From Neoroseomonas alkaliterrae (lineage in GTDB: Bacteria > Pseudomonadota > Alphaproteobacteria > Acetobacterales > Acetobacteraceae): a stretch of 64,000 nt of DNA. The stretch lies in the NCBI RefSeq assembly GCF_014199195.1, contig NZ_JACIJE010000002.1, positions 124,001 through 188,000 on the forward strand. The letters are read 5' to 3'. Shown here piece by piece: positions 1 to 64,000 of the stretch; the stretch's first letter is position 1, and every line of letters begins with the position of its first letter. The position numbers and the translations under genes were made by a program. The notes under the pieces are model-generated. The model saw nothing but the letters and a program-made list of their open reading frames with translations, made no database searches and had not been told where the DNA came from.

Positions 1-669
1 ACGCGCCGGAGCATGCCCTTCGATCCGGTCGAGGACTTCACGCACATGGTGCATCTGGTGGATGCGGCCATGGTGCTTCTGGTGCGCGCGCAATCGCCCT
101 TCCGGACGCTGGAGCAGTATCTCGAGGCGGCGCGCACGCGCCCGGTCCGCTACGGCTCCTCGGGCATCGGCTCGGCGCCGCACCTGCTCGGTGAGCTTCT
201 GAAGGCAGAGGCGCGCACGCCCCAGCTCGACCACGTGCCCTATGCGGGCAGCGCGCCGGCCATGCAGGACCTGCTCGCCAACGTGATCGAGAGCTTCATC
301 GACCCCATCACCACCAATGTCGCGCAGCTTCGCGACGGCTCGCTGCGCGCGCTCGCCGTTTCCTCGCCGCAGCGCCTGCCGGCCTTCCCCGATGTGCCGA
401 GCTTCGCCGAACTCGGCTTCCCGCGCCTGACCGCGGCGCAGTGGCTCGGCCTGTCGGGGCCGAAGGGGCTGCCGGCGCCGGTGGTCGAGCGGCTCACCGC
501 GCTGGTGCCGCCTATGCTCGCCCGGCCGGAGCTGATGCAGCGCTTCGAGGATGTGCAGACCCTGCCGCGCAACCCGCCGCCCGTGGGCGAGGCCTTCGTG
601 CGCCTGATCCGCGAGCAGCTCGCGCAATGGCGCGCGGTGGCCCGCGCGGCCAACATCGAGGTGACCTGA
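1..669 (+). CDS. Bug/TctC-family periplasmic solute-binding protein, 5' end outside window
   Basis: The reading frame is open from base 1, so the start codon and signal peptide lie outside the window; 222 residues are visible. The first complete stretch, MPFDPVEDFTHMVHLVD, is the FDPxxDF segment found about 100 residues into Bug proteins, so that methionine is internal and not a start. Later landmarks are YGSSGIGSAPHL, VPYAGSAPAMQDLL and FPDVPSFAELGFP, all typical of the family. Bug proteins bind small carboxylates in the periplasm and deliver them to TctA/TctB membrane partners, none of which is adjacent. The substrate cannot be read from sequence. The gene ends in a convergent gap holding intergenic repeat copy A. 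Confidence 0.9.
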   Translation, partial: TRRSMPFDPVEDFTHMVHLVDAAMVLLVRAQSPFRTLEQYLEAARTRPVRYGSSGIGSAPHLLGELLKAEARTPQLDHVPYAGSAPAMQDLLANVIESFIDPITTNVAQLRDGSLRALAVSSPQRLPAFPDVPSFAELGFPRLTAAQWLGLSGPKGLPAPVVERLTALVPPMLARPELMQRFEDVQTLPRNPPPVGEAFVRLIREQLAQWRAVARAANIEVT

Positions 670-686
670 CCCCCTGCGGACACAGG

Positions 687-795
687 GACGCCTTTGCCCG
701 CAGGCCATCCGGACCTGGTCCCGCGCGCGGCCGCCCCACCCGCGCCGCGCCCGATACCACCGCGCGAAAGGTCTGACCTTTCGCCCGCTGGCATG
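687..795 (+). repeat. Intergenic repeat family, copy A
   Basis: Copy A lies between two convergent genes. It begins near CCTTTGCCCGCAGG, has a GC-rich core GTCCCGCGCGCGGCCGCCCC (719-738) and ends with the near-perfect palindrome GCGAAAGGTC-T-GACCTTTCGC (764-784) followed by CCGCTGGCAT. The same succession occurs at 8524-8632, 27141-27255, 36755-36851 and, inverted, at 43992-44090. There is no T-run beside the palindrome. It resembles a REP-type element and may act as a bidirectional terminator or mRNA-end stabiliser; the function is inferred. Confidence 0.75.
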
Positions 796-818
796 GCGCC
801 TCCCGCTCGCGCCGTGGC

Positions 819-1730
819 TCAGCCCCGCGTCGCGAGGCCGGCCCGGGTGGCGCACCAGCGCGCCACCTCCTCATGGGTTGCGAACCACACGCCGCCGCGC
901 GCCTTCATGTGCTCCACCAGCCTTTCGAGCAGCCCGATGCGGCTGCGATGGCCGATGACGTGCGGATGCATGGTCAGCAGGAACAGCCCGCCCTCGGCAT
1001 GGGCGGCATCGAACTCGGCGCGGAAGATCTCCTCCACCGCCGAGGGCGGCGTGTAGGGCCTGAGCGCGGAGAAGCGCAGCATGTTGAAGTACACCGCGTC
1101 GTCGCGGATCCATTCGGGCGGCAGTTCGACGATGCCGGTGGGCTCGCCCTGGTCGGTCAGCTCGTAGGGATCGTCGTCGGCCATCAGCGAGGAATCGTAG
1201 AGCAGGCCGAGCTCGCGGATGATGTTCATGGTGTCCACCGAGAAGTCCCAGGACGCGGTGCGGATGCCCACGGGCCGCCGGCCGGCGATGCGTTCCAGCG
1301 TGTCGGCGGCGCGGAAGGTCAGCTCGCGCTCGACGCCGGGTGGCAGCTGCGTGTTCGCCTCGTGGATCCAGGAATGGATGCCGATCTCGTGGCCCTCCTC
1401 CGCGACCGCGCGCACCTCCTCGGGGTGCAGCAGCGCGGAGACGGCGGGGTAGAAGAAGGACGCCCTGACGCCGTGCCGGCGGAGCAGCGCGCGGATGCGC
1501 GGCACGCCCTGGCGGTTGCCGTACTGGCCCTGGCTGATTCGCATCGGGCTTTCGTCCGCATCGCGCAACGGGATGGTCTCGTGGTCGGCATCGAAGGAGA
1601 GTGCGACGGCGCAGCGCGCCGCGCCCGGCCAGGACTCGGGCGCGAGCGAGCGGCCGGCGCGGGCGCGGCCGACGATGCGGCGCCATTCCGGCTCGCTCCA
1701 TTCCCAGGGCTTCTTCGCGGCTTCGGCCAT
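819..1730 (-). CDS. Polysaccharide deacetylase (CE4/NodB-fold) family protein
   Basis: A 303-residue cytoplasmic-looking protein with no signal peptide. The NodB-type core shows SFDADHE (residues 45-51, the Asp motif), HSWIHE with the paired metal-binding His119 and His123, TASWDFS, and a late LTMHPHVIGHRSR segment. CE4 enzymes use a divalent metal to remove acyl or formyl groups from amides; the intracellular PuuE/allantoinase-like branch acts on small cyclic amides and not on polysaccharide. Lack of export and a divergent amidase next door favour a small-molecule substrate, but this is an inference. The start at MAEAAKK was chosen because upstream residues are not family-like and an AAGGGA motif precedes it. 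The gap to the divergent amidase is 64 bp. Confidence 0.85.
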   Translation of the reverse strand: MAEAAKKPWEWSEPEWRRIVGRARAGRSLAPESWPGAARCAVALSFDADHETIPLRDADESPMRISQGQYGNRQGVPRIRALLRRHGVRASFFYPAVSALLHPEEVRAVAEEGHEIGIHSWIHEANTQLPPGVERELTFRAADTLERIAGRRPVGIRTASWDFSVDTMNIIRELGLLYDSSLMADDDPYELTDQGEPTGIVELPPEWIRDDAVYFNMLRFSALRPYTPPSAVEEIFRAEFDAAHAEGGLFLLTMHPHVIGHRSRIGLLERLVEHMKARGGVWFATHEEVARWCATRAGLATRG

Positions 1731-1794
1731 GCGGGGTATCCCTTCGCGTGATGGAGCGCCATGCTGCGCCCGACCTGCCCCGACCGGAAGACGC

Positions 1795-3216
1795 ATGTCC
1801 GAGACAGACCCTGCCCTGATGTCCGCCGAGACGCTCCTCGGCCTCTATGCCCGCCGCGCGCTCTCGCCCGTCGAGGCGCTGAAGGCGGTGATGGAGCGCG
1901 TCGCGCGCTACAACCCCTGGGTCAACGCCTTCGCTGCCATGAACCCCCGCGCCGTGCAGGCGGCGGGGGAGAGCGAGGCGCGCTGGATGGCCGGCCGCCC
2001 CATCGGCCCGCTGGACGGCGTGCCGGCGACGGTGAAGGACCTGCTGAACCTCGCCGGCTTCCCGACCCGCCGCGGGTCCCGCGCCACCGACGCCGCGCCG
2101 GCCACCGAGGACGCGCCCGCGGTGATGGGGCTGAAGGAGGCGGGAGCGGTCATCATCGGCAAGACCACCACCACCGAGTTCGGCTGGAAATCCCCCGGCG
2201 ACTGCCCGCTGCACGGCATCACGCGCAATCCCTGGAACCCGCAGCGCACGCCGGGCGGCTCGTCCAGCGGCGCGGGCGCGGCGGGCGCGGCCTGCTTCGG
2301 CCCGCTGCATATCGGCACCGATGCGGGCGGCTCGATCCGAATCCCGGCGGCCTTCTGCGGCCTGGTCGGCATGAAGCCGAGTTTCGGGCGCATCCCGCAA
2401 TGGCCGCTCGGCGCCTTCGGCCATGTCGCGGTGGCCGGGCCGATGACGCGCACCGTGCGCGACGCGGCGCTGATGTTCGGCGCCATGGCGCGCCACGACC
2501 TGCGCGACCCCTATTGCCTGCCGGATGATGCGCGGGACTGGCGGCGCGGCATCGAGGACGGCGTCGCCGGGATTCGCGTGGCCGTGGTGCGCCGCATGGG
2601 CTTCGAGCCGCCGCTCGATGCGGATGGCGAGGCGGTGCTGATGGGTGCCGCGCGGATGCTCGAGGAACAGGGCGCGATGGTGGAGGAGGCCGACCCGGGC
2701 CTGCCCGACACCCGCGCCATCTTCGGCCGGGTCTGGGGCGTGGCGCTGGCCCGCGTCGTCGCGACCATCCCCGAGGAGAAGCGGGCGCTGCTCGATGCCG
2801 GCATCCTCGATGTCGCGCGGCGCAATGGCGACATGTCGGCGGTGGATTACCTCGCGGCGGAGGCGATGCGCCTCGAGGCCGCGCACGCCATGGCGCGCTT
2901 CCACCAGCGCTACGACCTGGTGCTGACCGCCTGCACGCCGACGGCCGCCTTCGCCGCCGACCAGCCGACGACGCAGCCCGAGCTCGCGCTCTGGCGCGAC
3001 TGGGCGCCCTGGACCTTCGCCTTCAACCTGACGCGGCAGCCCGCCATCAGCGTGCCGGTCGCGCTCGACGGTGAAGGGATGCCGCGCGCGGTGCAGGTGG
3101 CCGCCGCGCTCTATCGCGACGACATCGCCCTGCGCGGCGCGCGGGCGCTCGAACGCGCGGCGAGCCTGCCGCTGGCCGACCCCGCCGGGGCCGGCCAGGC
3201 GGCCTCGGTGCAATAG
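1795..3216 (+). CDS. Amidase (amidase-signature family)
   Basis: A 473-residue amidase-signature hydrolase that would cleave a small-molecule amide to acid plus ammonia or amine. The Ser-cisSer-Lys centre is recognisable: Lys81 in PATVKDLL, the serine cluster GGSSSGAG (154-161), and Ser180 in GTDAGGSIR, the usual nucleophile position. The start MSETDPALMS was chosen because the family N-terminal helix begins there; the longer frame upstream overlaps the divergent gene. The stop is 15 bp before the FAH-family gene, so the two are probably co-transcribed. A second, clearly distinct amidase lies at 53201. GatA is unlikely because no GatB or GatC accompanies it. The substrate is unknown. Confidence 0.88.
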   Translation: MSETDPALMSAETLLGLYARRALSPVEALKAVMERVARYNPWVNAFAAMNPRAVQAAGESEARWMAGRPIGPLDGVPATVKDLLNLAGFPTRRGSRATDAAPATEDAPAVMGLKEAGAVIIGKTTTTEFGWKSPGDCPLHGITRNPWNPQRTPGGSSSGAGAAGAACFGPLHIGTDAGGSIRIPAAFCGLVGMKPSFGRIPQWPLGAFGHVAVAGPMTRTVRDAALMFGAMARHDLRDPYCLPDDARDWRRGIEDGVAGIRVAVVRRMGFEPPLDADGEAVLMGAARMLEEQGAMVEEADPGLPDTRAIFGRVWGVALARVVATIPEEKRALLDAGILDVARRNGDMSAVDYLAAEAMRLEAAHAMARFHQRYDLVLTACTPTAAFAADQPTTQPELALWRDWAPWTFAFNLTRQPAISVPVALDGEGMPRAVQVAAALYRDDIALRGARALERAASLPLADPAGAGQAASVQ

Positions 3217-3231
3217 GGACGGGAGGCGGCG

Positions 3232-4107
3232 ATGCGTCTGGTCACCTTCAGGGACGGCAGGGGCACGCGCATCGGCGCGCTGGACGAGGCGGGAACGGTG
3301 CTCGACCTTGCCGCCGCCGATCCCGCGCTGCCGCGCGACATGCTGGCGCTGATCGCGGGCGGGCCGGAGGCACTCGCGGCCGCGCGCGCGGCGATGGCCC
3401 GCGCGCCGGTGGCCGAGGGCGCGCGCCTTCTGGCGCCCATCCCGCGCCCGGCGAAGAACGTCTTCTGCGTCGGCAAGAACTACCACGAGCATGCGAAGGA
3501 GTTCGCCTCCAGCGGCTTCGACGCCACCGCGAAGGAAGTGGTGCCCGAGGCGCCGGTCGTCTTCTCCAAGCCGCCCACCAGCGTGATCGGCCCGCACGAG
3601 CCGATCCCCTCCTTCCTCGATCCCACGGGGAGCACGGATTACGAGGGCGAGATCGCGGTCGTGATCGGCAAGGGCGGGCGCGGAATCGCAGAGGCCGAGG
3701 CCTACGCGCATGTGTTCGGCTACACCATCGTCAACGATGTCACCGCGCGCACGCTGCAGCACCGCCACCGGCAATGGATCCTGGGCAAGGGGATTGACGG
3801 CTTCTGCCCGATGGGGCCGGCCATCGTCACCGCCGATGCCGCCGGGGTGCCGCCGCGCCTGTCGCTCTCGACCTGGGTGAACGGCGAGTTGCGCCAGCGC
3901 GCGCCGGTTACCGACCTGATCTTCGGCATCCCGACGCTCATCGCGACGATCAGCGCAGCCATCACCCTGGAACCGGGCGACATCATCGCCACCGGCACGC
4001 CCGCCGGGGTCGGCATCGGCTTCACCCCGCCGCGCTTCCTCAAGCCCGGCGACGTGGTGCGCATCGAGGTGCCGGGGATCGGCGTGCTGGAGAACCCCGT
4101 CGCGTGA
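3232..4107 (+). CDS. Fumarylacetoacetate hydrolase (FAH) family protein
   Basis: A 291-residue protein with an N-terminal extension of about 70 residues and a C-terminal FAH fold. Landmarks are KNVFCVGKNYHEHAKEF, SVIGPHEPI, the metal-ligand strand DYEGEIAVVIGKGG, and VNDVTARTLQ. Family members hydrolyse or decarboxylate acyl-pyruvate-type and 2-oxo acids with Mg2+ or Ca2+ (FAH itself, 5-carboxymethyl-2-hydroxymuconate isomerase, oxaloacetate decarboxylase, acylpyruvases). The exact reaction cannot be assigned. It sits between an amidase and a Bug binding protein on one strand, which suggests a shared catabolic route for an imported acid or amide. An SD-like GGGAGG lies just before the ATG. 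Confidence 0.87.
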   Translation: MRLVTFRDGRGTRIGALDEAGTVLDLAAADPALPRDMLALIAGGPEALAAARAAMARAPVAEGARLLAPIPRPAKNVFCVGKNYHEHAKEFASSGFDATAKEVVPEAPVVFSKPPTSVIGPHEPIPSFLDPTGSTDYEGEIAVVIGKGGRGIAEAEAYAHVFGYTIVNDVTARTLQHRHRQWILGKGIDGFCPMGPAIVTADAAGVPPRLSLSTWVNGELRQRAPVTDLIFGIPTLIATISAAITLEPGDIIATGTPAGVGIGFTPPRFLKPGDVVRIEVPGIGVLENPVA

Positions 4108-4142
4108 GCTGATCATCGGCCAGATCAAGGGAGGAACAAGCC

Positions 4143-5111
4143 ATGAAACGTCGCGTGCTTCTCGGTGCCGCCGCCGCAGCCGCTGCCTTCCCGGCCGCTG
4201 CGCAGGAGACCTATCCCGCGCGGCCGGTCAGCATCATCGTCGCCTTCCCGCCGGGCGGGCAGGCCGACGTGGTGGGGCGGCCCGTCGCCGCCGCGCTCGA
4301 GCGGATCTGGCGCGTCGCCGTGCCCATCGTGAATCGCGGCGGCGCGGCGGGCGCGGTGGGCAACGCCTTCGTCGCGCGCGCCGCCCCCGACGGCTACACG
4401 CTGCTGATGGCGCTCTCCTCCATGGCGCTGCTGCCCGAGGCCGCGCGGGTGAACGGGCGCGAGCCCAACTACACGCCCGAGATGCTGACGCCGATCTGCC
4501 TGTTCTCGGCCGATCCGGTCGTGCTGGTGGTCCCGAGCGCGAGCCCGATCCAGACCATCGAGCAGTTCATCGCCGAGATCCGCGCCAGGCCCGGGCAGTT
4601 CGCCTATTCCTCTGCCGGGAACTACTCCGCGCTGCATGTGCCGATGGCGCAGCTCGCCCAGGCCGCGGGCCTCGACATGCTGCATGTCCCCTTCCAGGGC
4701 GGCGGGCCGGCGCTGCAGGCGATCCTGGGCGGGCAGGTTCAGTGCCTCGCCTCCGGTCCCGGCCCCGTCGCGCCGCATATCCGCAACGGCACCCTGCGGC
4801 CGCTCGCGACCTGGGGGCGCAACCGTCTCGCCGCCTTTCCCGATGTGCCGACGCTGATCGAGAAGGGCTACCCGGATTGCGAGTTCTACATCTGGGTGGG
4901 GCTCTTCGCGCCTGCCGGCACGCCGGCGCCGATCCTCGAGCGCATCCGTGCCGCCGCCGCCCAGGCGGCGCAGGACCCGGACTTCCAGCGCGCCATGACG
5001 GCGAGCGGCAACACGGTGGACCACCGCGACGGCGAGGCCTTCCTGCGCTTCTACACCGAGGACGCGGCGCGGCTCGTCCGCGTGGTGCGTGCGCTGGGGC
5101 GGATCGAGTAG
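4143..5111 (+). CDS. Bug/TctC-family periplasmic solute-binding protein
   Basis: 322 residues, the usual Bug length. The N-terminus MKRRVLLGAAAAAAAFPAAAQ is a signal peptide with probable cleavage after AAAQ. Mature landmarks include YPARPVSIIVAFPPGGQADVVGR, the first ligand loop of the family, VPFQGGGPALQAILGGQV and FPDVPTLIEKGYPDCEF. The protein should bind a small carboxylate in the periplasm. A strong ribosome site, GGGAGGAAC, precedes the ATG. It sits 35 bp after the FAH-family gene in the same direction, without TctA/TctB, so it either borrows a distant permease or acts as a periplasmic sensor, as known for some Bug proteins. Confidence 0.92.
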   Translation: MKRRVLLGAAAAAAAFPAAAQETYPARPVSIIVAFPPGGQADVVGRPVAAALERIWRVAVPIVNRGGAAGAVGNAFVARAAPDGYTLLMALSSMALLPEAARVNGREPNYTPEMLTPICLFSADPVVLVVPSASPIQTIEQFIAEIRARPGQFAYSSAGNYSALHVPMAQLAQAAGLDMLHVPFQGGGPALQAILGGQVQCLASGPGPVAPHIRNGTLRPLATWGRNRLAAFPDVPTLIEKGYPDCEFYIWVGLFAPAGTPAPILERIRAAAAQAAQDPDFQRAMTASGNTVDHRDGEAFLRFYTEDAARLVRVVRALGRIE

Positions 5112-5124
5112 CGCCCCGCCCCCT

Positions 5125-5152
5125 TTGCGCCGCGCGCCGGCGGTGCCAGCCT
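5125..5152 (+). promoter_or_regulatory. Candidate internal promoter for the M20 peptidase gene
   Basis: TTGCGC (5125-5130) and CAGCCT (5147-5152) are separated by 16 bp, 14 bp after the Bug stop. Predicted transcription would begin about 17 bp before the ATG at 5176, leaving room for the AAGGAG ribosome site. The -35/-10 pair resembles others in this window. The call rests on pattern only. Confidence 0.35.
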
Positions 5153-5175
5153 TGCGGGGAGAAGGAGAGCCCCGC

Positions 5176-6354
5176 ATGAGCACCGAAGCGCAGATCACCG
5201 CCTGGCTGGCATCGCAGAAGGAGGCGATGCTGGCCGAACTCGCCGAGATGGTGAACACAGACGGCGGCTCCTACGACAAGGCCGGTGTTGACCGCACCGG
5301 CGCGCAGGTGCGGCGCTTCCTGGAAAGCCACGGCATCCGCACCGAGACGGTGCCGGGCCGCAACCATGGCGACTGCATCCGCGCCTTCGTCGAGGGCGGG
5401 CACGCCATCGGCACCGGCAACCAGCGCAGCAACATCGTGCTGATGGGCCACCGCGACACGGTCTTCCCCAGGGGCGAGCCCGAACGCCGGCCCTTCACCA
5501 TCGAGGGCAACCGCGCCTATGGCCCGGGCGTGGCCGACATGAAGGCCGGCATCGTGATGAACATGTTCGTCCTCGCCGCCTTCAAGAAGTTCGGCGGCGC
5601 GCCCGGCCCGCTGGTCGGCCTCTTCACCGGCGACGAGGAGATCGGCAGCCCGGAAGGCCGGCCCGTCATCGAGGCCGAGGCGAAGTACGCCCGCGTCGTC
5701 TTCAACAGCGAGCCCGGCCGCGCTTCCGGCAACGTCGTGAAGGCGCGCAAGGGCGGCGTGTTCAGCGTGGTGGACATCGAGGGCAAGGCCGCCCATTCGG
5801 GGGGCAATTTCGAGGCCGGCATCAGCGCCATCGGGGAGGCGGCGCACAAGATCGTCGCCATCCACGCGCTGACCGACCTCGCGCGCGGCATCACGCTGAA
5901 TGTCGGGCTGGTGCAGGGCGGGCAGAGCGTCAACACCGTCGCCCCCGCCTGCCAGTTCCAGATCGACCTGCGCTATGTCGAGCCCGACCAGCGCGACGAG
6001 ATCATGGGCCGCATCCACGACATCGTGGCGCGCGCCTACGTGCCCGGCACGCGCGCGAGGCTGACCGTGAAGGGCGAGTTCCTGCCGCTCAACCCGACGC
6101 CGGAATCGAGCCGCCTGTTCTCGATCTACCAGGCCTCGGCCGCCGAGAGCGGGCTCAAGGTGGAGGCGGAGTTCACCGGCGGCTGCGCCGATTCCGGCTT
6201 CACCGCGGCGATGGGCGCGCCGACGCTGTGCGGCGTGGGCCCGGTGGGCGGCAAGGCGCACAGCCCGGAGGAATACCTCGAACTGGACAGCGTGGTGCCG
6301 CGCGCGCAGGCCATGGCGCGCGCCATACTGAGGCTGGAGCAGGCGGGGCTCTGA
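5176..6354 (+). CDS. M20-family metallopeptidase/carboxypeptidase (glutamate carboxypeptidase-like)
   Basis: A 392-residue cytoplasmic dizinc hydrolase. Metal and catalytic positions are visible: His92 in LMGHRDTVFP, Asp121 in GPGVADMKAG, the Glu154-Glu155 pair in TGDEEIGS, and a late His in GGKAHSPEEY. A lid/dimerisation domain lies between, around GKAAHSGGNFEAG. The layout matches the CPG2/ArgE branch, which removes C-terminal amino acids or acyl groups from N-acylated amino acids. MSTEAQI was chosen as start because GAAGGAG lies about 9 bp upstream; an earlier in-frame ATG runs back into the preceding gene. With the upstream amidase and FAH-family gene it suggests degradation of an amide-containing substrate. 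The substrate is not assignable. Confidence 0.88.
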   Translation: MSTEAQITAWLASQKEAMLAELAEMVNTDGGSYDKAGVDRTGAQVRRFLESHGIRTETVPGRNHGDCIRAFVEGGHAIGTGNQRSNIVLMGHRDTVFPRGEPERRPFTIEGNRAYGPGVADMKAGIVMNMFVLAAFKKFGGAPGPLVGLFTGDEEIGSPEGRPVIEAEAKYARVVFNSEPGRASGNVVKARKGGVFSVVDIEGKAAHSGGNFEAGISAIGEAAHKIVAIHALTDLARGITLNVGLVQGGQSVNTVAPACQFQIDLRYVEPDQRDEIMGRIHDIVARAYVPGTRARLTVKGEFLPLNPTPESSRLFSIYQASAAESGLKVEAEFTGGCADSGFTAAMGAPTLCGVGPVGGKAHSPEEYLELDSVVPRAQAMARAILRLEQAGL

Positions 6355-6386
6355 CCCCACATGGGGCGGCGGGAGGGTCCGCCGCC

Positions 6387-6947
6387 ATGACATCCCCTGT
6401 CGCCGACCGCATCCTCGATGCCGCGCTCGCCGAGGGCGCGGCCTCGGGATGGTATGACCTGCGCCTCGCCGCCGTCGCCGCCCGCGCGGAGGTGCCGCTC
6501 GCCGCCGTGCTGAAGCACTACCGCGATGCGGATGCCATCGCCGATGCCTGGTTCGCCCGCGCGCTCGCCGCCATGGTCGGGGGCGATCCGCCGGATCCGG
6601 CTGATCCGCCCTCGGCGCGCGTGGAGACGGTGATGATGCGCTGGTTCGCAGCGCAGCAGGCGCACCGGCGCGTCGCCGGCGCGATGCTGCGCACAAAGCT
6701 GCATCCATCGCACCCGCATCACTGGGTGCCGATGGTCTTCAGCCTCTCCCGACTGATCCACTGGGTGCTCGATGCCGCGCGGCTTGATGCGCGGGGGCTC
6801 GCGCGGCAGGCGCAGGAGGTCGGGCTGACGGCGCTGTTCCTGCGCGCGCTGCCCGTCTGGCAGCGCGACGACACGCCGAGTCTCGAACGCACCCGGGCCG
6901 TGCTGCGGCGCAACCTCGGCTGGCTCGACCGCCTGCCCGCGCGCTGA
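6387..6947 (+). CDS. TetR-like transcriptional regulator
   Basis: A 186-residue protein. The N-terminal 55 residues fit a TetR helix-turn-helix: ILDAALAEGAASGWYDLRLAAVAARAEVP, then LAAVLKHYRDADAIADAWF. The rest is helical with a Trp-rich core (HHWVPMVFSLSRLIHWVLDAARL). It follows the M20 gene by 32 bp on the same strand and ends exactly where the convergent Bug gene ends, with no base between the stops. It may regulate the amidase-FAH-Bug-M20 operon, but no operator was identified. The recognition helix is weakly conserved, and a COQ9-like helical protein is an alternative reading. MTSPVADR was taken as start because the HTH begins there. Confidence 0.65.
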   Translation: MTSPVADRILDAALAEGAASGWYDLRLAAVAARAEVPLAAVLKHYRDADAIADAWFARALAAMVGGDPPDPADPPSARVETVMMRWFAAQQAHRRVAGAMLRTKLHPSHPHHWVPMVFSLSRLIHWVLDAARLDARGLARQAQEVGLTALFLRALPVWQRDDTPSLERTRAVLRRNLGWLDRLPAR

Positions 6948-7916
6948 TCAGCCCCGCCAGGGGCGCGTCTGCCAGAGGCGGCGGATGTTGTCGTCGATGG
7001 ATTGGGCGAAGGCGCGGTATTCCTCGCCCACCAGCGGACGCAGCGGCATGAACTGGCGCTCGGCCTCGCGCCGGAAGCCCTCGTCGTTCAGGGCGGCGCG
7101 GAAGGCGGCGGTCAGGCGCTGCACCACCGCGGGCGGCATGTTGGGCGGACCGACGATCCCGCGCGAGGCGCTGCCGATGACATCGAAGCCGGCCTCGCGG
7201 AAGGTGGGCACGTCGCTCGCTTCCGGGCGGCGCTGCGCCGCGCCCTGGGCGAGCATCCTGAGCCGCCCTTCGCGGACGAGCTGCGGCGCGTCGTTCACGT
7301 TGAGCACCGCGAGATCCATGTTGCCGCCGAGCAGCTGCGGGATCAGCGGCGCCGCCCCGGCGAAGGGAACCTGCACCATCGGCTGCAGGCCGGCCGCCGC
7401 CTCGAAGGCGAGCATGAAGAGGTGGTCGTCGCTGCCGATGCCGGTGGTGCCGTAGGTGACATGCCCGGGCCGGGCACGCGCGGCCGCCACCACATCCGCC
7501 ACGGTGCGGAAGGGGCTGTCCGCACGCACGAAGAAGGCGTTGGGGTCCTCGACGACATTGGCGATGAAGGTGAAGTCCATCGCCCGGTAGCGCACCTGGC
7601 GCTCGAGCGGGATGGCGTTGTGCGCGGGAATGGTGGTGGCGCCGATCGTGTAGCCGTCGGCCGCCGCGTTGAAGGTGGCTTCCAGCCCGATCTGGCCGGC
7701 GGCGCCGGTGCGGTTGACGACGACGTGGCGGAGGCCCGGGATCTGCGCCGCGACGAGCGGCATGATCAGCCGCGTCATCACGTCCACGCCGCCGCCGGGC
7801 GGGAAGGGGACGATCACCTCCATCGGCTTCTCGCCCGGCCAGGCGGCCTGGGCGCGCAGCGTGGCGGGTGCGGCAAGCAATCCGGCCCCGGCAAGCAGGG
7901 CTCGACGCGTGGCCAT
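6948..7916 (-). CDS. Bug/TctC-family periplasmic solute-binding protein
   Basis: 322 residues with signal peptide MATRRALLAGAGLLAAPATLRAQ; a twin arginine is present but a full Tat motif is not. Landmarks are MEVIVPFPPGGGVDVMTRL, GATTIPAHNAIP, YGTTGIGSDDHL, VPFAGAAPLIPQLLGG and DVPTFREAGFDV. It should bind an organic acid in the periplasm. A good ribosome site (GGGAGGAAG) precedes the ATG, and a promoter-like pair lies at 7953-7982. It is a single-gene unit: the stop abuts the stop of the convergent TetR-like gene and the next upstream gene is divergent. There is no local TctA/TctB. Confidence 0.92.
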   Translation of the reverse strand: MATRRALLAGAGLLAAPATLRAQAAWPGEKPMEVIVPFPPGGGVDVMTRLIMPLVAAQIPGLRHVVVNRTGAAGQIGLEATFNAAADGYTIGATTIPAHNAIPLERQVRYRAMDFTFIANVVEDPNAFFVRADSPFRTVADVVAAARARPGHVTYGTTGIGSDDHLFMLAFEAAAGLQPMVQVPFAGAAPLIPQLLGGNMDLAVLNVNDAPQLVREGRLRMLAQGAAQRRPEASDVPTFREAGFDVIGSASRGIVGPPNMPPAVVQRLTAAFRAALNDEGFRREAERQFMPLRPLVGEEYRAFAQSIDDNIRRLWQTRPWRG

Positions 7917-7952
7917 GGCAGGCTTCCTCCCGTGCGGTTCTCGTTGCCGGCA

Positions 7953-7982
7953 AGGCTAGGCCGCCGACGGAGGCTGCCGCAA
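7953..7982 (-). promoter_or_regulatory. Candidate promoter for the minus-strand Bug gene
   Basis: On the minus strand TTGCGG (7982-7977) and TAGCCT (7958-7953) are 18 bp apart. The -10-like box lies about 37 bp before the ATG at 7916. CTAG-containing hexamers of this type recur at 30144 and 59737, also just upstream of starts. The call rests on pattern only. Confidence 0.42.
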
Positions 7983-8061
7983 GGCCGCGCCCCCGGGGGC
8001 GTCTTTCCGTATGGTTCCGCGCGCCGCAGTATCAGGCCCTGGACAGGGCGGGAATGCCAGG

Positions 8062-8508
8062 ATGGATGCGGCACTGCGCACACGCTACGGGGTCGAGGGC
8101 GAATGGGCCCTCTGGCAGGAACACACGATCCGCTGGGCGGAATGCGACATCTACGCGCATGTCAACCATGCCGCCTACCTGACGCTGTTCGAGGACATGC
8201 GCATCCGCTGGTGGCTCGAGGCGGGCGGGGGCTTCTCGGCGAGCGAGCCGGGCCCGGTGGTGGGATCGCTCGAGGTGAAATACCTGCGCCCCGGCCATTT
8301 CCGGGACCGCGTGCTGCTGACCGCGCGCACCGCCTCCTTCCGCCGCACCTCCTTCGTGCATGAATACGGCATGTGGCGGGATGGGCTGCTGTGCTCGGCG
8401 CGGGCGCTCTGCGTTGTCGTGGACAACGCGACCGGCGCCAAGGCGGCGATACCCGAGGCGATGCGGCGGCTGATGGCCGAGCGCGACGGGGCCTCGGCGG
8501 AGGGCTGA
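8062..8508 (+). CDS. Acyl-CoA thioesterase, YbgC/FadM-like hotdog fold
   Basis: A 148-residue single hotdog domain. The signature WAECDIYAHVNHAAYLTLFEDMRIRWW contains the conserved Asp of 4-hydroxybenzoyl-CoA-type thioesterases followed by HVN and FExxR. Later come VVGSLEVKYLRPGHFRDRVLL and SFRRTSFVHEYGM. It should hydrolyse a cytosolic acyl-CoA thioester; the chain specificity is not readable. MDAALRTR is preferred as start over an upstream ATG because the fold begins right after it, although the ribosome site is weak. The gene is divergent from the Bug gene and convergent with the DenD-like gene, with repeat copy B in the latter gap. Confidence 0.85.
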   Translation: MDAALRTRYGVEGEWALWQEHTIRWAECDIYAHVNHAAYLTLFEDMRIRWWLEAGGGFSASEPGPVVGSLEVKYLRPGHFRDRVLLTARTASFRRTSFVHEYGMWRDGLLCSARALCVVVDNATGAKAAIPEAMRRLMAERDGASAEG

Positions 8509-8523
8509 AGCCCGGCAGGCATG

Positions 8524-8632
8524 CGGCTTTGCCCGCCGGGCATCAGGCGTTGGTTTCGCGCGCCGCCGCCCCACCAGCCCCGCGCGCATCACCGGCGGAC
8601 GAAAGGGCACGCCTCTCGCCCGCCGGCATGGG
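8524..8632 (+). repeat. Intergenic repeat family, copy B
   Basis: Same order as copy A: GGCTTTGCCCGCCGGGCAT, the core TTTCGCGCGCCGCCGCCCCACC, then a hairpin at 8592-8626. The hairpin has outer arms CCGGCGG/CCGCCGG, an inner CGAAAGG/CCTCTCG region with a mismatch and the loop GCACG, followed by CATGG. It lies in the convergent gap between the thioesterase and the DenD-like gene. Confidence 0.75.
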
Positions 8633-8656
8633 CCTTCCGCCTCGCCGCTTGCCGGC

Positions 8657-9640
8657 CTACAGCCCGCGCTCGGCGCGCGTCGCCGCGAGGTCGTCCTCGA
8701 TGAAGGCGCGCACCAGGTCCTCGAGCGATTCCTGCTCGGCGAAGCCGAGCCGGCGCGCGCGGGTCGCCGCGAAGGCGGCGGGCCAGCCGGCGACGATGTC
8801 ATAGACCTCCCTGTCGAAGACGAAGCCGACCTTGGCCCGCGCCGCGGGCCCGGCCACCGCCTCGAGCGCGCCCAGCATCTTGCCGACCGTGGCGCTGCGC
8901 CCGGGCGGGTTGATGCCGCGATCGGCGCCGAGGGCCGCGGTGTCCATCGTCGCCGCGTGCAGGAACCACTCCATCGCGCTGCGCGGGGAGCAGATCCAGA
9001 CGGCGAATTCCGGCGGCACCGGGCAGTCGGTGGAAAGCCCCAGCAGCGGCTCGCGGATGATGGCCGAGACGAAGGAGGAGGCCGCCTTGTTCGGCCGCCC
9101 GGGCCGGACCATCACCGTCGGCAGGCGGATGTTCACCGCATCGAGGAAGCCCTTGCGCGTCGCGTCCTGCAGCAGCAGCTCGCCGATTGCCTTCTGCGCG
9201 CCGTAGGAATTGGTCGGCAGCTGGCGCCCGTCATCCGGCACCACCGCATCCTGCCCACCGCCGAAGGAGGCGACGGAGGAGGTGAACACGACGCGCGGCC
9301 GCGTGCCGAGCGCGCGGCACGCCTGCAGCACCGCGAGCGTGCCATGCAGGTTGACCTTGATGCCGAGGTCGAAATCCGCCTCCGCCGCCGCGCTGACGAC
9401 CGCGGCGAGGTGGAACACCACCGCGGTCCCGGCCGGGATCGCCGCCGCGACGGCGGCCGGATCCGCCACGTCGCCGCCGATACAGCGGACCGGAAAGCGC
9501 GCCTCGGGCGCGGGCGGCGAGGCAAGGTCGAACAGCGTCAGCCCGGTGATCGCCTGCCCGCCGAGGCTGCCGTCCTTCGCGAGCCTGTTCGCGAGCTTCC
9601 GCCCCAGGAATCCGCCGCCGCCGAGGATGGTGATCTGCAT
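8657..9640 (-). CDS. denD: Probable D-erythronate dehydrogenase (extended SDR)
   Basis: A 327-residue extended short-chain dehydrogenase. MQITILGGGGFLGRKLA carries the GxxGxxG NAD motif. The catalytic pair lies in TNSYGAQKAIGELL (YxxxK). The downstream signature IRLPTVMVRPGRPNKAASSFVSAIIREPL is characteristic of DenD-type dehydrogenases, which oxidise D-erythronate at C2 using NAD+. The start at 9640 is supported by GGAGG seven bases upstream. The gene is divergent from diaminopropionate ammonia-lyase with only 64 bp between. The usual DenD partners (OtnC/OtnI, kinases) are not adjacent, so the substrate assignment is moderate and a related aldonate remains possible. Confidence 0.7.
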   Translation of the reverse strand: MQITILGGGGFLGRKLANRLAKDGSLGGQAITGLTLFDLASPPAPEARFPVRCIGGDVADPAAVAAAIPAGTAVVFHLAAVVSAAAEADFDLGIKVNLHGTLAVLQACRALGTRPRVVFTSSVASFGGGQDAVVPDDGRQLPTNSYGAQKAIGELLLQDATRKGFLDAVNIRLPTVMVRPGRPNKAASSFVSAIIREPLLGLSTDCPVPPEFAVWICSPRSAMEWFLHAATMDTAALGADRGINPPGRSATVGKMLGALEAVAGPAARAKVGFVFDREVYDIVAGWPAAFAATRARRLGFAEQESLEDLVRAFIEDDLAATRAERGL

Positions 9641-9704
9641 GCCGTCGCCTCCGATGCCCTTCCCGTTTGGCGCGGGGCGCGGCCCGGCGCAATATCCGCA
9701 GGCC

Positions 9705-10889
9705 ATGATTCCCGCCGTCCCGTTCCGCTTCCTGATCAACCGCCACCACGGCACCCCCGGCGTCGTCGTGCTGCCCGATGGCGGCTTCCGCCGAGCGCGG
9801 GAGGAAATCGCCTCCTGGCCCGGCTATGCGCCGACGCCGCTGCTCGACCTGCCGGACGTCGCGGCCGCCGCGCGCGTCGGGCACGTCGCATACAAGGACG
9901 AGGGCGGGCGCTTCGGCCTCGGCTCCTTCAAGGCGCTGGGCGGCGCCTACGCGGTCATGCGGCTGCTGCAGGCGGAACTCGCGAGGCGCGGCGTCGCCGA
10001 TGCCGCGACCGCGGCGGACCTGATGGAGGGCAAGCACAAGGACGCGACCCGCGCCATCACCGTGACTTGCGCGACCGACGGCAACCACGGCCGCTCCGTC
10101 GCCTGGGGCGCGCAGCGATTCGGCGCGCGCTGCGTCATCTTCGTGCACGAGACGGTCAGCCAGGGCCGGCGCGACGCGATCGCGAAATGGGGCGCCGAGA
10201 TCCGTGTCGTGCCCGGCAACTACGACGACGCGGTGCGCGAGGCCCAGAAACAGGCCGATGCGCATGGCTGGTTCGTCGTCTCCGACACCTCCTATCCCGG
10301 CTACACCGAGGTTCCGCGCGACGTGATGCAGGGCTACCGCGTCATGGCCGATGAGGCCGCCGACCAGATCGGCGCGGCGCCGAGCCACGTCTTCATCCAG
10401 GGCGGCGTGGGCGGCGTGGCCGCGGCGGTCTCGGTGCAGATGCGCGCGCGCTTCGGCGCCGCGGCGCGGATCGTGGTGGTGGAGCCGGACAAGGCCGCCT
10501 GCCTGCTCGCCAGCGCCGAGGCCGGGCAGCCGACGACCGTGCCCGGGGATCTCGACACGCTGATGGCGGGGCTCGCCTGCGGCGAACCCTCGCTGCTCGC
10601 CTGGCAGGAGCTCGAGCGCGCGGCCTTCGCCTTCATGGCCGTGCCGGACGAGAGCGCGGTCGCCTGCATGAAGGCGCTGGCCGCGCGGAGGCCGCCGGTG
10701 GTGGCGGGCGAGAGCGCGGTGGCCGGCATGGCCGGGCTGCTGCTGGCCGCCCGCGAACCCTTCGCGCGCGCGGCCCTCGGCCTCGAGGAAACCAGCCGCG
10801 TGCTGCTGTTCGGCACGGAGGGCGCGACCGATCCGGAGGTCTATGAACGCCTCGTCGGCCGTGCGGCGGATGCTGCTTCATCTGACTGA
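9705..10889 (+). CDS. dpaL: Diaminopropionate ammonia-lyase
   Basis: A 394-residue fold-type II PLP enzyme. VAYKDEGGRFGLGSFKALGGAYA places the Schiff-base lysine at residue 76. TCATDGNHGRSVAWGAQ is the substrate/phosphate loop, and QGGVGGVAAAVSVQMRARFG resembles the PLP-phosphate glycine loop. The length and the KDEGxRFGLGSFKALGG signature match DpaL/YgeX, which converts 2,3-diaminopropionate to pyruvate and two ammonia and also accepts D-serine. MIPAVPFRFL was chosen as start because family homology begins there; an upstream MPFPFGAG is possible. It is followed by a hairpin and the ugp-type operon on the same strand. Confidence 0.9.
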   Translation: MIPAVPFRFLINRHHGTPGVVVLPDGGFRRAREEIASWPGYAPTPLLDLPDVAAAARVGHVAYKDEGGRFGLGSFKALGGAYAVMRLLQAELARRGVADAATAADLMEGKHKDATRAITVTCATDGNHGRSVAWGAQRFGARCVIFVHETVSQGRRDAIAKWGAEIRVVPGNYDDAVREAQKQADAHGWFVVSDTSYPGYTEVPRDVMQGYRVMADEAADQIGAAPSHVFIQGGVGGVAAAVSVQMRARFGAAARIVVVEPDKAACLLASAEAGQPTTVPGDLDTLMAGLACGEPSLLAWQELERAAFAFMAVPDESAVACMKALAARRPPVVAGESAVAGMAGLLLAAREPFARAALGLEETSRVLLFGTEGATDPEVYERLVGRAADAASSD

Positions 10890-10903
10890 CACGGACCTGT
10901 AAT
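10876..10903 (+). promoter_or_regulatory. Candidate promoter of the ugp-type operon
   Basis: TGTAAT (10898-10903) matches the sigma70 -10 hexamer at five of six positions, which stands out in this base composition. The -35 region is poor (CTTCAT, 16 bp upstream). Transcription from here would begin about 10910, so the transcript would start almost directly with the hairpin at 10915. Confidence 0.35.
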
Positions 10904-10914
10904 CTCCGCGTCAA

Positions 10915-10940
10915 GGGAGGCGGCTACCTCGCCGCCTCCC
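10915..10940 (+). other. Hairpin in the ugpB leader
   Basis: GGGAGGCGG (10915-10923) pairs perfectly with CCGCCTCCC (10932-10940) across an 8-base loop, 24 bp before the ugpB ATG. No T-run follows. It could terminate dpaL transcripts or form a protective 5' end on the ugpB message if the promoter at 10898 is real. Confidence 0.6.
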
Positions 10941-10963
10941 CAACACGTGGAGAGGACAGCGTC

Positions 10964-12304
10964 ATGATGCGCCGCACGATCCTGGCCGGGGCTTTCGCCC
11001 TCGGCCTCGCAGGGCCGGCCACGGCCCAGCAGCAGCCGGTCGAGATCCAGTTCTGGCACGGCCTGACGCAGCCCCTCGGCGGGATGCTCGAGCAGATCGC
11101 CGCCGACTTCAACGCGAGCCAGAACCAGTATCGCGTCGTCGCCTCCTTCCGCGGTTCCTACCCCGAGACGATGGTCGCCGCGATCGCGGCCTTCCGCGCC
11201 GGCCAGGCGCCGCACATCGTGCAGATGTTCGAGGTCGGCACCGGCACGATGATGGCCGCGGGCCGCGCGGTGAAGCCCGTGCACGAGCTGCTGGCCGAGA
11301 CGGGCGTGCAGATCCCCTTCGACGACTACCTGCCCGCGGTGCGCGGCTACTACAGCCTGCGCGACGGGCGGATGATGTCCATGCCCTTCAACTCCTCGAC
11401 CGCGGTGGTGTTCTACAACAAGGATGCCTTCCGCCGCGCGGGCCTCGACCCCGAGGCCTTCCCGCAGACCTGGCAGGCGCTCGAGCAGGCGGCGCGGAGG
11501 CTCAAGGCCGCGGGCGTGGAATGCCCGATGACCATGGCCTGGCCGACCTGGACGCAGGTCGAGCAGTTCAGCGCCATCCACAACATCCCGCTCGCCACGC
11601 AGGGCAACGGCTTCGGCGGGCTGAACGCGGAACTGCGCATCAACAACCCGCTGATGGTGCGCCACCTGCAGAACCTCGTGGACTGGCAGCGCGAGGGCCT
11701 GTTCCGCTATGGCGGGCGCGACGGGCAGGGCGACGCGCTGTTCCCCAACGGCACCTGCGCGATCATCTTCGGCTCCTCGGGCCTGCGCGCGCGCATCCAG
11801 CGCGAGGCGCAGTTCCCCTGGGGTGTCGCCATGCTGCCCTACTACGACGGCGTGGCGGGCGCGCCGATCAACTCGATCATCGGCGGGGCCTCCTTCTGGG
11901 CCATGAACCGCGGGCCGAACGCGACCCGCAGCGCCGAGGAGAACCGCGGCATCGCGCAGTTCTTCGCCTGGCTCGCGCGGCCCGAGGTGGTGCGCAAGTG
12001 GCATGTCGAGACGGGCTTCCTGCCGGTGCGCGTCTCGGTGTTCCGCGCGCTGGAGGCGGAGGGCTTCTACCGCCAGAACCCGGGTGCCGACATCCCGATC
12101 AACCAGCTCCTGCGCGGCGGCGGGCAGATGACCGAGAACTCGATGGGCATCCGCCTCGGCGGCTTCGTCGAGATCCGCACCATCATCCAGGAGGAGATGG
12201 AGCGCGCCTTCCAGGGCCAGCAGAACGCGCAGCAGGCGCTCGACAATGCGGTGCAGCGCGGCAACGTGGTGCTGCGCAACTTCGAACGGCAGAACCGCCA
12301 GTAA
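10964..12304 (+). CDS. ugpB: UgpB-like ABC importer periplasmic binding protein
   Basis: 446 residues with a signal peptide ending in GPATAQQ. The mature protein begins [25 protein letters not shown], and [25 protein letters not shown] and [16 protein letters not shown] follow; these match UgpB of the sn-glycerol-3-phosphate/glycerophosphodiester importer. It captures the ligand for UgpA/UgpE/UgpC, all encoded immediately downstream. Related carbohydrate importers share this fold, so glycerol-3-phosphate is the best but not proven ligand. The first two codons are both ATG, so the start may be 10964 or 10967. It is separated from ugpA by 44 bp containing a tight hairpin. Confidence 0.85.
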
Positions 12305-12311
12305 CGGGGCA

Positions 12312-12329
12312 GGGGGGCGCGAGCCCCCC
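12312..12329 (+). other. GNRA-capped hairpin between ugpB and ugpA
   Basis: GGGGGGC (12312-12318) pairs with GCCCCCC (12323-12329) around the tetraloop GCGA. There is no T-run, so it is unlikely to be a strong intrinsic terminator. Position and form fit a 3'-end stabiliser that gives more binding protein than permease, as known for malE-malF. Confidence 0.65.
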
Positions 12330-12348
12330 GCCTTCCGGACGCTCAGGG

Positions 12349-13230
12349 ATGCAGAAGAAGGTCATCTTCCGCGGCGTGGCGCTGCCGGTGGCGCTGCTGT
12401 TGCCGCAGCTCGTCATCACCGGCATCTTCTTCTTCTGGCCGGCGGGCCAGGCGATCTGGTCCTCCTTCCTGAGGGAGGACGCCTTCGGGCTCAGCCGCGA
12501 GTTCGTCTGGTTCGAGAACTTCGCCGATATCCTGACCGATCCGAACTACCTTGCGGTCGCCTGGAACACTGCGATCTTCTCGGCCGCCGTCGCCGTGCTG
12601 GCGATGGGCGTTGCGCTCTTCCTCGCCGTGCAGGCCGACAAGGCGATCCGCGGCGCCACCGCCTACAAGACGCTGCTGATCTGGCCCTATGCGGTGGCCC
12701 CGGCGGTCGCGGCGGTGCTGTGGCTCTTCCTCTTCCACCCGCAGATCGGCCTCTTCGGCCGCGCGCTGAATGCCGCCGGCATCGCCTGGGACTACAAGAT
12801 CAATGGCGGGCAGGCGATGACGCTGGTGATCATCGCCGCGGCCTGGAAGCAGGTCTCCTACAACTTCATCTTCTTCCTCGCGGGGCTGCAGTCCATCCCG
12901 CGCAACGTGCTCGAGGCCGCGGCGATCGACGGCGCGCGGCCGACGCGCCGGTTCTGGACCATCGTCTTCCCGCTGATCTCGCCCACCACCTTCTTCCTGC
13001 TGGTGGTCAACCTCGTCTACGCCTTCTTCGACACCTTCGGCATCATCCACGCGCTGACCCAGGGCGGGCCGGGGCTTGCGACCACGACGCTGATCTACCG
13101 CGTCTATGTGGACGGGGTGCAGAACCTGAACTTCGGGTCGAGCGCCGCGCAATCCGTCATCCTGATGGCGCTCGTCATCGCCATGACGGCCGTGCAGTTC
13201 CGCTTCATCGAGCGCAAGGTGCACTACTGA
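12349..13230 (+). CDS. ugpA: UgpA-like ABC permease
   Basis: A 293-residue inner-membrane protein with about six transmembrane helices; the first is [23 protein letters not shown]. The EAA loop reads [27 protein letters not shown], the contact site for the ATPase. The closing segment [34 protein letters not shown] is typical of Ugp[10 protein letters not shown] was chosen because the hydrophobic helix begins just after it. The stop overlaps the ugpE start (TGATG), which couples the two permeases translationally. Confidence 0.88.
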
Positions 13231-14117
13231 TGGCCGGGACCGAGGCGCTCGCCGCCGCCACCCGCCGCCGGCAGCGGCGCGGGCGGGCGCTGGCCTATGC
13301 GGCGCTGACGATCGGCGTGCTGGTCTTCGCCTTCCCGATCTGGATGACGCTGGTGGGCTCGACCCACGATGTCGGCACGCTCGGCCGCGGCGACGTGCCG
13401 CTGTGGTTCGGCCCGCACGGGGCGGAGAACTACGCCACCGCCTGGACCACGGGCGGCGCCGGCACGCGCAACACCTTCGTCGTCCCGGCCTCGACCATGC
13501 TGCTCAACAGCGCGCTGATGGCGGCGCTGATCGCGGTCGGCAAGATCGCGATCTCGCTGCTGTCGGCCTATGCGGTGGTGTTCTTCGCCTTCCCCGGTCG
13601 GATGCTCGCCTTCTGGCTCATCTTCATCACCCTGATGCTGCCGGTGGAGGTGCGCATCATCCCGACCTTCGAGGTGATGGTGGATCTTCGCCTGACCAAC
13701 ACCATGGCCGGGCTGACGGTCCCGCTGATGGCGAGCGCGACGGCCACGCTCCTGTTCCGCCAGTTCTTCCTCACCATCCCAGACGAATACGTGGAGGCGG
13801 CGAAGATGGACGGCGCTGGCCCCGTGCGCTTCTTCCGCGACGTGGCGCTGCCGCTGTCGGTGACGAACATCGCCGCGCTCTTCGTCATCCTCTTCATCTA
13901 CGGCTGGAACCAGTATCTCTGGCCTCTGCTGATGGTGAACGACCGGACGCTGGAGACCATCGTCGTCGGGCTGACCAAGATGATCGGCACCGGGGATTCC
14001 CAGAACGAGTGGAACACCATCATGGCCACAGCGATGATGGCGCTGCTGCCGCCCGTGCTCGTGGTGGTCCTGATGCAGCGCTGGTTCATCAAGGGCCTGA
14101 CCGAGACGGAGAAGTAG
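13230..14117 (+). CDS. ugpE: UgpE-like ABC permease
   Basis: A 295-residue inner-membrane protein with about six helices. The EAA motif is [52 protein letters not shown] near the C-terminus is characteristic of UgpE. Its ATG overlaps the last base of ugpA and its stop lies 4 bp before the ugpC GTG, so UgpA, UgpE and UgpC form one translational block. It should pair with UgpA as the second half of the channel. Confidence 0.88.
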
Positions 14118-14121
14118 CGGC

Positions 14122-15189
<1,068 letters not shown>

Positions 15190-15196
15190 GCGGCCA

Positions 15197-15227
15197 TTGA
15201 ACCCGCGGCGCGCCGCCGTCACATAAT
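15197..15227 (+). promoter_or_regulatory. Candidate promoter for the Bug gene at 15265
   Basis: TTGAAC (15197-15202) and CATAAT (15222-15227) each match the sigma70 consensus well and stand out against the local GC-rich sequence. The spacer is 19 bp, on the long side; ACATAA would give 18. The predicted start is about 30 bp before the ATG, so this Bug gene is probably not simply the last gene of the ugp operon. Confidence 0.5.
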
Positions 15228-15264
15228 CGTCATCGGCGTTGTGCCGCACGTCCTGGAGAGAAGC

Positions 15265-16242
15265 ATGAACCGTCGCACCCTGTTCGGCCTTGGCGCCGCA
15301 GCCGCCCTCGCGTCCCGCCCCGCCTTCGCGCAGGCGCCAGCCTGGCCGACCGGCCCGGTGCGCATGATCGTGCCCTTCGCGGCCGGCGGGCCGACCGATG
15401 TGCCGGCGCGGCTCCTCGCGGACCAGATGTCGGGCTTCCTGCCGCACCGCGTCGTGGTCGAGAACCGCACCGGCTCGGGTGTCGTTGTCGGCACCGATGT
15501 CGTGGCCAAGGCGCCCAAGGACGGCCAGACCATCCTCTACACCACCGTCGGCCACGCCTATCTGCCTGGCCTGTTCGACCGCCTTCCCTTCGACCCTGTC
15601 GCCGATTTCACGCCCGCCGCCTTCATCGGCCAGATCCCGCAGATCCTGCTGGTCCACAAGGACTTCCCGGCGCAAACCCTGCCCGATCTGATCCGTCTGC
15701 TGCGCGAGAATCCGGGGCGGTTCGACTACGCCTCCTCCGGCAATGGCGGCGCGGTGCATCTCGGCACCGAGCTGTTCCTGCACATGGCGGGCGGCCTGAA
15801 GGTGAACCACATCGCCTTCCGCGGCTCCTCCGCCGCGCTGCCGGAGGTGCTGTCCGGCCGCGTGCCCATGATCTTCGACGTCGCCGCCAGCGCCCTGCCC
15901 TATATCGAGCGGAACGAGCTTCGCCCGCTCGCGATCAGCACGCGCACGCGCATGCCCTATGCGCCGAACATCCCCACCTTCATCGAGGGTGGGGTCGCGG
16001 ATTTCGAGTGCTACACCTGGCACATGGCGATGGTGCCCTCGGGCACGCCGATGCCGACGGTGCGCGCGATCAACGCCGCCTTCAACCGCGCGCTCGCCAT
16101 CCCGGCGGTGCAGCAGCGCCTCCAGCAGCTCACCATGAACGTCACGACCGACAGCACGCCCGAGAGCGCGGCGCGCTTCCTCGCGAGCGAGATGGCGAAG
16201 TGGACGCCGGTGATCCGCGCCGCCGGCATCCGTCCCTCGTAA
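15265..16242 (+). CDS. Bug/TctC-family periplasmic solute-binding protein
   Basis: 325 residues with signal peptide MNRRTLFGLGAAAALASRPAFAQ. Mature landmarks are WPTGPVRMIVPFAAGGPTDVPAR, GHAYLPGLFDRLPFDPVADF, YASSGNGGAVHLG, IAFRGSSAALPEVLSG and NIPTFIEGGVADFECY. MNRRTLF was chosen over an in-frame GTG eight codons earlier because GGAGAG precedes it and the n-region begins there. It follows ugpC by 75 bp but has its own promoter-like sequence. It ends 6 bp from the convergent shikimate-dehydrogenase-like gene. The ligand is unknown. Confidence 0.92.
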   Translation: MNRRTLFGLGAAAALASRPAFAQAPAWPTGPVRMIVPFAAGGPTDVPARLLADQMSGFLPHRVVVENRTGSGVVVGTDVVAKAPKDGQTILYTTVGHAYLPGLFDRLPFDPVADFTPAAFIGQIPQILLVHKDFPAQTLPDLIRLLRENPGRFDYASSGNGGAVHLGTELFLHMAGGLKVNHIAFRGSSAALPEVLSGRVPMIFDVAASALPYIERNELRPLAISTRTRMPYAPNIPTFIEGGVADFECYTWHMAMVPSGTPMPTVRAINAAFNRALAIPAVQQRLQQLTMNVTTDSTPESAARFLASEMAKWTPVIRAAGIRPS

Positions 16243-16248
16243 GGCGCG

Positions 16249-17052
16249 CTACCCCGCGCCCATGAATCGCGCGAGCAGCGCGATCTGGGCGGCGAGCATC
16301 GGCTTGCCGCCATGGGTCGCGCAGCCGCGCTGCGCGGCTTCCGCGAGGAAGGGCGTCACCTCCGGCGCCATGATGACCTCCGCCGCGAGCATCGGCGGCG
16401 CAAGGCGTGTCACGTCGAGCGGCAGGGCGTCGCCGTCCTTCATGCCGAGCGAGGTGGCGTTCACCACCACATCGTGCCCGGACGGGTCGGGGCCGCCCGT
16501 GCGCGTGTCGCAGGCCGGATAGGCGGCGCGCACCCGTGCGGCGAGCGCTTCCGCCTTCGCCGCCGTCCGGTTGTGGATGGTCAGCCGCCGCGCGCCGTGC
16601 CGCGCGAAGGCGAAGGCGAGGCCCGCCGCCGCGCCGCCGGCGCCGGCCATGAAGATGGCGCGCCCCGCGACCTCATGGCCCGCCGAGCGCAGCCCGGCGA
16701 CGAAGCCCTCGCCGTCGAACTGCCCGCCGGTCAGGCGGCCATCGGCGTCGCGGCGGATGACGTTCACCGCGCCGACCTGGCGCGCTTCCTCGGTGAGTTC
16801 GTCGCACAGCGCGGCGATGGCTTCCTTGTGCGGCACGGTCACGACGATGCCGCTGAGGTTCCGCATCCGGCGCAGCGCCGCGACGACCTGCGCGAGGTCC
16901 TCCGGCAGCACGTGCAGCGGCACCATCACGGCATCGAAGCCGAGGGCGTCGAAATGCGCGTTCATCGCCTGCGGCGTGCGCACATGCGCGACCGGATGGG
17001 CGAGGATGACGGTGATCGCCGTGCGCCCCGAGATGCTCGCGCGCGACTGCAT
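16249..17052 (-). CDS. Shikimate-dehydrogenase-like (AroE family) oxidoreductase of unknown substrate
   Basis: A 267-residue AroE-fold protein. The N-terminal domain has VTVPHKEA, containing the catalytic Lys. The Rossmann part has FMAGAGGAAAGLAFAF and HNRTAAKAEALAAR, an NADP-type NRT motif. The usual substrate loop HSxSPxxHN, whose two serines hold the shikimate carboxylate, reads HVRTPQAMN here, so one serine is Val and the other Thr. That suggests a quinate/shikimate-like or quite different substrate. The ATG overlaps the stop of the upstream E1 gene (TGATG), so it is the last gene of a four-gene operon and probably not the housekeeping aroE. Confidence 0.82.
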   Translation of the reverse strand: MQSRASISGRTAITVILAHPVAHVRTPQAMNAHFDALGFDAVMVPLHVLPEDLAQVVAALRRMRNLSGIVVTVPHKEAIAALCDELTEEARQVGAVNVIRRDADGRLTGGQFDGEGFVAGLRSAGHEVAGRAIFMAGAGGAAAGLAFAFARHGARRLTIHNRTAAKAEALAARVRAAYPACDTRTGGPDPSGHDVVVNATSLGMKDGDALPLDVTRLAPPMLAAEVIMAPEVTPFLAEAAQRGCATHGGKPMLAAQIALLARFMGAG

Positions 17053-19184
17053 CAGCGGCGGCCCCGGTCGCGTTCCATGGCGAGCAGCGCCGCCTCGACA
17101 TCCGCCTGCGTCGCGCGCGCGGCATGTTCGAGCACCTTGGAGATGGTCGGGCTCGCCTCGCCGCCCGTCACGCGGGCGACGGGCGCATCCAGCCAGTCGA
17201 AGAGCCACCGCTGCGCCGCGTCGGCGAACCAGCCGCCCCAGGAGGGACCCTGCGCGCCTTCCTCCACCACGATCAGCGCGCCGGTGCGCTTCACGCTCGC
17301 TTCCACCGTCGCCCAGTCGAGGCTCGCGCGGTCCAGCGTGCGCAGGTCGATCACCTCCGCGTCCGCCCCGGTCGCATCCGCGGCGGCGACGCATTGCGAC
17401 ACCATGTTGAGGTAGGTCGCGACCGTCACCGCCGATCCGCGCCGCACGGTCTTCGCGGACCCGATCGGGATGACGTAGTCCCAGTCGCCTTCCGGTGCCT
17501 CGCCCTCGCTCTGGTAGAGCGCGACATGCTCCAGCACGAGCACGGGGTCGTCGCAGGCCAGCGCCGCGTTCATCAGGCCCACATAGTCGTAGGGCGTGGA
17601 GGGTGCCACGATCCGCCAGCCCGGCGCGGTGGCGAAGATGCCGGCCGGGTCCATCGAATGCTGGCTGCCGTATCCGGTGCCGATCGCGACCTTGGTCCGC
17701 AGCACCAGCGGCGCCTTCGCCGTGCCGCCGAACATGTGCCGCGCCTTGGCCGCCTGGTTGAACACCTGGTCCGCCGCGACCCAGAGGAAGTCCGGGTACA
17801 TGAACTCGACCACGGGGCGGAAGCGGCCATCCATCGCCATGCCGCCGGCAAGCCCCATGAAGGCCGCCTCGGCGATCGGCGTGCCGAGGATGCGGCCGGG
17901 GAAGGCTTCCGCGAGGCCGCGCGTCGCGCCGTTGGTGCCGCCGCGCAGGCGGTGGATGTCCTCGCCCATGACGATGATGCGCGGGTCGGTCGCCATGCGG
18001 CGATGCATGACCTCCGAGACGCAGTCGATGAATTTGCGCGACACGATGCGGCCGCGGAACTCGGTGCGCATGCCGCGCAGTTCCGACAGGTCGCCGCGGA
18101 TGTGCTCGTCCTTCGTCGCCGGGTCGGGCCAGAGCGCAGGGCGGATACGGCGGGCATTGCCGGCGGGTTCGGTGAACTCCTCGACGATCTCGGCCATCGC
18201 GGCCTCGATCTCGGCGCGCATGCGCGTGGTCTCGGCCTGCGGGAGGCGCCTGCCGAGCGCGGAGATCGGGTCGCGCGCGCGCCAGGCGGCTTCCTCCTCC
18301 TTCGTGCGATAGCCGAAGGCGGAGCCGGGCAGCGGGCCGTTCTGGTGGAAGAAGCGGTAGCATTCCGCCTCGATCAGCGCGGGGCCTTTCCCGGCGCGGC
18401 ACAGCGCGACGGCCTGCTCCATCGCCAGTTTCACCGCCAGCGGATCCATCCCGTCCACCTGCCAGGACGGGATGCCGAAGCCCATGCCGCGGGCGGCGAG
18501 GCGCGTCTCCCGCGTGCTCTCCGCCACCGTGGTCGAGACGGCGTAGCCGTTGTTCTCGATGAAGAACACCATCGGCAGAGACCAGGCCGCGGCGAGGTTC
18601 ATCGTCTCCAGCGCCGCGCCGATATTGGTCGCGCCGTCGCCGAGGAAGGTCACGGCGACATTGTCCGTCCCCGCGAACTTCATCGCCGCCGCCGCGCCCG
18701 CGGCCAGCGGCACGCCGCCGCCGACGATGGCATTGGTCCCGAGGCATCCGGCTTCCGCCCAGCGCAGGTGCATCGAGCCGCCGCGCCCGCCCGACCAGCC
18801 GGGGGACAACCCCATGATCTCCGCCAGCGCCTGCCGCATCACGCCGCGCGCCTCGGGCGTCACCGCATCCGTCGCACCGACATGCCGCAACGCCTTCGCC
18901 AGGAACTGATGATGCCCGCGATGGCTGCCGTTGATCTGGTCGCCCGGCTTGAGCGCGAAGATCGCGCCCGTGGCGCCGCCTTCCTGGCCGATGGAGGAAT
19001 GCGCCGGGCCATGGACCAGCGTCTCGGAGGCAAGGCGCAGCACCGCTTCCTCGAAGGAGCGGATGGCCTGCATGGACCACCACATCGCGCGCGCCTCGGC
19101 GGGCGACAATGCGTCCCAGTCGGCCTCGGTCGCGCGCAGGCGCAGGCAGGGGGCGGAAGGCAGGATCGGTGTCGTGTCGGGCAT
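17052..19184 (-). CDS. Fused 2-oxoacid dehydrogenase E1 (alpha + beta) protein
   Basis: 710 residues combining both subunits of a ThDP-dependent E1. The alpha half (about 1-350) has HRGHHQFLAK, GGRGGSMHL and the ThDP motif GDGATN...NN (183-212). The beta half (about 370-700) begins VSRKFIDCVSEVMHRRM, with IIVMGEDIHRL, PIAEAAFMGLAGGMAMDG and VVEEGAQGPSWGGWFAD. Such enzymes decarboxylate 2-oxo acids and pass the acyl group to a lipoyl E2. No E2 or E3 gene is nearby, so it may share those of another complex or transfer the acyl group differently. The best-known relatives act on pyruvate/acetoin or branched-chain 2-oxo acids. It is translationally coupled to its downstream neighbour and lies 3 bp after the SDR gene. 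Confidence 0.85.
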   Translation of the reverse strand: MPDTTPILPSAPCLRLRATEADWDALSPAEARAMWWSMQAIRSFEEAVLRLASETLVHGPAHSSIGQEGGATGAIFALKPGDQINGSHRGHHQFLAKALRHVGATDAVTPEARGVMRQALAEIMGLSPGWSGGRGGSMHLRWAEAGCLGTNAIVGGGVPLAAGAAAAMKFAGTDNVAVTFLGDGATNIGAALETMNLAAAWSLPMVFFIENNGYAVSTTVAESTRETRLAARGMGFGIPSWQVDGMDPLAVKLAMEQAVALCRAGKGPALIEAECYRFFHQNGPLPGSAFGYRTKEEEAAWRARDPISALGRRLPQAETTRMRAEIEAAMAEIVEEFTEPAGNARRIRPALWPDPATKDEHIRGDLSELRGMRTEFRGRIVSRKFIDCVSEVMHRRMATDPRIIVMGEDIHRLRGGTNGATRGLAEAFPGRILGTPIAEAAFMGLAGGMAMDGRFRPVVEFMYPDFLWVAADQVFNQAAKARHMFGGTAKAPLVLRTKVAIGTGYGSQHSMDPAGIFATAPGWRIVAPSTPYDYVGLMNAALACDDPVLVLEHVALYQSEGEAPEGDWDYVIPIGSAKTVRRGSAVTVATYLNMVSQCVAAADATGADAEVIDLRTLDRASLDWATVEASVKRTGALIVVEEGAQGPSWGGWFADAAQRWLFDWLDAPVARVTGGEASPTISKVLEHAARATQADVEAALLAMERDRGRR

Positions 19185-19187
19185 GGG

Positions 19188-19940
19188 TCAGGGCGCGCCA
19201 TTGGCCGCCCAGCCGGCGTCCACCGGCAGGACGGCGCCGGTGATCGCGGATGCGGCGGGCGAGGCGAGGAAGCAGGCGAGCGCGGCGACTTCCCCGGGCT
19301 GCACGAGCCGCCGCAGCGGCGCGCGCGCGGTCAGCGCGGCGGCGTCGAGGCGGCCGCGCGCCACGAGGTCGCCGACCAGCGCCGTCTCGGTGTAGCCGGG
19401 CGCGAGCGCATTCACCCGCACCCCGCGCGGGCCCCATTCGCAGGCCAAGGACCGCGCGAGGTTCGCCACCGCCGCCTTGGTCGCGCAATAGGCCGCGCGC
19501 TCCGCCCCGCCGATGGTGCCGTAGAGCGAGGAGGTGAAGAGGATCAGCCCGGCGCCGTCGCGCAGCATGCGCCGCGCGGCCGCCTGCGCAGTCAGGAAGG
19601 CGCCGGTCAGGTTCACGTCCAGCGTGCGCCGCCAGTCCTCGACGGAAAGATCGAGCGTCGGCGTGTTCATCGCGAAGCCGGCATTGGCGAGCGCGACATC
19701 CACGCCGCCCCAGGCCTCGTCCATCGCGGCGAAGGCGGCCTCCACCTCCGCCGCCTCGGCGACCGAGCCGCGCAGGCACAGCCATCCCGCCGGCGCGTCG
19801 GGCACGGCGTCGCGGTCGAGGATGGCGACACGCGCGCCGCAGGCCGCGAAGGCATCGGCGACGGCGCGCCCGATGCCCCGCGCGCCGCCGGTCACGAGCA
19901 GCCGCGTGCCCGGCGGCGGGGAGGGCGGGATCAGGCTCAT
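19188..19940 (-). CDS. Short-chain dehydrogenase/reductase (SDR)
   Basis: A 250-residue classical SDR. The cofactor motif is LLVTGGARGIGRAVADAF, followed by ILDRDAVPD (Asp suggests NAD+), NAGFAMNT, ILFTSSLYGTIGG with the catalytic Ser, and AAYCATKAAVANL (YxxxK). The closing segment is ITGAVLPVDAGWAANG. It oxidises or reduces a hydroxyl/carbonyl group of unknown substrate. It lies 9 bp after the LivK-like gene and 3 bp before the fused E1 gene, so it may produce the 2-oxo acid used by E1 or process its product; that order is an inference. Confidence 0.85.
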   Translation of the reverse strand: MSLIPPSPPPGTRLLVTGGARGIGRAVADAFAACGARVAILDRDAVPDAPAGWLCLRGSVAEAAEVEAAFAAMDEAWGGVDVALANAGFAMNTPTLDLSVEDWRRTLDVNLTGAFLTAQAAARRMLRDGAGLILFTSSLYGTIGGAERAAYCATKAAVANLARSLACEWGPRGVRVNALAPGYTETALVGDLVARGRLDAAALTARAPLRRLVQPGEVAALACFLASPAASAITGAVLPVDAGWAANGAP

Positions 19941-19949
19941 GCGCGCGCC

Positions 19950-21173
19950 TCAGCCCGTGCCCATGCGCGGGCGCAGCGGCGCGACCGCGGCGAGCGCGGG
20001 GAAGACGGCGGCGATGCGCCCGTCCTGCCATTGCGAGAGGACCGGCAGGGCGCGGATGTTCTGCCCCTTCTCGTCGAAGCGCGCGCCCCAGCCCGCCGCG
20101 GTGCCGCCATCGGGGATGTCGGTCGCGAGCACCGCGGCGTGCAGGCGCTCGCGATCCGTCCCGCCGGCGCGATGGATGGCGTCCAGCGCGACGATGGCGC
20201 CGGCATAGTTGACCAGCGAATGGCCCGAGCGCGGATCCGCGCCGTGGCGCCGCTTGTAGGCCTCCTGGAAGGCTTGCGCGCCGGGGGCGAAGCGGTCGCC
20301 GACGGCGAGCGGCGTCACCTCGACGCTCAGCACGCCCTCGAAGGCCGGCCCGATCGCGCGGGCGGTGTCCGCGAGCGCATAGGCCGCGCCGGCGCCGATG
20401 ACGAGGCGCGGGCGCCAAGCTGCCTCCTCCATGGTGCGGAAGAAGGGGGCGATGTCGGAGCGGATGGCGGTGTGCAGCAGGATCTCGGCATTGGCCGCCC
20501 GCAGCCGCTGCAGGGCGGCGGCGAGGTCGGCCGGGCGCGTCGCGGCGGCGATGCGCTCGATGAGCTGCAGGCCGCGCGCGCGCAGCTCCGTCTCCTGCGC
20601 CTGCGCGATGGCCTGCCCGTCCATCGATTCCTCGTGCAGGATCGCGATGCGCAGCGCGCGGGCTTCCGCGCCGAGGGCGGGCGCGATGGCCTGCTCGATC
20701 GCCGTCGCGGTCACCATGCCGTAGCCGCTCGCGCGCGGGCCGGTGCGGAAGACGCTGCGGAAGCCGCGCTCGGTGACGGCATCGGCGACGGCGCCGAGTT
20801 CGAAATAGGGCACGGCCTGCAGCTCGGCCGCCTGCGTCGCCGCGACGGAGAGCGAGGAGGCCGCGGTGCCGAACACCACCGCCGCGCGCTCGGCCGTCAT
20901 CAGCCGGCGCACCTCGGCGGTCGCCTGCGCCTGGTCGCTCGCGTCGCCGCGGATCAGGCGAAGCGGACGCCCGGCCGCGCCGCCGGCCGCGTTGCGTTCC
21001 TCCACCGCGAGTTCGAGGCCGCGGAAGCTCTCGTCGCCGAGCAGGGCGAGGCCGCCCGAGAAGGGGAACAGCGCGCCGAGCCGGATCTCCTGCGCCTGCG
21101 CGCGCGCCACCGCCGGCGCCATGACGGCGCCGGCGAGCCCCGCGAGCAGCGGGCGGCGGCGGATGGCGCGCAT
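19950..21173 (-). CDS. LivK-type ABC importer substrate-binding protein
   Basis: 407 residues with signal peptide MRAIRRRPLLAGLAGAVMAPAVARAQ. The mature part starts EIRLGALFPFSGGLALLGDESFRGLELAVEERN, the branched-chain amino-acid binding-protein fold. LIRGDASDQAQATAEVRRLMTAERAAVVFGTAAS and LVNYAGAIVALDAIHRAGG follow. It captures a ligand for a LivHMGF importer, but no permease or ATPase gene is present in this window. It heads a minus-strand operon with an SDR, fused E1 and an AroE-like protein, so the ligand is plausibly the substrate of that pathway. The ribosome site AGGGAGAG precedes the ATG. Confidence 0.85.
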   Translation of the reverse strand: MRAIRRRPLLAGLAGAVMAPAVARAQAQEIRLGALFPFSGGLALLGDESFRGLELAVEERNAAGGAAGRPLRLIRGDASDQAQATAEVRRLMTAERAAVVFGTAASSLSVAATQAAELQAVPYFELGAVADAVTERGFRSVFRTGPRASGYGMVTATAIEQAIAPALGAEARALRIAILHEESMDGQAIAQAQETELRARGLQLIERIAAATRPADLAAALQRLRAANAEILLHTAIRSDIAPFFRTMEEAAWRPRLVIGAGAAYALADTARAIGPAFEGVLSVEVTPLAVGDRFAPGAQAFQEAYKRRHGADPRSGHSLVNYAGAIVALDAIHRAGGTDRERLHAAVLATDIPDGGTAAGWGARFDEKGQNIRALPVLSQWQDGRIAAVFPALAAVAPLRPRMGTG

Positions 21174-21311
21174 GCGGTGTCTCTCCCTCCCGGCGGTTCC
21201 GGCGGGCCGGGATGTTCCGCGCCCCGGGCCGCGCTGGCAAGCCCGTGCCAGCCTTGACGCGCGGCGCAAGCGGGAGGATTGCTCCGCCGCAGCATTCGGG
21301 AGGAGAACGCC

Positions 21312-22319
21312 ATGACAGCCCTGCCGCGGGAGATGACCTATATCGCGCATGGCGCGGGCGGCGGCGCCGAGGTCCTGGTGCCCGCGCGCGGCCCGGTTCC
21401 CGTTCCGCAGGCGGATGAGGTGCTGATCCGCGTCATGGTCGCGGGCGTGAACCGGCCCGATGTGCAGCAGCGCAGCGGCTCCTATCCGCCGCCGCCGGGC
21501 GCGAGTCCGATCATCGGCCTTGAATGCGCGGGCGAGGTGGTCGCGACCGGCGCGGCCGTGTCGCGCTACCGCGTCGGCGACCGGGTCTGCGCGCTGACCA
21601 ATGGCGGCGCCTATGCGGAATACTGCACGGCGCCCGAGGCGCAGGCGCTGCCCTGGCCGGCCGGCTACGATGCGACGCGCGCGGCCGCGCTGCCCGAGAC
21701 CTACTTCACCGTCTGGGCCAACCTCTTCGGCCATGGGCGGATGCAGGCGGGCGAGACGGTGCTGATCCATGGCGGCACCTCGGGCATCGGCGTCACCGCC
21801 ATTCAACTGGCGAAAGCCTTCGGCGCGCGCGTCTTCGCGACCGCTGGGACGGATGCGAAATGCGAGGCCTGCCGCCGCTTCGGCGCCGATGCCGCGATCA
21901 ACTACCGCACCCAGGACTTCGCCGAGGAGGTGAAGCGCCTGACCAAGGGCAAGGGCGTTGACGTCATCCTCGACATGGTCGGCGGGTCCTATTTCCAGCG
22001 CAACCTGCGCAGCCTCGGCTGGGACGGCCGCCTCGTGCTGATCGCCTTCCTCGGCGGGCATGTCGCGGACGAGGCGGACCTCCGCCCGATCATGCTGCGC
22101 CGCCTCACCGTCACGGGCAGCACGATGCGCCCGCGCAGCACGGCGCAGAAGGGCGCGATCGCCGCCGCGCTCGAGGAGAAGGTCTGGCCGCTGCTCGCGC
22201 GCGGGGAGTGCGGGCCGGAGATCTACCGCACCTTCCCCCTCGCCGAGGCCGCGGCGGCGCACCGTCTGATGGAAAGCAGCGAGCACATCGGCAAGATCAT
22301 GCTGAAGGTCGCCGACTGA
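21312..22319 (+). CDS. Zinc-independent NAD(P)H quinone oxidoreductase (PIG3/QOR-like MDR)
   Basis: A 335-residue medium-chain dehydrogenase without zinc ligands. The N-terminal GroES-like domain has VNRPDVQQRSGSYPPPPGASPIIGLECAGEV. The nucleotide site is VLIHGGTSGIGVTAIQLAKAFGARVFAT, typical of NADPH quinone oxidoreductases. The closing region is SSEHIGKIMLKV. It should reduce quinones or alpha,beta-unsaturated carbonyls. GGGAGGAG lies just before the chosen MTALPREM start. It is divergent from the LivK-like gene (138 bp between) and its stop is 1 bp from the next SDR start, so 21312-23819 looks like one operon. Confidence 0.87.
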   Translation: MTALPREMTYIAHGAGGGAEVLVPARGPVPVPQADEVLIRVMVAGVNRPDVQQRSGSYPPPPGASPIIGLECAGEVVATGAAVSRYRVGDRVCALTNGGAYAEYCTAPEAQALPWPAGYDATRAAALPETYFTVWANLFGHGRMQAGETVLIHGGTSGIGVTAIQLAKAFGARVFATAGTDAKCEACRRFGADAAINYRTQDFAEEVKRLTKGKGVDVILDMVGGSYFQRNLRSLGWDGRLVLIAFLGGHVADEADLRPIMLRRLTVTGSTMRPRSTAQKGAIAAALEEKVWPLLARGECGPEIYRTFPLAEAAAAHRLMESSEHIGKIMLKVAD

Positions 22320-22320
22320 G

Positions 22321-23058
22321 ATGGCGGCGGCGACCCATGCCGGGCGCGTCGCCGTCGTCACCGGCGCGGGGCGGGGCATCGGCGCGGCCATCGCCGCCGA
22401 ACTCGCCGCGCGCGGCGCCAGGGTCGCGGCGCTGGAGGCCGACCCGGCGCTTGCCGCCGCGGCCGGCGCCATCCTCTGCGACGTCGCCGACCGCGCCGCC
22501 GTGGACGCCGCCTGCGCGCGCGTGGAGGCGGAACTCGGCCCGGTGGACATCCTGGTCAACAACGCCGGCATCAGCCCCAAGCATGACGGCAAGGCCGCGC
22601 CGGTGCAGGAGATGGACCCGGCCGAATGGGACCGCGTGCTGGCGGTGAACCTGACCGGCGCGTGGAACCTGATCCGCCGCCTCAGCCCCGGCATGGTGGC
22701 GCGCAGGCGGGGCTGGATCGTCAACCAGTCCTCCATCGCCGGGAAGGCCTACACGCCGATCGTGGCCTGCCACTACGCGGCGACCAAGGCGGCGCTGATC
22801 GGGCTGACGCGCCACCTCGCGGGCGAACTCGGCCCGCACGGCATTACGGTCAATGCCGTCGCGCCGGGCCGCATCGCCACGCCGATGGTCGCCGCGGCGG
22901 GCGGGGCGACGAATGCGGCCGTGGTCGCCGAGACGCCGCTGCGCCGCCTCGGCACGCCGGAGGAGGTGGCGCGCGCCGTCTGCTTCCTGACGGGCCCGGA
23001 TGCGGCTTTCGTGACCGGCCAGACGCTCGATGTCGCCGGCGGCTGGATGATGACCTGA
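22321..23058 (+). CDS. Short-chain dehydrogenase/reductase (FabG-like)
   Basis: A 245-residue classical SDR. The cofactor site is VVTGAGRGIGAAIAAEL, then LVNNAGISPKHDG, VNQSSIAGKAYTP with the catalytic Ser, CHYAATKAALIGL (YxxxK) and VNAVAPGRIATPM. The C-terminus is VTGQTLDVAGGWMMT. The FabG-like pattern suggests reduction of a 3-oxoacyl or small ketone group, substrate unknown. The ATG follows the previous stop by a single base and there is no good ribosome site, so translation is probably coupled to the quinone oxidoreductase gene. Confidence 0.85.
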   Translation: MAAATHAGRVAVVTGAGRGIGAAIAAELAARGARVAALEADPALAAAAGAILCDVADRAAVDAACARVEAELGPVDILVNNAGISPKHDGKAAPVQEMDPAEWDRVLAVNLTGAWNLIRRLSPGMVARRRGWIVNQSSIAGKAYTPIVACHYAATKAALIGLTRHLAGELGPHGITVNAVAPGRIATPMVAAAGGATNAAVVAETPLRRLGTPEEVARAVCFLTGPDAAFVTGQTLDVAGGWMMT

Positions 23059-23078
23059 CGGGAAGGAGGGGGGCGGGC

Positions 23079-23819
23079 ATGTTCGACCTGAAGGACAAGG
23101 TGGCGCTGATCACCGGCGCGAATGGCGGGATCCCGCGCGCCACGGCGGCGCTGTTCCACCGGCTCGGCGCGCATCTGGTGCTGACCGACCTCGATCGCGC
23201 CGCGCTCGACGCCTTCGCCGCGGGCCTGCCCGCGGGCGGGCCGCGGGTGCTGACCGCGCGCGCCGACGTGACCGACCGCGCCGAGGTGGACGCCGCCGTC
23301 GCGCTGGCCGCGCGGGAGTTCGGCGGGCTCGACATCCTCGTCACCGGGGCGGGCCTTTATGTCGAGCGCGAGGTGCCGGCGATGACGGACGAGGAGTGGC
23401 GCCAGACTCTGGCCATCAACCTCGATGGCGTCTTCTACGCCTGCCGCGCCGCCATGCCGCTGCTGCGCGAGGGCGGGGCCATCGTCAACATCGCCTCCAT
23501 GGCGGGGCATCGCGGCTCGATCCGGCATGCGCATTACGCGGCGTGCAAGGGCGCGGTGCTGTCCTTCACGCGCTCCCTCGTGCACGAACTCAGCCCGCGC
23601 GGCATCCGCGCCAACTGCGTCTCGCCCGGCGTGATCGCGACGCCGATGACCGAGACGATCATGCGCGAGAACGGGGCCGCCCTGCTCGCAGCCACGCCGA
23701 TGAAGCGCTTCGGCACGCCGGAGGAGGTCGCCTCGGTGATCGCCTTCCTCGCCTCGGATGCCGCCTCCTACGTCACGGGCGAGACCGTCCAGATCAATGG
23801 CGGCGTCTACATGGGCTGA
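23079..23819 (+). CDS. Short-chain dehydrogenase/reductase with altered cofactor loop
   Basis: A 246-residue classical SDR. The cofactor motif reads ALITGANGGIPRATAALF: the last glycine of TGxxxGIG is Pro. The rest is intact: LVLTDLDRAAL (an acidic residue pointing to NAD+), VTGAGLYVE, VNIASMAGHRGS with Ser, HYAACKGAVLSF (YxxxK) and YVTGETVQINGGVYMG. It should still bind NAD(H), perhaps with altered affinity. It lies 20 bp after the preceding SDR with a strong GGAAGGAGG ribosome site and ends 7 bp before a small membrane-protein gene. Confidence 0.85.
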   Translation: MFDLKDKVALITGANGGIPRATAALFHRLGAHLVLTDLDRAALDAFAAGLPAGGPRVLTARADVTDRAEVDAAVALAAREFGGLDILVTGAGLYVEREVPAMTDEEWRQTLAINLDGVFYACRAAMPLLREGGAIVNIASMAGHRGSIRHAHYAACKGAVLSFTRSLVHELSPRGIRANCVSPGVIATPMTETIMRENGAALLAATPMKRFGTPEEVASVIAFLASDAASYVTGETVQINGGVYMG

Positions 23820-23826
23820 AGGGCGG

Positions 23827-24012
23827 ATGTTCATCGCCCTGCTGATCGCGGCGGCGCTGCTGGCGGTGCTGGTGACGCGGCTGCCGCATGGCGGCGGGCG
23901 CGCCTTCGCCGCCGGCGGCGCCGTGATCGCGCTGGCCGGTGCGGCGCTGGTGCTGCTCCGGCGGGGCCATCTGCCCGGGCATCGCCAGCGGCCCTGGCGC
24001 AGCCCGTCCTGA
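23827..24012 (+). CDS. Small two-helix membrane protein, unknown function
   Basis: 61 residues with two hydrophobic segments, FIALLIAAALLAVLVTRL (about 2-19) and AAGGAVIALAGAALVLL (about 28-44), and a basic C-terminal tail. GAAGGGCGG lies immediately upstream of the ATG and the gene is 7 bp after the SDR stop, which supports translation. No family was recognised. Composition alone could produce such a frame in GC-rich DNA, so confidence is moderate. Confidence 0.5.
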   Translation: MFIALLIAAALLAVLVTRLPHGGGRAFAAGGAVIALAGAALVLLRRGHLPGHRQRPWRSPS

Positions 24013-24031
24013 CCCTCTCCGCGGAGTTGCC

Positions 24032-25369
24032 GTGAACCTGCATCGCCTTCTTCTCGCCCGCGCCGCCGAGGGCCGACCGATCCGCATCGCGCAGATCGGC
24101 GCCGGCAAGTTCGGCTCGATGTTCCTCCACCAGGCCCGCATCACGGCGGGGATGCATGTGGCGGGCATCGCCGATCTCTCGATCCCGCGCGCCCGCGCCG
24201 CGCTGGCGCGCATCCACTGGCCCGAGGGATCCTTCGATGCCGCCAGCCTCGACGACGCCATCGCCTCCGGCGCCACGCATCTGACGCAGGATGCGATGGC
24301 GCTGATCGCCGACCCGCGCATCGAGGTGGTGGTGGAGTGCACCGGCCACCCCGAGGCCGGGCTGCGCCATGCCCGCGCCGCCATCGCGCACGGCAAGCAT
24401 GTGGTGATGGTCAATGTCGAGGCCGACGTGCTCGCCGGCCCGCTGCTCGCACGCGAGGCGGCGCGCGCGGGCGTCGTCTATTCCATGGCCTATGGCGACC
24501 AGCCCGCGCTGGTCTGTGAACTCGTGGACACGCTGCGCGCCGGCGGCTTCACCGTGATCGCGGCCGGCAAGGGCACGAAGTACCTGCCGCATTTCCACGC
24601 CAGCACCCCGGCCACGGTCTGGGGCCATTACGGCCTGAGCGAGGCCCAGGCGCAGGCGGGGGGCATGAACCCGCAGATGTTCAACTCCTTCCTCGACGGC
24701 ACCAAGTCGGGCATCGAGATGGCGGCCATCGCCAACGCCACCGGCCTCGCCCCGCCCGAGGACGGCCTCGCCTTCCCGCCTGCCGGCACCTCGGAACTGC
24801 CGAGCGTGCTGCGCCCGCACAACGAGGGCGGCATCCTGCCGCGCAAGGGGATGGTGGAGGTCGTCTCCTCCGTCCGGCGCGACGGGGCCGAGATCCCGGA
24901 CAATCTCCGCTGGGGCGTCTATGCGGTGTTCGAGGGCGAGACGGAGTATGCCCGCCGCTGCTTCACCGAATACGGCGTCGCGACCGATCCCTCCGGCCGC
25001 TACGCCGCGCTGTGGCGGCCCTACCACTTCATCGGGCTGGAGCTTGGCGTCTCGGTCGCCTCCGCCGCGCTGCGGCGCGAACCGACGGGCTGCGGCACCG
25101 AGTGGCGCGGCGACGTGGTCGCGGTGGCCAAGCGCCCGCTCAAGGCCGGCGAGGTGCTGGACGGCGAGGGCGGCGCCTGCGCCTGGGGCAAGTGCATTCC
25201 CGCCGCGCGGTCGCGCGCCCTCGATGCGCTGCCCATCGGGCTCGCCCACGGCATCCGGCTGAAGCGGGACGTGCCCGAGGGCGCCATCCTGACCACGGCC
25301 GATGCCGCGCCCGATCCGGCCGGCGATGCTGCGCGCATCCGGGCCGAGATGGTCGCGCTCTGCGCCTAG
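24032..25369 (+). CDS. NAD(P)-binding oxidoreductase with C-terminal SAF domain (homoserine-dehydrogenase-like)
   Basis: 445 residues from a GTG preceded by GCGGAG. The N-terminal Rossmann domain begins IRIAQIGAGKFGSMFLHQA, and VVVECTGHPEAGLRHARAAIAHGKHVVMVNVEADVLAGPLLA resembles homoserine dehydrogenase. The middle has AAGKGTKYLPHFH. The last 100 residues (VVAVAKRPLKAGEVLDGEGG...LKRDVPEGAILTTAD) form a SAF domain, as found in sialic-acid synthase and altronate dehydratase families. Members of this group act in sugar-acid or polyol breakdown, but none can be named here. It follows the SDRs and small membrane protein on the same strand. Confidence 0.8.
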   Translation: MNLHRLLLARAAEGRPIRIAQIGAGKFGSMFLHQARITAGMHVAGIADLSIPRARAALARIHWPEGSFDAASLDDAIASGATHLTQDAMALIADPRIEVVVECTGHPEAGLRHARAAIAHGKHVVMVNVEADVLAGPLLAREAARAGVVYSMAYGDQPALVCELVDTLRAGGFTVIAAGKGTKYLPHFHASTPATVWGHYGLSEAQAQAGGMNPQMFNSFLDGTKSGIEMAAIANATGLAPPEDGLAFPPAGTSELPSVLRPHNEGGILPRKGMVEVVSSVRRDGAEIPDNLRWGVYAVFEGETEYARRCFTEYGVATDPSGRYAALWRPYHFIGLELGVSVASAALRREPTGCGTEWRGDVVAVAKRPLKAGEVLDGEGGACAWGKCIPAARSRALDALPIGLAHGIRLKRDVPEGAILTTADAAPDPAGDAARIRAEMVALCA

Positions 25370-25480
25370 CCGCGGGCGGCGCGGGGCGGCTTTGCAAGAG
25401 CCGGCGCTTGGGGGGAAGATGCCGCCGAGAGCCGCGTCGCCACACGGTTCCTAGCATCATCGGGATCCGCGCCCCACGCC

Positions 25481-26368
25481 ATGCGATCGGCCTTCCACCT
25501 CCTCGTCGTCGCCATCCTTCTGTTCGGCGGGGCCTGGCCGGTGACCAAGGCCGCGCTCGAGCACGCAACGCCCATGTGGTTCGCGGTGGGGCGCGCGGGG
25601 CTCGCGGCCATCGTCTCGGCGCTGCTCCTCGCCGCGCTGGGGCGGCTCCATCCACCGAGGCGCGGGGACATGCCCTCCGTCCTCGCGCTCGGCCTGCTGC
25701 AGCTCGGCGCCTTCTTCGTGCTCGCCCATGCGGCGGTGGCGATGGTCCATGCCGGGCGCACGGCCATCATCTCGGCGGTCGTGACCTATTGGCTGATCCC
25801 GCTCTCGGTGCTGGTGCTGGGCGAGAAGGTTCCCGCCCATCGCTGGGTCGCGGCCGCGCTCGGTCTTGCCGGCGTCGCCGCGCTCGCCGGCCCCTGGGCG
25901 GTGGACTGGTCGGACCGGACGGAACTGCTCGGCCACCTGATGCTGGTGGCCGCCGCGCTGTTCTGGACGCTCGCCATCGTCGCCACGCGCAAATGGCCGC
26001 CGCCGACGCCGGTGTTCGAGCTCCTGCCCTGGTGCTTCGGCCTCGCGACGCTGCTGATCCTGCCCTTCGCGCTGGCGCTGGAACCGCAGGGCGGCATCGG
26101 CGGCCCGTCCTGGCCCTACATGCTCTACATCGGCCTGATCGTGGCCCCGATCGGCACCTGGTGCGTCATCGAGGTCGGCCGGCGCCTGCCCGGCGCGGTT
26201 GCCTCCGTCGCCTTCCTCCTGGTGCCGGCCTTCGGCGTGCTGGTCAGCACGCTGTGGCTGGGCGAGCCGGTGGGCTGGGACATGGCGCTGGGCGGCGGGC
26301 TGATCGTCGCCTCGGTGGTGCTGGCCTCGCGCGAGGCGCGCCCGGCAGCGGCGGATGCGCGCGCATGA
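25481..26368 (+). CDS. EamA/DMT-superfamily transporter
   Basis: A 295-residue inner-membrane protein with about ten transmembrane helices in two EamA repeats. The first repeat begins HLLVVAILLFGGAWPVTKAALEHATPMWFAVGRAGLAAIVSALLL. Repeat two begins near LLGHLMLVAAALFWTLAIVATRKW. The family exports amino acids, purines or other metabolites, and this one cannot be placed more finely. A clear ribosome site is missing before the ATG. A TAGCAT box about 25 bp upstream may be a -10 element giving a very short leader. Its last four bases overlap the next start (ATGA). Confidence 0.85.
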   Translation: MRSAFHLLVVAILLFGGAWPVTKAALEHATPMWFAVGRAGLAAIVSALLLAALGRLHPPRRGDMPSVLALGLLQLGAFFVLAHAAVAMVHAGRTAIISAVVTYWLIPLSVLVLGEKVPAHRWVAAALGLAGVAALAGPWAVDWSDRTELLGHLMLVAAALFWTLAIVATRKWPPPTPVFELLPWCFGLATLLILPFALALEPQGGIGGPSWPYMLYIGLIVAPIGTWCVIEVGRRLPGAVASVAFLLVPAFGVLVSTLWLGEPVGWDMALGGGLIVASVVLASREARPAAADARA

Positions 26369-27126
26369 GGCTCACCGTCACCGAGGCGGGGCAGGGGCCG
26401 CCGCTGATCCTGCTGCACGGGCTGTTCGGCGCGGGGCAGAACTGGGGCGCGATCCGCAAGGCGCTCGCCCCGCGCTTCCGCGTGCTCACGCCCGACCTGC
26501 GGAACCACGGCGCCTCCCCGCGCGCGGCGGGGATGGCCTACGACGCCATGGCGCAGGATGTCGCGGATACGCTGGATGCGGCGGGCATCGCGCGCGCCGC
26601 GGTGCTCGGCCACTCGATGGGCGGGAAGGTGGCCATGGCCTTCGCCCTGGCCCATCCCGGGCGCGTCGAGCGCCTCGTCGTCGCGGATATCGCGCCCGTG
26701 CGCTACCCGCCCGCGCTGCGCGGGTATGTCGCGGCGATGCAGGCGATCCCGCTGCATCCGGGCCTGACGCGGCGGGAGGCCGATGCGGCGCTCGCCGCGA
26801 CCATCCCCGAGGCTGGCATCCGCGCCTTCCTGCTGCAGAGCCTGCGCTTCGAGACCGACCCGCCGTCCTGGCGCCTCGCCCTGCGCGAGATCGCCGCCGC
26901 CATGCCGGAGATCGAGGATGCGCCGCCGGCCGGCGGGCGCCGCTACGACGGCCCCGTGCTGGTGCTGGGCGGCGAGCGGTCGCGCTACATCCTGCCCGAG
27001 CACCACGCGCTGTTCCGCGCGCTGTTCCCGCGCGCCCGCTTCGCCACCGTCGCGGGCGCGGGCCACTGGGTGCATGCCGAGAACCCGCAGGGCTTCCTCG
27101 CGGCGCTGGAGGGCTTCCTGGGCTGA
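26365..27126 (+). CDS. Alpha/beta hydrolase (YbfF-like esterase)
   Basis: A 253-residue single-domain hydrolase. The oxyanion segment is LILLHGLFGAGQNW, followed by RVLTPDLRNHGASP and the nucleophile elbow LGHSMGGKVAM. The late GAGHWVHAENPQGFLAAL carries the catalytic His. The early DLRNHGASPR signature matches YbfF-type esterases, which hydrolyse short acyl or acyl-CoA esters. Translation is coupled to the DMT transporter through an ATGA overlap. The gene ends in a convergent gap that holds repeat copy C. Confidence 0.85.
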   Translation: MRLTVTEAGQGPPLILLHGLFGAGQNWGAIRKALAPRFRVLTPDLRNHGASPRAAGMAYDAMAQDVADTLDAAGIARAAVLGHSMGGKVAMAFALAHPGRVERLVVADIAPVRYPPALRGYVAAMQAIPLHPGLTRREADAALAATIPEAGIRAFLLQSLRFETDPPSWRLALREIAAAMPEIEDAPPAGGRRYDGPVLVLGGERSRYILPEHHALFRALFPRARFATVAGAGHWVHAENPQGFLAALEGFLG

Positions 27127-27140
27127 TACCCTGCGACCAA

Positions 27141-27255
27141 AAGGATCGACCTTTGTCCGCTGGGTTTCAGGGCTTGGTCCCGCGCGCGGCCGCCCCCCTG
27201 CCCCGCGCGCCATGCCAGGGGGCGAAAGGTCAAAGCTTTCGCCCCCTGGCTATGG
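27141..27255 (+). repeat. Intergenic repeat family, copy C (best hairpin)
   Basis: Left part: AAAAGGATCGACCTTTGTCC with its own AAAGG/CCTTT dyad. The core is GGTCCCGCGCGCGGCCGCCC. The right part is a perfect 15-bp stem, GCCAGGGGGCGAAAG (27214-27228) with CTTTCGCCCCCTGGC (27236-27250), loop GTCAAAG. The stem sequence differs from copies A and D while pairing is retained, which indicates selection for structure. It lies between convergent genes in a 256-bp gap; the rest of the gap shows nothing else. Confidence 0.8.
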
Positions 27256-27382
27256 GTCGGTCGGTCCGGCAGGCGGCGGGGGAACGGTCGGGTCCTGCGT
27301 GCGCGGCCTGATCGGGCGGGGCTGGCGGGATGGTCGTGCGCGGCTGCGGGCGCCGTGACGCCGGCCGCTCCGGCGCCGCGCC

Positions 27383-28618
27383 TCAGGCCCGCGGCGGAGC
27401 GGCGGAGCCTGGAGCGCCGCAGCGCAGGGACCCCGCGCAGGCCGCTGCCGCCAGCAGCCCCGCCGCGATCCACCACGCCTGCCACGCGCCGAAGGAGAGC
27501 ATCGCCGTCACCGCCCCCGAGGCCAACGCGCCCGTCGCGGCGGCCGGGCAGGGCGCGCGTGCGGCCGCGACGCCGAGCAGCCAGGCCAGCGCGGCCGCCA
27601 GGGCCGCGCCGACCGCGCCGAGTTCCAGCCATACCTGCAGCGCCGCATTGTGCGGATGCAGCGGCAGGATCTGCACATGCGGCTCGGCGAACCAGGCCCG
27701 GCGCGCGGGGTCCGTCACGCGCATCCGGTCCAGCACCTCGGCGGGCGGGTTGCCGCGGCCGCCCGGGATTGCGCGGCTCGCCTCCATGCCCCAGCCCAGC
27801 ACCGGCCGCTCGGCGATGCGCGCGGCGGTGAAGTCCCAGATCAGCATGCGGTGCAGCGCCGAGATCGGCAGGCGCTCGACCGGCAGGGCCGGAACGGCCG
27901 CCACCAGCAGCGGCATGAGCAGGACAAGCGCCGCCAGCCCGCCGCCGATCGCCCGCGGCACGAGCCGCGGCGCGCGCAGCGCCGCGAGCGCCGCGGCCAC
28001 GCCGAGCACCGCCGCGATCTTCGCCGTATCCCCCGGCAGGGCGACGATCACCGCGGCTCCGCCGCCCAGCAGCAGCGCGCGCGGCAGCAGCGGCCAGGGC
28101 AGCGCGACGGCGAGGGGCAGAAGCAGCGCCATCACCGAGGCCGCCGGCTTCAGCCCGAAGGCGAGGGTCGGCGGCACCTCCGCGAGGCCGCGCACGGCGG
28201 CGCGGACGGCATTGCCGCTCAGCGCGTCGAGTGCGGCCGCGCCAAGCCCGATCACGAGGCCGATGGCGAGAGCGCGTGCCAACCCGCGCCGCGCCGCCTC
28301 GTCGCTCGCTTCCAGGGCACGCCCCGCGCCGCCGGCGAGCAGGGCCATGCCGGCGAGGGACAGGCCGGTGGACAGCGCGCGGCCCGGCTCCGCCGCCCAG
28401 GCCGCGCTCGCCGCGCCCCAGAGGCCGAGCGCCACCGCCAGCCATGCCGCCATGGCGCGCGGCCAGGGCGGCACGCGCGCGAGGCGCCATTGCGCGACCA
28501 CGCAGAGCGCCAGCGCCACCAGCCCGATCGGCGCCATGGCCTTGGACTGCAGCACCACGGCGAGCGGCGCGACCAGCAGCGCCACCGCGACCGGCAGGGC
28601 AGGGGAGGTGAGGGTCAC
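27383..28618 (-). CDS. O-antigen ligase family (Wzy_C/WaaL-like) membrane protein
   Basis: A 411-residue polytopic membrane protein with about ten to twelve helices. The family hallmark is the periplasmic loop with RPVLGWGMEASRAIPGG and LHPHNAALQVWLELGAVG, whose HPHN motif is conserved in WaaL-type ligases and related glycan transferases. It would attach or polymerise a lipid-linked glycan at the periplasmic face. The chosen GTG start has GAGG five bases upstream and precedes the first helix. No glycosyltransferase or wzx gene is adjacent, so it is isolated from a recognisable surface-polysaccharide locus. Confidence 0.82.
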   Translation of the reverse strand: MTLTSPALPVAVALLVAPLAVVLQSKAMAPIGLVALALCVVAQWRLARVPPWPRAMAAWLAVALGLWGAASAAWAAEPGRALSTGLSLAGMALLAGGAGRALEASDEAARRGLARALAIGLVIGLGAAALDALSGNAVRAAVRGLAEVPPTLAFGLKPAASVMALLLPLAVALPWPLLPRALLLGGGAAVIVALPGDTAKIAAVLGVAAALAALRAPRLVPRAIGGGLAALVLLMPLLVAAVPALPVERLPISALHRMLIWDFTAARIAERPVLGWGMEASRAIPGGRGNPPAEVLDRMRVTDPARRAWFAEPHVQILPLHPHNAALQVWLELGAVGAALAAALAWLLGVAAARAPCPAAATGALASGAVTAMLSFGAWQAWWIAAGLLAAAACAGSLRCGAPGSAAPPRA

Positions 28619-28707
28619 GCGGGCCTCGCTTGCCTGCCGGGGCCGCGGACAGGGCGGACGCCGCGCCCCGCCGCTCAGCCGTGGCTTCGGCGCATCGCGC
28701 GGCGGTG

Positions 28708-30111
28708 TCAGACCGCCGCGATGCTCTCTCGCCGCAGCTCGACCGCCAGGGCATCGAGCGCGCGGCCGACGCGGTCGAGCATCTCGTTCACCTCGTCCTT
28801 GGTGATGATGAGCGGGGGCGAGAAGCCCATGCTGTCGTTCACCATGGCGCGCAGGATCACGCCCTGTTCCTCGCCATGCTTGACGAGGCGCGGTCCCGCC
28901 TTGCGCGCCGGGTCGAAGGGCTTGCGCGCCGCCTTGTCGGCGGAGAGCTCGATGGCGCCGATCAGCCCGACGCCGCGCACCTCGCCCACGATCGGGTGGT
29001 CGGCGAAGCGGCGGCGGAGTTCCGCCTGCATGTGCGCGCCCACCTCCGCCGCATGGGCGACGATGTTCGTCTCGTCGTAGATCTTCAGCGTCTCGATGGC
29101 GACGGCCGCCGAGACCGGGTGGCCCGAATAGGTGAAGCCGTGGCCCCAGGTGCCCACCGTGCTGCTGCCCTCGGCGATGCCCTGGAACACCTGCTCGTTC
29201 ACCATCACCGCCGAGATCGGCAGGTAGGAGGAGGAGAGCGCCTTGGCGCAGACCAGGATGTCCGGCCGGATGTTGAAGGTCTGGCTGCCCCAGTAGCTGC
29301 CGGTGCGCCCGAAGCCGCAGATCACCTCGTCGGCCACGAAGAGCATGTCGTACTTCTTCAGCACGGCCTGCACCTTCTCGAAATAGGTGCGCGGCGGGAC
29401 GATGACGCCGCCCGCACCCATCACCGGCTCGGCCCAGAAGGCGGCGCATTCCTCCGCCCCGCCTTCCTCGATGATGCGCGCCTCCAGCTCCTCGGCCAGC
29501 CGCGTCGCGAAATCCTCCTCCGACTCGCCGGGCTTCGCCTCGTGGTAGTGGTGCGGCGTGCGCACATGCACGAAGCGGCCATTGGCGATCGGCGCGTCGA
29601 ACAGCTTGTGGTTGGCCGGCAGGCCGGTGAGCGAGGCGGCGGCGAGGGTGATGCCGTGATAGGCCTTGATGCGGCTGAACACCTTCTTCTTCTTCGGCCG
29701 CCCGAGCGCGTTGTTCATGTACCAGATCATCTTCAGCGCGGAATCGTTCGCTTCCGACCCCGAATTGCCGAAGAAGACCTTGGACATCGGCGCGGGCGCG
29801 CGCTCGATCAGCATCTCCGCGAGGTCGATCATCGGCTCGTGCGACTTCGCGGTGAAGGCATGGTAGAAGGGCAGCTTGCGCATCTGGTCGGTCGCGGCCT
29901 TGACCAGACGCTCGTTGTCGAAGCCGAGGCTCGCGCACCACAGCCCGGCCAGCGCCTCGATGTATTCCTTGCCCTGCTCGTCGTAGATCCGCACGCCCTT
30001 GCCGCGGGTGATGACCAGCGGGCCGTTCTTCAGATGCGCCTTCGCATCCGTGTAGGGGTGCAGGACATTGGCGATGTCCCGGGCGGCGTTGGAATTGCGC
30101 GGCGGTGTCAT
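28708..30111 (-). CDS. Class III aminotransferase (omega-amino acid/polyamine type)
   Basis: A 467-residue fold-type I PLP enzyme. SKVFFGNSGSEANDSALKMIWYMNN is the cofactor-phosphate region, KAYHGITLAAASLTG and LLFVADEVICGFGRTGSYWGSQ (the PLP-ring Asp) follow, and ILVCAKALSSSYLPISAVMV holds the Schiff-base Lys. Enzymes with this layout use pyruvate to accept amino groups from omega-amino acids, putrescine, taurine or beta-alanine; the donor is not assignable. The start MTPPRNSN has AGGAAGG upstream. It is divergent from the molybdoenzyme operon with back-to-back promoter-like sequences. Confidence 0.88.
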   Translation of the reverse strand: MTPPRNSNAARDIANVLHPYTDAKAHLKNGPLVITRGKGVRIYDEQGKEYIEALAGLWCASLGFDNERLVKAATDQMRKLPFYHAFTAKSHEPMIDLAEMLIERAPAPMSKVFFGNSGSEANDSALKMIWYMNNALGRPKKKKVFSRIKAYHGITLAAASLTGLPANHKLFDAPIANGRFVHVRTPHHYHEAKPGESEEDFATRLAEELEARIIEEGGAEECAAFWAEPVMGAGGVIVPPRTYFEKVQAVLKKYDMLFVADEVICGFGRTGSYWGSQTFNIRPDILVCAKALSSSYLPISAVMVNEQVFQGIAEGSSTVGTWGHGFTYSGHPVSAAVAIETLKIYDETNIVAHAAEVGAHMQAELRRRFADHPIVGEVRGVGLIGAIELSADKAARKPFDPARKAGPRLVKHGEEQGVILRAMVNDSMGFSPPLIITKDEVNEMLDRVGRALDALAVELRRESIAAV

Positions 30112-30143
30112 GTCGTTGGCCTTCCTCGGCGGGCGATGGGGGC

Positions 30144-30172
30144 AGTCTAGGGCCGGATGCCGCCCCGCCCAA
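30144..30172 (-). promoter_or_regulatory. Candidate promoter for the class III aminotransferase
   Basis: Minus strand: TTGGGC (30172-30167) and TAGACT (30149-30144) with a 17-bp spacer. Transcription would start about 26 bp before the ATG at 30111. It lies back to back with the plus-strand candidate at 30182, with 9 bp between the two -35 boxes. Confidence 0.42.
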
Positions 30173-30181
30173 GGGGCGCGG

Positions 30182-30210
30182 TTGCCCCGCCGCCCCGCCC
30201 GCGCCACCTT
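30182..30210 (+). promoter_or_regulatory. Candidate promoter for the BisC-type molybdoenzyme operon
   Basis: TTGCCC (30182-30187) and CACCTT (30205-30210) with a 17-bp spacer, followed about 10 bp later by AAGGAG and the ATG at 30231. The -10 box is weak by consensus. Confidence 0.35.
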
Positions 30211-30230
30211 TGCCGCAGAAGGAGCGCGCC

Positions 30231-32546
30231 ATGACCGAGATCAAGCCGCACGCCGCCCATTGGGGCAGTTTCGACGCCGTGGTGAAGGATGGCCGCCTCG
30301 TCGGCGTGCGGCCCTTCGCGCGCGACCCCTTCCCCGGCTCGCTGATCGAGGCCATGCCCGACATCGTCCACGCCGCCTGCCGCGTGGACCGGCCCTACGT
30401 GCGCAAGGGCTGGCTCGAGGGGCGCCGGCGCGGCCACCTGCGGGGCGGGGATGCCTTCGTGCCGGTCTCCTGGGACCGCGCCGTGCGGCTGGTGGCGGAG
30501 GAAACCCGCCGCGTGCGCGCCGAGCACGGGCCGGCCAGCATCTTCGGCGGCTCCTATGGCTGGTCCTCGGCCGGGCGCTTCCATCATGCGCGCAGCCAGT
30601 TGCAGCGCTTCCTCGGCCTCGGCGGCGGCTACACCGGGCAGATCAACGCCTATTCCTACGCGGCGGCGCAGGCGCTGCTGCCGCATGTGCTCGGCACCAA
30701 CGAGGTGCTGCTCGGCCGCGTGACCGACTGGGCGGCGATCATCCGTCACGCGAAGGTGATGCTGTGCCTCGGCGGGCTGCCGCTGCGCAACGGCCTCGTC
30801 TGCTCGGGTGGGGCGGGCGAGCACGCGAACGAGATCCACCTCCGCCGCGCCGCCGAGGCCGGGCTGCGCTTCGTCCAGGTCTCGCCCAACCGCGCCGACG
30901 TGCCGGATTGGTGCGGCGCGGAATGGATCCCGATCCGCCCGGGCACCGACACCGCGCTGCTGCTCGCGATGGCGCATGTGATCGTGACCGAAGGCCGCGA
31001 GGACCGCGCCTTCCTCGCCAGCCACTGCGTCGGCTGGGACCGCCTGCGCGCCTACGTCCTCGGGCAGGGCGACGGCACGCCCAAGTCGCCCGAATGGGCC
31101 GCGCCCATCACCACCATCCCCGCCGCGCGCATCCGCGCGCTGGCGCTGGAACTCGCCGCCGTACCCGCGATGCTCACCGCCACCTGGTCGCTGCAGCGCG
31201 CCGATTTCGGCGAGCAGCCCTACTGGATGCTCGCCGCGCTCGCCGCGATCCTCGGCCTGATCGGCAAGCCGGGCCAGGGCGTCGCCTATGGCTACGGCAG
31301 CGTGAACGGCATGGGCAATCCGCGGCAGGAGGTGCCCTCCTTCTCGATGCCCGCCACGCGCAACCCCACGGGCGCCTTCATCCCGGTCGCGCGCATCACC
31401 GACATGCTCGAGAACCCGGGCGGCGCCTACCACTTCAACGGGCGCGAATGCCGCTACCCGGACACGCGCATCATCTGGTGGGCGGGGGGCAACCCCTTCC
31501 ATCACCACCAGGATCTCAACCGCCTGCTGCGCGCCTGGGCCAATGCCGAGACGATCATCGCGCAGGAGCAGCACTGGAACGCGCTCGCCCGCCACGCCGA
31601 CATCGTGCTGCCGGCGACCACCACGCTCGAGCGCAACGACATCGCCTCGTCGGGCCGCGACCGCTTCCTGCGCGCCATGCACAAGGCGATCGAGCCCGTC
31701 GGTCAGGCACGCAACGACCACGACATGCTCGCCGACATCGCCGAGGAGCTCGGCTTCCGCGACCGCTTCACCGAGCAGCGCAACGAGGAGGCCTGGCTGC
31801 GCCACCTCTTCGAGCAGTGGCGGCGGCATTGCGCCGAGCGTGGCTTCGAGACGCCGGATTTCGACAGTTTCTGGGAAGCCGGCTTCTGGGAAGCCCCGCC
31901 GCCCGCGCGCGGGCAGGAATACACCCAGTTCTCCGAGTTCCGCGCCGACCCCGAGGCGAACCCGCTCGACACCGCCACCGGCAAGGTCGAGCTGTTCAGC
32001 GAGACGGTCGCATCCTTCGGCTATGACGATGCGCCTGGCCACCCGGTCTGGATCGAGCCGCGCGAATGGCTCGGCGCGCGGCAGGCGGAACGCTTCCCGC
32101 TGCACCTGCTCTCCTTCCAGCCGGCGACGCGACTGCATGGCCAGCTCGACCCGGGGCGCGTCGCCGCGACCGACAAGATCGCCGGGCGCGAGCCGATCAC
32201 GCTGAACCCCGAGGATGCCGCCGCGCGCGGGCTGAAGCCGGGCGACATCGTGCGCGTCTTCAACGAGCGCGGCGCCTGCCTGGGCGGCCTGCGCACCGAT
32301 CCCGGGCTGATGCGCGGCGTCGCCATGATGGCGACCGGCGCCTGGTTCGACCCGCTGGAGCCCGGCGTGCCGGGCAGCCTCTGCGTGCACGGCAACCCGA
32401 ACGTGCTGACGCCGGATGTCGGCACCTCGCGGCTCGGGCAGGGGCCGTCCGCGCAATCCTGCCTCGTGGAGGTGGAGAAATGGACCGAGGCGCTGCCGCC
32501 CGTCCGCGCCCATCTGCCGCCGCGCATCGAGGAAGCCCCGGCATGA
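30231..32546 (+). CDS. Molybdopterin oxidoreductase of the biotin/DMSO/TMAO sulfoxide reductase type (BisC-like)
   Basis: A 771-residue enzyme of the DMSO reductase family. The N-terminus HWGSFDAVVKDGRLVGVRPF lacks cysteines for a 4Fe-4S cluster, as in BisC and TorA. GGSYGWSSAGRFHHARSQLQRFL is the region that supplies the Mo-ligand Ser in this branch. WWAGGNPFHHHQDLNRL and LPATTTLERND follow, and the C-terminal MGD domain has LLSFQPATRLHGQLDPG and TRLGQGPSA-like GTSRLGQGPSAQ. There is no Tat or Sec signal, so a cytoplasmic location like BisC is likely. It would reduce an S- or N-oxide. The stop overlaps the next start (ATGA), coupling it to an exported DUF839 protein, an unusual pairing. Confidence 0.88.
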   Translation: MTEIKPHAAHWGSFDAVVKDGRLVGVRPFARDPFPGSLIEAMPDIVHAACRVDRPYVRKGWLEGRRRGHLRGGDAFVPVSWDRAVRLVAEETRRVRAEHGPASIFGGSYGWSSAGRFHHARSQLQRFLGLGGGYTGQINAYSYAAAQALLPHVLGTNEVLLGRVTDWAAIIRHAKVMLCLGGLPLRNGLVCSGGAGEHANEIHLRRAAEAGLRFVQVSPNRADVPDWCGAEWIPIRPGTDTALLLAMAHVIVTEGREDRAFLASHCVGWDRLRAYVLGQGDGTPKSPEWAAPITTIPAARIRALALELAAVPAMLTATWSLQRADFGEQPYWMLAALAAILGLIGKPGQGVAYGYGSVNGMGNPRQEVPSFSMPATRNPTGAFIPVARITDMLENPGGAYHFNGRECRYPDTRIIWWAGGNPFHHHQDLNRLLRAWANAETIIAQEQHWNALARHADIVLPATTTLERNDIASSGRDRFLRAMHKAIEPVGQARNDHDMLADIAEELGFRDRFTEQRNEEAWLRHLFEQWRRHCAERGFETPDFDSFWEAGFWEAPPPARGQEYTQFSEFRADPEANPLDTATGKVELFSETVASFGYDDAPGHPVWIEPREWLGARQAERFPLHLLSFQPATRLHGQLDPGRVAATDKIAGREPITLNPEDAAARGLKPGDIVRVFNERGACLGGLRTDPGLMRGVAMMATGAWFDPLEPGVPGSLCVHGNPNVLTPDVGTSRLGQGPSAQSCLVEVEKWTEALPPVRAHLPPRIEEAPA

Positions 32547-33982
32547 TCGCGCGCCGCGCCCTGCTGGCCGCGGTCCCGGCGCTGCTCGCCGCGCCGGGCC
32601 TGCGGGCGCAGACCGTGGCGATGCGCCTCGACGACCAGGTCGCGCCCGGCTGGCGGCGCGGCGTGCTGATCCGCTGGGGGGACCGCGTCACCTTCGACGC
32701 CCCGCCCTTCGATCCCGCGCGCCCGAGCGCCGCCGCCGCCGCCGCGCAGTTCGGCTGGGATGCGCGCATCCTGGCGGCGATCCCCACCCCGGCGCCGGAC
32801 GGCGTGCCGCGCGCCCTGCTCGCGGTCGGCCATCCGCGGGTGGAGGCGCGGCTCGCCTTCCCGGGTGGGCGGGACATGCCCGAGGTCGCCGGCGCGATGC
32901 AGGGCGCGAGCCTGCTCAACATCGAGAAGCGCGGCGGCGCCTGGCTGGTGGTGGATGGCGGCTACCAGAACCGGCGCCTCACTGCGGCGACGCTGTGCCG
33001 CCTCGGCTCCGATGGCGGACCGGCGACCGGCATCCTGGGCGTCACCGGCGGCTGCGCCACGCCCTGGGGCAGCCTGCTGCTGGCCGAGGGCGCGGCGGCC
33101 GCCTGGCGCGCCCGCCTGCCGGGCATCGAGCCCGGAACCGCCGGGCTGGTGGCGGAGCTCGACCCGTCCGACCCCGTCTCGGTGCCGGTGAAACGCCCGG
33201 CGCTCGGGCGCTTCGGCGCGGTGGACGCTGCCGCCGCCCTCGCCGCCGACGGGCGCGCCGTGGTGTGGCTGAGCGATGGCCGGCCGGGCGGGCATCTCTA
33301 CCGCTTCGTCTCGGACGAGGCGGCCGGGGCGCGCGCGCTCGACGCGGGGCGGATGTGGGCGGCGCGGATCGAGGCCGGCTCCCTGCGCTGGCTGCCGCTG
33401 CCCGAGGGCGACCCGCTCGCCGCCGCGCGCGATGCCGGCGCGTCCCGCCTCGACGAGCCGAGCGGCCTCGCCTTCGAGCCGCGGCAGGGCAGGCTCTGCG
33501 TCGCGCTGCGCGGCGGCGCCGGACAGGTGCTGGAGATCCGCGCCGCGGCGGGCGACGCGGCGGCGGAAACCGGTGTCGCGGAGGTGCTGGTCCAGGGGCG
33601 CGAGGCGGTGGCGCCGCCGAGCCGCGACGGCGCCGTGCCCGCGCTGCCCGCCTGGCCCTGGGCGCCGGCGGCGCTGTCCTTCGATGGGGACGGCGCCCTG
33701 CTGCTCGCCACCGATCGCGGCCAGCGGCCGGGCCCCCTACCCGAGATGCTGTTCCGCGTGCCGGTCGAGGGCGCAGATCGCGGGCGGCCGGCCTTCGTCC
33801 TGGCGGCACCGGTCGGCGCCGCGATGGGCGGCGCGGCGCTGGTGCCGGACGGGGCGCTGCTCGCCGCCGTCGCGCATCCCGGCAATACGCCCGGCGCGAC
33901 ATGGGAGGCGCCGGCGACGCGCTGGCCGACCTTGCGGCCCGAGGAACCGCCGCGCAGCACGGTCGTCACGCTGGCGCGGTAG
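32543..33982 (+). CDS. DUF839/PhoX-related exported protein
   Basis: 479 residues with signal peptide MIARRALLAAVPALLAAPGLRAQ. The body is a beta-propeller-like DUF839 domain: VTFDAPPFDPARPSAAAAAAQFGWD, GGCATPWGSLLLAEG (compare the PhoX NCAxGxTPWxTxLxxEE pattern), PVKRPALGRFGAVDA, HLYRFVSDEA, and DEPSGLAFEPRQGRLCVAL. PhoX members are Ca/Fe phosphatases, but this protein is shorter and has lost much of the classic EENW segment, so phosphatase activity is uncertain. It starts inside the end of the molybdoenzyme gene. A fuller PhoX paralogue lies convergently at 34361. Confidence 0.78.
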   Translation: MIARRALLAAVPALLAAPGLRAQTVAMRLDDQVAPGWRRGVLIRWGDRVTFDAPPFDPARPSAAAAAAQFGWDARILAAIPTPAPDGVPRALLAVGHPRVEARLAFPGGRDMPEVAGAMQGASLLNIEKRGGAWLVVDGGYQNRRLTAATLCRLGSDGGPATGILGVTGGCATPWGSLLLAEGAAAAWRARLPGIEPGTAGLVAELDPSDPVSVPVKRPALGRFGAVDAAAALAADGRAVVWLSDGRPGGHLYRFVSDEAAGARALDAGRMWAARIEAGSLRWLPLPEGDPLAAARDAGASRLDEPSGLAFEPRQGRLCVALRGGAGQVLEIRAAAGDAAAETGVAEVLVQGREAVAPPSRDGAVPALPAWPWAPAALSFDGDGALLLATDRGQRPGPLPEMLFRVPVEGADRGRPAFVLAAPVGAAMGGAALVPDGALLAAVAHPGNTPGATWEAPATRWPTLRPEEPPRSTVVTLAR

Positions 33983-34027
33983 CGCGGCCTTCGCGTCGGG
34001 CGGAGTTGCGCGCCGGTGTGACGGGGC

Positions 34028-34050
34028 TTGCTGGGCCGCAAGGCCCGCAG
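34028..34050 (+). terminator. GCAA-loop hairpin downstream of the DUF839 gene
   Basis: GGGCC (34033-34037) and GGCCC (34042-34046) enclose a GCAA tetraloop, and the stem extends by four further pairs past one bulged T. It lies about 45 bp after the stop at 33982. There is no T-run, so intrinsic termination is uncertain. Confidence 0.35.
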
Positions 34051-34320
34051 CCGGGCGGACAGACGTTCGAGTCCTGCCCGCCGGTTGTCGGGCTATGCGG
34101 TCGCGCGCGGCCCCGGACTTGGGCTGCAAGCGGTTCCCGCGAGCGCGGGGCCGTAAACATGGCGCGCTGGCACGAGGCGCCGCAGCGAGGCCGCACGAAC
34201 GGGACGTGGGCGTCGTCCACCGCCGCCGCCCCGCGCGCGCGGCCGCCTTCCTGCCTGCCGCGTGGCGCTGAGCCCACCTGCCGGTTCCCCGCGCGGCGCT
34301 GCTCTGCCGCGCCCGGAGCC

Positions 34321-34355
34321 CGGCCGGCCGCGGCTTGAACCGCGCCGGCCGGCCG
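34321..34355 (-). terminator. Strong hairpin directly after the PhoX-like gene
   Basis: Arms CGGCCGGCC+GCGG (34321-34333) and CCGC+GGCCGGCCG (34340-34343, 34347-34355) pair with a 3-base bulge and a 6-base loop, 5 bp beyond the stop of the minus-strand gene. It lacks a U-tract but is very stable; probably the 3' end structure of that transcript. Confidence 0.45.
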
Positions 34356-34360
34356 CCCGT

Positions 34361-36415
34361 TCAGGTGCCGATCACCCCGCCATCGGCCTTGGTGATGACC
34401 AGCGTGGCCGAGAGCGGCACGCCCTCCCCGCCATGCGGCCAGCGGCTGTTGATCCGCCCGGCCGCGAAATCCGCCGCCGGCGTCGTCGCACCGGGGTGCT
34501 GGACGTTCACGAACATCGTGCGGCGGTCGGGCGTGGTGATCACGCCGGTGATCTCTTGCCCGATCGGGCCGGTGAGGAAACGGCGGATCTCGCCGGTCAC
34601 GGGATTCGCCGCCAGCATGGCATTGTTGCCGAAGGGCGCGAGGTTGCCGCGGAGCTGCTCGCGCTCGCCGATGTCGGTCTGGATCCAGAGGCGGCCATCG
34701 GCATCGAACCACAGCCCGTCGGGGCAGGCGAAGAGGCTGTCCGCGCCGAGCGGCGCGCCGCTCGCGGTGCGGCTGTTGCCTTCGGGGCCGGCGATGACGA
34801 ACAGGTCCCAGGTGAAGCGCGTCGCCGCGTGTTCGTCGTTCTGCTCGCGCCAGCGGATGATCTGGCCGAACTCGTTGCGTGCGCGCGGGTTCGCCGCGTC
34901 CACCTGGCCGTCCTGGCGGCGGGCGTTGTTGGTCAGGGTGAAGTAGACGCGGCCGTCGCGCGGATCCACCGCACCCCATTCCGGGCGGTCCATCTTGGTT
35001 GCACCCAGCGCATCGGCGGCGAGGCGCGTGTTCACCAGCACCTCGCCCTGGTCCGCGAAGCCGTTGGCCGCCGTCAGCGGGCCCTGGCCATGCACGAGCG
35101 GCAGCCACTCGCCGCTGCCATCGGCGTTGAACTTCGCGACATAGAGGATGCCCTCGTCCAGCAGCGAGCCGTTCGCGGTGGCGCGGTGGAAGGGGCGGGC
35201 GGAGACGAACTTGTAGATGTATTCGAAGGTGCTGTCGTCGCCGGAATAGGCGACGACGGGGCGGCCCTCGCGCGCCGGGGCGAAGATGACGCCCTCATGC
35301 GCGAAGCGGCCGAGCGCGGTGCGCTTCACCGGCACGCTGGCGGGGTTGAAGGGGTCGATCTCGACCATCCAGCCGAAGGCGTTGACCTCGTTGCGGTAGT
35401 CCTCGGTGGCGGAGGCGCCGGTGCGCGAGACGTTGAAGCGGATGAACTCGTCCCCGCCGCCCGCCACCTGGTCCCAGTTGTAGCGGGCCTGGCCGGTCGG
35501 CACGCCGTAGCGCGCATGCTCGCGCGGCAGGTCGGGCTTCTGGTCCTGCTGGTCGGTGTTGCGGAAATAGCCGGCCCAGTTCTCCTCGGCAGCGAGGTAG
35601 GTGTTCCACGGGGTCACGCCATGCGCGCAGTTGTTGAGCGTGCCGCGCACGCGCGTCCCGTCCGGGCTGTACTTCGTGCGGACGAGGGGATGCCCGCGCA
35701 CGGGGCCCGCGATCTCCATCGGCGTCGCGCCATGGATGCGGCGGTTGCGCGGGTCGGGCACGACCGCCCACTGCCCGTCAGCCTGGCGGGCGATGCGCAC
35801 GATCGAGACGCCATGGGCGAAGATCTCCTTGCGCACCTCCTCGGCATCACGGCCGCCTTCCGGCACGGGCAGGCGGCCGTCGCCGACGGAGAGGCCGGCG
35901 GCGCGGGCATGCATGAAGCGGGGCGCGATGTATTCGTGATTCAGCACGAGCAGGCCGTCAGTGCTGCTGCCCTGGTCCGGCTCGCGCCCCTCGATCGGAA
36001 AGAAGTGCATCCCGTCGTGATGCGCGCCGATGGCCTGTTCCTGCTCGGCGGCAGTCATCTCGAGCACGGATCTGGTCGCCGGCCGGCCGTTCAGGGGCGT
36101 GCCGTGGGGGATGATGACCTGCACGCGGTAGCCCTCGGGCACGACCACCGTGTCCTGGGCGCTGACCGGGACCGCGCGGAAGCCGATCACCGGGCCGCCG
36201 GGCGTCGCCGCCGCCGCCGCACCCTGCGCGGCAGCGGGGCGCGCACCGGCGCCGATGAAGCCGGCGATGGCCGCGCCGAGGCCGCCCATCAGCATGCCGC
36301 GGCGGCCGAGCCGCGCCTGGGCGATCTCGGCGAAGGTCGGGTTGGGGGATTTGTTCGACGGGATCTCGTCGCCCGCCTCGAGGTCGTAGGGCAGGTGGCT
36401 CAGATCATCCGGCAT
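34361..36415 (-). CDS. PhoX-like alkaline phosphatase (DUF839)
   Basis: 684 residues. After about 38 residues comes RLGRRGMLMGGLGAAIAGFIGAGARP, a Tat-like signal as in PhoX. Landmarks are LNHEYIAPRF, LNNCAHGVTPWNTYLAAEENWAGYF, WMVEIDPFNPASVPVKRTALGRFAHEG, SGDDSTFEYIYKFVS, PEWGAVDPRDGRVYFTLTNN, DSLFACPDGLWFDADGRLWIQTD and FVNVQHPG. PhoX enzymes release phosphate from organic esters in the periplasm using calcium and iron. The start MPDDLSHL has AGGGAGA upstream. No convincing Pho box was found in the 440 bp upstream. A strong hairpin follows the stop. Confidence 0.88.
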   Translation of the reverse strand: MPDDLSHLPYDLEAGDEIPSNKSPNPTFAEIAQARLGRRGMLMGGLGAAIAGFIGAGARPAAAQGAAAAATPGGPVIGFRAVPVSAQDTVVVPEGYRVQVIIPHGTPLNGRPATRSVLEMTAAEQEQAIGAHHDGMHFFPIEGREPDQGSSTDGLLVLNHEYIAPRFMHARAAGLSVGDGRLPVPEGGRDAEEVRKEIFAHGVSIVRIARQADGQWAVVPDPRNRRIHGATPMEIAGPVRGHPLVRTKYSPDGTRVRGTLNNCAHGVTPWNTYLAAEENWAGYFRNTDQQDQKPDLPREHARYGVPTGQARYNWDQVAGGGDEFIRFNVSRTGASATEDYRNEVNAFGWMVEIDPFNPASVPVKRTALGRFAHEGVIFAPAREGRPVVAYSGDDSTFEYIYKFVSARPFHRATANGSLLDEGILYVAKFNADGSGEWLPLVHGQGPLTAANGFADQGEVLVNTRLAADALGATKMDRPEWGAVDPRDGRVYFTLTNNARRQDGQVDAANPRARNEFGQIIRWREQNDEHAATRFTWDLFVIAGPEGNSRTASGAPLGADSLFACPDGLWFDADGRLWIQTDIGEREQLRGNLAPFGNNAMLAANPVTGEIRRFLTGPIGQEITGVITTPDRRTMFVNVQHPGATTPAADFAAGRINSRWPHGGEGVPLSATLVITKADGGVIGT

Positions 36416-36856
36416 CGCGGCATCTCCCTGGCATGGGGCTTGGGGTACCGGGTGATAGCCGTCCTGCGCGACAGGGTGGCGACGGCGATGTTGCGATTGG
36501 ATGACGCGATGGGGGCAGGCCGATCCGCGCCGGCGCGCCGGGAACGGCCGTGTGCCGGGCGGGAGCGAAGGGCGTTCGCGACGGTCGCCCCGCGCGTCAG
36601 GCAGGGCGCGGCGGGCGGCCCGCGCCGATCGCCTCACCCCGCTTGCCGGGCGCTGTCTGTCGCGTCTGCCGGCCGATGCCGGGCAGGCGCCACGTCATCC
36701 ACCCGGCGATGCGGCTGCCGCCGCCCATGCCTGGCGGAGACAGGCATCCACCGCGACCCTTTGGGCATCAGCCCCGGGTTCCGCGCCTCGCCGCCGCAAC
36801 GGCCCTGCGCGCGATGCACGGAGGCGAAGGGCCGGCCCCTTCGCCTCCCGGCCTCC
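36416..36856. other. 441-bp region upstream of the PhoX-like gene
   Basis: No gene supported. The proximal 100 bp should hold the promoter of the PhoX-like gene. CTGTCGC on the minus strand about 50 bp upstream is only half a Pho-box unit. GCGAA/TTCGC (36566-36580) and GCCTG/CAGGC (36728-36745) are small dyads. Repeat copy D fills the end next to the small secreted protein gene. Confidence 0.5.
36755..36851 (+). repeat. Intergenic repeat family, copy D
   Basis: GACCCTTTGGGCATC, a shortened core (GGTTCCGCGCCTCGCCGCCGC split around 36778-36797), CCCTGCGCGCGATGC, then a perfect 12-bp stem GGAGGCGAAGGG (36820-36831) with CCCTTCGCCTCC (36837-36848), loop CCGGC. It lies 8 bp beyond the stop of the minus-strand small secreted protein. 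It is the only recognised copy not between two convergent genes. Confidence 0.65.
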
Positions 36857-37192
36857 TCACTGGGTGGTGGCGGGCGCGGCCGGCGCCACGCCGCGCGCCG
36901 CGCGGCGCGACCCGTTGGCAGAGGCGTGCTGGCCGCCGCGGCGCTGGCGGTTCGCCGTGGCTTCGCCGCGGTTGCGCCGCTGCGTCGTGGCCTCGCCGCG
37001 GCTGCGGCGCTGCTGCCGGGCCTCGGTCCGCCGGGTGCGGCGGGTGGAAGAGGCGCGCGGCGCCTCGGCCGAGGCGGCGGTGGCCTCGGTGCCGGCGGTG
37101 GCGGCGCGGGCGCGGCTGCGGGCCGCGTCGGCGGGGCTGAGCGCGCCGAGGGCCAGCATCAGCCCTGCGGCAATCAGGAAGGCGCGGAACAT
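36857..37192 (-). CDS. Small secreted Arg/Ala-rich protein with internal RGEAT repeats
   Basis: 111 residues: a signal peptide MFRAFLIAAGLMLALGALSPADA followed by a very basic, low-complexity mature part. RRSRGEATTQRRNRGEATANRQRRGG shows two RGEAT units about 10 residues apart. No family was recognised. Predicted location is the periplasm or outside, where a polycation could bind DNA, LPS or peptidoglycan; this is speculation. The start was chosen for the signal peptide, with AAGGA nine bases upstream; a longer frame from 37267 also has a fair ribosome site. Repeat copy D follows its stop. Confidence 0.6.
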   Translation of the reverse strand: MFRAFLIAAGLMLALGALSPADAARSRARAATAGTEATAASAEAPRASSTRRTRRTEARQQRRSRGEATTQRRNRGEATANRQRRGGQHASANGSRRAARGVAPAAPATTQ

Positions 37193-37320
37193 GGGTGTCG
37201 GATCCTTGCGACCGTGACAGACGGGGGTTTCGGCAGGGTCGGGGGCCCGCAGCCTCCTGCCATCCATACACCTCATCTCCTGTCACAACGCTAAAGCCGA
37301 AGTGACTGATTCTCCATGTT

Positions 37321-37707
37321 TCAGCGCAGGGCGAGGCGCGCCCTTCGCACCGCCTTCAGCGCCTTGCCGGGGTGGTTCTCGCCGAGTTCGGTCATGGCCG
37401 TCCTGAGATGCGCGGCGAGCCATTCGACATGCCGCGGCGGCGTCACGCCGCGCACCGCATCGAGGCCGACGCGCGTGCCGGCGAGGCCGAGCGCCGTGAC
37501 CGCGGCCTGCTGGCGCCCTTCGAGCAGGTCGCGCTCGACCTCGGCGAGCAGGTGGTCGATCACCGCATGGGGGCCGGAGAGGTCCTCCGGCAGCGGCGTC
37601 TGCGGGTCGCTCAGCGCGGCGTTCTCATGCACCGGCGCCTCGGCGGCCGGCAGGCTGAAGCGCGAGAGCAGTTCCATCATGGACTGGGTGAGCGGCGAAT
37701 TGGGCAT
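37321..37707 (-). CDS. Hypothetical helical protein
   Basis: A 128-residue soluble, mostly helical protein: MPNSPLTQSMMELLSRFSLPAAEAPVHENAALSD..., then HAVIDHLLAEVERDLLEGRQQAAVTALGLAGTRVGLDAV and HPGKALKAVRRARLALR. No signal peptide, membrane segment or recognised domain. The composition fits a real alphaproteobacterial protein and it fills the space with good codon use. GAAGGGA lies about 13 bp upstream of the ATG. It follows the ABC permease operon on the same strand across 131 bp holding an inverted repeat. Confidence 0.65.
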   Translation of the reverse strand: MPNSPLTQSMMELLSRFSLPAAEAPVHENAALSDPQTPLPEDLSGPHAVIDHLLAEVERDLLEGRQQAAVTALGLAGTRVGLDAVRGVTPPRHVEWLAAHLRTAMTELGENHPGKALKAVRRARLALR

Positions 37708-37764
37708 GGTCGTCCGGCGTCCCTTCTGCGGTGTCCGGGCCCGAGGCTCCGGCTGGCAGGCCAG

Positions 37765-37820
37765 ACTTGCCGCATGGCGGCCGGCGCGCCTTGATCCGGA
37801 GCAAGCCGTCTGCGGCAAGT
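37765..37820. repeat. Separated 10-bp inverted repeat
   Basis: ACTTGCCGCA (37765-37774) and TGCGGCAAGT (37811-37820) are perfect reverse complements, 36 bp apart, between the DppC-like gene end and the hypothetical gene start. They could form a long-loop terminator stem or two half-sites for a regulator. Confidence 0.6.
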
Positions 37821-37838
37821 GCCCGTGACGTCAGGCGA

Positions 37839-38675
37839 TCATACACCGCCGCGCCGGCGCCGGATGCCGTCCGCGACCAAGGTGCAGGCGGCCACCGTCG
37901 CCATGATGGCAAGCCCCGGCCAGACCGCCGCCCAGGGCGCGCTGAACACCAGCTCCTGCGCATTGGCCAGCATGTTCCCCCAGGAGGGCGCGGGCGGGCT
38001 GATCCCGAGGCCGAGGAAGGAGAGGGTGGATTCGGCCAGGATCGCCCCGGCGACGGCGAGCGCCGTGGCGACGGCGACCGGCGGCAGCAGCGCGGGCAGG
38101 ACGTGGCGGAGCAGGATGCGCGGCTCGCTCGCCCCGAGGGCGCGCGCGGCCCGCACATGGTCGCGCGAGAGCGTGGCGAGGGCTGCCGCGCGCGCCAGCC
38201 GCGCCACGCCCACCCAGCCGAACAGGGCGAGGATGACGACGATGCGCAGCACGTCGCCCGCCGCCTCGCCGCGCGCCGGCAGGCCGATGCGCGAGGGGTC
38301 GGCGGCGGCGAGCAGCACCAGCAGCGGCAGGGCGGGCAGGGCGAGCATGAAGTCGGCGAAGCGCATCACCAGCGCATCCGCCACGCCGCCGCGCCAGGCG
38401 GCGAGCAGCCCGGCCAGGGTGCCGATCGCGGCCGCCGCCAGCGCCGCGGCGAGCCCCACCGCGAGCGAGACCCGCGCGCCGTAGAGCAGGCGCGTCAGGA
38501 TGTCCCGCCCGAGATCGTCGGTGCCGAGCGGATGCGCGGCCGAAGGCGGCGCGAAGCGCGCGAGCAGGTCCGGCGCGAAGGGATCATGGCCGAGCCAGGC
38601 CGCGACGAGCGGCGCCGCGGCGGCGGCGAGCGCGAGCAGCCCGAGCAGCCCGAGCCCGAGGGAAAGGCGCGTCAT
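37839..38675 (-). CDS. Peptide/nickel-type ABC permease (DppC-like)
   Basis: A 278-residue inner-membrane protein with about six helices. The N-terminal periplasmic part has PDLLARFAPPSAAHPLGTDDLGRDILTRLLYGARVSL, the DppC hallmark. The EAA loop is HVRAARALGASEPRILLRHVLPALLP, and AESTLSFLGLGISPPAPSWGNML follows. It pairs with the preceding DppB-like permease; its ATG overlaps that gene's stop. No DppD/DppF ATPases follow, so the importer needs ATPases from elsewhere. Confidence 0.9.
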   Translation of the reverse strand: MTRLSLGLGLLGLLALAAAAAPLVAAWLGHDPFAPDLLARFAPPSAAHPLGTDDLGRDILTRLLYGARVSLAVGLAAALAAAAIGTLAGLLAAWRGGVADALVMRFADFMLALPALPLLVLLAAADPSRIGLPARGEAAGDVLRIVVILALFGWVGVARLARAAALATLSRDHVRAARALGASEPRILLRHVLPALLPPVAVATALAVAGAILAESTLSFLGLGISPPAPSWGNMLANAQELVFSAPWAAVWPGLAIMATVAACTLVADGIRRRRGGV

Positions 38676-39604
38676 CGCTCGCGCAGCCGCGGGTCGAGCG
38701 CGCGCTGCGCGAGATCCGCCCCGAGCGTGGCCAGCATGGTGACCAGCGCGACCAGCAGCAGCGCAATGAGCGCGAGGTTGGTGTCGTTGCCCATCACCGC
38801 GTCGTAGAGCAGCTTGCCCATGCCGGGCCGCGCGAAGACCGTCTCGGTCACCAGCGCGCCGCCCGCCAGCGCGCCGGCATCGAGGGCGGCGATCTGCAGC
38901 ACCGGCAGCGCGGCATTGGGGAGGGCGTGGCGGAGCAGGACGGCGCGTTCGGAGGCGCCGCGCGCCCGCGCGGTGCGGATCCAGGGCTCGGTCAGCGTCG
39001 CTTCCAGGCTGGCCACCGAATGGCGCGCATAGGCGGCGAGATGCGCGATGGCCAGCGTCGCCACCGGCAGCACGAGGTAGCGCAGGCCGGGGCCGTGCTC
39101 CGCCGCGCCGCCCGCGGGCAGCCATCCGAGCGTGACGGCGAAGGCGATGATCAGCAGGATGCCGAGCCAGAAGGTCGGCATGGCCTGGCCCATCACCGCG
39201 ACCGCATCCACCGCCGGTGCGGCGCGCGGCCGCGCGGCCGCGAGGGCGCCGAGCGCGACGCCGAGCGTCAGCGCGATCAGCAGCGCCGTGCCGGCGAGCG
39301 CCAGGGTGGAGAGCAGTGCCGGGCCGAGCAAGGCGGCCACCGGCTGCGCGAAGAGGCGCGAATAGCCGAACTCCCCGCGCAGCAGCCCGCCGGCCCAGGC
39401 GAGGTAGCGGTCATGGAAGGGGCGATCGAGGCCATGCAGCGCGCGCAGCCGCGCGGCGTCCTCCGCGGTCAGGCGCGGGTCGCCCGCGATGGCGACCTCG
39501 ATCGGGTCGCCGGGCATCAGGGCGATCAGGGCGAAGGCGCAGAAGGAGAGGACCGCGAGGGTGAGCGCGATCTGCAGCAGCCGTGTGGCGAGGATGCGGG
39601 TCAC
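38672..39604 (-). CDS. Peptide/nickel-type ABC permease (DppB-like)
   Basis: A 310-residue inner-membrane protein from a GTG start. The first helix is RLLQIALTLAVLSFCAFALIALMPGDP, then the DppB-type loop ARLRALHGLDRPFHDRYLAWAGGLLRGEFGYS. The EAA motif is PWIRTARARGASERAVLLRHALPNAALPV, followed by VTETVFARPGMGKLLYDAVMGND. Its GTG overlaps the stop of the VOC gene (GTGA) and its own stop overlaps the DppC start, so translation runs through without gaps. Confidence 0.9.
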   Translation of the reverse strand: MTRILATRLLQIALTLAVLSFCAFALIALMPGDPIEVAIAGDPRLTAEDAARLRALHGLDRPFHDRYLAWAGGLLRGEFGYSRLFAQPVAALLGPALLSTLALAGTALLIALTLGVALGALAAARPRAAPAVDAVAVMGQAMPTFWLGILLIIAFAVTLGWLPAGGAAEHGPGLRYLVLPVATLAIAHLAAYARHSVASLEATLTEPWIRTARARGASERAVLLRHALPNAALPVLQIAALDAGALAGGALVTETVFARPGMGKLLYDAVMGNDTNLALIALLLVALVTMLATLGADLAQRALDPRLRER

Positions 39605-39990
39605 GGCGCGCGGTGGGAGACGGCCTCGACCCGGTTGCCGTCCGGGTCGATCAGGAAGGCGGCGTAGTAGTGCGGGTGGTAGTGCGGGCGCGGCCCCGGC
39701 GCGCCGTCATCCGCGCCGCCCTGCGCGATGCCCGCGGCATGGAAGGCATCCACCGCCGCGCGGTCCGGGGCGCGGAAACACCAGTGGCGGCGGTCGGCGG
39801 CGATGGCCGCGCCGGTCGCCCGGATGGTCAGGTAGGTGTGGCTGTCGTCGTCGGCCGTGTTGCGCGTGCCGTAGCCGATGGCGTCGGCCTCGCGCCACAC
39901 GCAGGGCACGCGCAGCGCCGCCATCACCGCGTCGTAGAACCGTGCCGCGCGCGGCAGGTCGCTCACGGTGATGGAGACATGGTCGAGCAT
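39601..39990 (-). CDS. VOC-family (glyoxalase/dioxygenase fold) protein embedded in ABC operon
   Basis: A 129-residue protein of one VOC domain. MLDHVSITVSDLPRAARFYDAVMAAL is the first beta-alpha module with His4 as likely metal ligand, WCFRAPDRAAVDAFHAAGIAQGG begins the second, and YYAAFLIDPDGNRVEAV carries a late conserved Glu. It resembles small lactoylglutathione-lyase-like proteins of unknown substrate. Both ends overlap neighbours: its ATG overlaps the binding-protein stop (TGATG) and its stop overlaps the permease GTG, so it is made in step with the transporter. Confidence 0.87.
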   Translation of the reverse strand: MLDHVSITVSDLPRAARFYDAVMAALRVPCVWREADAIGYGTRNTADDDSHTYLTIRATGAAIAADRRHWCFRAPDRAAVDAFHAAGIAQGGADDGAPGPRPHYHPHYYAAFLIDPDGNRVEAVSHRAP

Positions 39991-41747
39991 CAGCGCACCC
40001 CCCATTCCTCCGCCCAGAGCGGCGAGGCGTTGAGATGCCCGGTCGGCCGCACGCCATCGAGCCATTGCGGCCAGACATGCGCGTCGGCGCGGAACCACAG
40101 CGGGATCGCCGGCAGGTCCTCGGCGTAGATCGCCTGCAGGCGGCGCCACATCTCGCGCCGCCGCGTGGGGTCGAGTTCCTCGGGGATGGCCTGCGTCAGC
40201 GCGTCCATCTCCGCGTTGCGGTAGCCGCCGTAGTTCTGGCCGGACCAGTTGCGCTCCTCGCGCGGGATCTCGTCGGAATGCAGCGCGGAGCGCGGCACGG
40301 ATTCGGGTGCGCTGATCCAGGCGAACAAGGCAAGGCCCTGGAAGCGGCGGCGCGAGAGCGTCTCGGCGAAGAGCACGCGCGGCGGCTCGTTGCGAATGCG
40401 CGCCTCGATGCCCGCCTGCCGCCACATCCCCTGCAGCACCTGCTGCACCGCCTCGCGCGAGCGGTTGCCGGCGGTGGTCATGAATTCGAGCGAAAGCCTC
40501 TCGCCCGCCGCGTTGCGGCGGATGCCGTCCGGGCCCGGCGTCCAGCCGGCCTCCTGCAGCAGCGCCCGGGCGCGGGCGAGGTCGAAGGGCCATTGCCGCA
40601 CATCCGGATCGTGCATCGGGTCGAGCGGGTTGACGGAGCTATGCGCCACCGGCTGCCGCCCGCCGAAGAGCCGCTCGGTGATCTGCGCGCGGTCGGTGGC
40701 CATCAGCAGCGCCTGACGCACGCGGCGGTCGCCGAGCGCGGGGTGGTCGTGGCGCAGGTCCATGTGCTCGTAGATCAGGCCCGCCTGGTAGGTGAAGCGG
40801 AAGCGGCTGCCGGTGCGGCGTTCCAGCGCGATGGCCTGCTCGATCGGCAGGCCGAGCTCGCCCGCGATCATGTCCACCTGCCCCGCGAGCAGCTGCGCCT
40901 CCAGCGCCGGCGTGTTCTCGACGGTGCGGATCACGATGCGGCGGAAATGCGGGGTGGCGCCGGCCCAGGCGGGGTTGCGCTCCAGCGTGACGGAGGCGCC
41001 CGGCTGCACCGCGGTGATGCGGAAGGGGCCGTTCCACAGCGCGGGGTTGGTGGTCTCGGTGTCGTAGGCGGTGCGCGTGCGGTAGGTGCGCGGATCGGCC
41101 TGCCAGCGCGCGCGCTCGACATGCGCGGGCAGGGGCTGGAAGTCGCCGGCCGAAGCGTATTCGAAGGTCACGCGGTCGAAGCGCAGCGTGACGGTGCGCG
41201 GGTCCATGACGATGAGTTCGTAGGCGCTGCGATAGTATTCCGCCGGGCCGAAGCCGGTGGCGGGATCGCGCCCGGCTTCCCAGGCGAAGCGCAGATCCTC
41301 GGCCGAGACCGGCGTGCCGTCGCCCCAGCGCAGCCCCTCGCGCAGCCGATAGGTGACGCGGATGCCGGGCCTGCCGTCGGGCGTCGTCTCCCGCACCGCG
41401 AGGCCGTTCTCGAGCGAGGGCAGGCTCTCGCAGGCGAGGCAGGCGAGGCGCCAGTCGGCGCCATAGGCGGTGAGAGGGCGGCGCGCGAAGCCCAGCACGT
41501 AGGACTTCGCGGCCATGTTCTCGATGTTGGGGTGGAAGGTGGAGGGATACTGGGTGATGCCGATGGTCAGCGTGTCGCGCGGCTGGGCGGTGGCGGGCGT
41601 GGCCAGGGCCAGCAGGAGCGCGCCCGCGGCGACGGCGCAGCGGCCCCATGCCGCGCGCCGGGCCGTGGCTGCGAAGCCCGGTCGTGCCGCGGCCATCAGC
41701 GCCGCGAGTGTCGCCGCGAGGCGCGCGCGCCGCCGGCCGGGGCGCAT
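39990..41747 (-). CDS. Peptide-type ABC importer substrate-binding protein (SBP_bac_5)
   Basis: 585 residues from MRPGRRRARLAA, with signal region ending ATPATAQP. The mature part has DTLTIGITQYPSTFHPNIENMAAKSYVLGFARRPLTAY, LREGLRWGDGTPVSAEDLRFAWE, TTNPALWNGPFRI, HPALGDRRVRQALLMATDRAQI and AIPLWFRADAHVWPQ, all typical of DppA/OppA folds. The 41747 start was chosen because GAGG precedes it and it lies 7 bp after the pyrE stop; 41696 would give a more compact signal peptide but lacks a ribosome site. It supplies the DppB/DppC-like permeases downstream; the ligand may be a peptide, opine or nickel complex. Confidence 0.88.
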   Translation of the reverse strand: MRPGRRRARLAATLAALMAAARPGFAATARRAAWGRCAVAAGALLLALATPATAQPRDTLTIGITQYPSTFHPNIENMAAKSYVLGFARRPLTAYGADWRLACLACESLPSLENGLAVRETTPDGRPGIRVTYRLREGLRWGDGTPVSAEDLRFAWEAGRDPATGFGPAEYYRSAYELIVMDPRTVTLRFDRVTFEYASAGDFQPLPAHVERARWQADPRTYRTRTAYDTETTNPALWNGPFRITAVQPGASVTLERNPAWAGATPHFRRIVIRTVENTPALEAQLLAGQVDMIAGELGLPIEQAIALERRTGSRFRFTYQAGLIYEHMDLRHDHPALGDRRVRQALLMATDRAQITERLFGGRQPVAHSSVNPLDPMHDPDVRQWPFDLARARALLQEAGWTPGPDGIRRNAAGERLSLEFMTTAGNRSREAVQQVLQGMWRQAGIEARIRNEPPRVLFAETLSRRRFQGLALFAWISAPESVPRSALHSDEIPREERNWSGQNYGGYRNAEMDALTQAIPEELDPTRRREMWRRLQAIYAEDLPAIPLWFRADAHVWPQWLDGVRPTGHLNASPLWAEEWGVR

Positions 41748-41754
41748 GCGCGCC

Positions 41755-42477
41755 TCACTCCGCCGCGTCCTTCGGGCTCGCCTCCTCCGCGCTGCCCACG
41801 CCGCCATGCGCGCGCGACCAGGACACCGGATCCTCGAGGAACTTGCGCACCTCCTTCAGCGCCGTCTCGCTGAAATAGGGCCGCTCGCGGCAGACCTCGA
41901 GCACATCCCACCAGGTGCAGAGGTGATGCAGGTTCAGCCCCATCTCCTTCAACTTCTCGAAGGAGCCGGGGAAGACGCCGTAATAGAACACCACGAAGGT
42001 GTGGTCGCAGATCGCGCCGGCCTCGCGCAGCGCATTGGCGAAGCGGATCTTCGAGCCGCCATCGGTGGTCAGGTCCTCGACCAGCAGGGTGCGCTGGCCG
42101 ACCGGCACCTCGCCCTCGATCAGCGCGTTGCGCCCGAAGCCCTTGGGCTTCTTCCGCACATAGGCCATCGGCGCCATCATCCGGTCGGCGATCCAGGCGC
42201 CGAAGGGGATGCCGGCCGTCTCGCCGCCCACCACGATGTCGATGGATTCGTAGCCGACATGGCGGCCGATCTTCTCGACGCCGAGTTCCATGATGCGGTT
42301 GCGCGCGCGCGGGAAGGAGATGATCCTGCGGCAGTCGATATAGACGGGGCTCTTCCAGCCGCTCGTGAAGGTGTAGGGCTCCTCGGGGCGGAAGTTGACG
42401 GCCTTGATCTCGAGCAGGATGCGCGCGGTGGTCAGGGCGGCGTCGCGATCCCATTCGGAGGCGTGCAGCGCGGTCAT
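41755..42477 (-). CDS. pyrE: Orotate phosphoribosyltransferase
   Basis: A 240-residue enzyme that joins orotate and PRPP to orotidine 5'-monophosphate in pyrimidine synthesis. [28 protein letters not shown] is the orotate/flexible region, [19 protein letters not shown] a dimer/active-site loop, [17 protein letters not shown] the catalytic loop, and [16 protein letters not shown] the PRPP-binding motif. The C-terminus carries about 25 extra residues ([22 protein letters not shown]). It heads the minus-strand run that continues into the ABC transporter 7 bp later and is divergent from the ELM1-family gene. Confidence 0.92.
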
Positions 42478-42540
42478 GGCGGTTCGTCCTGGTGCTGGTC
42501 CGGTTCCCCTCTCTGGTAGTCGGGCGAAGGGGCGGCGTCC

Positions 42541-43485
42541 ATGACGGAGGCGGGGGCGGAGCGCATCTGGGTTCTGGCCGACCCGCGGGCGGGCACGGCG
42601 GCGCAGGCGCTCGGCATCGCCGAACGGCTCGGGCGCCCCTTCCGGACGGTGCCGCTCGCCTGGGGCCTCGCCGCGCGGCTGCCGCTGCGCTGGGCGAGCC
42701 TTGCCGGCCTCGACGCAACGGCCCGGCCCGCCTTTCGCGAGCCCTGGCCCGACATCGCCATCTCGGCGGGGCGGCGGAGCGCGCCGGTGGCGCTCTGGCT
42801 GGCCGGCAAGGGCGTCCGCACGGTGCACTGCATGCGCCCGGGCTTCGGCGAATCGCGCTTCGACCTGCTGGTGGTCGGCCGGCACGATTCACCGCCTTCG
42901 GGGCCGAACATCCTGCCCATCCTCGGCGCCACGCATCGCATGTCGCCCGCCCGGCTCGCCGCGGCGCGGGAGGAATGGGGCTTCTTCGCGGAGTTCCCCG
43001 GCCCGCGCGTGGCGCTGCTGCTCGGTGGCCCGCCGCGCGCCGAGGGCCTCGCACCCGAGGTGGCGGCCGCCATCGCCCGGCAGGTCGCCGGTTTCGCGGG
43101 CAGCGTGCTCGCCACCGGCTCGCGGCGCACCGGGCGGGCGGCGGAATCGGCGGTGGGCGAGGTCCTGGACGAACTGCCCCACCACCTGCATCGCTGGGTC
43201 GAGGGCGGCCGCAACCCCTATGCCGGCATGCTCGCCTGGGCGGATGCGGTGGTGGTGACGGGCGATTCGGTCTCCATGCTCTCCGAGGCCCTGGCCACGG
43301 CGGCGCCGGTCTTCATCGCCGACCCCGGCGGGCTCGGCGAGCGGCACCGGCGCCTGCACCAGTCCATCCTGGCCGCGGGCCAGGCCCGACTGCTGGCCGA
43401 GGCGCCGACGCCCTTCGCGCGGGAGCCGCTCGACGAGACCGGCCGCGTCGCCTTCGAGATCGCCGAACGTTTCCTCGCCACCTGA
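42541..43485 (+). CDS. Mitochondrial-fission ELM1 family protein (DUF1022, GT-like)
   Basis: 314 residues with a GT-B-like arrangement. [23 protein letters not shown] opens the protein, [20 protein letters not shown] and [22 protein letters not shown] follow, then [28 protein letters not shown] and [25 protein letters not shown]. These match the ELM1 family shared by plant mitochondrial fission proteins and alphaproteobacteria. The bacterial role is not established, and a nucleotide-sugar transferase fold is suspected. The start ATG lies 63 bp from the divergent pyrE start and 17 bp separate its stop from the next gene. Confidence 0.85.
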
Positions 43486-43502
43486 CGAAGGAAGGCGCCG
43501 CC

Positions 43503-43979
43503 ATGCGCGCCGTGCTGATCCTGCCGCTCCTCGCGGCCTTCGCCGCACCGGCCCTCGCGCAGGCGCTGCAGCAGCGCCGCCCAGCCGGCCCGCCGCCCGT
43601 CCCGCTGATCGCCTGCCCGCCGAGCGTCGAGGTCGAGCCCGCCGAGCGGCCGCGTGCCCCCCTGGGCTGGGAGGTCCGCCCGGAGCGCCAGCGCCACTGG
43701 CTGCGCGGCGCCGACCTGTTCGAGGGCGACCCGGCCGACCGCGTGCAGCTCAGGCCCGAGACCGGCGGCCAGCCGCGCCGCACCTGGTGGGAGCTGGGCG
43801 GGAGCGCCCAGCCCTATCGCCTCGTCTGCCGCTACGAGGGGCTGGCGGCGGGGCTGGTTGCGCCCGTCCCGGCGGCGGCCAGGCTGTGCGAGATCCAAAG
43901 CGTCCGCGAGGACAGCCGCGGCATGCGCCACGGCCGCGTGGTGCACGGGCCGGAGCAGGTCGCCGTCACCTGCCGCTGA
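43503..43979 (+). CDS. STY0301-like secreted protein
   Basis: 158 residues with signal peptide MRAVLILPLLAAFAAPALAQ. The mature part begins LIACPPSVEVEPAERPRAPLGWEV, then LFEGDPADRVQLRPE, TWWELGGSAQPYRLVCRYEGLAAGLVAPV and LCEIQ. The CPP...W...F.GDP...W.L.....Y.L.CRY order resembles the uncharacterised STY0301 family of small periplasmic proteins. Four cysteines in the mature part may form disulfides. It is probably co-transcribed with the ELM1-family gene and ends in a convergent gap with an inverted repeat copy. Confidence 0.65.
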   Translation: MRAVLILPLLAAFAAPALAQALQQRRPAGPPPVPLIACPPSVEVEPAERPRAPLGWEVRPERQRHWLRGADLFEGDPADRVQLRPETGGQPRRTWWELGGSAQPYRLVCRYEGLAAGLVAPVPAAARLCEIQSVREDSRGMRHGRVVHGPEQVAVTCR

Positions 43980-43991
43980 GGGCGCGCGCCG

Positions 43992-44090
43992 CGCTCAGGC
44001 CAGCGGGCGCAAGGCTTGCCCCTTCATCCGCCGGTTTCGCGCGCGGGACTGGCGGGGCGGCCGCGCGCCAGAGTTGATCTCGCGTCCGCC
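43992..44090 (-). repeat. Intergenic repeat family, copy E (inverted orientation)
   Basis: Read on the minus strand: GGCGCGCGGCCGCCCCGCC, CCCGCGCGCG, ACCGGCGGATGAAGG and GCGCCCGCTGGC follow the same order as copies A-C. The end hairpin is degraded, with only AAGG/CCTT and flanking GC pairs remaining. It fills the 116-bp convergent gap between the STY0301-like gene and the TRAP permease gene. Confidence 0.65.
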
Positions 44091-44095
44091 GCGCA

Positions 44096-46030
44096 TCAGG
44101 CCGCGGCGCGCCCTCGCGTCACCGCCAGCGCGGCGATGCTGGCGGCGCCGATGGCAAGGCCGATGATGTCGGTCGTCGCCTCGGGGATGAGCATGAGCAG
44201 CCCGCCCGCGCCGATGGGCAGCCGCGCCCAGAGCGGCGTCGCACCCACCTTGTAGACATAGCCCTCGAAGGCCGAGGCGATCAGCACCACCGCGACGCTC
44301 GCCGTCAGCACCGATTGCAGGATGGTCACGAGGTCCCCGCGCAGGATGAGCGCCGGCTGCAGGACGAAGAGCACGGGCAGCAGCATCAGCAGGATGCCGA
44401 TGCGCAGGGCCATCAGGCCGGTGACCATGGGCGAGGATTTCGCGATCGAGGCCGCGGCGATGGCCGCGAGCGCCACGGGCGGCGTGATGAAGGAGACGAT
44501 GCCCCAGTAGAGCACGTAGAGATGCGAGGCCATGGGGTCGAGCCCCGCCTGCACCAGCGCCGGCGCCAGCACGATGGCGAGGAAGATGTAGCAGGCCGAG
44601 GCCGTCATCCCCATGCCGAGGATGAAGGAGGTGACGGCGCCGAAGAACAGCAGCAGCGCGACATTCCCGGCCGCGTACTGCACCAGCTCGCGCGAGAAGG
44701 AGTTGGCGACGCCGGTGATGGAGAGCGAGCCGATGATCAGCCCGATGCCCGCGATCAGCGCCACGAGCTGCGCCACCGCCTGCCCGGAATCCACCACCAG
44801 GCCGCAGAAGCGGCGCAGGTCGAAGCCGGTGCTGCGCGCCCTGAGCACGGCGACGACGAGCAGGAACAGGCAGACCCAGAAGGGCGCCTCGGCCTCGATG
44901 CGGAAGGCGAGCAGCAGCACCGTCAGCCCGACGATCGAGGCGATGTAGTACCAGCCCGAGGCGAGCGTCGGCAGCAGCGGCGGCACCTCGGAGCGCGGCA
45001 CGCCGCGCAGGCCGTTGCGCACGGCATAGAGGTCGGTCTGCAGGAACAGCGCGCCGTAGTAGAGGAGGGAGGGCAGCACGGCGGCCACCATCACCTCGGC
45101 GTAGGGCACGTTGAGGAAGTTCGCCATGATGAAGGCGGCCGCGCCCATGACCGGTGGCATCAGCGCCCCGCCGGTCGAGGCGCAGGCCTCCACGGCGCCG
45201 GCGTAATGCGGCGCGTAGCCGCAGCGCTTCATCGTCGGGATGGTCAGGGTGCCCGTTGTCAGCACGTTCGAGGTGGGGCTGCCCGAGAGCATGCCGAAGG
45301 TGGCCGAGGAGACCACGGCGACCTTGGCCGGCCCGCCGCGGCTGGTGCCCATCAGCGCCAGCGCGAAATCCATGAAGAAGGCCGCCCCGCCCGTCGCGGA
45401 GAGCACCACGCCGAAGACCAGGAAGCCGATCAGCGTGTCCGAGACCACCTGCATCGGGATGCCGATGATGCTCTCGGTGCCGAAGACGTGCTCGCGCACG
45501 GTGTCGAGCGGGCTGAACTGCACGCCCCAGAGGAAGCCGGGGGCGCTGTCGGCGACGATGGGAAAGACGCCGAAGATCAGGCAGGCGAAGAACAGCACGA
45601 TCTCTCCGGTGCGGCGCACGCCGTCGAGGATCAGCACCAGCAGCGCGAGCGCGAGCCAGGCCGCCCAGTCGGGCGCCGTCGCGTTCCAGCCGGCGAGCTG
45701 GATCCGCAGCGCCTCGGTCGCGAGCCAGATGCCGAGGCCGAGCGTCGCCGCCGCCAGGATCCAGTCGAACCAAGGCACGCGCGCCTTGTGTGCCTTCACC
45801 GCGGGGAAGGCGAGGAAGGCGAAGGCGCCGAAGAAGCCGATGATGAGATAGTAGTAGGCCGTGCTGATCGGCCTGAAGCCGCCGAGGCCGAGGTTGAAGA
45901 CCTGGTTGACGGTCAGCATGAGGCCGCAGGAGGCCAGCACGAAGGCCGCCCAGAAGGCGGGGCCGGACAGCCGCGTCGAACGCGCCTCGGGATCCTCGGG
46001 GATGGGCGGTGCGGCGGCGGTGCTGGACAT
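44096..46030 (-). CDS. TRAP transporter fused permease (4TM/12TM, TAXI type)
   Basis: A 644-residue membrane protein fusing the small DctQ-like and large DctM-like subunits. The N-terminal helices include AFVLASCGLMLTVNQVFNLGLGGFRPI. The large domain has GRPAKVAVVSSATFGMLSGSPTSNVLTTGTLTIPTMK-like sequence (actual segment GGPAKVAVVSSATFGMLSGS) and EACASTGGALMPPVMGAAAFIMA, both hallmarks of the family, and a late YWGIVSFITPPVALAAIAAASIAKS. It uses a sodium or proton gradient to import carboxylates or amino acids captured by the TAXI protein encoded upstream. An 11-bp-stem hairpin lies between the two genes. Confidence 0.9.
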   Translation of the reverse strand: MSSTAAAPPIPEDPEARSTRLSGPAFWAAFVLASCGLMLTVNQVFNLGLGGFRPISTAYYYLIIGFFGAFAFLAFPAVKAHKARVPWFDWILAAATLGLGIWLATEALRIQLAGWNATAPDWAAWLALALLVLILDGVRRTGEIVLFFACLIFGVFPIVADSAPGFLWGVQFSPLDTVREHVFGTESIIGIPMQVVSDTLIGFLVFGVVLSATGGAAFFMDFALALMGTSRGGPAKVAVVSSATFGMLSGSPTSNVLTTGTLTIPTMKRCGYAPHYAGAVEACASTGGALMPPVMGAAAFIMANFLNVPYAEVMVAAVLPSLLYYGALFLQTDLYAVRNGLRGVPRSEVPPLLPTLASGWYYIASIVGLTVLLLAFRIEAEAPFWVCLFLLVVAVLRARSTGFDLRRFCGLVVDSGQAVAQLVALIAGIGLIIGSLSITGVANSFSRELVQYAAGNVALLLFFGAVTSFILGMGMTASACYIFLAIVLAPALVQAGLDPMASHLYVLYWGIVSFITPPVALAAIAAASIAKSSPMVTGLMALRIGILLMLLPVLFVLQPALILRGDLVTILQSVLTASVAVVLIASAFEGYVYKVGATPLWARLPIGAGGLLMLIPEATTDIIGLAIGAASIAALAVTRGRAAA

Positions 46031-46058
46031 GGAGGCTGGTCCTGGGGCGGATGCGAAA

Positions 46059-46086
46059 CCGCCGCCGGCGGCAAGGCCGGCGGCGG
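46059..46086 (-). other. Hairpin between TAXI binding-protein and TRAP permease genes
   Basis: CCGCCGCCGGC (46059-46069) pairs perfectly with GCCGGCGGCGG (46076-46086), loop GGCAAG, 25 bp after the binding-protein stop. No U-tract. Its position matches the hairpin between ugpB and ugpA and suggests a role in favouring binding-protein mRNA. Confidence 0.65.
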
Positions 46087-46111
46087 CGGGTGACAGTCCT
46101 GGCGGCCGGGT

Positions 46112-47263
46112 TCAGCCGAGGGAGGCGAGGGTGGCCTCGCGGCGTTCGTTCCAGGCCTGGGCGAAGGCCTCGCCCTCGAGGTTGCGGCTGCGCGCGGCGG
46201 GCAGGAACTCGCCCCAGGCGCGGCGCAGCGCGTCGTTGCGGCGGATCATCCCCTCCTGCCAGGACTGCGATTCCGCGGTCCAGAGCCCCGCCTCGCGCAG
46301 GTAGCGGATCGCGCCGGGGTGGAAGGCGGCGTCCATCGGCGGCGCGCCGGCCTCGCGCATCGCCCAGCGCGGCATGGTGGCATTGACGCCCTTGTAGGCG
46401 TCGAAGCTGTCGTTGACGGCCTTCATCAGCGCATAGACCTCGGCCTCGGGCGTGTCGGCATTCACCGTGATCATGGGATAGCGGTAGCCCATGACATTGG
46501 CCGGGTTGCTCTCGGAAACGCCGGAGCCGACCGTCTCGCGCAGCGGCTCGGCGAAGGAGACGACGCGGCGCATCGCCGCCCAGCCCGCCGCGTTGTTGGG
46601 GTCGAGCTGCACCCAGGAGATGCCCCGCGGGCTCGCTTCCAGCTCGCGCAGCACGGCGGTGTTCACCGCGGCGCCGGCGCAATCCGCGCGGCCCTCGATC
46701 AGCGCGCGCAGCGAGGCGACATAGGAGGGGAACTGCACGAGCTGCACGTCGTTCAAGGTCAGCCCGGCGAAGGCGAGGACCGGCAAGACCTTGATGTTGA
46801 CCGAGGAATTGGCCGGCACCCAGGCGAGGCGCTTGCCCTTGAGATCCTCGGGCTTGGTGATGCCGCTCTCGCGCGTCGCGACGATCGAGAAGGCGTTGCG
46901 CCGGCCCATCAGCACGCGGAAATCCTGCGGGCCCCAGTCCGGTGTGGCGTATTCGTAGATGCCCTCGGCGGCGAAGTAGAGCTCGTTCGCGAGCCAGGCA
47001 TGGGAGGCGCGGCGCTGCTTCAGCGGCAGGATGCGCCCGATCGAGGTGCCCGAGGGCTGCAGCCGCACCCGCGTGCCATGGGCGCGGCCGAGCGCGTCGG
47101 AGATCGCCGAGGCCTCGACATAGCCGGCCGAGCCGACATCATAGACCGACCACACCATGGTCGCGGGCAGGTTCGCGAGCGGCGTCTGCGCAAGCGCAGG
47201 GCGGGCGAGCGCCCCTGCGCCGATGGCGGCGGAAAGGGCGAGGCCCTGGCGGCGTGTGAACAT
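46112..47263 (-). CDS. TAXI-family TRAP transporter solute-binding protein
   Basis: 383 residues with signal peptide MFTRRQGLALSAAIGAGALARPALAQ. The mature part has TMVWSVYDVGSAGYVEASAISDALG, VRLQPSGTSIGRILPLKQRRASHAW, ITKPEDLKGKRLAWVPANSSVNIKV and ADTPEAEVYALMKAVNDSFDAYKG, all fitting TAXI proteins. It binds glutamate-like or dicarboxylate ligands for the fused TRAP permease downstream. The ATG has GGGGAGAAG upstream. The 66 bp before it, shared with the end of the acyl-CoA dehydrogenase gene on the same strand, shows no clear promoter. Confidence 0.9.
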   Translation of the reverse strand: MFTRRQGLALSAAIGAGALARPALAQTPLANLPATMVWSVYDVGSAGYVEASAISDALGRAHGTRVRLQPSGTSIGRILPLKQRRASHAWLANELYFAAEGIYEYATPDWGPQDFRVLMGRRNAFSIVATRESGITKPEDLKGKRLAWVPANSSVNIKVLPVLAFAGLTLNDVQLVQFPSYVASLRALIEGRADCAGAAVNTAVLRELEASPRGISWVQLDPNNAAGWAAMRRVVSFAEPLRETVGSGVSESNPANVMGYRYPMITVNADTPEAEVYALMKAVNDSFDAYKGVNATMPRWAMREAGAPPMDAAFHPGAIRYLREAGLWTAESQSWQEGMIRRNDALRRAWGEFLPAARSRNLEGEAFAQAWNERREATLASLG

Positions 47264-47329
47264 GGACGCTTCTCCCCGAGCGATGGTTTGGTTGAGCGCC
47301 GCACACTTCCCCCATCGGCCGCCGCACTG

Positions 47330-49042
47330 TCAACGCGCGCCGGCCATCGCGCCGGGATCGGGCAGCAGCGCATCGGGGATCGTTCCGCCTTCGGGCGCGA
47401 GCGGGTCGCGCGGCAGCACGCGATGCGCGAGGACCATGGCAGCGAGTTCGCGCCTTTCGGGCAGCCCGGCCATCGCCGCCTCCCAGGCGAGGGCGGTGGC
47501 CGAGGCGATGTTGTAGAGCGCGGTCCCGGCCGAGCGCGCCAGCACCGGCCCGCCCTCCCCGAGCGCATGGCGGGCGAGGGCGAAGGCGCGCTCCGTAGAG
47601 TGGGTGAGGTGCGGCAGCGGCTCCGGGGTCGCCGCGCGCAGGGCGGCGAGATGCGCCTCGAGCGCCTCGAGCGAGCCCTCCCGCTGGGCCGCGCGCAGCA
47701 CGTCGAGCGCGACGATGTTGCTCGTGCCTTCCCAGATCGAGCCGAGATGCGCGTCGCGCACGAGGCGCGCGTCCGGGAAGTCCTCGATGTAGCCGCAGCC
47801 GCCGCGCACCTCCATCGCATCGCCGGTGACCACCCGCGCGTCGCGGCAGGCGCGGAACTTCAGCAGCGGCGTCAGGATCCGCAGCAGGGCATAGGCGCCC
47901 GGCTCGCCGGCATCGGAGCGGCGCAGCGCCTCGGCGGTCTGGAAGACCATGGTCCGGGCCTGCTCGGCGCGGACCAGCATCTTCGCGAGCTGGCGGCGCA
48001 TCAGCGGCAGTGTCACGATCGGCGCGCCGAAGGCGATGCGGCGATGGGCGATGTAGAGCGCCTCCGTCACCGCCTTGCGCATCATCCCCGCCGCGCGCAC
48101 CCCGTTCGACAGGCGCGAGTTGTTCACCATGTCGGCCATCTGGCGCATGCCGGCGCCGGGCTCGCCGATCATCCAGGCGGTCGCGCCCTGCAGCGTGATC
48201 TCGCCGCTCGCCATCGAGCGCGTGCCGAGCTTCTCCTTCAGCCGCACGATGCGGTAGCGGTTGGGCGTGCCGTCGGGCAGCACGCGCGGCAGCAGGAAGA
48301 GCGAGACGCCCTTGATGCCCGCCGGCGCGCCCTCGGGCCGCGCCAGCACCATCGCGAGTTCCGCATCGGCGTTGGAGCAGAACCACTTCTCCCCGGTCAG
48401 CGCCCAGGACCCGTCGGCATTGGGCGCGGCGGTGACCGCCGTGTTGGCGATGTCCGAGCCCGCGCCCTGCTCGGTCATGAACATCGCGCCCTGGTGGAGA
48501 TCGTCCAGGTCCTGCGTCGTGAGCATGGGCAGGTAGCGCTCGATCAGCTCCGCGGAGCCGAAGCGGCGCAGCGTCCGCGTCAGGCTGTCGGTCATCGAGA
48601 CCGGGCAGCACAGGCCGAACTCCGCCTGCACGAACAGGTAGGTGATGGCGTATTTCGCCGCCGCCGGCATCGGCGCCGGCCAGCCCAGCACGCCGCCGCG
48701 ATGCGACAGCGCGGCGAGGCCGTATTCGCCGAAGGCGATGCGCTCCATCTCGCGATAGGCGGGGTGGTAGGCGATGGACTGCGCATCCTCGCCGCGGCGC
48801 GTGCGATGGACGAGCTCGGGCGGGTTCACGTCCGCCGTCGCGGCGAGTTCGGCGAGCCGCCCGCCTGCCAGCCCGCCGAGCCGGTCGAGATGCGGCGTGA
48901 GGTGATCGAGCAGGTCGCGCGGCAGGTAGAGCCGCAGCAGCGCGGCGAGCGTCGGGTCTGCCCGCCAGAGGTTGAGGCCGTGGCTGTCCGGGACGGCCTC
49001 GGCGCCCACGGGGGCGGGGCGGTTCGGGCGGATGATGGTCAT
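47330..49042 (-). CDS. Acyl-CoA dehydrogenase, AidB-like
   Basis: A 570-residue flavoprotein with the long AidB-type arrangement. The N-terminal region has DSHGLNLWRADPTLAALLRLYLP, then AKYAITYLFVQAEFGLCCPVSMTDSLTRTL, FMTEQGAGSDIANT (FAD contact), ALTGEKWFCSNADAEL, TPNRYRIVRLKEKLGTRSMASGEITLQGATAWMIGEPGAG split over the middle domain, and GGCGYIEDFPDARLVRDAHLGSIWEGTSNIVALDVL at the end. AidB binds DNA and reacts with alkylating agents; homologues may oxidise branched acyl-CoA. It lies 41 bp downstream of the decarboxylase gene on the same strand. Confidence 0.87.
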   Translation of the reverse strand: MTIIRPNRPAPVGAEAVPDSHGLNLWRADPTLAALLRLYLPRDLLDHLTPHLDRLGGLAGGRLAELAATADVNPPELVHRTRRGEDAQSIAYHPAYREMERIAFGEYGLAALSHRGGVLGWPAPMPAAAKYAITYLFVQAEFGLCCPVSMTDSLTRTLRRFGSAELIERYLPMLTTQDLDDLHQGAMFMTEQGAGSDIANTAVTAAPNADGSWALTGEKWFCSNADAELAMVLARPEGAPAGIKGVSLFLLPRVLPDGTPNRYRIVRLKEKLGTRSMASGEITLQGATAWMIGEPGAGMRQMADMVNNSRLSNGVRAAGMMRKAVTEALYIAHRRIAFGAPIVTLPLMRRQLAKMLVRAEQARTMVFQTAEALRRSDAGEPGAYALLRILTPLLKFRACRDARVVTGDAMEVRGGCGYIEDFPDARLVRDAHLGSIWEGTSNIVALDVLRAAQREGSLEALEAHLAALRAATPEPLPHLTHSTERAFALARHALGEGGPVLARSAGTALYNIASATALAWEAAMAGLPERRELAAMVLAHRVLPRDPLAPEGGTIPDALLPDPGAMAGAR

Positions 49043-49083
49043 GGGCGTCTCCTGCTCGGGGCAGGATACGCCCATGCCGGGCG

Positions 49084-50319
49084 TCAGGCGATGCGCGCGG
49101 CCGCCGTGCCCGCGCCATAGCCCGCGGTCGCGAGCATCGGCGGGTCCGCGACCTCGACCACCAGCGCCCGGTCGAAGCCGTTGAAGGCCGTGCGCAGCGC
49201 CGTGCCATAGGCGCCGAGCTGGCCGATCTCGATCCAGTCGCCCTCCCGCACATCGGCGGGAAGCGTCCATGGTCCGCGCATCACGTCGGCGCTGTCGCAG
49301 GTCGGGCCGAACAGCGTGAAGTCGCGGCGCACCGCGGCCACCGGGTCGCCGCCGGCGCGGATCAGCCGGTGCGGGAAGCGGAAGCCCGGCGCGCCCGCAT
49401 CCGACAGCGCGCCATAGACGCCGTCGTTCACATGGAGCGCATCGCCGCGGCGCTGCTGCACCTGCACCACCACGGAGGCGCCGCCGGCCACCAGCGCGCG
49501 GCCGGGCTCGGCCCAGAGGCGCACGCCCGCGGGCAGCAGCGCCGCGCCGGCGGTGATCGCGGCCATGAAATCGGCGAGCGGGGGCGGCTCGCTGCCTGGA
49601 TAGGCCACCGGGAAGCCGCCTCCGACATCCACGATCTCGACCGCCACGCCGGCCTCACCGATCACCTCGGCGGCGAGCGCGAGCGCCCGCGTCCAGGCCG
49701 ACGGATCGAGGCACTGCGAGCCGACATGGAAGGACAGGCCGAGCCGCGCCGCATGCGGGCGGGCGGCGCGCAGCAGCGCCGCGGCTTCCGCCGGCGCGGC
49801 GCCGAACTTGCCCGAGAGGTCGTAGGCCGCCGAGCCCTTCGGCAGCGCGAGCCGCACGATCAGGCCGAGATCGCCCGCCCCGCCTTCCGTCTCCTGCAGG
49901 ATCTTCGTCAGTTCGGCATCGGTGTCGAGCACGAAGTCGCGCACGCCATGCCGCTGCCAGGCGGCGCGGATGGCCCCGCGCGACTTCACCGGATGCATGA
50001 AATGGATCGAGGCCTCCGGGAACAGGCTGCGGACGAGGCGCACCTCGCCCTCCGAGGCGCAGTCGAAATGCGCCACACCGCCGGCCGCGACGGCGCGCAG
50101 CATGGCGGGCTCGGCGTTGCACTTCACGGCGTAGAGCACGTCGCCCGGGAAGGCGGCGACGAAGGCGCGCGCCGCCGCACGCACCGCCTGCGGGCGCAGG
50201 CAGTGCAGCGGCTCCTCGGGGCGCAGGGCCGCGACCGCGGCATCCACCGTGAGGCGGCGCGGCATGGAGGCGGGGCGGCGGAGCGGCGCGACGGCGCCGC
50301 GGGGGCGGAACTCGGTCAT
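49084..50319 (-). CDS. Ornithine/lysine decarboxylase family protein (fold III PLP)
   Basis: 411 residues. VLYAVKCNAEPAMLRAV holds the PLP lysine (residue 66). ASIHFMHPVKSRGAIRAAW, LSFHVGSQCLDP, VDVGGGFPVAYPGSEPP (phosphate loop), RLWAEPGRALVAGG and LFGPTCDSADVM with the active-site Cys follow. This is the eukaryotic-type ODC family common in alphaproteobacteria; it makes putrescine from ornithine or cadaverine from lysine. MTEFRPRG was taken as start, but an in-frame ATG at 50379 lies in the loop of a strong leader hairpin and a later one at 50265 is nearer the fold. It shares the strand with an agmatinase-like gene. Confidence 0.87.
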   Translation of the reverse strand: MTEFRPRGAVAPLRRPASMPRRLTVDAAVAALRPEEPLHCLRPQAVRAAARAFVAAFPGDVLYAVKCNAEPAMLRAVAAGGVAHFDCASEGEVRLVRSLFPEASIHFMHPVKSRGAIRAAWQRHGVRDFVLDTDAELTKILQETEGGAGDLGLIVRLALPKGSAAYDLSGKFGAAPAEAAALLRAARPHAARLGLSFHVGSQCLDPSAWTRALALAAEVIGEAGVAVEIVDVGGGFPVAYPGSEPPPLADFMAAITAGAALLPAGVRLWAEPGRALVAGGASVVVQVQQRRGDALHVNDGVYGALSDAGAPGFRFPHRLIRAGGDPVAAVRRDFTLFGPTCDSADVMRGPWTLPADVREGDWIEIGQLGAYGTALRTAFNGFDRALVVEVADPPMLATAGYGAGTAAARIA

Positions 50320-50782
50320 CGCGGTGGACTTTCGGGGCGACGGGACGAAGAGGGCCCGCCGCCGCGCCTCGCGGCCCATCGGGGCCGGGCGCGGCGGCGG
50401 GGAAGGAGGGAGCCTGCCGGCGCCCCGCCGCCGACGCCCGCCCGCGATCCCCCCGGCCTTGCGGCTTGGGGGCGGGAGGGCGGCGCGGCGCGGCCGGTCA
50501 GGCGCGGCGTCTGGTGCGATGGGCTTCCATCGCGGGGCGGCGGACAGGCGACACAGGCGGCTCCCTCGAACCTTCCGGCCCATGGGTGCGGCCGGATCGA
50601 ACAAGGACGCGTCCCGTCGTTGCTGTGGCCCGGATCAGGCGGGCCTCGCGGCACGTGCGATGGCGTCAGCGCCCCTGGCGAGGCACGGGCCGGAAAATAT
50701 GCAGGCCGGCCCGAGGATTCAAGTGAAATCCTGCGGATCGGCCATGAGCCTGACGCATATCCGCCGGAGAAGCCGGGGTAAT
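50320..50782 (-). promoter_or_regulatory. Long structured leader/intergenic region before the ODC-family gene
   Basis: No gene supported in this stretch. On the minus strand it contains, in order, the dyad GGATT/AATCC (about 50720-50736), GCGATGG/CCATCGC with a 4-base loop (50516-50533), and a long hairpin at 50355-50401. In the latter CCCGCCGCCGCGCC pairs with GGCGCGGCGGCGGG over 14 bp, then a 3-base bulge, then CGGCCC/GGGCCG with loop ATCG. The hairpin lies 36 bp before the ATG. Alphaproteobacterial ODC genes are known to carry the speF RNA leader; the length fits but the motif itself was not verified. Confidence 0.5.
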
Positions 50783-50801
50783 GGCCGGAAACTCTCCGGC
50801 C
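50783..50801 (-). terminator. Hairpin abutting the agmatinase-like gene stop
   Basis: GGCCGGA (50783-50789) and TCCGGCC (50795-50801) form a perfect 7-bp stem, loop AACTC, touching the stop codon at 50802. No U-tract follows. It probably forms the 3' end of this mRNA and separates it from the decarboxylase gene. Confidence 0.45.
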
Positions 50802-51698
50802 TCAGCGCTTCGCCGCCTGCAGGCAGAGATATTCCCAGGCCACGGTCGCGGCGGCGAGCGCGGTGATCTCCGCGACATCGAAGGCGGGGGCCACCTCCAC
50901 CACATCGGCGCCGCGGAGATCGAGCCCGCCGAGGCGGCGCAGGATGCCCTGCGCCTGCCAGGTCGCGAGCCCGCCCACCTCCGGCGTGCCGGTGCCCGGC
51001 GCGAAGGCGGGATCGAGGCAGTCCACGTCGAAGGAGAGATAGGCCGGCCCTTCGCCGACCACCTCGCGCACCTGCGCGGCGATGGCCGCAGGCGTGCTCT
51101 CGTGCACCTGCTGGGCGGAAAGGATCGTCACCCCCTGGCCGCGCGTCCAGTCGAACATCTCGGGCCAGGCGGGGGCGCGGATGCCGATCTGGATCATGCG
51201 CCGCGGCGCGACCAGGCCTTCGGTGATGGCGTGCCAGAACACCGAGCCATGGGCGAAGCGCTGGCCGAAATTCTCCTCCGAGGTGTCGAGATGGGCGTCG
51301 AAATGCACGAGGCCGACCGGCCCGCCGAGCCGCCTCGCCAGCGCGCGCAGCAGCGGCAGCGTGATCCCGTGCTCGCCGCCCAGCGCGACGAGGTGGTTCA
51401 GCCCCGCCGCCTGCTCCTCGATGCGGGCGAGGCTTGCGGGGATGTCGCCCAGCGCGATCTCGAACTCGCCGAGGTCGGAGAGGTCGAGCGCGGTCGGATC
51501 GGCGCCGGTCTCCGGATGGCGGCCGTCGGTCAGCATCCGCGCCGCCGCGCGGATGGCGCGCGGCCCGTCCCGCGTGCCGGCGCGGTTGGTGGTGCCGATG
51601 TCGAGTGGCACGCCGGCCACGCAGAAGGCCGCGCCGCGGTCGTCCGGGCGGGCGCCGAGGAAGGCATGCGGGGCGGCGAAGGTGACGGGGACGGGCAT
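50802..51698 (-). CDS. Agmatinase/ureohydrolase family protein
   Basis: A 298-residue Mn-dependent ureohydrolase. Metal motifs are GGEHGITLPLL (usual GGDH, here Glu for Asp), VHFDAHLDTSEENFGQRFAHGSVFW, and LSFDVDCLDPAFAPGTGTPEVGG. The early GIPxDxGTTNRAGTRDGPRAIR pattern (VPLDIGTTNRAGTRDGPRAIR split) is typical of agmatinase or guanidinobutyrase. It would release urea from a guanidino compound, giving putrescine or 4-aminobutyrate. Proximity to the ODC-family gene supports polyamine metabolism. It is divergent from the aminotransferase at 51767. Confidence 0.87.
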   Translation of the reverse strand: MPVPVTFAAPHAFLGARPDDRGAAFCVAGVPLDIGTTNRAGTRDGPRAIRAAARMLTDGRHPETGADPTALDLSDLGEFEIALGDIPASLARIEEQAAGLNHLVALGGEHGITLPLLRALARRLGGPVGLVHFDAHLDTSEENFGQRFAHGSVFWHAITEGLVAPRRMIQIGIRAPAWPEMFDWTRGQGVTILSAQQVHESTPAAIAAQVREVVGEGPAYLSFDVDCLDPAFAPGTGTPEVGGLATWQAQGILRRLGGLDLRGADVVEVAPAFDVAEITALAAATVAWEYLCLQAAKR

Positions 51699-51766
51699 GG
51701 CCTCACCTTAAGCAGCCGGCGCGCGGGCCTGTCCAGGACCGCGCCGCTTCGCTACCACCTTCGGCC

Positions 51767-52945
51767 ATGACGCGCTTGCCCACCGGCCCGCGGGCCGCCC
51801 TCGACGCCATTCCCGGCTCCCTGATCCGCGAGGTCTCGGAGGCCGGGCGCGGCATGCCCGGCCTGATCCGCCTCTTCTTCGGCGAGCCCGACACCGTCAC
51901 CCCCGCCTTCATCCGCGAGGCCGCCAAGGCCGCGCTCGATGCGGGAGAGACCTTCTACGCGCCCAATCCCGGCATCACGCCGCTGCGGGAGGCGATCGCG
52001 CGCTACCTCACGCGCAACGGGCGGCCGGTGGGGCCGGAACGGGTCTCGGTCACCGCCTCGGGCGTCAATGCGCTGATGCTGGTGGCGCAGGCGCTGCTCG
52101 ACCCCGGCGAGCGGGTGGTGATCCCGATGCCGGCCTGGCCGAACATGGACGGCATTGCGCGGGTGATGGGCGCGCGGGTCACGCCGCTGCCCATCCGCAT
52201 CGCCAACGGTGCCTGGCGGGTGGAGATGGACGAGCTGCTCGCCGCCGTGACGCCGCAGACGCGCCTGCTCTTCCTCAACAGCCCGGGCAATCCGACCGGC
52301 TGGACGCTGACGGCGGAGGAGCAGCGGACGATCCTCGATCACTGCCGCAGGACCGGCACCTGGATCCTGGCCGACGACGTCTATGAACGCCTCTATTTCG
52401 CGGCGGAGGCCGCGCCGTCCTTCCTCTCCATCGCCGGCGCCGAGGATCGTGTCGTCTCGGTGAACTCCTTCAGCAAGGCCTGGTCCATGACCGGCTGGCG
52501 GCTCGGCTGGATCGTCGCGCCGCCGGCGCTGATGGAGCCGATCGCCAAGCTCAACGAGTTCAACATGTCCTCCGCCCCCACCTTCGTGCAGCATGCGGGC
52601 GTGGTCGCGCTCGACCGCGGCGATGCCGTCATCGCCGAGACGCAGGCCCGCTACCGCGCGGCGCGCGATCTCGCCCACGGCATCCTGTCCGCCGTGCCCG
52701 GGGTGCGGGTGCCGCGGCCGGAGGGGGCGATGTATCTGTTCCTCAAGGTCGCGGGCTGCACGGACAGCGTCGCGCTGGCGAAGGAACTGCTCACGACGGC
52801 AGGTGTCGGCCTCGCCCCCGGCGCGGCCTTCGGCGCGGGGGGCGAGGGCCATCTGCGCCTCTGTTTCGCTCAGAGCGAGGAGCGGCTGCGCACCGCCTGC
52901 ACGCGCGTCGCGCAGGCTCTGGCGGAACGCGCCTCGGGGCGCTGA
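51767..52945 (+). CDS. Class I/II aminotransferase
   Basis: A 392-residue fold-type I PLP enzyme. YAPNPGITPLREAIARYL, LLFLNSPGNPTGWTL, ILADDVYERLYF (the PLP-ring Asp and Tyr) and VNSFSKAWSMTGWRLGW with Schiff-base Lys237 are visible, and the C-terminal Arg lies in HLRLCFAQSEERL. Substrate class is aspartate/alanine/aromatic-type; the exact pair is not readable. It is divergent from the agmatinase-like gene (68 bp between) and is followed by the AtzG-like/amidase pair, which has its own promoter-like sequence. Confidence 0.88.
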   Translation: MTRLPTGPRAALDAIPGSLIREVSEAGRGMPGLIRLFFGEPDTVTPAFIREAAKAALDAGETFYAPNPGITPLREAIARYLTRNGRPVGPERVSVTASGVNALMLVAQALLDPGERVVIPMPAWPNMDGIARVMGARVTPLPIRIANGAWRVEMDELLAAVTPQTRLLFLNSPGNPTGWTLTAEEQRTILDHCRRTGTWILADDVYERLYFAAEAAPSFLSIAGAEDRVVSVNSFSKAWSMTGWRLGWIVAPPALMEPIAKLNEFNMSSAPTFVQHAGVVALDRGDAVIAETQARYRAARDLAHGILSAVPGVRVPRPEGAMYLFLKVAGCTDSVALAKELLTTAGVGLAPGAAFGAGGEGHLRLCFAQSEERLRTACTRVAQALAERASGR

Positions 52946-52955
52946 GCGGCGGGAT

Positions 52956-52983
52956 TGACCTGCGCGCCCAGGGGCGCAGCATC
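52956..52983 (+). promoter_or_regulatory. Candidate promoter for the AtzG-like/amidase pair
   Basis: TTGACC (52956-52961) and CAGCAT (52978-52983) with a 16-bp spacer, 26 bp before the ATG at 53010, followed by AGGAG. TTGACC is a good -35 and stands out locally. Confidence 0.45.
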
Positions 52984-53009
52984 GCCCGCGCGAAGCAGGA
53001 GCGCCCGCC

Positions 53010-53204
53010 ATGCCCGACCCGATGGACAAGCCCGAATTCGACGCGCTGATGGCGCGCCATGGATTGCCGCTGACCGAGGCCGAGCGCGAGGGCATCCGCG
53101 CCGCATCCGGCCATTTCCGCGCCTTCGCCGAGAATGTCCGCACCCCGCGCGACTGCTTCGCCGAGATGGCGCTCACCTTCGCGCCGAAGGCCGCGGAGCG
53201 ATGA
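53010..53204 (+). CDS. AtzG-like small amidase partner (DUF4089-like)
   Basis: 64 residues: MPDPMDKPEFDALMARHGLPLTEAEREGIRAASGHFRAFAENVRTP. The protein is short and helical, like GatC and AtzG, small subunits that wrap around an amidase-signature protein. It lies directly upstream of an amidase with an ATGA overlap, the same order as AtzG-AtzE, where AtzE hydrolyses 1-carboxybiuret. That context is the main support; the sequence alone is short. It probably stabilises or activates the amidase encoded at 53201. Confidence 0.72.
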   Translation: MPDPMDKPEFDALMARHGLPLTEAEREGIRAASGHFRAFAENVRTPRDCFAEMALTFAPKAAER

Positions 53205-54586
53205 TCCCCACCATCGCCGAGGCGGCGCGCCTGATCGCCGCGAGGAAGCTCTCGCCCGTCGAACTCGCGACCGACCGGCTGGCCAGGGCCGAGGCGCTGA
53301 ACGGTACGCTGCACGCCTTCATCCGCTTCACGCCCGAGATCGCGCTGGAGCAGGCGAGGGCGGCGGAGGCACGGCAGATGGCCGGCACGCTGAAGGGCCC
53401 GCTCGACGGCATCCCGATCGCGCACAAGGACATCTACGAGACGGCGGGCGTGCCCACCACCGGCCATTCCCGCGTGCTGATGGAGCACGTGCCGGGCGCC
53501 GATGCCGCCGCCGTGCGCGCCTGGGCCGAGGCCGGCGCGGTGATGCTGGGCAAGCTCGCCACGCACGAATTCGCCTGGGGCGGACCGTCCTTCGACCTGC
53601 CCTGGCCGCCGGCGCGCAACCCCTGGAACACGGAGCATTTCACGGGCGGCTCGTCCTCCGGCACCGGCGCGGCGGTGGCCGCGGGGCTGATCCTGGGCGG
53701 CACCGGGTCGGACACCGCAGGCTCGATCCGCATGCCGGCCTCGCTGTGCGGGACGGCGGGAATGAAGCCGACCTACGGCCTGTGCTCGCGCATCGGCGTT
53801 CTGCCGCTGGCGCACAGCCTCGACACGGTCGGGCCGCTGGCATGGACGGTGGAGGACTGCGCGCTGCTGCTCGACGCGCTGACCGGCCACGACCCGGCCG
53901 ACCCGTCCTCGGCCGGGGTCGCGCGGCCGGACTTGCTGTCCGGCCTCGATGGCGGCGTGCGGGGCCTGCGCGTCGGGGTGATCCGCCACTTCCACGAGGC
54001 GGACAATCCCGTGACGCCAGGCATGGCGGCGGGCGTGGCGCATGTGGAGCGGACGCTGCACGACCTGGGCGCCGAGATCAGGGAGGTGACGCTGCCCTCC
54101 CTCGGCGCCTTCAACGCGGCCGGCTGGCTGATCCTCGCCGCCGAGGCCTTCGCCGTGCACGAGCCCTGGCTGCGGACGCGCTTCCGAGACTATGGCGAGA
54201 TCCTGCGCGAACGCCTCGCCCTCGCCGCGGTCGTCTCCGCGGCCGACTACCTGCAGGCGCAGCGGCGGCGCCGGGAGTTGTGCGAGGCGGTGGCGCGCGC
54301 GATGCGCGATTGCGACCTGCTGCTGACCGCCGCCTTCCGCAGCGAGGCGCCGCGCATCGACCGCATGGGCAAGTGGGCCTCCTTCGAGGCGCCCAACTTC
54401 ACCATGCCGTTCAACCTGACCGGCCAGCCCGCGCTGACCGTCTGCGCCGGCTTCGGGGAGGGCGGGCTGCCGGTCGGGGCGCAGATCGTCGGCCGTCCCT
54501 TCGAGGATGCGACGGTGCTGCGCGCGGGCCATGCCTACGAGAAGGCCGCCGGCTGGCGGGCGCGGCGGCCCGCGCTCGCCGGATAG
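53201..54586 (+). CDS. Amidase-signature hydrolase (AtzE-like)
   Basis: 461 residues. The catalytic centre is complete: Lys76 in PIAHKDIYE, the serine cluster GGSSSGTGA (149-157), and Ser175 in GTGSDTAGSIR. GTAGMKPTYGLCSRIGVLPLAHSLDTVGPLAWTVED follows in the family pattern. It cleaves an amide bond in a small molecule; partnership with the AtzG-like protein suggests an AtzE-type heteromer, but no cyanuric-acid ring-opening gene (atzD) is present, so the substrate may differ. The start overlaps the AtzG-like stop. It ends 78 bp before the ribonucleotide reductase gene. Confidence 0.87.
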   Translation: MIPTIAEAARLIAARKLSPVELATDRLARAEALNGTLHAFIRFTPEIALEQARAAEARQMAGTLKGPLDGIPIAHKDIYETAGVPTTGHSRVLMEHVPGADAAAVRAWAEAGAVMLGKLATHEFAWGGPSFDLPWPPARNPWNTEHFTGGSSSGTGAAVAAGLILGGTGSDTAGSIRMPASLCGTAGMKPTYGLCSRIGVLPLAHSLDTVGPLAWTVEDCALLLDALTGHDPADPSSAGVARPDLLSGLDGGVRGLRVGVIRHFHEADNPVTPGMAAGVAHVERTLHDLGAEIREVTLPSLGAFNAAGWLILAAEAFAVHEPWLRTRFRDYGEILRERLALAAVVSAADYLQAQRRRRELCEAVARAMRDCDLLLTAAFRSEAPRIDRMGKWASFEAPNFTMPFNLTGQPALTVCAGFGEGGLPVGAQIVGRPFEDATVLRAGHAYEKAAGWRARRPALAG

Positions 54587-54664
54587 GCCGGCGGGGACCG
54601 CGGCCCCGGCATCTGGGGTGCATCCGCCGCCGCGATCCCCATATGATGTGGCGCGTGATGGGGG

Positions 54665-57052
54665 ATGCGCCGCATGGACGGTCCGCCGACCTGCCCCGAC
54701 CCGCCCGGCGCCTCCTTCGGCGAGGCGCCGGCCGCGCCCCGCGCCTTCGATCCGGGCATGGGCCTCGCGGTCGCCCGCCGCACCATCCTCCGGCCCGAGG
54801 ACGGGGAGGATTTCGGCCGCGTCGCAGACCGAGTCGCGGCGGGCAACATGTCCCTGCTCGGCCGTCCCGCCGGCGAGGCGGAGCGCCGCGAGCAGGCCCG
54901 GCTGCGCAACGCCATCGCCACCGGCGCGCTGATCACCTCGGGCCGCCACCTCCAGCATGGCGACGCCGGGCAGGCCGCACGGAACATGGAGGTGTTCACC
55001 AACTGCGCGACCGCCTGCGCGAGCTTCACCAAGTTCTACCTCCTGCTCAACGGCGCGGGCGTCGGCCGGGCCTATGACGACGACCTCTGCCCGGTGGACT
55101 GGGCGGAGGCGCCCGATCTGCTGCTGCACCTCTCCCCGAGCCACCCCGACTGGCCCAAGGACCGCGCCGGCCTGCACCGCTTCGGCGTGGAGTTCGGCCT
55201 GCTGCGCTGGGGGATGGGCCCCGACGCCTTCGGCGAGGCGGAGGAGGCCGATGTCCGCGCCTTCCTCGCGCGCGAGCTGGTGCACGGCCTCGCGCGCCTG
55301 CCGCCCGGCACGGTTCGGCACCGCGTCGCCGACACGCGCGAGGGCTGGGCCAAGGCGGTCGAGATCCTGGAGGCCATGGCCTTCCGGCGCGAGCGCGGGC
55401 GGCCGCTGCTGCTCGACCTTTCGGCCGTGCGGCCGCTCGGCGCGCCGATCCGCGGCATGCAGGGGCGGCCGGCCTCGGGCCCGCTGTCGCTGCTGCGCGC
55501 CTTCATCGCGCTGCGGCGCGAGGTGATCGAGGCGGCGCGCGACCGCGACCCGCAGGGCGAGGCGATGCGCCCCTGGGAACAGGCGCTGCGCGCCGACCAC
55601 ATCCTCTCCACCGAGGTGCAGGTCGGCGGCGCGCGCCGGGCGGCGCGCATGGCGACGAAATCCTGGCGCGACCCGGGCGCGCTGCGATTCGTCCGGCTCA
55701 AGGCCGAGGGCGGCCTCTGGACCGCCAACCATTCGCTGATGGTGGATGCGGAGTTCTGGGCGCGGCTCGAGCCCGGCGCCGACGAGTCGGAACCGCTGAC
55801 GCGCCACGCCCGCGCGCTCTTCGCCGCGGCGACCGCCTGCGCCTATGTCAATGGCGAGCCCGGCTTCATCAACGGCGACCGGCTGGAGGATGCGCGCACC
55901 GGCTTCGCCCGCGCCAAGCCGGCGACCGCCGAGACCGGCTCCGGCCGCTACCGCATCGAGGACGGCGCGCCGCTGCTCGCCGAGGTCGCCCGCCGCGCCG
56001 CGACCACGCGCTTCCCCGTCACGACCAACCCCTGCGGCGAGGTGGTGCTGCATGTCACCGGCGGCTACTGCGTCATCGCCGATTTCGCGCCGCTGCTCGC
56101 CTGCCCGGTGCCGCTCGAGGCGCTGCGCCCGGGCGCGATCCCGGGGGAGGTGGCGGCCGCCTGGGATGCGCGCGTCGAGGATGCGGTGCGCCTCGGCGTG
56201 CGCTTCCTCATCCGCGTCAACCGGATGGACGCGCTCTACGGGCAGGAGGTCGCGCGGACCAACCGCATCGGCATCGGGCCGACCGGGCTGCACGAATGGG
56301 CCTGGGCGCGGTTCGGCCTCGGCTTCCGGGACCTGCTCGACGAGGCGCGGGCGAGGCCCTTCTGGGAGGCGCTCGCGCATCTCTCGGCCGTGGCGAAGCA
56401 GGAGGCGAGCGACTATGCGCGCGCCCTCGGCATGGTGGAGCCGGCGACGGTCACCACCATCAAACCCGCCGGCACCACGAGCAAGCTGTTCGGCCTGACC
56501 GAGGGCGCGCACCTGCCGGCGCGGCGGCAATACCTGCGCTGGGTGCAGTTCCGCAGCGGGCCGGATGGCGACCCGCTGCTCGCCGACTATGCCGCGCGCG
56601 GCTATCCGGTGCGCGCGCTCGAGACCTTCCCCGGTGTCGCGATCGTCGGCTTCCCGACCCTGCCGCTGATCCAGCGCCTGGGCATCGGCGAGCGGCTGGT
56701 GGTGGCCCCCGAGGCGAGCCCCGCCGAGCAGTATCGCTGGCTGATGCTGCTGGAGCGCCACTGGATCGGCGAGGCGCGCGGCAACCAGGTCTCCTACACG
56801 CTGAAGATCGCGACCGACCGCGTGGACCTCGAGGCGTTCCGGGCGCTGCTGCGGGCCAACCAGCCGCGCCTGCGCTGCTGCGCCGTGCTGCCGAGCCGGC
56901 CCGATCGCGACCTCGGCTACGAATACCTGCCCGAGGAGGAGATCCCGCCGGAGCGCTTCGCGGCCATCCTCGCCGCCATCCGCGACCCCGGCCTCGGGGA
57001 GGCGGTGGACCTCGCCCGCCTGCAATGCGAGGCGGGGGCCTGCCCGATCTAG
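54665..57052 (+). CDS. Class II (adenosylcobalamin-dependent) ribonucleotide reductase, monomeric RTPR-like
   Basis: 795 residues. Active-site landmarks: FTNCATAC (Cys114, Cys118), NPCGE (455-459, thiyl-radical Cys457 with Asn and Glu), GGYC (Cys469) and a C-terminal CEAGAC pair (Cys788, Cys793), the spacing of the thioredoxin-exchanged cysteines of Lactobacillus leichmannii RTPR. TTIKPAGTTSKLFGLTEGAHLP is the phosphate-binding loop. It reduces ribonucleotides to deoxyribonucleotides without oxygen, using vitamin B12. The start could be 54665 or the ATG at 54674. The stop overlaps the stop of the convergent sterol-desaturase-like gene by two bases. Confidence 0.85.
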   Translation: MRRMDGPPTCPDPPGASFGEAPAAPRAFDPGMGLAVARRTILRPEDGEDFGRVADRVAAGNMSLLGRPAGEAERREQARLRNAIATGALITSGRHLQHGDAGQAARNMEVFTNCATACASFTKFYLLLNGAGVGRAYDDDLCPVDWAEAPDLLLHLSPSHPDWPKDRAGLHRFGVEFGLLRWGMGPDAFGEAEEADVRAFLARELVHGLARLPPGTVRHRVADTREGWAKAVEILEAMAFRRERGRPLLLDLSAVRPLGAPIRGMQGRPASGPLSLLRAFIALRREVIEAARDRDPQGEAMRPWEQALRADHILSTEVQVGGARRAARMATKSWRDPGALRFVRLKAEGGLWTANHSLMVDAEFWARLEPGADESEPLTRHARALFAAATACAYVNGEPGFINGDRLEDARTGFARAKPATAETGSGRYRIEDGAPLLAEVARRAATTRFPVTTNPCGEVVLHVTGGYCVIADFAPLLACPVPLEALRPGAIPGEVAAAWDARVEDAVRLGVRFLIRVNRMDALYGQEVARTNRIGIGPTGLHEWAWARFGLGFRDLLDEARARPFWEALAHLSAVAKQEASDYARALGMVEPATVTTIKPAGTTSKLFGLTEGAHLPARRQYLRWVQFRSGPDGDPLLADYAARGYPVRALETFPGVAIVGFPTLPLIQRLGIGERLVVAPEASPAEQYRWLMLLERHWIGEARGNQVSYTLKIATDRVDLEAFRALLRANQPRLRCCAVLPSRPDRDLGYEYLPEEEIPPERFAAILAAIRDPGLGEAVDLARLQCEAGACPI

Positions 57053-57840
57053 CCGCCGCGCCGGAAGGGCTGCGCGAGCAGGCGGTCGAGCCGCTGCTCG
57101 GCATCCTCGCGCCAGCCCTCGACCCCGATCACCATGCCGAGCTGCCCGAGCCGCGGCTCCGCGCGATAGGTGCCGAAGAGCCGGTCCCACCAGGAGAGGC
57201 AGAAGCCGAAATCGCTGTCCGTCTCCTCGCGGATCTCGGAATGGTGGATGCGGTGCATGTCGGGCGTGACCAGCACCCAGCGCAGGGGACGGTCGAGCCA
57301 GCCCGGGATGGCGACATTGGCGTGGTTGAACATCGAGGTGGCGTTGAGCAGCACCTCGAAGGCGAGCACCGCCTCGGGCGGCGCGCCGAGCGCGACCACG
57401 GCGGCCGCCTTGATGCCGAGCGAGAGCAGGATCTCGACGGGATGGAAGCGCAGCCCGGAACTCGCATCGAGCTCGGGGTCCGCATGGTGCACGCGATGCA
57501 GCCGCCACAGCAGCGGCACGGCGTGGAAGACGCGATGCTGGGCGTAGATCAGCAGGTCGAGCAGCACGACGGCGAGCGGCGCGGCCACCCAGAAGGGCAG
57601 CCCGAGCGCGGGGAACAGGCCGAGCCCGCGCGATTCCGCCCACAGCGCCACGCCGACCGCGCCGGCCGGCGCGAGCAGCCGCAGCAGCCCCGAGGACAGC
57701 GCCACCAGCCCGAGATTGGACGGCCAGCGCCGCCAGGACAGGCGCTGCGGCCGCCGCGGGAAGCCGCGTTCGAGCAGCGCCATCGCGACCAGCACGACGG
57801 CGAAGACGGAGAGGCGGATGACGGGTTCCAGCTCCAGCAT
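57049..57840 (-). CDS. Fatty acid hydroxylase/sterol desaturase superfamily membrane protein
   Basis: A 263-residue protein with about four or five transmembrane helices. The di-iron histidine boxes are complete: HRVFH, HRVHH (HADPELDASSGLRFHP following) and HRIHHS near the C-terminus. GLRFHPVEI and NHANVAIPGWLDRPLRWVLVTPDMHR are family features. It hydroxylates or desaturates a membrane lipid such as a sterol, carotenoid or fatty-acyl chain. MLELEPVIR was chosen as start because the first helix follows it. It is divergent from the HupE/UreJ-like gene with 82 bp between. Confidence 0.85.
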   Translation of the reverse strand: MLELEPVIRLSVFAVVLVAMALLERGFPRRPQRLSWRRWPSNLGLVALSSGLLRLLAPAGAVGVALWAESRGLGLFPALGLPFWVAAPLAVVLLDLLIYAQHRVFHAVPLLWRLHRVHHADPELDASSGLRFHPVEILLSLGIKAAAVVALGAPPEAVLAFEVLLNATSMFNHANVAIPGWLDRPLRWVLVTPDMHRIHHSEIREETDSDFGFCLSWWDRLFGTYRAEPRLGQLGMVIGVEGWREDAEQRLDRLLAQPFRRGG

Positions 57841-57922
57841 CGGGACAGCATGTAGCGCGCCGCTGCCAGCCTTGCAGGTCCGCCCCGGCGCTGCGACCAT
57901 GGCCGCCGAGAAGGAGACGACC

Positions 57923-58522
57923 ATGACGCGCCTCGCTGCCCTGCTCGCCCTGCTGCCGCTGCCCGCCCTCGCGCATCACCCGATGGGCGGGGCGGTGCCT
58001 TCGACGCTGTGGGAAGGGCTGGCCTCGGGCGTCGGGCATCCGGTCATCGGCCTCGATCATCTCGCCTTCCTGCTGGTCGCGGGCGTGCTGGCCGCCGCGC
58101 TGCCGCCCGCGCGCGGGGCGCGCGCCGTGCTCGCCTTCGTGGCCGGCGGCTTCGCCGGCAGCCTCCTGCATGTCGCGGGGATCGGGCTCGGCCCGGTCGA
58201 GATGCTGGTGGCGGCGAGCCTGGTGCTGGCCGGCGCGGCGCTGCTCGCCGGTGCGGCGGGCGCGCTGCTGTCGGTGGGCTTCGCACTCGCCGGGCTGTTC
58301 CACGGCCATGCCTTCGCCGAGGCGATCATCGGGGCGGAGCAGGGGCCGCTCGTGGCCTATCTCGCGGGCCTCGCGCTGACCCAGGCGGCGATCGGGCTCG
58401 CGGCGATGCTGGCGGCGCGCCGCGTCGCGGCCGCCGGGCACGGCGTGGCGCTGCGCCGCGCGACGGGCCTCGCCGGCGTGGCGGCGGGGGTGGCCTTCCT
58501 CGGCATCGCGATGGCCGGCTGA
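57923..58522 (+). CDS. HupE/UreJ-family membrane protein
   Basis: 199 residues: signal-like first helix MTRLAALLALLPLPALAHHPMGG, then SGVGHPVIGLDHLAFLLVAGVLAAAL with the histidines typical of the family (GxxHPxxGxDH), and GLFHGHAFAEAIIG. About six transmembrane helices. HupE and UreJ proteins mediate Ni2+ or Co2+ uptake; a cobalt role would fit the nearby B12-dependent reductase, but that link is only suggestive. AAGGAGA precedes the ATG. It ends 2 bp from the stop of the convergent MFS gene. Confidence 0.85.
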   Translation: MTRLAALLALLPLPALAHHPMGGAVPSTLWEGLASGVGHPVIGLDHLAFLLVAGVLAAALPPARGARAVLAFVAGGFAGSLLHVAGIGLGPVEMLVAASLVLAGAALLAGAAGALLSVGFALAGLFHGHAFAEAIIGAEQGPLVAYLAGLALTQAAIGLAAMLAARRVAAAGHGVALRRATGLAGVAAGVAFLGIAMAG

Positions 58523-58524
58523 CC

Positions 58525-59730
58525 TCAGGCCCCCCGTTCCAGCCGGCGGAGCACCGCGAAGCCCGCGAGGGTGATCAGCGCGACATGCCCGAAGGCGAGG
58601 CCCCAGGCGAGCGCGCCCTCGCCGCCCGCGAGGTCGAGCACGACGCCGCACAGCAGCGGCCCCGCGAAGCCGCCCGCATAGCCGGCCATGGAATGCAGGC
58701 CCATGGTCGCGCCGCGCAGCGCGGGATCGGCGGCCTGCACCGTGCCCGCCGTGAGCGCGGAGGAATCGAGGTAGATCGCCGCATTCCACGCAAGCACCAG
58801 CGCGAGCGCGAGCAGCGGCGCGGCGCCGGCGGCGAAGCCCGTCACCGCCGAGAGCGCCGCGCCGCCGAGCATCGCGATGCCGACGATGCGCGCGCGCCCG
58901 AAGCGCAGGGATGCCTCGTTGCCCGCAAGCGAGACGGCGATGCCGAGCAGCCCCGCCAGGGTGAAGAGCACCGTCGGCCCCGGCAGCCAGGCGGGAGGCG
59001 CGCTGACGGCGAAGGCGGCGGCGAGGAAGGCCACCGCCCAGGCGCGCAGCACCGCCATCTCGAGCGTGTGCACGCAATAGCCGGCGATCCAGGCCATGGC
59101 GCGGCGGTTCGCGAGCACCGGCCTGAAATCGAGCAGGCGCGCGGACCCTGGGCGCGCGGGCGGCCTCGTTTCCGGCAGGACCAGCAGGGCAATCAGGAAG
59201 GCGCAGGCCGCGAGCGCCCCGCCCAGGATGAAGGCCGCCTCGGCCGTGGCGAGGGCGGCCGTCGCGCCCGCCACGGCGAAGGAGAGCGCGCCCGCGATCC
59301 CGACGCCGGCCGCATGCCAGGAGACCGCGCGCGCCTGGGCGGCACCGCTCAGCGGATCGGCGATCGCCTTCAGCCCCGGCATGTAGGCGCCGGCCCAGCC
59401 GATGCCCGCCAGCGCGCGGAAGGCGAGGGCCGACCAGAACCCCTCGGCGAATAGGCCGAAGCCGAGATGGGCGAGCGCCGTTGCGCCGGTGCCGAGCAGG
59501 TAGATGCGCCGCGCCGGCACGCGGTCGGTCAGCGCGAGTAGCACCGGCACCGCCGGCACATAGGCGGCGAAGAAGATTCCGATCAGCCAGCCGGCCTCGG
59601 TGCCCGAGAGCGACCAGCGCGCCATGTAGCCGGGCAGCAGGGCGGGCAGGGTGAAGGCGCCCATCTGCGTCAGCACCTGCGCGGCGACCATGGCGGCGGT
59701 GAAGCGCGGCGTGCCGGGGAGGAGGGCCAT
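58525..59730 (-). CDS. Major facilitator superfamily transporter
   Basis: A 401-residue polytopic protein with about twelve transmembrane helices in two halves. [49 protein letters not shown] contains the helix 2-3 motif (DRVPARR) usual for [27 protein letters not shown] and [26 protein letters not shown] belong to later helices. Proton-driven efflux or uptake of a small molecule is likely, substrate unknown. A promoter-like pair at 59737-59764 would place transcription at or just before the ATG, giving a nearly leaderless message. Confidence 0.85.
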
Positions 59731-59736
59731 GGCGCC

Positions 59737-59764
59737 ACGCTAGGCGCCTTGCGCGCCGGCGCAA
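59737..59764 (-). promoter_or_regulatory. Candidate promoter giving a near-leaderless MFS transcript
   Basis: Minus strand: TTGCGC (59764-59759) and TAGCGT (59742-59737), 16-bp spacer, with the -10 box only 6 bp from the ATG at 59730. Start of transcription would fall on or next to the ATG, and no ribosome site is visible upstream. Confidence 0.42.
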
Positions 59765-59829
59765 GGCCGCGGGCTTGATCGGGGCGCGCCCTGCCCCGAC
59801 ACTCCGCCCCGCACAGGACGGAGGAACGC

Positions 59830-60288
59830 ATGCGCGTGGTGGAAACCCCCGAGGCGCTGAAGGCGCTGGTCGGGCAGGAACTCGGCGTCGGCGAGTGGCT
59901 CGAGGTGACGCAGGAGATGATCGACCGCTTCGCCGACGTCACCGGCGACCACCAGTGGATCCATGTGGATGTCGAGCGCGCGAAGCGCGAGATGCCCGGC
60001 GGCAAGACCATCGCGCATGGCTACCTGCTGCTCTCGCTGCTGCCGAAGCTCGGCGCGGGCGTCTACAAGGTCACCTGGCCGTCGCGCACGCTGAACTACG
60101 GATCGGACAAGGTGCGCATCATCAACCCCGTCCAGGCCGGGGACCGCGTGCGGCTGCGCCAGGCGCTGGTGGCGGTGGACGACGGCGCGAACGGCACGCA
60201 CCGCATCGTCGTGCGCCAGACCATGGAGATCGAGGGCAAGGACAAGCCCGCCCTGATCGCCGACACCATCCGCATGACCTTCCCCTGA
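59830..60288 (+). CDS. MaoC-family (R)-enoyl-CoA hydratase-like protein
   Basis: A 152-residue single hotdog domain. [39 protein letters not shown] is the MaoC/PhaJ signature with the catalytic Asp and His in the order DxxxxHx[26 protein letters not shown] follows. It hydrates trans-2-enoyl-CoA to the (R)-3-hydroxyacyl-CoA or performs the reverse. GACGGAGG precedes the ATG. It is followed 17 bp later by the UPF0173 gene on the same strand and is divergent from the MFS transporter gene. Confidence 0.9.
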
Positions 60289-60305
60289 GAGACGGAGACG
60301 CCGCG

Positions 60306-61016
60306 ATGAAGATCACCTGGTTCGGCCATTCGGCCTTCCGGCTGGAGTTCGGCTCCTCGGTCGTGATGATCGACCCGTTCCTGAGCGGCAACCCCGCCTT
60401 CTCCGGCGATGCCGAGGCGGCGAGCGCGGGGGCCACTCACGTGCTGCTCACGCACGGGCACGGCGACCACATCGGCGACACGGTCGCCATCTGCAAGCGC
60501 ACCGGCGCGAAGCTCGTCACCAACTACGACCTCGCGATGCATCTCGGGCGCAAGGGCGTGGCCGCGCTCGACCCGATGAACACAGGCGGCACGACGGACC
60601 AGGGCGAGTTCACCGTCTCGCTCACCCAGGCGCTGCATTCCTCGGTCGAGCAGGACGAGAACGGCATCTCCCACTGCCTCGGCCTGCCCAACGGCATCGT
60701 CGTCACGCCGAAGGACAAGGCCGAGCCCGTCGTCTACCACATGGGCGACACCGACATCTTCTCGGACATGGCGCTGATCGACGAGCTGTATCGCCCGCAG
60801 GTCGCGATGGTGCCGGTGGGCGACCGCTTCACCATGGGTCCGCGCGCGGCGGCGATCGCGGTGAAGCGGTTCCTGCCCTCGGTGCGGGTGGCGATCCCCT
60901 GCCACTACGCGACCTTCGGGCTGCTGCTGCCCGATGCCTCGGGCTTCGTGGCGGCGATGGATGGCGGCACCGCGCGCGTCGTGGTCCCCGAGAAGGGCGT
61001 GTCCTTCACGCCCTGA
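60306..61016 (+). CDS. UPF0173 metallo-beta-lactamase-fold hydrolase
   Basis: A 236-residue protein. [14 protein letters not shown] opens the fold, and HGHGDHIGD is the zinc-binding HxHxDH motif. [28 protein letters not shown] and [11 protein letters not shown] supply later His/Asp ligands, as in UPF0173/YtkL proteins. The physiological substrate of this family is not settled. It is probably co-transcribed with the MaoC-type gene and followed by a strong bidirectional hairpin. Confidence 0.88.
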
Positions 61017-61024
61017 CGGCACGT

Positions 61025-61050
61025 GCGGCGCCGGATGGACCCGGCGCCGC
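61025..61050. terminator. Bidirectional hairpin between convergent genes
   Basis: GCGGCGCCGG (61025-61034) pairs perfectly with CCGGCGCCGC (61041-61050), loop ATGGAC, 9 bp after the UPF0173 stop and 9 bp after the Bug stop on the other strand. It serves both transcripts by position; no T-run. Confidence 0.55.
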
Positions 61051-61058
61051 GCTTCGCC

Positions 61059-62048
61059 TCAGCCGCGCACGAGGCCCGCAGCGCGCATCGCGGCGCCCAG
61101 CGTGCCATCGGTGCGTTCCATGTGCGCCGCAAGGCCCTGGGCATCGCCCCAGATCATCCCGAAGCCGCGGGCGTTCATGAAGTCCTTGAACTCCTGACTG
61201 TTCCAGACCTTCTGGAGTGCTGCGGTCAGCGCCTGCGCGATCTCGGCCGGCATGTTCAGCGGGCCGGCCATGCCGCGCCAGGCGCCAACGCTGTAATCCA
61301 CGCCGATGCTCTCCTTCAGCGTGGGCACGTCGGGGAATTGCGGGTTGCGCTGCGGCGCCATCACCGCGAGCGAGCGCGCCCGCCCCGCCTCGATGATCGC
61401 GCGCGCCTCGGGCACCGAGCAGGTCACCAGGTCCACGCCGCCCGCCGCGAGGTCCTGCATGGCCGGCGCCGCGCCGTTCGAGGGCACCCAGCGCACATGG
61501 TCCGCGCGCAGCCCCATGGCACCCAGCCAGCCGGCGAGCGCGAGGTGCCAGATGCCGCCTTGGCCGGTGCCCGAGGCCTTGAGCCGCCCGGCCGGTGCCG
61601 CCTTGATCGCATCGGCGAGCGACTTGATGTCGCGGTGCGGGGAGTTCGCGTTCACCTGCACGCCGGGCGGATCCTCGTTCATCAGCGCGAGCGGCGTGTA
61701 GGAGTTGCGCGTGAGCTGCGTGAGGCCCTGCCAGTGCATCATGCAGATCTCGACCGTGATCATGCCGATCGTGTAGCCGTCGGGCGCGGCCTGCGCGATC
61801 GCGCTGTGGCCGACCACGCCCGAGCCGCCGGTGCGGTTCACGACGTTGAAGGGCTGGCCCATCTCCTTCTCGAGCACCGCGGCGACGATGCGCGCGGTGG
61901 CGTCGGTGCCGCCGCCCGCGCCCCAGGGCACGATGACCTGCACCGGGCGGTTGGGGTAGCGGCCCTGGCCGAGCGCAGGCCGCGCGAGCGGCGCGATGCC
62001 CGCGAGGGCTCCGGCGGCGAGCGCGCCGCGGCGGGAGAGCAGGGTCAT
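61059..62048 (-). CDS. tctC: Bug/TctC-type solute-binding protein of the local TTT transporter
   Basis: 329 residues with signal peptide region MTLLSRRGALAAGALAGIAPLARPALGQ. Mature landmarks are YPNRPVQVIVPWGAGGGTDATARIVAAVLEKEMGQPFNVVNRTGGSGVVGHSAIAQAAPDGYTIG split across the first lobe, GTGQGGIWHLAL, WVPSNGAAPAMQDLAAGG and FPDVPTLKESIGVDYSVG. It is the only Bug gene in the window next to tctA and tctB, so it is the likely partner of that permease in tricarboxylate-type uptake. It lies 34 bp after tctA with AAGGAGGAAAC as ribosome site. Confidence 0.92.
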   Translation of the reverse strand: MTLLSRRGALAAGALAGIAPLARPALGQGRYPNRPVQVIVPWGAGGGTDATARIVAAVLEKEMGQPFNVVNRTGGSGVVGHSAIAQAAPDGYTIGMITVEICMMHWQGLTQLTRNSYTPLALMNEDPPGVQVNANSPHRDIKSLADAIKAAPAGRLKASGTGQGGIWHLALAGWLGAMGLRADHVRWVPSNGAAPAMQDLAAGGVDLVTCSVPEARAIIEAGRARSLAVMAPQRNPQFPDVPTLKESIGVDYSVGAWRGMAGPLNMPAEIAQALTAALQKVWNSQEFKDFMNARGFGMIWGDAQGLAAHMERTDGTLGAAMRAAGLVRG

Positions 62049-62082
62049 GGTTCGTTTCCTCCTTGCGATGGACGGGACGCTA

Positions 62083-63576
62083 TCAAGCGGGAACCGGCCG
62101 CCGCAAGCGGCGCAGCAGCCAGACGAAGGCCGGCCAGAGCAGCGCCGCGACCGTCATCGCGGCCAGCACCGAGGAGACCGGGCGCTCGAAGAAGGGCAGC
62201 AGGTCGCCATCCGACTTGATGAGCGAGGTGACGAAGTTCTGCTCCACCATGGTGCCCATCACGATCCCGAGCACCATGGCCGCGACGGGAAAGCCGTTGC
62301 GCTCCATCACGTAGCCGATCACCCCGAACACCGCGACAAGCACGATCGCGAAGGGGTTGTTGCCGATGGCGAAGGCGCCGACGGCGCAGAGCAGCAGGAT
62401 CATCGGCATCGCCGCCGCGCGCGGGGCGCGCAGCACGTGCCGCGAGGCGCGGATCATCATGATGCCGAGCGGGATCATCAGGATGTTGGCGATGATGAAC
62501 ACCATGTAGAGCGCGTACATGCTGCTCGCCTTCTCGGTGAACAGCGTGGGGCCGGGGTTCAGCCCCTTCATGTAGAGCACGCCGATCGCGATCGCGGTGA
62601 TGGTGTCGCCGGGGATGCCGAACAGCGTCGCCGGCACCCATCCGCCGGCGAGCGCGGAATTGTTCGCCGCCCCGGATTCCACGAGGCCCTCGGGGTGGCC
62701 GGTGCCGAACTTCTCCGGCTCCTTCGAGAATCGCTTGGAGTTCGCATAGGCGATCCAGGCGGCCATGTCCGCCCCCGCCCCGGGCAGGGCGCCGACGAGC
62801 ACGCCCACCACGTTGCCGCGCCACATCTGCTTCTGGTAGCGCCGCGTCAGCGCCCATTGCCCGCCGAGGATCGAGCCCAGCGGCCGGTGCGGGATGGGCG
62901 GCGGCGGGGCCGCGGTCATCGCGCGCATGATCTCGCTGACGGCGAAGACGCCGACCAGGGCGGGCAGCACCTCGATCCCGCCGAGCAGGTCCGTGAAGCC
63001 GAAGGTGAAGCGCGGCACGCCGCCCGGATTCTCGATGCCGATGCAGGTGACGAGGAGCCCGAGCAGCGCCGCGGCGATCGCCTTGATGGGGGAGGAGCGC
63101 GCGACCAGCGTCGCGCACATCAGGCCGAGGAAGGAGAGCCAGAAATACTCGAAGGTCGAGAAGGAGAGCGCCATCTCCGCCAGCGCGGGCGCCATGATCA
63201 TCAGCGCCACCGTGCCGAAGATGCCGCCCAGCGCGCTGAACCACAGCGAGGCGCCGAGCGCGATCTCCGCCTGCCCCTTGCGCGTCAGCGCATAGGCCTC
63301 GTCGGTATAGGCCGCCGAGGCGGGCGTGCCGGGGATGCGCATCAGCGCGCCCGGGATGTCGCCCGAGAAGATCGCCATCGCCGAGGCGGTGATGATGGTC
63401 GCGATCGCCGCGATGGGCGAGAGATAGAAGGTGACGGGGACGAGCAGCGCCGTCGCCATGGTGGCGGTCAGCCCCGGCAGGGCGCCGATGACCATGCCGT
63501 AGGCGGCGGAGGCGAGGATGGCGATCGCGACCTCCGTGGTCGCGACCATCCCGAAGGCTTCGAGCACCGCGTTCAT
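62083..63576 (-). CDS. tctA: Tripartite tricarboxylate transporter large permease TctA
   Basis: A 497-residue protein with about twelve transmembrane helices. AYGMVIGALPGLTATMATALLVPVTFYLSP and AIFSGDIPGALMRIPGTPASAAYTDEAYALTRKGQAEIALGAS are the conserved N-terminal family motifs. GALPGAGADMAAWIAY, GVVESGAANNSALAGGWVPATLFGIPGD (as LVESGAANNSALAGG) and the late EQNFVTSLIKSDGDLLPFFERPVS are typical. It moves the carboxylate with protons or sodium. The ATG lies 4 bp after the tctB stop, and tctC follows. Confidence 0.93.
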   Translation of the reverse strand: MNAVLEAFGMVATTEVAIAILASAAYGMVIGALPGLTATMATALLVPVTFYLSPIAAIATIITASAMAIFSGDIPGALMRIPGTPASAAYTDEAYALTRKGQAEIALGASLWFSALGGIFGTVALMIMAPALAEMALSFSTFEYFWLSFLGLMCATLVARSSPIKAIAAALLGLLVTCIGIENPGGVPRFTFGFTDLLGGIEVLPALVGVFAVSEIMRAMTAAPPPPIPHRPLGSILGGQWALTRRYQKQMWRGNVVGVLVGALPGAGADMAAWIAYANSKRFSKEPEKFGTGHPEGLVESGAANNSALAGGWVPATLFGIPGDTITAIAIGVLYMKGLNPGPTLFTEKASSMYALYMVFIIANILMIPLGIMMIRASRHVLRAPRAAAMPMILLLCAVGAFAIGNNPFAIVLVAVFGVIGYVMERNGFPVAAMVLGIVMGTMVEQNFVTSLIKSDGDLLPFFERPVSSVLAAMTVAALLWPAFVWLLRRLRRPVPA

Positions 63577-63580
63577 CGGC

Positions 63581-64000
63581 TCACCACGGCGCCGGCAGCA
63601 CGCCCGCGGGCAGCGGCACCCGCAGGAGCTTGTAGAAGACGAGATGGACCGCGAGCGGCCCGGCGAGCGCGAGGCCGAGCGCGAGCCGCCAGCCCGCGCC
63701 GAGGGCGAGCGCGGCGGCGAGCAGGATGATCGCCGCGGTGGGCAGGAAGCCGAGCCGTTCGGCGACGAGCACGTAGAAGATGAGCAGCACCGGAGGCAGG
63801 AAGGCCGCGAGGCCGCCGATGCGCGCGGCGAGGCCGGGCGGGGCCTCGGCCGGTGCCTCCTCCGGCGCCTCGAAGCTGCGGCCGATGCCGATCGCGATCA
63901 GTGCGCCGCACAGCACGAGCCCGCCGCCGATCACCATTGGGAAGGCGGCGGGGCCGACATCCTGGCCCGGCACGGCCGGCAGGCGCGATCCGCCCCAGAA
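63581..64000 (-). CDS. tctB: Tripartite tricarboxylate transporter small permease TctB, 5' end outside window
   Basis: 139 residues are visible and the frame stays open to the last base, so the start and first helix lie beyond the window. The first complete motif DVGPAAFPMVIGGGLVLCGALIAIGIG matches the TctB pattern after its N-terminal helix. AAFLPPVLLIFYVLVAERLGFLPTAAIILLAAALALG and HLVFYKLLRVPLPAGVL are the last helices. An in-frame GTG at 63973 could be mistaken for the start but falls inside the conserved region. It forms TctB-TctA-TctC with the genes downstream. Confidence 0.88.
   Translation of the reverse strand, partial: FWGGSRLPAVPGQDVGPAAFPMVIGGGLVLCGALIAIGIGRSFEAPEEAPAEAPPGLAARIGGLAAFLPPVLLIFYVLVAERLGFLPTAAIILLAAALALGAGWRLALGLALAGPLAVHLVFYKLLRVPLPAGVLPAPW

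Follow-up and report, generated by a model that had tools for sequence, protein, structure and literature searches.

A mobile two-hairpin repeat family, probably MITE-like, that abuts stop codons in Acetobacteraceae

The CcrM-associated intergenic repeats CIR1-4 of Caulobacter and other alphaproteobacteria are about 110 bp long, strictly intergenic, and consist of two long hairpin arms and a linker; they carry GANTC, the CcrM site, in the terminal loop, and their mobility was left open (PMC2229807). YPAL, also named RU-2, is a mobile palindromic repeat of Yersinia with known empty sites and with direct repeats of 3 to 26 bp, and has targets near dyad symmetry (PMC2229807). RUP, NEMIS/Correia and ERIC are MITEs with a TA target and one set of terminal inverted repeats (PMC2229807). 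The GTAG and CGTC super-families of REPs are defined by an unpaired GTAG or CGTC tag at one end; the CGTC REPs of alphaproteobacteria are without a dedicated transposase and were reported missing from Acetobacteraceae (PMC3733652). For the repeat family described here, a literature search found no published description in Acetobacteraceae.

The window, i.e., the whole stretch of 64,000 nucleotides of Neoroseomonas alkaliterrae (the source genome) that was analysed, contains five copies, A to E, named in an earlier note (Table 1). All five are recovered by a covariance model with a hand-set secondary structure (E 2.5e-26 to 4.6e-7, E-values being computed over 400 kb of contig) and are thus real. 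The alignment of 30 genome copies with their flanks yields the consensus CTGATGCCCTGCGGACAAAGGATCAACCTTTGTCCGCAGGGCATCAG, GATCTGGTTCCGCGCGCGGCCGCCCCACCAGCCCCGCGCGC, CATACCAGCGGGCGAAAGGTCAAACCTTTCGCCCGCTGGCATGAG, read in succession, of 133 bp, which is larger than the 100-115 bp suggested before. The repeat unit is composed of a 47-nt palindrome, HP1 (in full CTGATRCCCTGCGGACAAAGG-ATCAA-CCTTTGTCCGCAGGGYATCAG), the conserved core GCGCGCGGCCGCCCCACCAGCCCCGCGCG and a second hairpin, HP2. In the predicted fold of the consensus (-96.5 kcal/mol), HP1 forms a 21-bp hairpin, followed by a small core stem and HP2 as a second long hairpin. TRCC is the stem base of both long hairpins, with the core between them, and TRCC tips and AAGG-type arms are common to both ends of the element. 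The left element of the plan drawn in the earlier note corresponds to the inner arm of HP1 alone, the outer arm having been missed; copy C has its true start about 17 bp further left than given there, so that the former start falls into the middle of HP1.

Table 1. Repeat copies in the window and parts of copy C. Gene calls stem from our own hexamer model and are approximate.
Feature	Position	Strand	Evidence	Neighbouring gene
Copy C, full (HP1, core, HP2)	27123..27255	+	covariance model, 118 bits, E 2.5e-26	TGA 27124-27126 is the stop of the upstream gene called 26365-27126
HP1 of copy C, type I hairpin	27123..27170	+	alignment and fold of genome consensus	
Core GCGCGCGG...CCGCGCGC of copy C	27182..27210	+	sole part with sequence common across genera	
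HP2 of copy C, type II hairpin	27212..27252	+		
Copy A, full element	666..797	+	covariance model, E 9.7e-21	TGA 667-669 is the stop of a TctC-family gene ending at 669 (gene call and Pfam)
Copy B, full element	8505..8632	+	covariance model, E 1.1e-20	TGA 8506-8508 is the stop of the gene called 8062-8508
Copy D, HP1 eroded, HP2 intact	36724..36857	+	covariance model, E 4.6e-7	right end adjoins the 3' end of a gene on the minus strand, called 36857-37192
Copy E, HP1 lost	43994..44085	-	covariance model, E 3.2e-12	flanked by convergent genes called 43503-43979 (+) and 44096-46030 (-)

Three further places in the window (34044-34176, 49035-49140 and 62372-62478) are matched weakly by the model, with E 0.07 to 0.14, and may be eroded copies of the family. 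Within the core, CTGGT/ACCAG is a pseudoknot candidate, which is paired in 82.6% of cases among the genome copies and has a covariation near nil. Read on the reverse strand, the core consensus includes the Chi octamer of E. coli, GCTGGTGG (in the core of the copies, e.g., 27182-27210); this may be chance, because the copies do not all preserve the octamer strictly. A solitary hairpin as the basic unit was rejected: the one strict candidate in 400 kb turned out to be a full copy (L043:13073-13205).

Approximately 15 copies or fragments exceed 30 bits in 400 kb of contig, and E-values go down to 1e-53. A query built from the five copies has at least 40 matching places in the genome, most of them with 78-90% identity, as judged from 40 scored candidates out of 157. 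Allowing two mismatches at most, we counted 53 cores in the 4.24-Mb draft genome and 0 with the reversed-pattern control, so the search for dozens of intergenic matches, proposed in the earlier note, is positive. Rfam has no match in the window at the gathering threshold, and the view that this is an unnamed, structured and intergenic repeat family is borne out.

The proposed extension to further Acetobacteraceae also succeeded, as the core with at most one mismatch is present in 32 of 299 genomes of this family and in 21 of 102 genera (reversed control 0); outside the family, a class-wide sample of approximately 187 genomes gave one match, with two mismatches. A scan of named genomes found the exact core in Elioraea sp. 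Yellowstone, which has the most matches, E. tepidiphila, Neoroseomonas eburnea, N. soli, Roseomonas rubea and an Acidocella MAG. Around the same core, each lineage has its own stem sequences and has amplified its own version of the element; in Elioraea sp. Yellowstone, the core is, as read from the sequences, inverted relative to the two hairpin types. GANTC resides at fixed positions in other genera (loci L211, L213, L221, L222, L231, L232 and L235), about 13 bases before the core and 26-27 after it, in the HP2 loop. It is found in 2 of 30 source-genome copies, elsewhere in the element, and is absent from the Yellowstone consensus.

Some forms consist of the core alone. Core-only stem-loops without the hairpins are seen in L057, L059 and L060 (genomes G009, G020 and G018) around position 1500 and in L084 around 1124. 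At an orthologous place in three relatives, such a stem-loop lies a few bases past the stop codon of a gene reading as livK and before livH, and in the Acidocella MAG one follows another stop codon. The copies of genus g85 are likewise without hairpins. Locus L209 of this genus carries three exact tandem cores at 1420-1530 (G297:C5:9996-10104), with a period of 40 bp and the unit ...TATTTTGCGCGCGGCCGCCCCACCAGCCCCGCGCGCCTGG. The core-only forms may be domesticated remnants, or the core may have originated from them. In relative G009, the window's repeat family is nearly absent; another dispersed palindrome (GAGCATC.TCACCCGATCAGATGAG...) seems to be present there in at least two gaps (L137 and L182).

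The stems are rewritten between genera with pairing kept over long times, and the core is fixed. Across genera, HP2 retains 182 of 192 pairs (shuffled mean 134, maximum 149) and shows 49 both-side changes (shuffled 12.7, maximum 29); HP1 retains 171 of 180 pairs (shuffled 120, maximum 139) with 48 both-side changes (shuffled 16.1, maximum 29), where the set comprises mostly one or two elements per genus and the shuffle control is somewhat favourable because the elements were picked for folding. Within one genome, pairing mostly decays. Among the 30 source-genome copies, 85.8% of the pair cells are paired, and both-side changes amount to 35 cells versus 20 after shuffling; these lie largely at two subfamily-like positions (e.g., TGATACC/GGTATCA versus TGATGCC/GGCATCA), and most differences break a pair. 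The earlier statement that pairing is kept while sequence drifts is therefore strong between genera and weak among the copies of the source genome. From the "functional structured element" postulated on these grounds, the structure remains; the residents decay, mostly uncompensated, and signatures of transposition, namely TNA direct repeats, a recent burst and sites without the element, come first. Since pairing is kept in the long term while residents decay, selection for structure appears to act on spreading copies and not on every resident. Spreading would need pairing and stranded residents would decay, which would produce the compensated turnover of the stems.

The element is mobile. In Elioraea sp. 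Yellowstone, 33 copies share 95-100% identity with one consensus, and several are identical. Directly outside the TRCC tips, a TNA triplet lies on either side of the element, and the two form a 3-bp direct repeat. From 21 source-genome copies with TNA at both ends, 20 are concordant (14 TGA/TGA, 5 TCA/TCA, 1 TTA/TTA) and one is discordant (permutation P 3e-5); other genera show concordance in 14 of 15 copies, including TAA/TAA and TTA/TTA (permutation P 3e-5). C precedes and G follows the TNA in about two thirds of cases, and C-TGA-G is the favoured target context. Orthologous gene ends or gene pairs without the element exist in relatives at about 80% identity, a distance because of which the breakpoints are not base-exact in every case. 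At site L018, for example, the gene in relatives stops at the identical codon (...TTTTGA or ...TTCTGA), and the sequence beyond it runs on without the element. At L021, the 3' end of the partner gene is without the element in 11 relatives, and this is not a clean empty site because the neighbouring gene differs.

The most striking feature, which is absent from the earlier note, is insertion at stop codons. The adjacent TNA is exactly the stop codon of a gene (gap 0) in 27 of 30 source-genome copies compared to 4.9% of control TGAs, a figure that covers all genomic TGAs and overstates the targeting; the fairer test within the gaps hit gives 27 exact-stop copies versus 20.3 of 29 expected (P about 1e-4). 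Part of the siting is due to the scarcity of TNA in a genome of 73% G+C. Exact abutment is also found in 16 of 21 copies of Elioraea sp. Yellowstone and in 18 of 28 copies of other genera. In the source genome, 25 of 30 copies lie between convergent genes, although only 57 of 388 intergenic gaps are convergent, and none lies between divergent genes. Nor is the orientation random, as the type I hairpin is turned towards the stop codon in 22 of 27 exact-stop copies of the source genome and in 16 of 16 of Elioraea sp. Yellowstone, where most copies away from stop codons are likewise oriented by TGA. As the duplicated target is the stop codon, the gene retains a stop of its own and the element comes to lie in the 3' gap.

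Such siting could also be expected from a device for 3' ends which the host maintains, i.e., from hairpins that terminate transcription in both directions or stabilise mRNA 3' ends and whose copies selection retains for this function. The position at stop codons, mostly between convergent genes, the very stable hairpins of the predicted fold, and the core-only stem-loops directly after stops, e.g., in the orthologous livK-livH gap of three relatives, are in agreement with it. We consider this explanation unlikely, since near-identical copies in one species and other stems in the next point to spread, residents decay with broken pairs, and most orthologous gene ends in relatives are without the element. 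A function at 3' ends may be compatible with mobility plus later use.

In our best reading, to which we assign a probability of roughly 0.8, the repeats are a non-autonomous, MITE-like family across Acetobacteraceae that is moved in trans by a putative TNA-specific transposase. The duplication of TNA in a CTNAG context is made by IS5-type (IS1031 group) and PIF/Harbinger transposases, and a DDE transposase acting in trans is therefore the first guess. Such an enzyme, most likely of the DDE type, would move copies with intact hairpins, and purifying selection would remove insertions inside genes. The TNA target together with this selection would explain most of the siting at stop codons, with a residual preference left over. 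We infer both the enzyme and any benefit to the host. The conserved interior is unusual for a MITE and counts against the MITE-like reading; the orientation bias is unexpected for a symmetric DDE target, and the DDE model does not explain it.

In the source genome and in Elioraea sp. Yellowstone, neither a mobilising transposase nor an insertion sequence with ends matching the repeats was found. The IS5-type DDE transposases of both genomes were rejected, as the inverted ends found, such as GGCTCAGGAC or CTAGGTCCTG, are unlike the hairpin ends. Partial Yellowstone copies were considered as flanks of an autonomous element and discarded, their neighbours being ordinary save for a fragment of an IS5-type transposase. 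On contig C24 of the same genome, locus L191 holds an IS5-like insertion sequence at about 1325-2476 that has the ends TGAGACCTGTGCGCGGGAG and, apparently, a direct repeat of TGA; it is the only TNA-type insertion sequence seen in a carrier genome, and its ends are unlike the repeats. The lead of the earlier note to a RAYT-type transposase failed: Y1_Tnp (PF01797) has no match in the source genome and 12 others (carriers and close relatives), with E. coli and Caulobacter among the positive controls.

A tentative and rather doubtful idea is that the family represents a new mode of mobility, in which the enzyme would read the hairpin structure and the core instead of the stem sequence, and would place the element into TGA stop codons, always in the same orientation. 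If true, at least 21 genera of Acetobacteraceae would harbour a transposition system that has a harmless landing site built in.

Alternatively, a structure-specific enzyme of the IS200/IS605-like kind, and not a DDE transposase, could read the hairpins as single-stranded DNA together with an oriented TGA target. The stems, whose sequence changes while pairing stays, and the orientation of TGA, also away from stops in Elioraea sp. Yellowstone, would suit such an enzyme. We judge it improbable given the lack of Y1_Tnp in the 13 genomes and the 3-bp direct repeat, which IS200/IS605 is not known to make; moreover, no bias for a replication strand exists, as a preference for the lagging strand was rejected with 15 of 35 copies agreeing with the third-position skew. 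That the repeats are chance hairpin-like sequence, for which a core of pure G+C and a window of about 73% G+C could be cited, is practically out of the question in view of the reversed controls (0 versus 53 in the source genome; 0 in 299 genomes of the family) and of E-values down to 1e-53.

Read as MITE-like, the family is a transposable element that multiplies in a compact genome almost without cost, since the duplicated triplet is the stop codon and the host gene thus stays intact. With stems rewritten many times around a fixed core, it separates the sequence that an enzyme reads from the structure that it reads, and the enzyme, if found, would make the targeting of stop codons directly testable. 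The family could also bear on the open question of CIR mobility and on the transposase-less CGTC REPs.

In comparison with known systems, the repeats resemble REPs and REPINs, which are moved by RAYT, in being palindromic, extragenic and present in many copies, and the alphaproteobacterial CGTC REPs in that no dedicated transposase was found. An identity with the GTAG or CGTC REPs was rejected, as the consensus has neither tag and the 13 genomes no Y1 transposase. With TA-target MITEs they share a length of about 100-160 bp, inverted repeats, a target duplication and a presumed movement in trans; in contrast to them, either end forms a palindrome of its own, and conservation is highest in the interior. 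As in MITEs generally, the elements are short (133 bp), non-coding and dispersed in many copies (53 for the core), the concordant TNA triplets reveal a target site duplication, and orthologous sites without the element exist. YPAL is equally mobile and palindromic, likewise has direct repeats as well as empty sites, and reportedly tends to insert near stop codons (a finding ascribed to De Gregorio et al., 2006). Compared by description only, the Acetobacteraceae repeats differ from it in a fixed 3-bp TNA instead of duplications of 3-26 bp, in the stop codon itself as target, and in the plan of two hairpins with a conserved core. With CIR they have in common the intergenic location, two hairpin arms joined by a linker and, in several other genera, GANTC in the HP2 loop and in the linker. 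Unlike CIR, the source-genome version lacks GANTC in the terminal loop; within the sample, the core is restricted to Acetobacteraceae, a separation from CIR made by description; and the TNA duplication and the siting at stop codons are shown here, where CIR mobility was left open. CIR and YPAL are the closest relatives, the repeats fit neither definition in full, and we place them within the MITE-like bacterial repeats, as possible kin to CIR.
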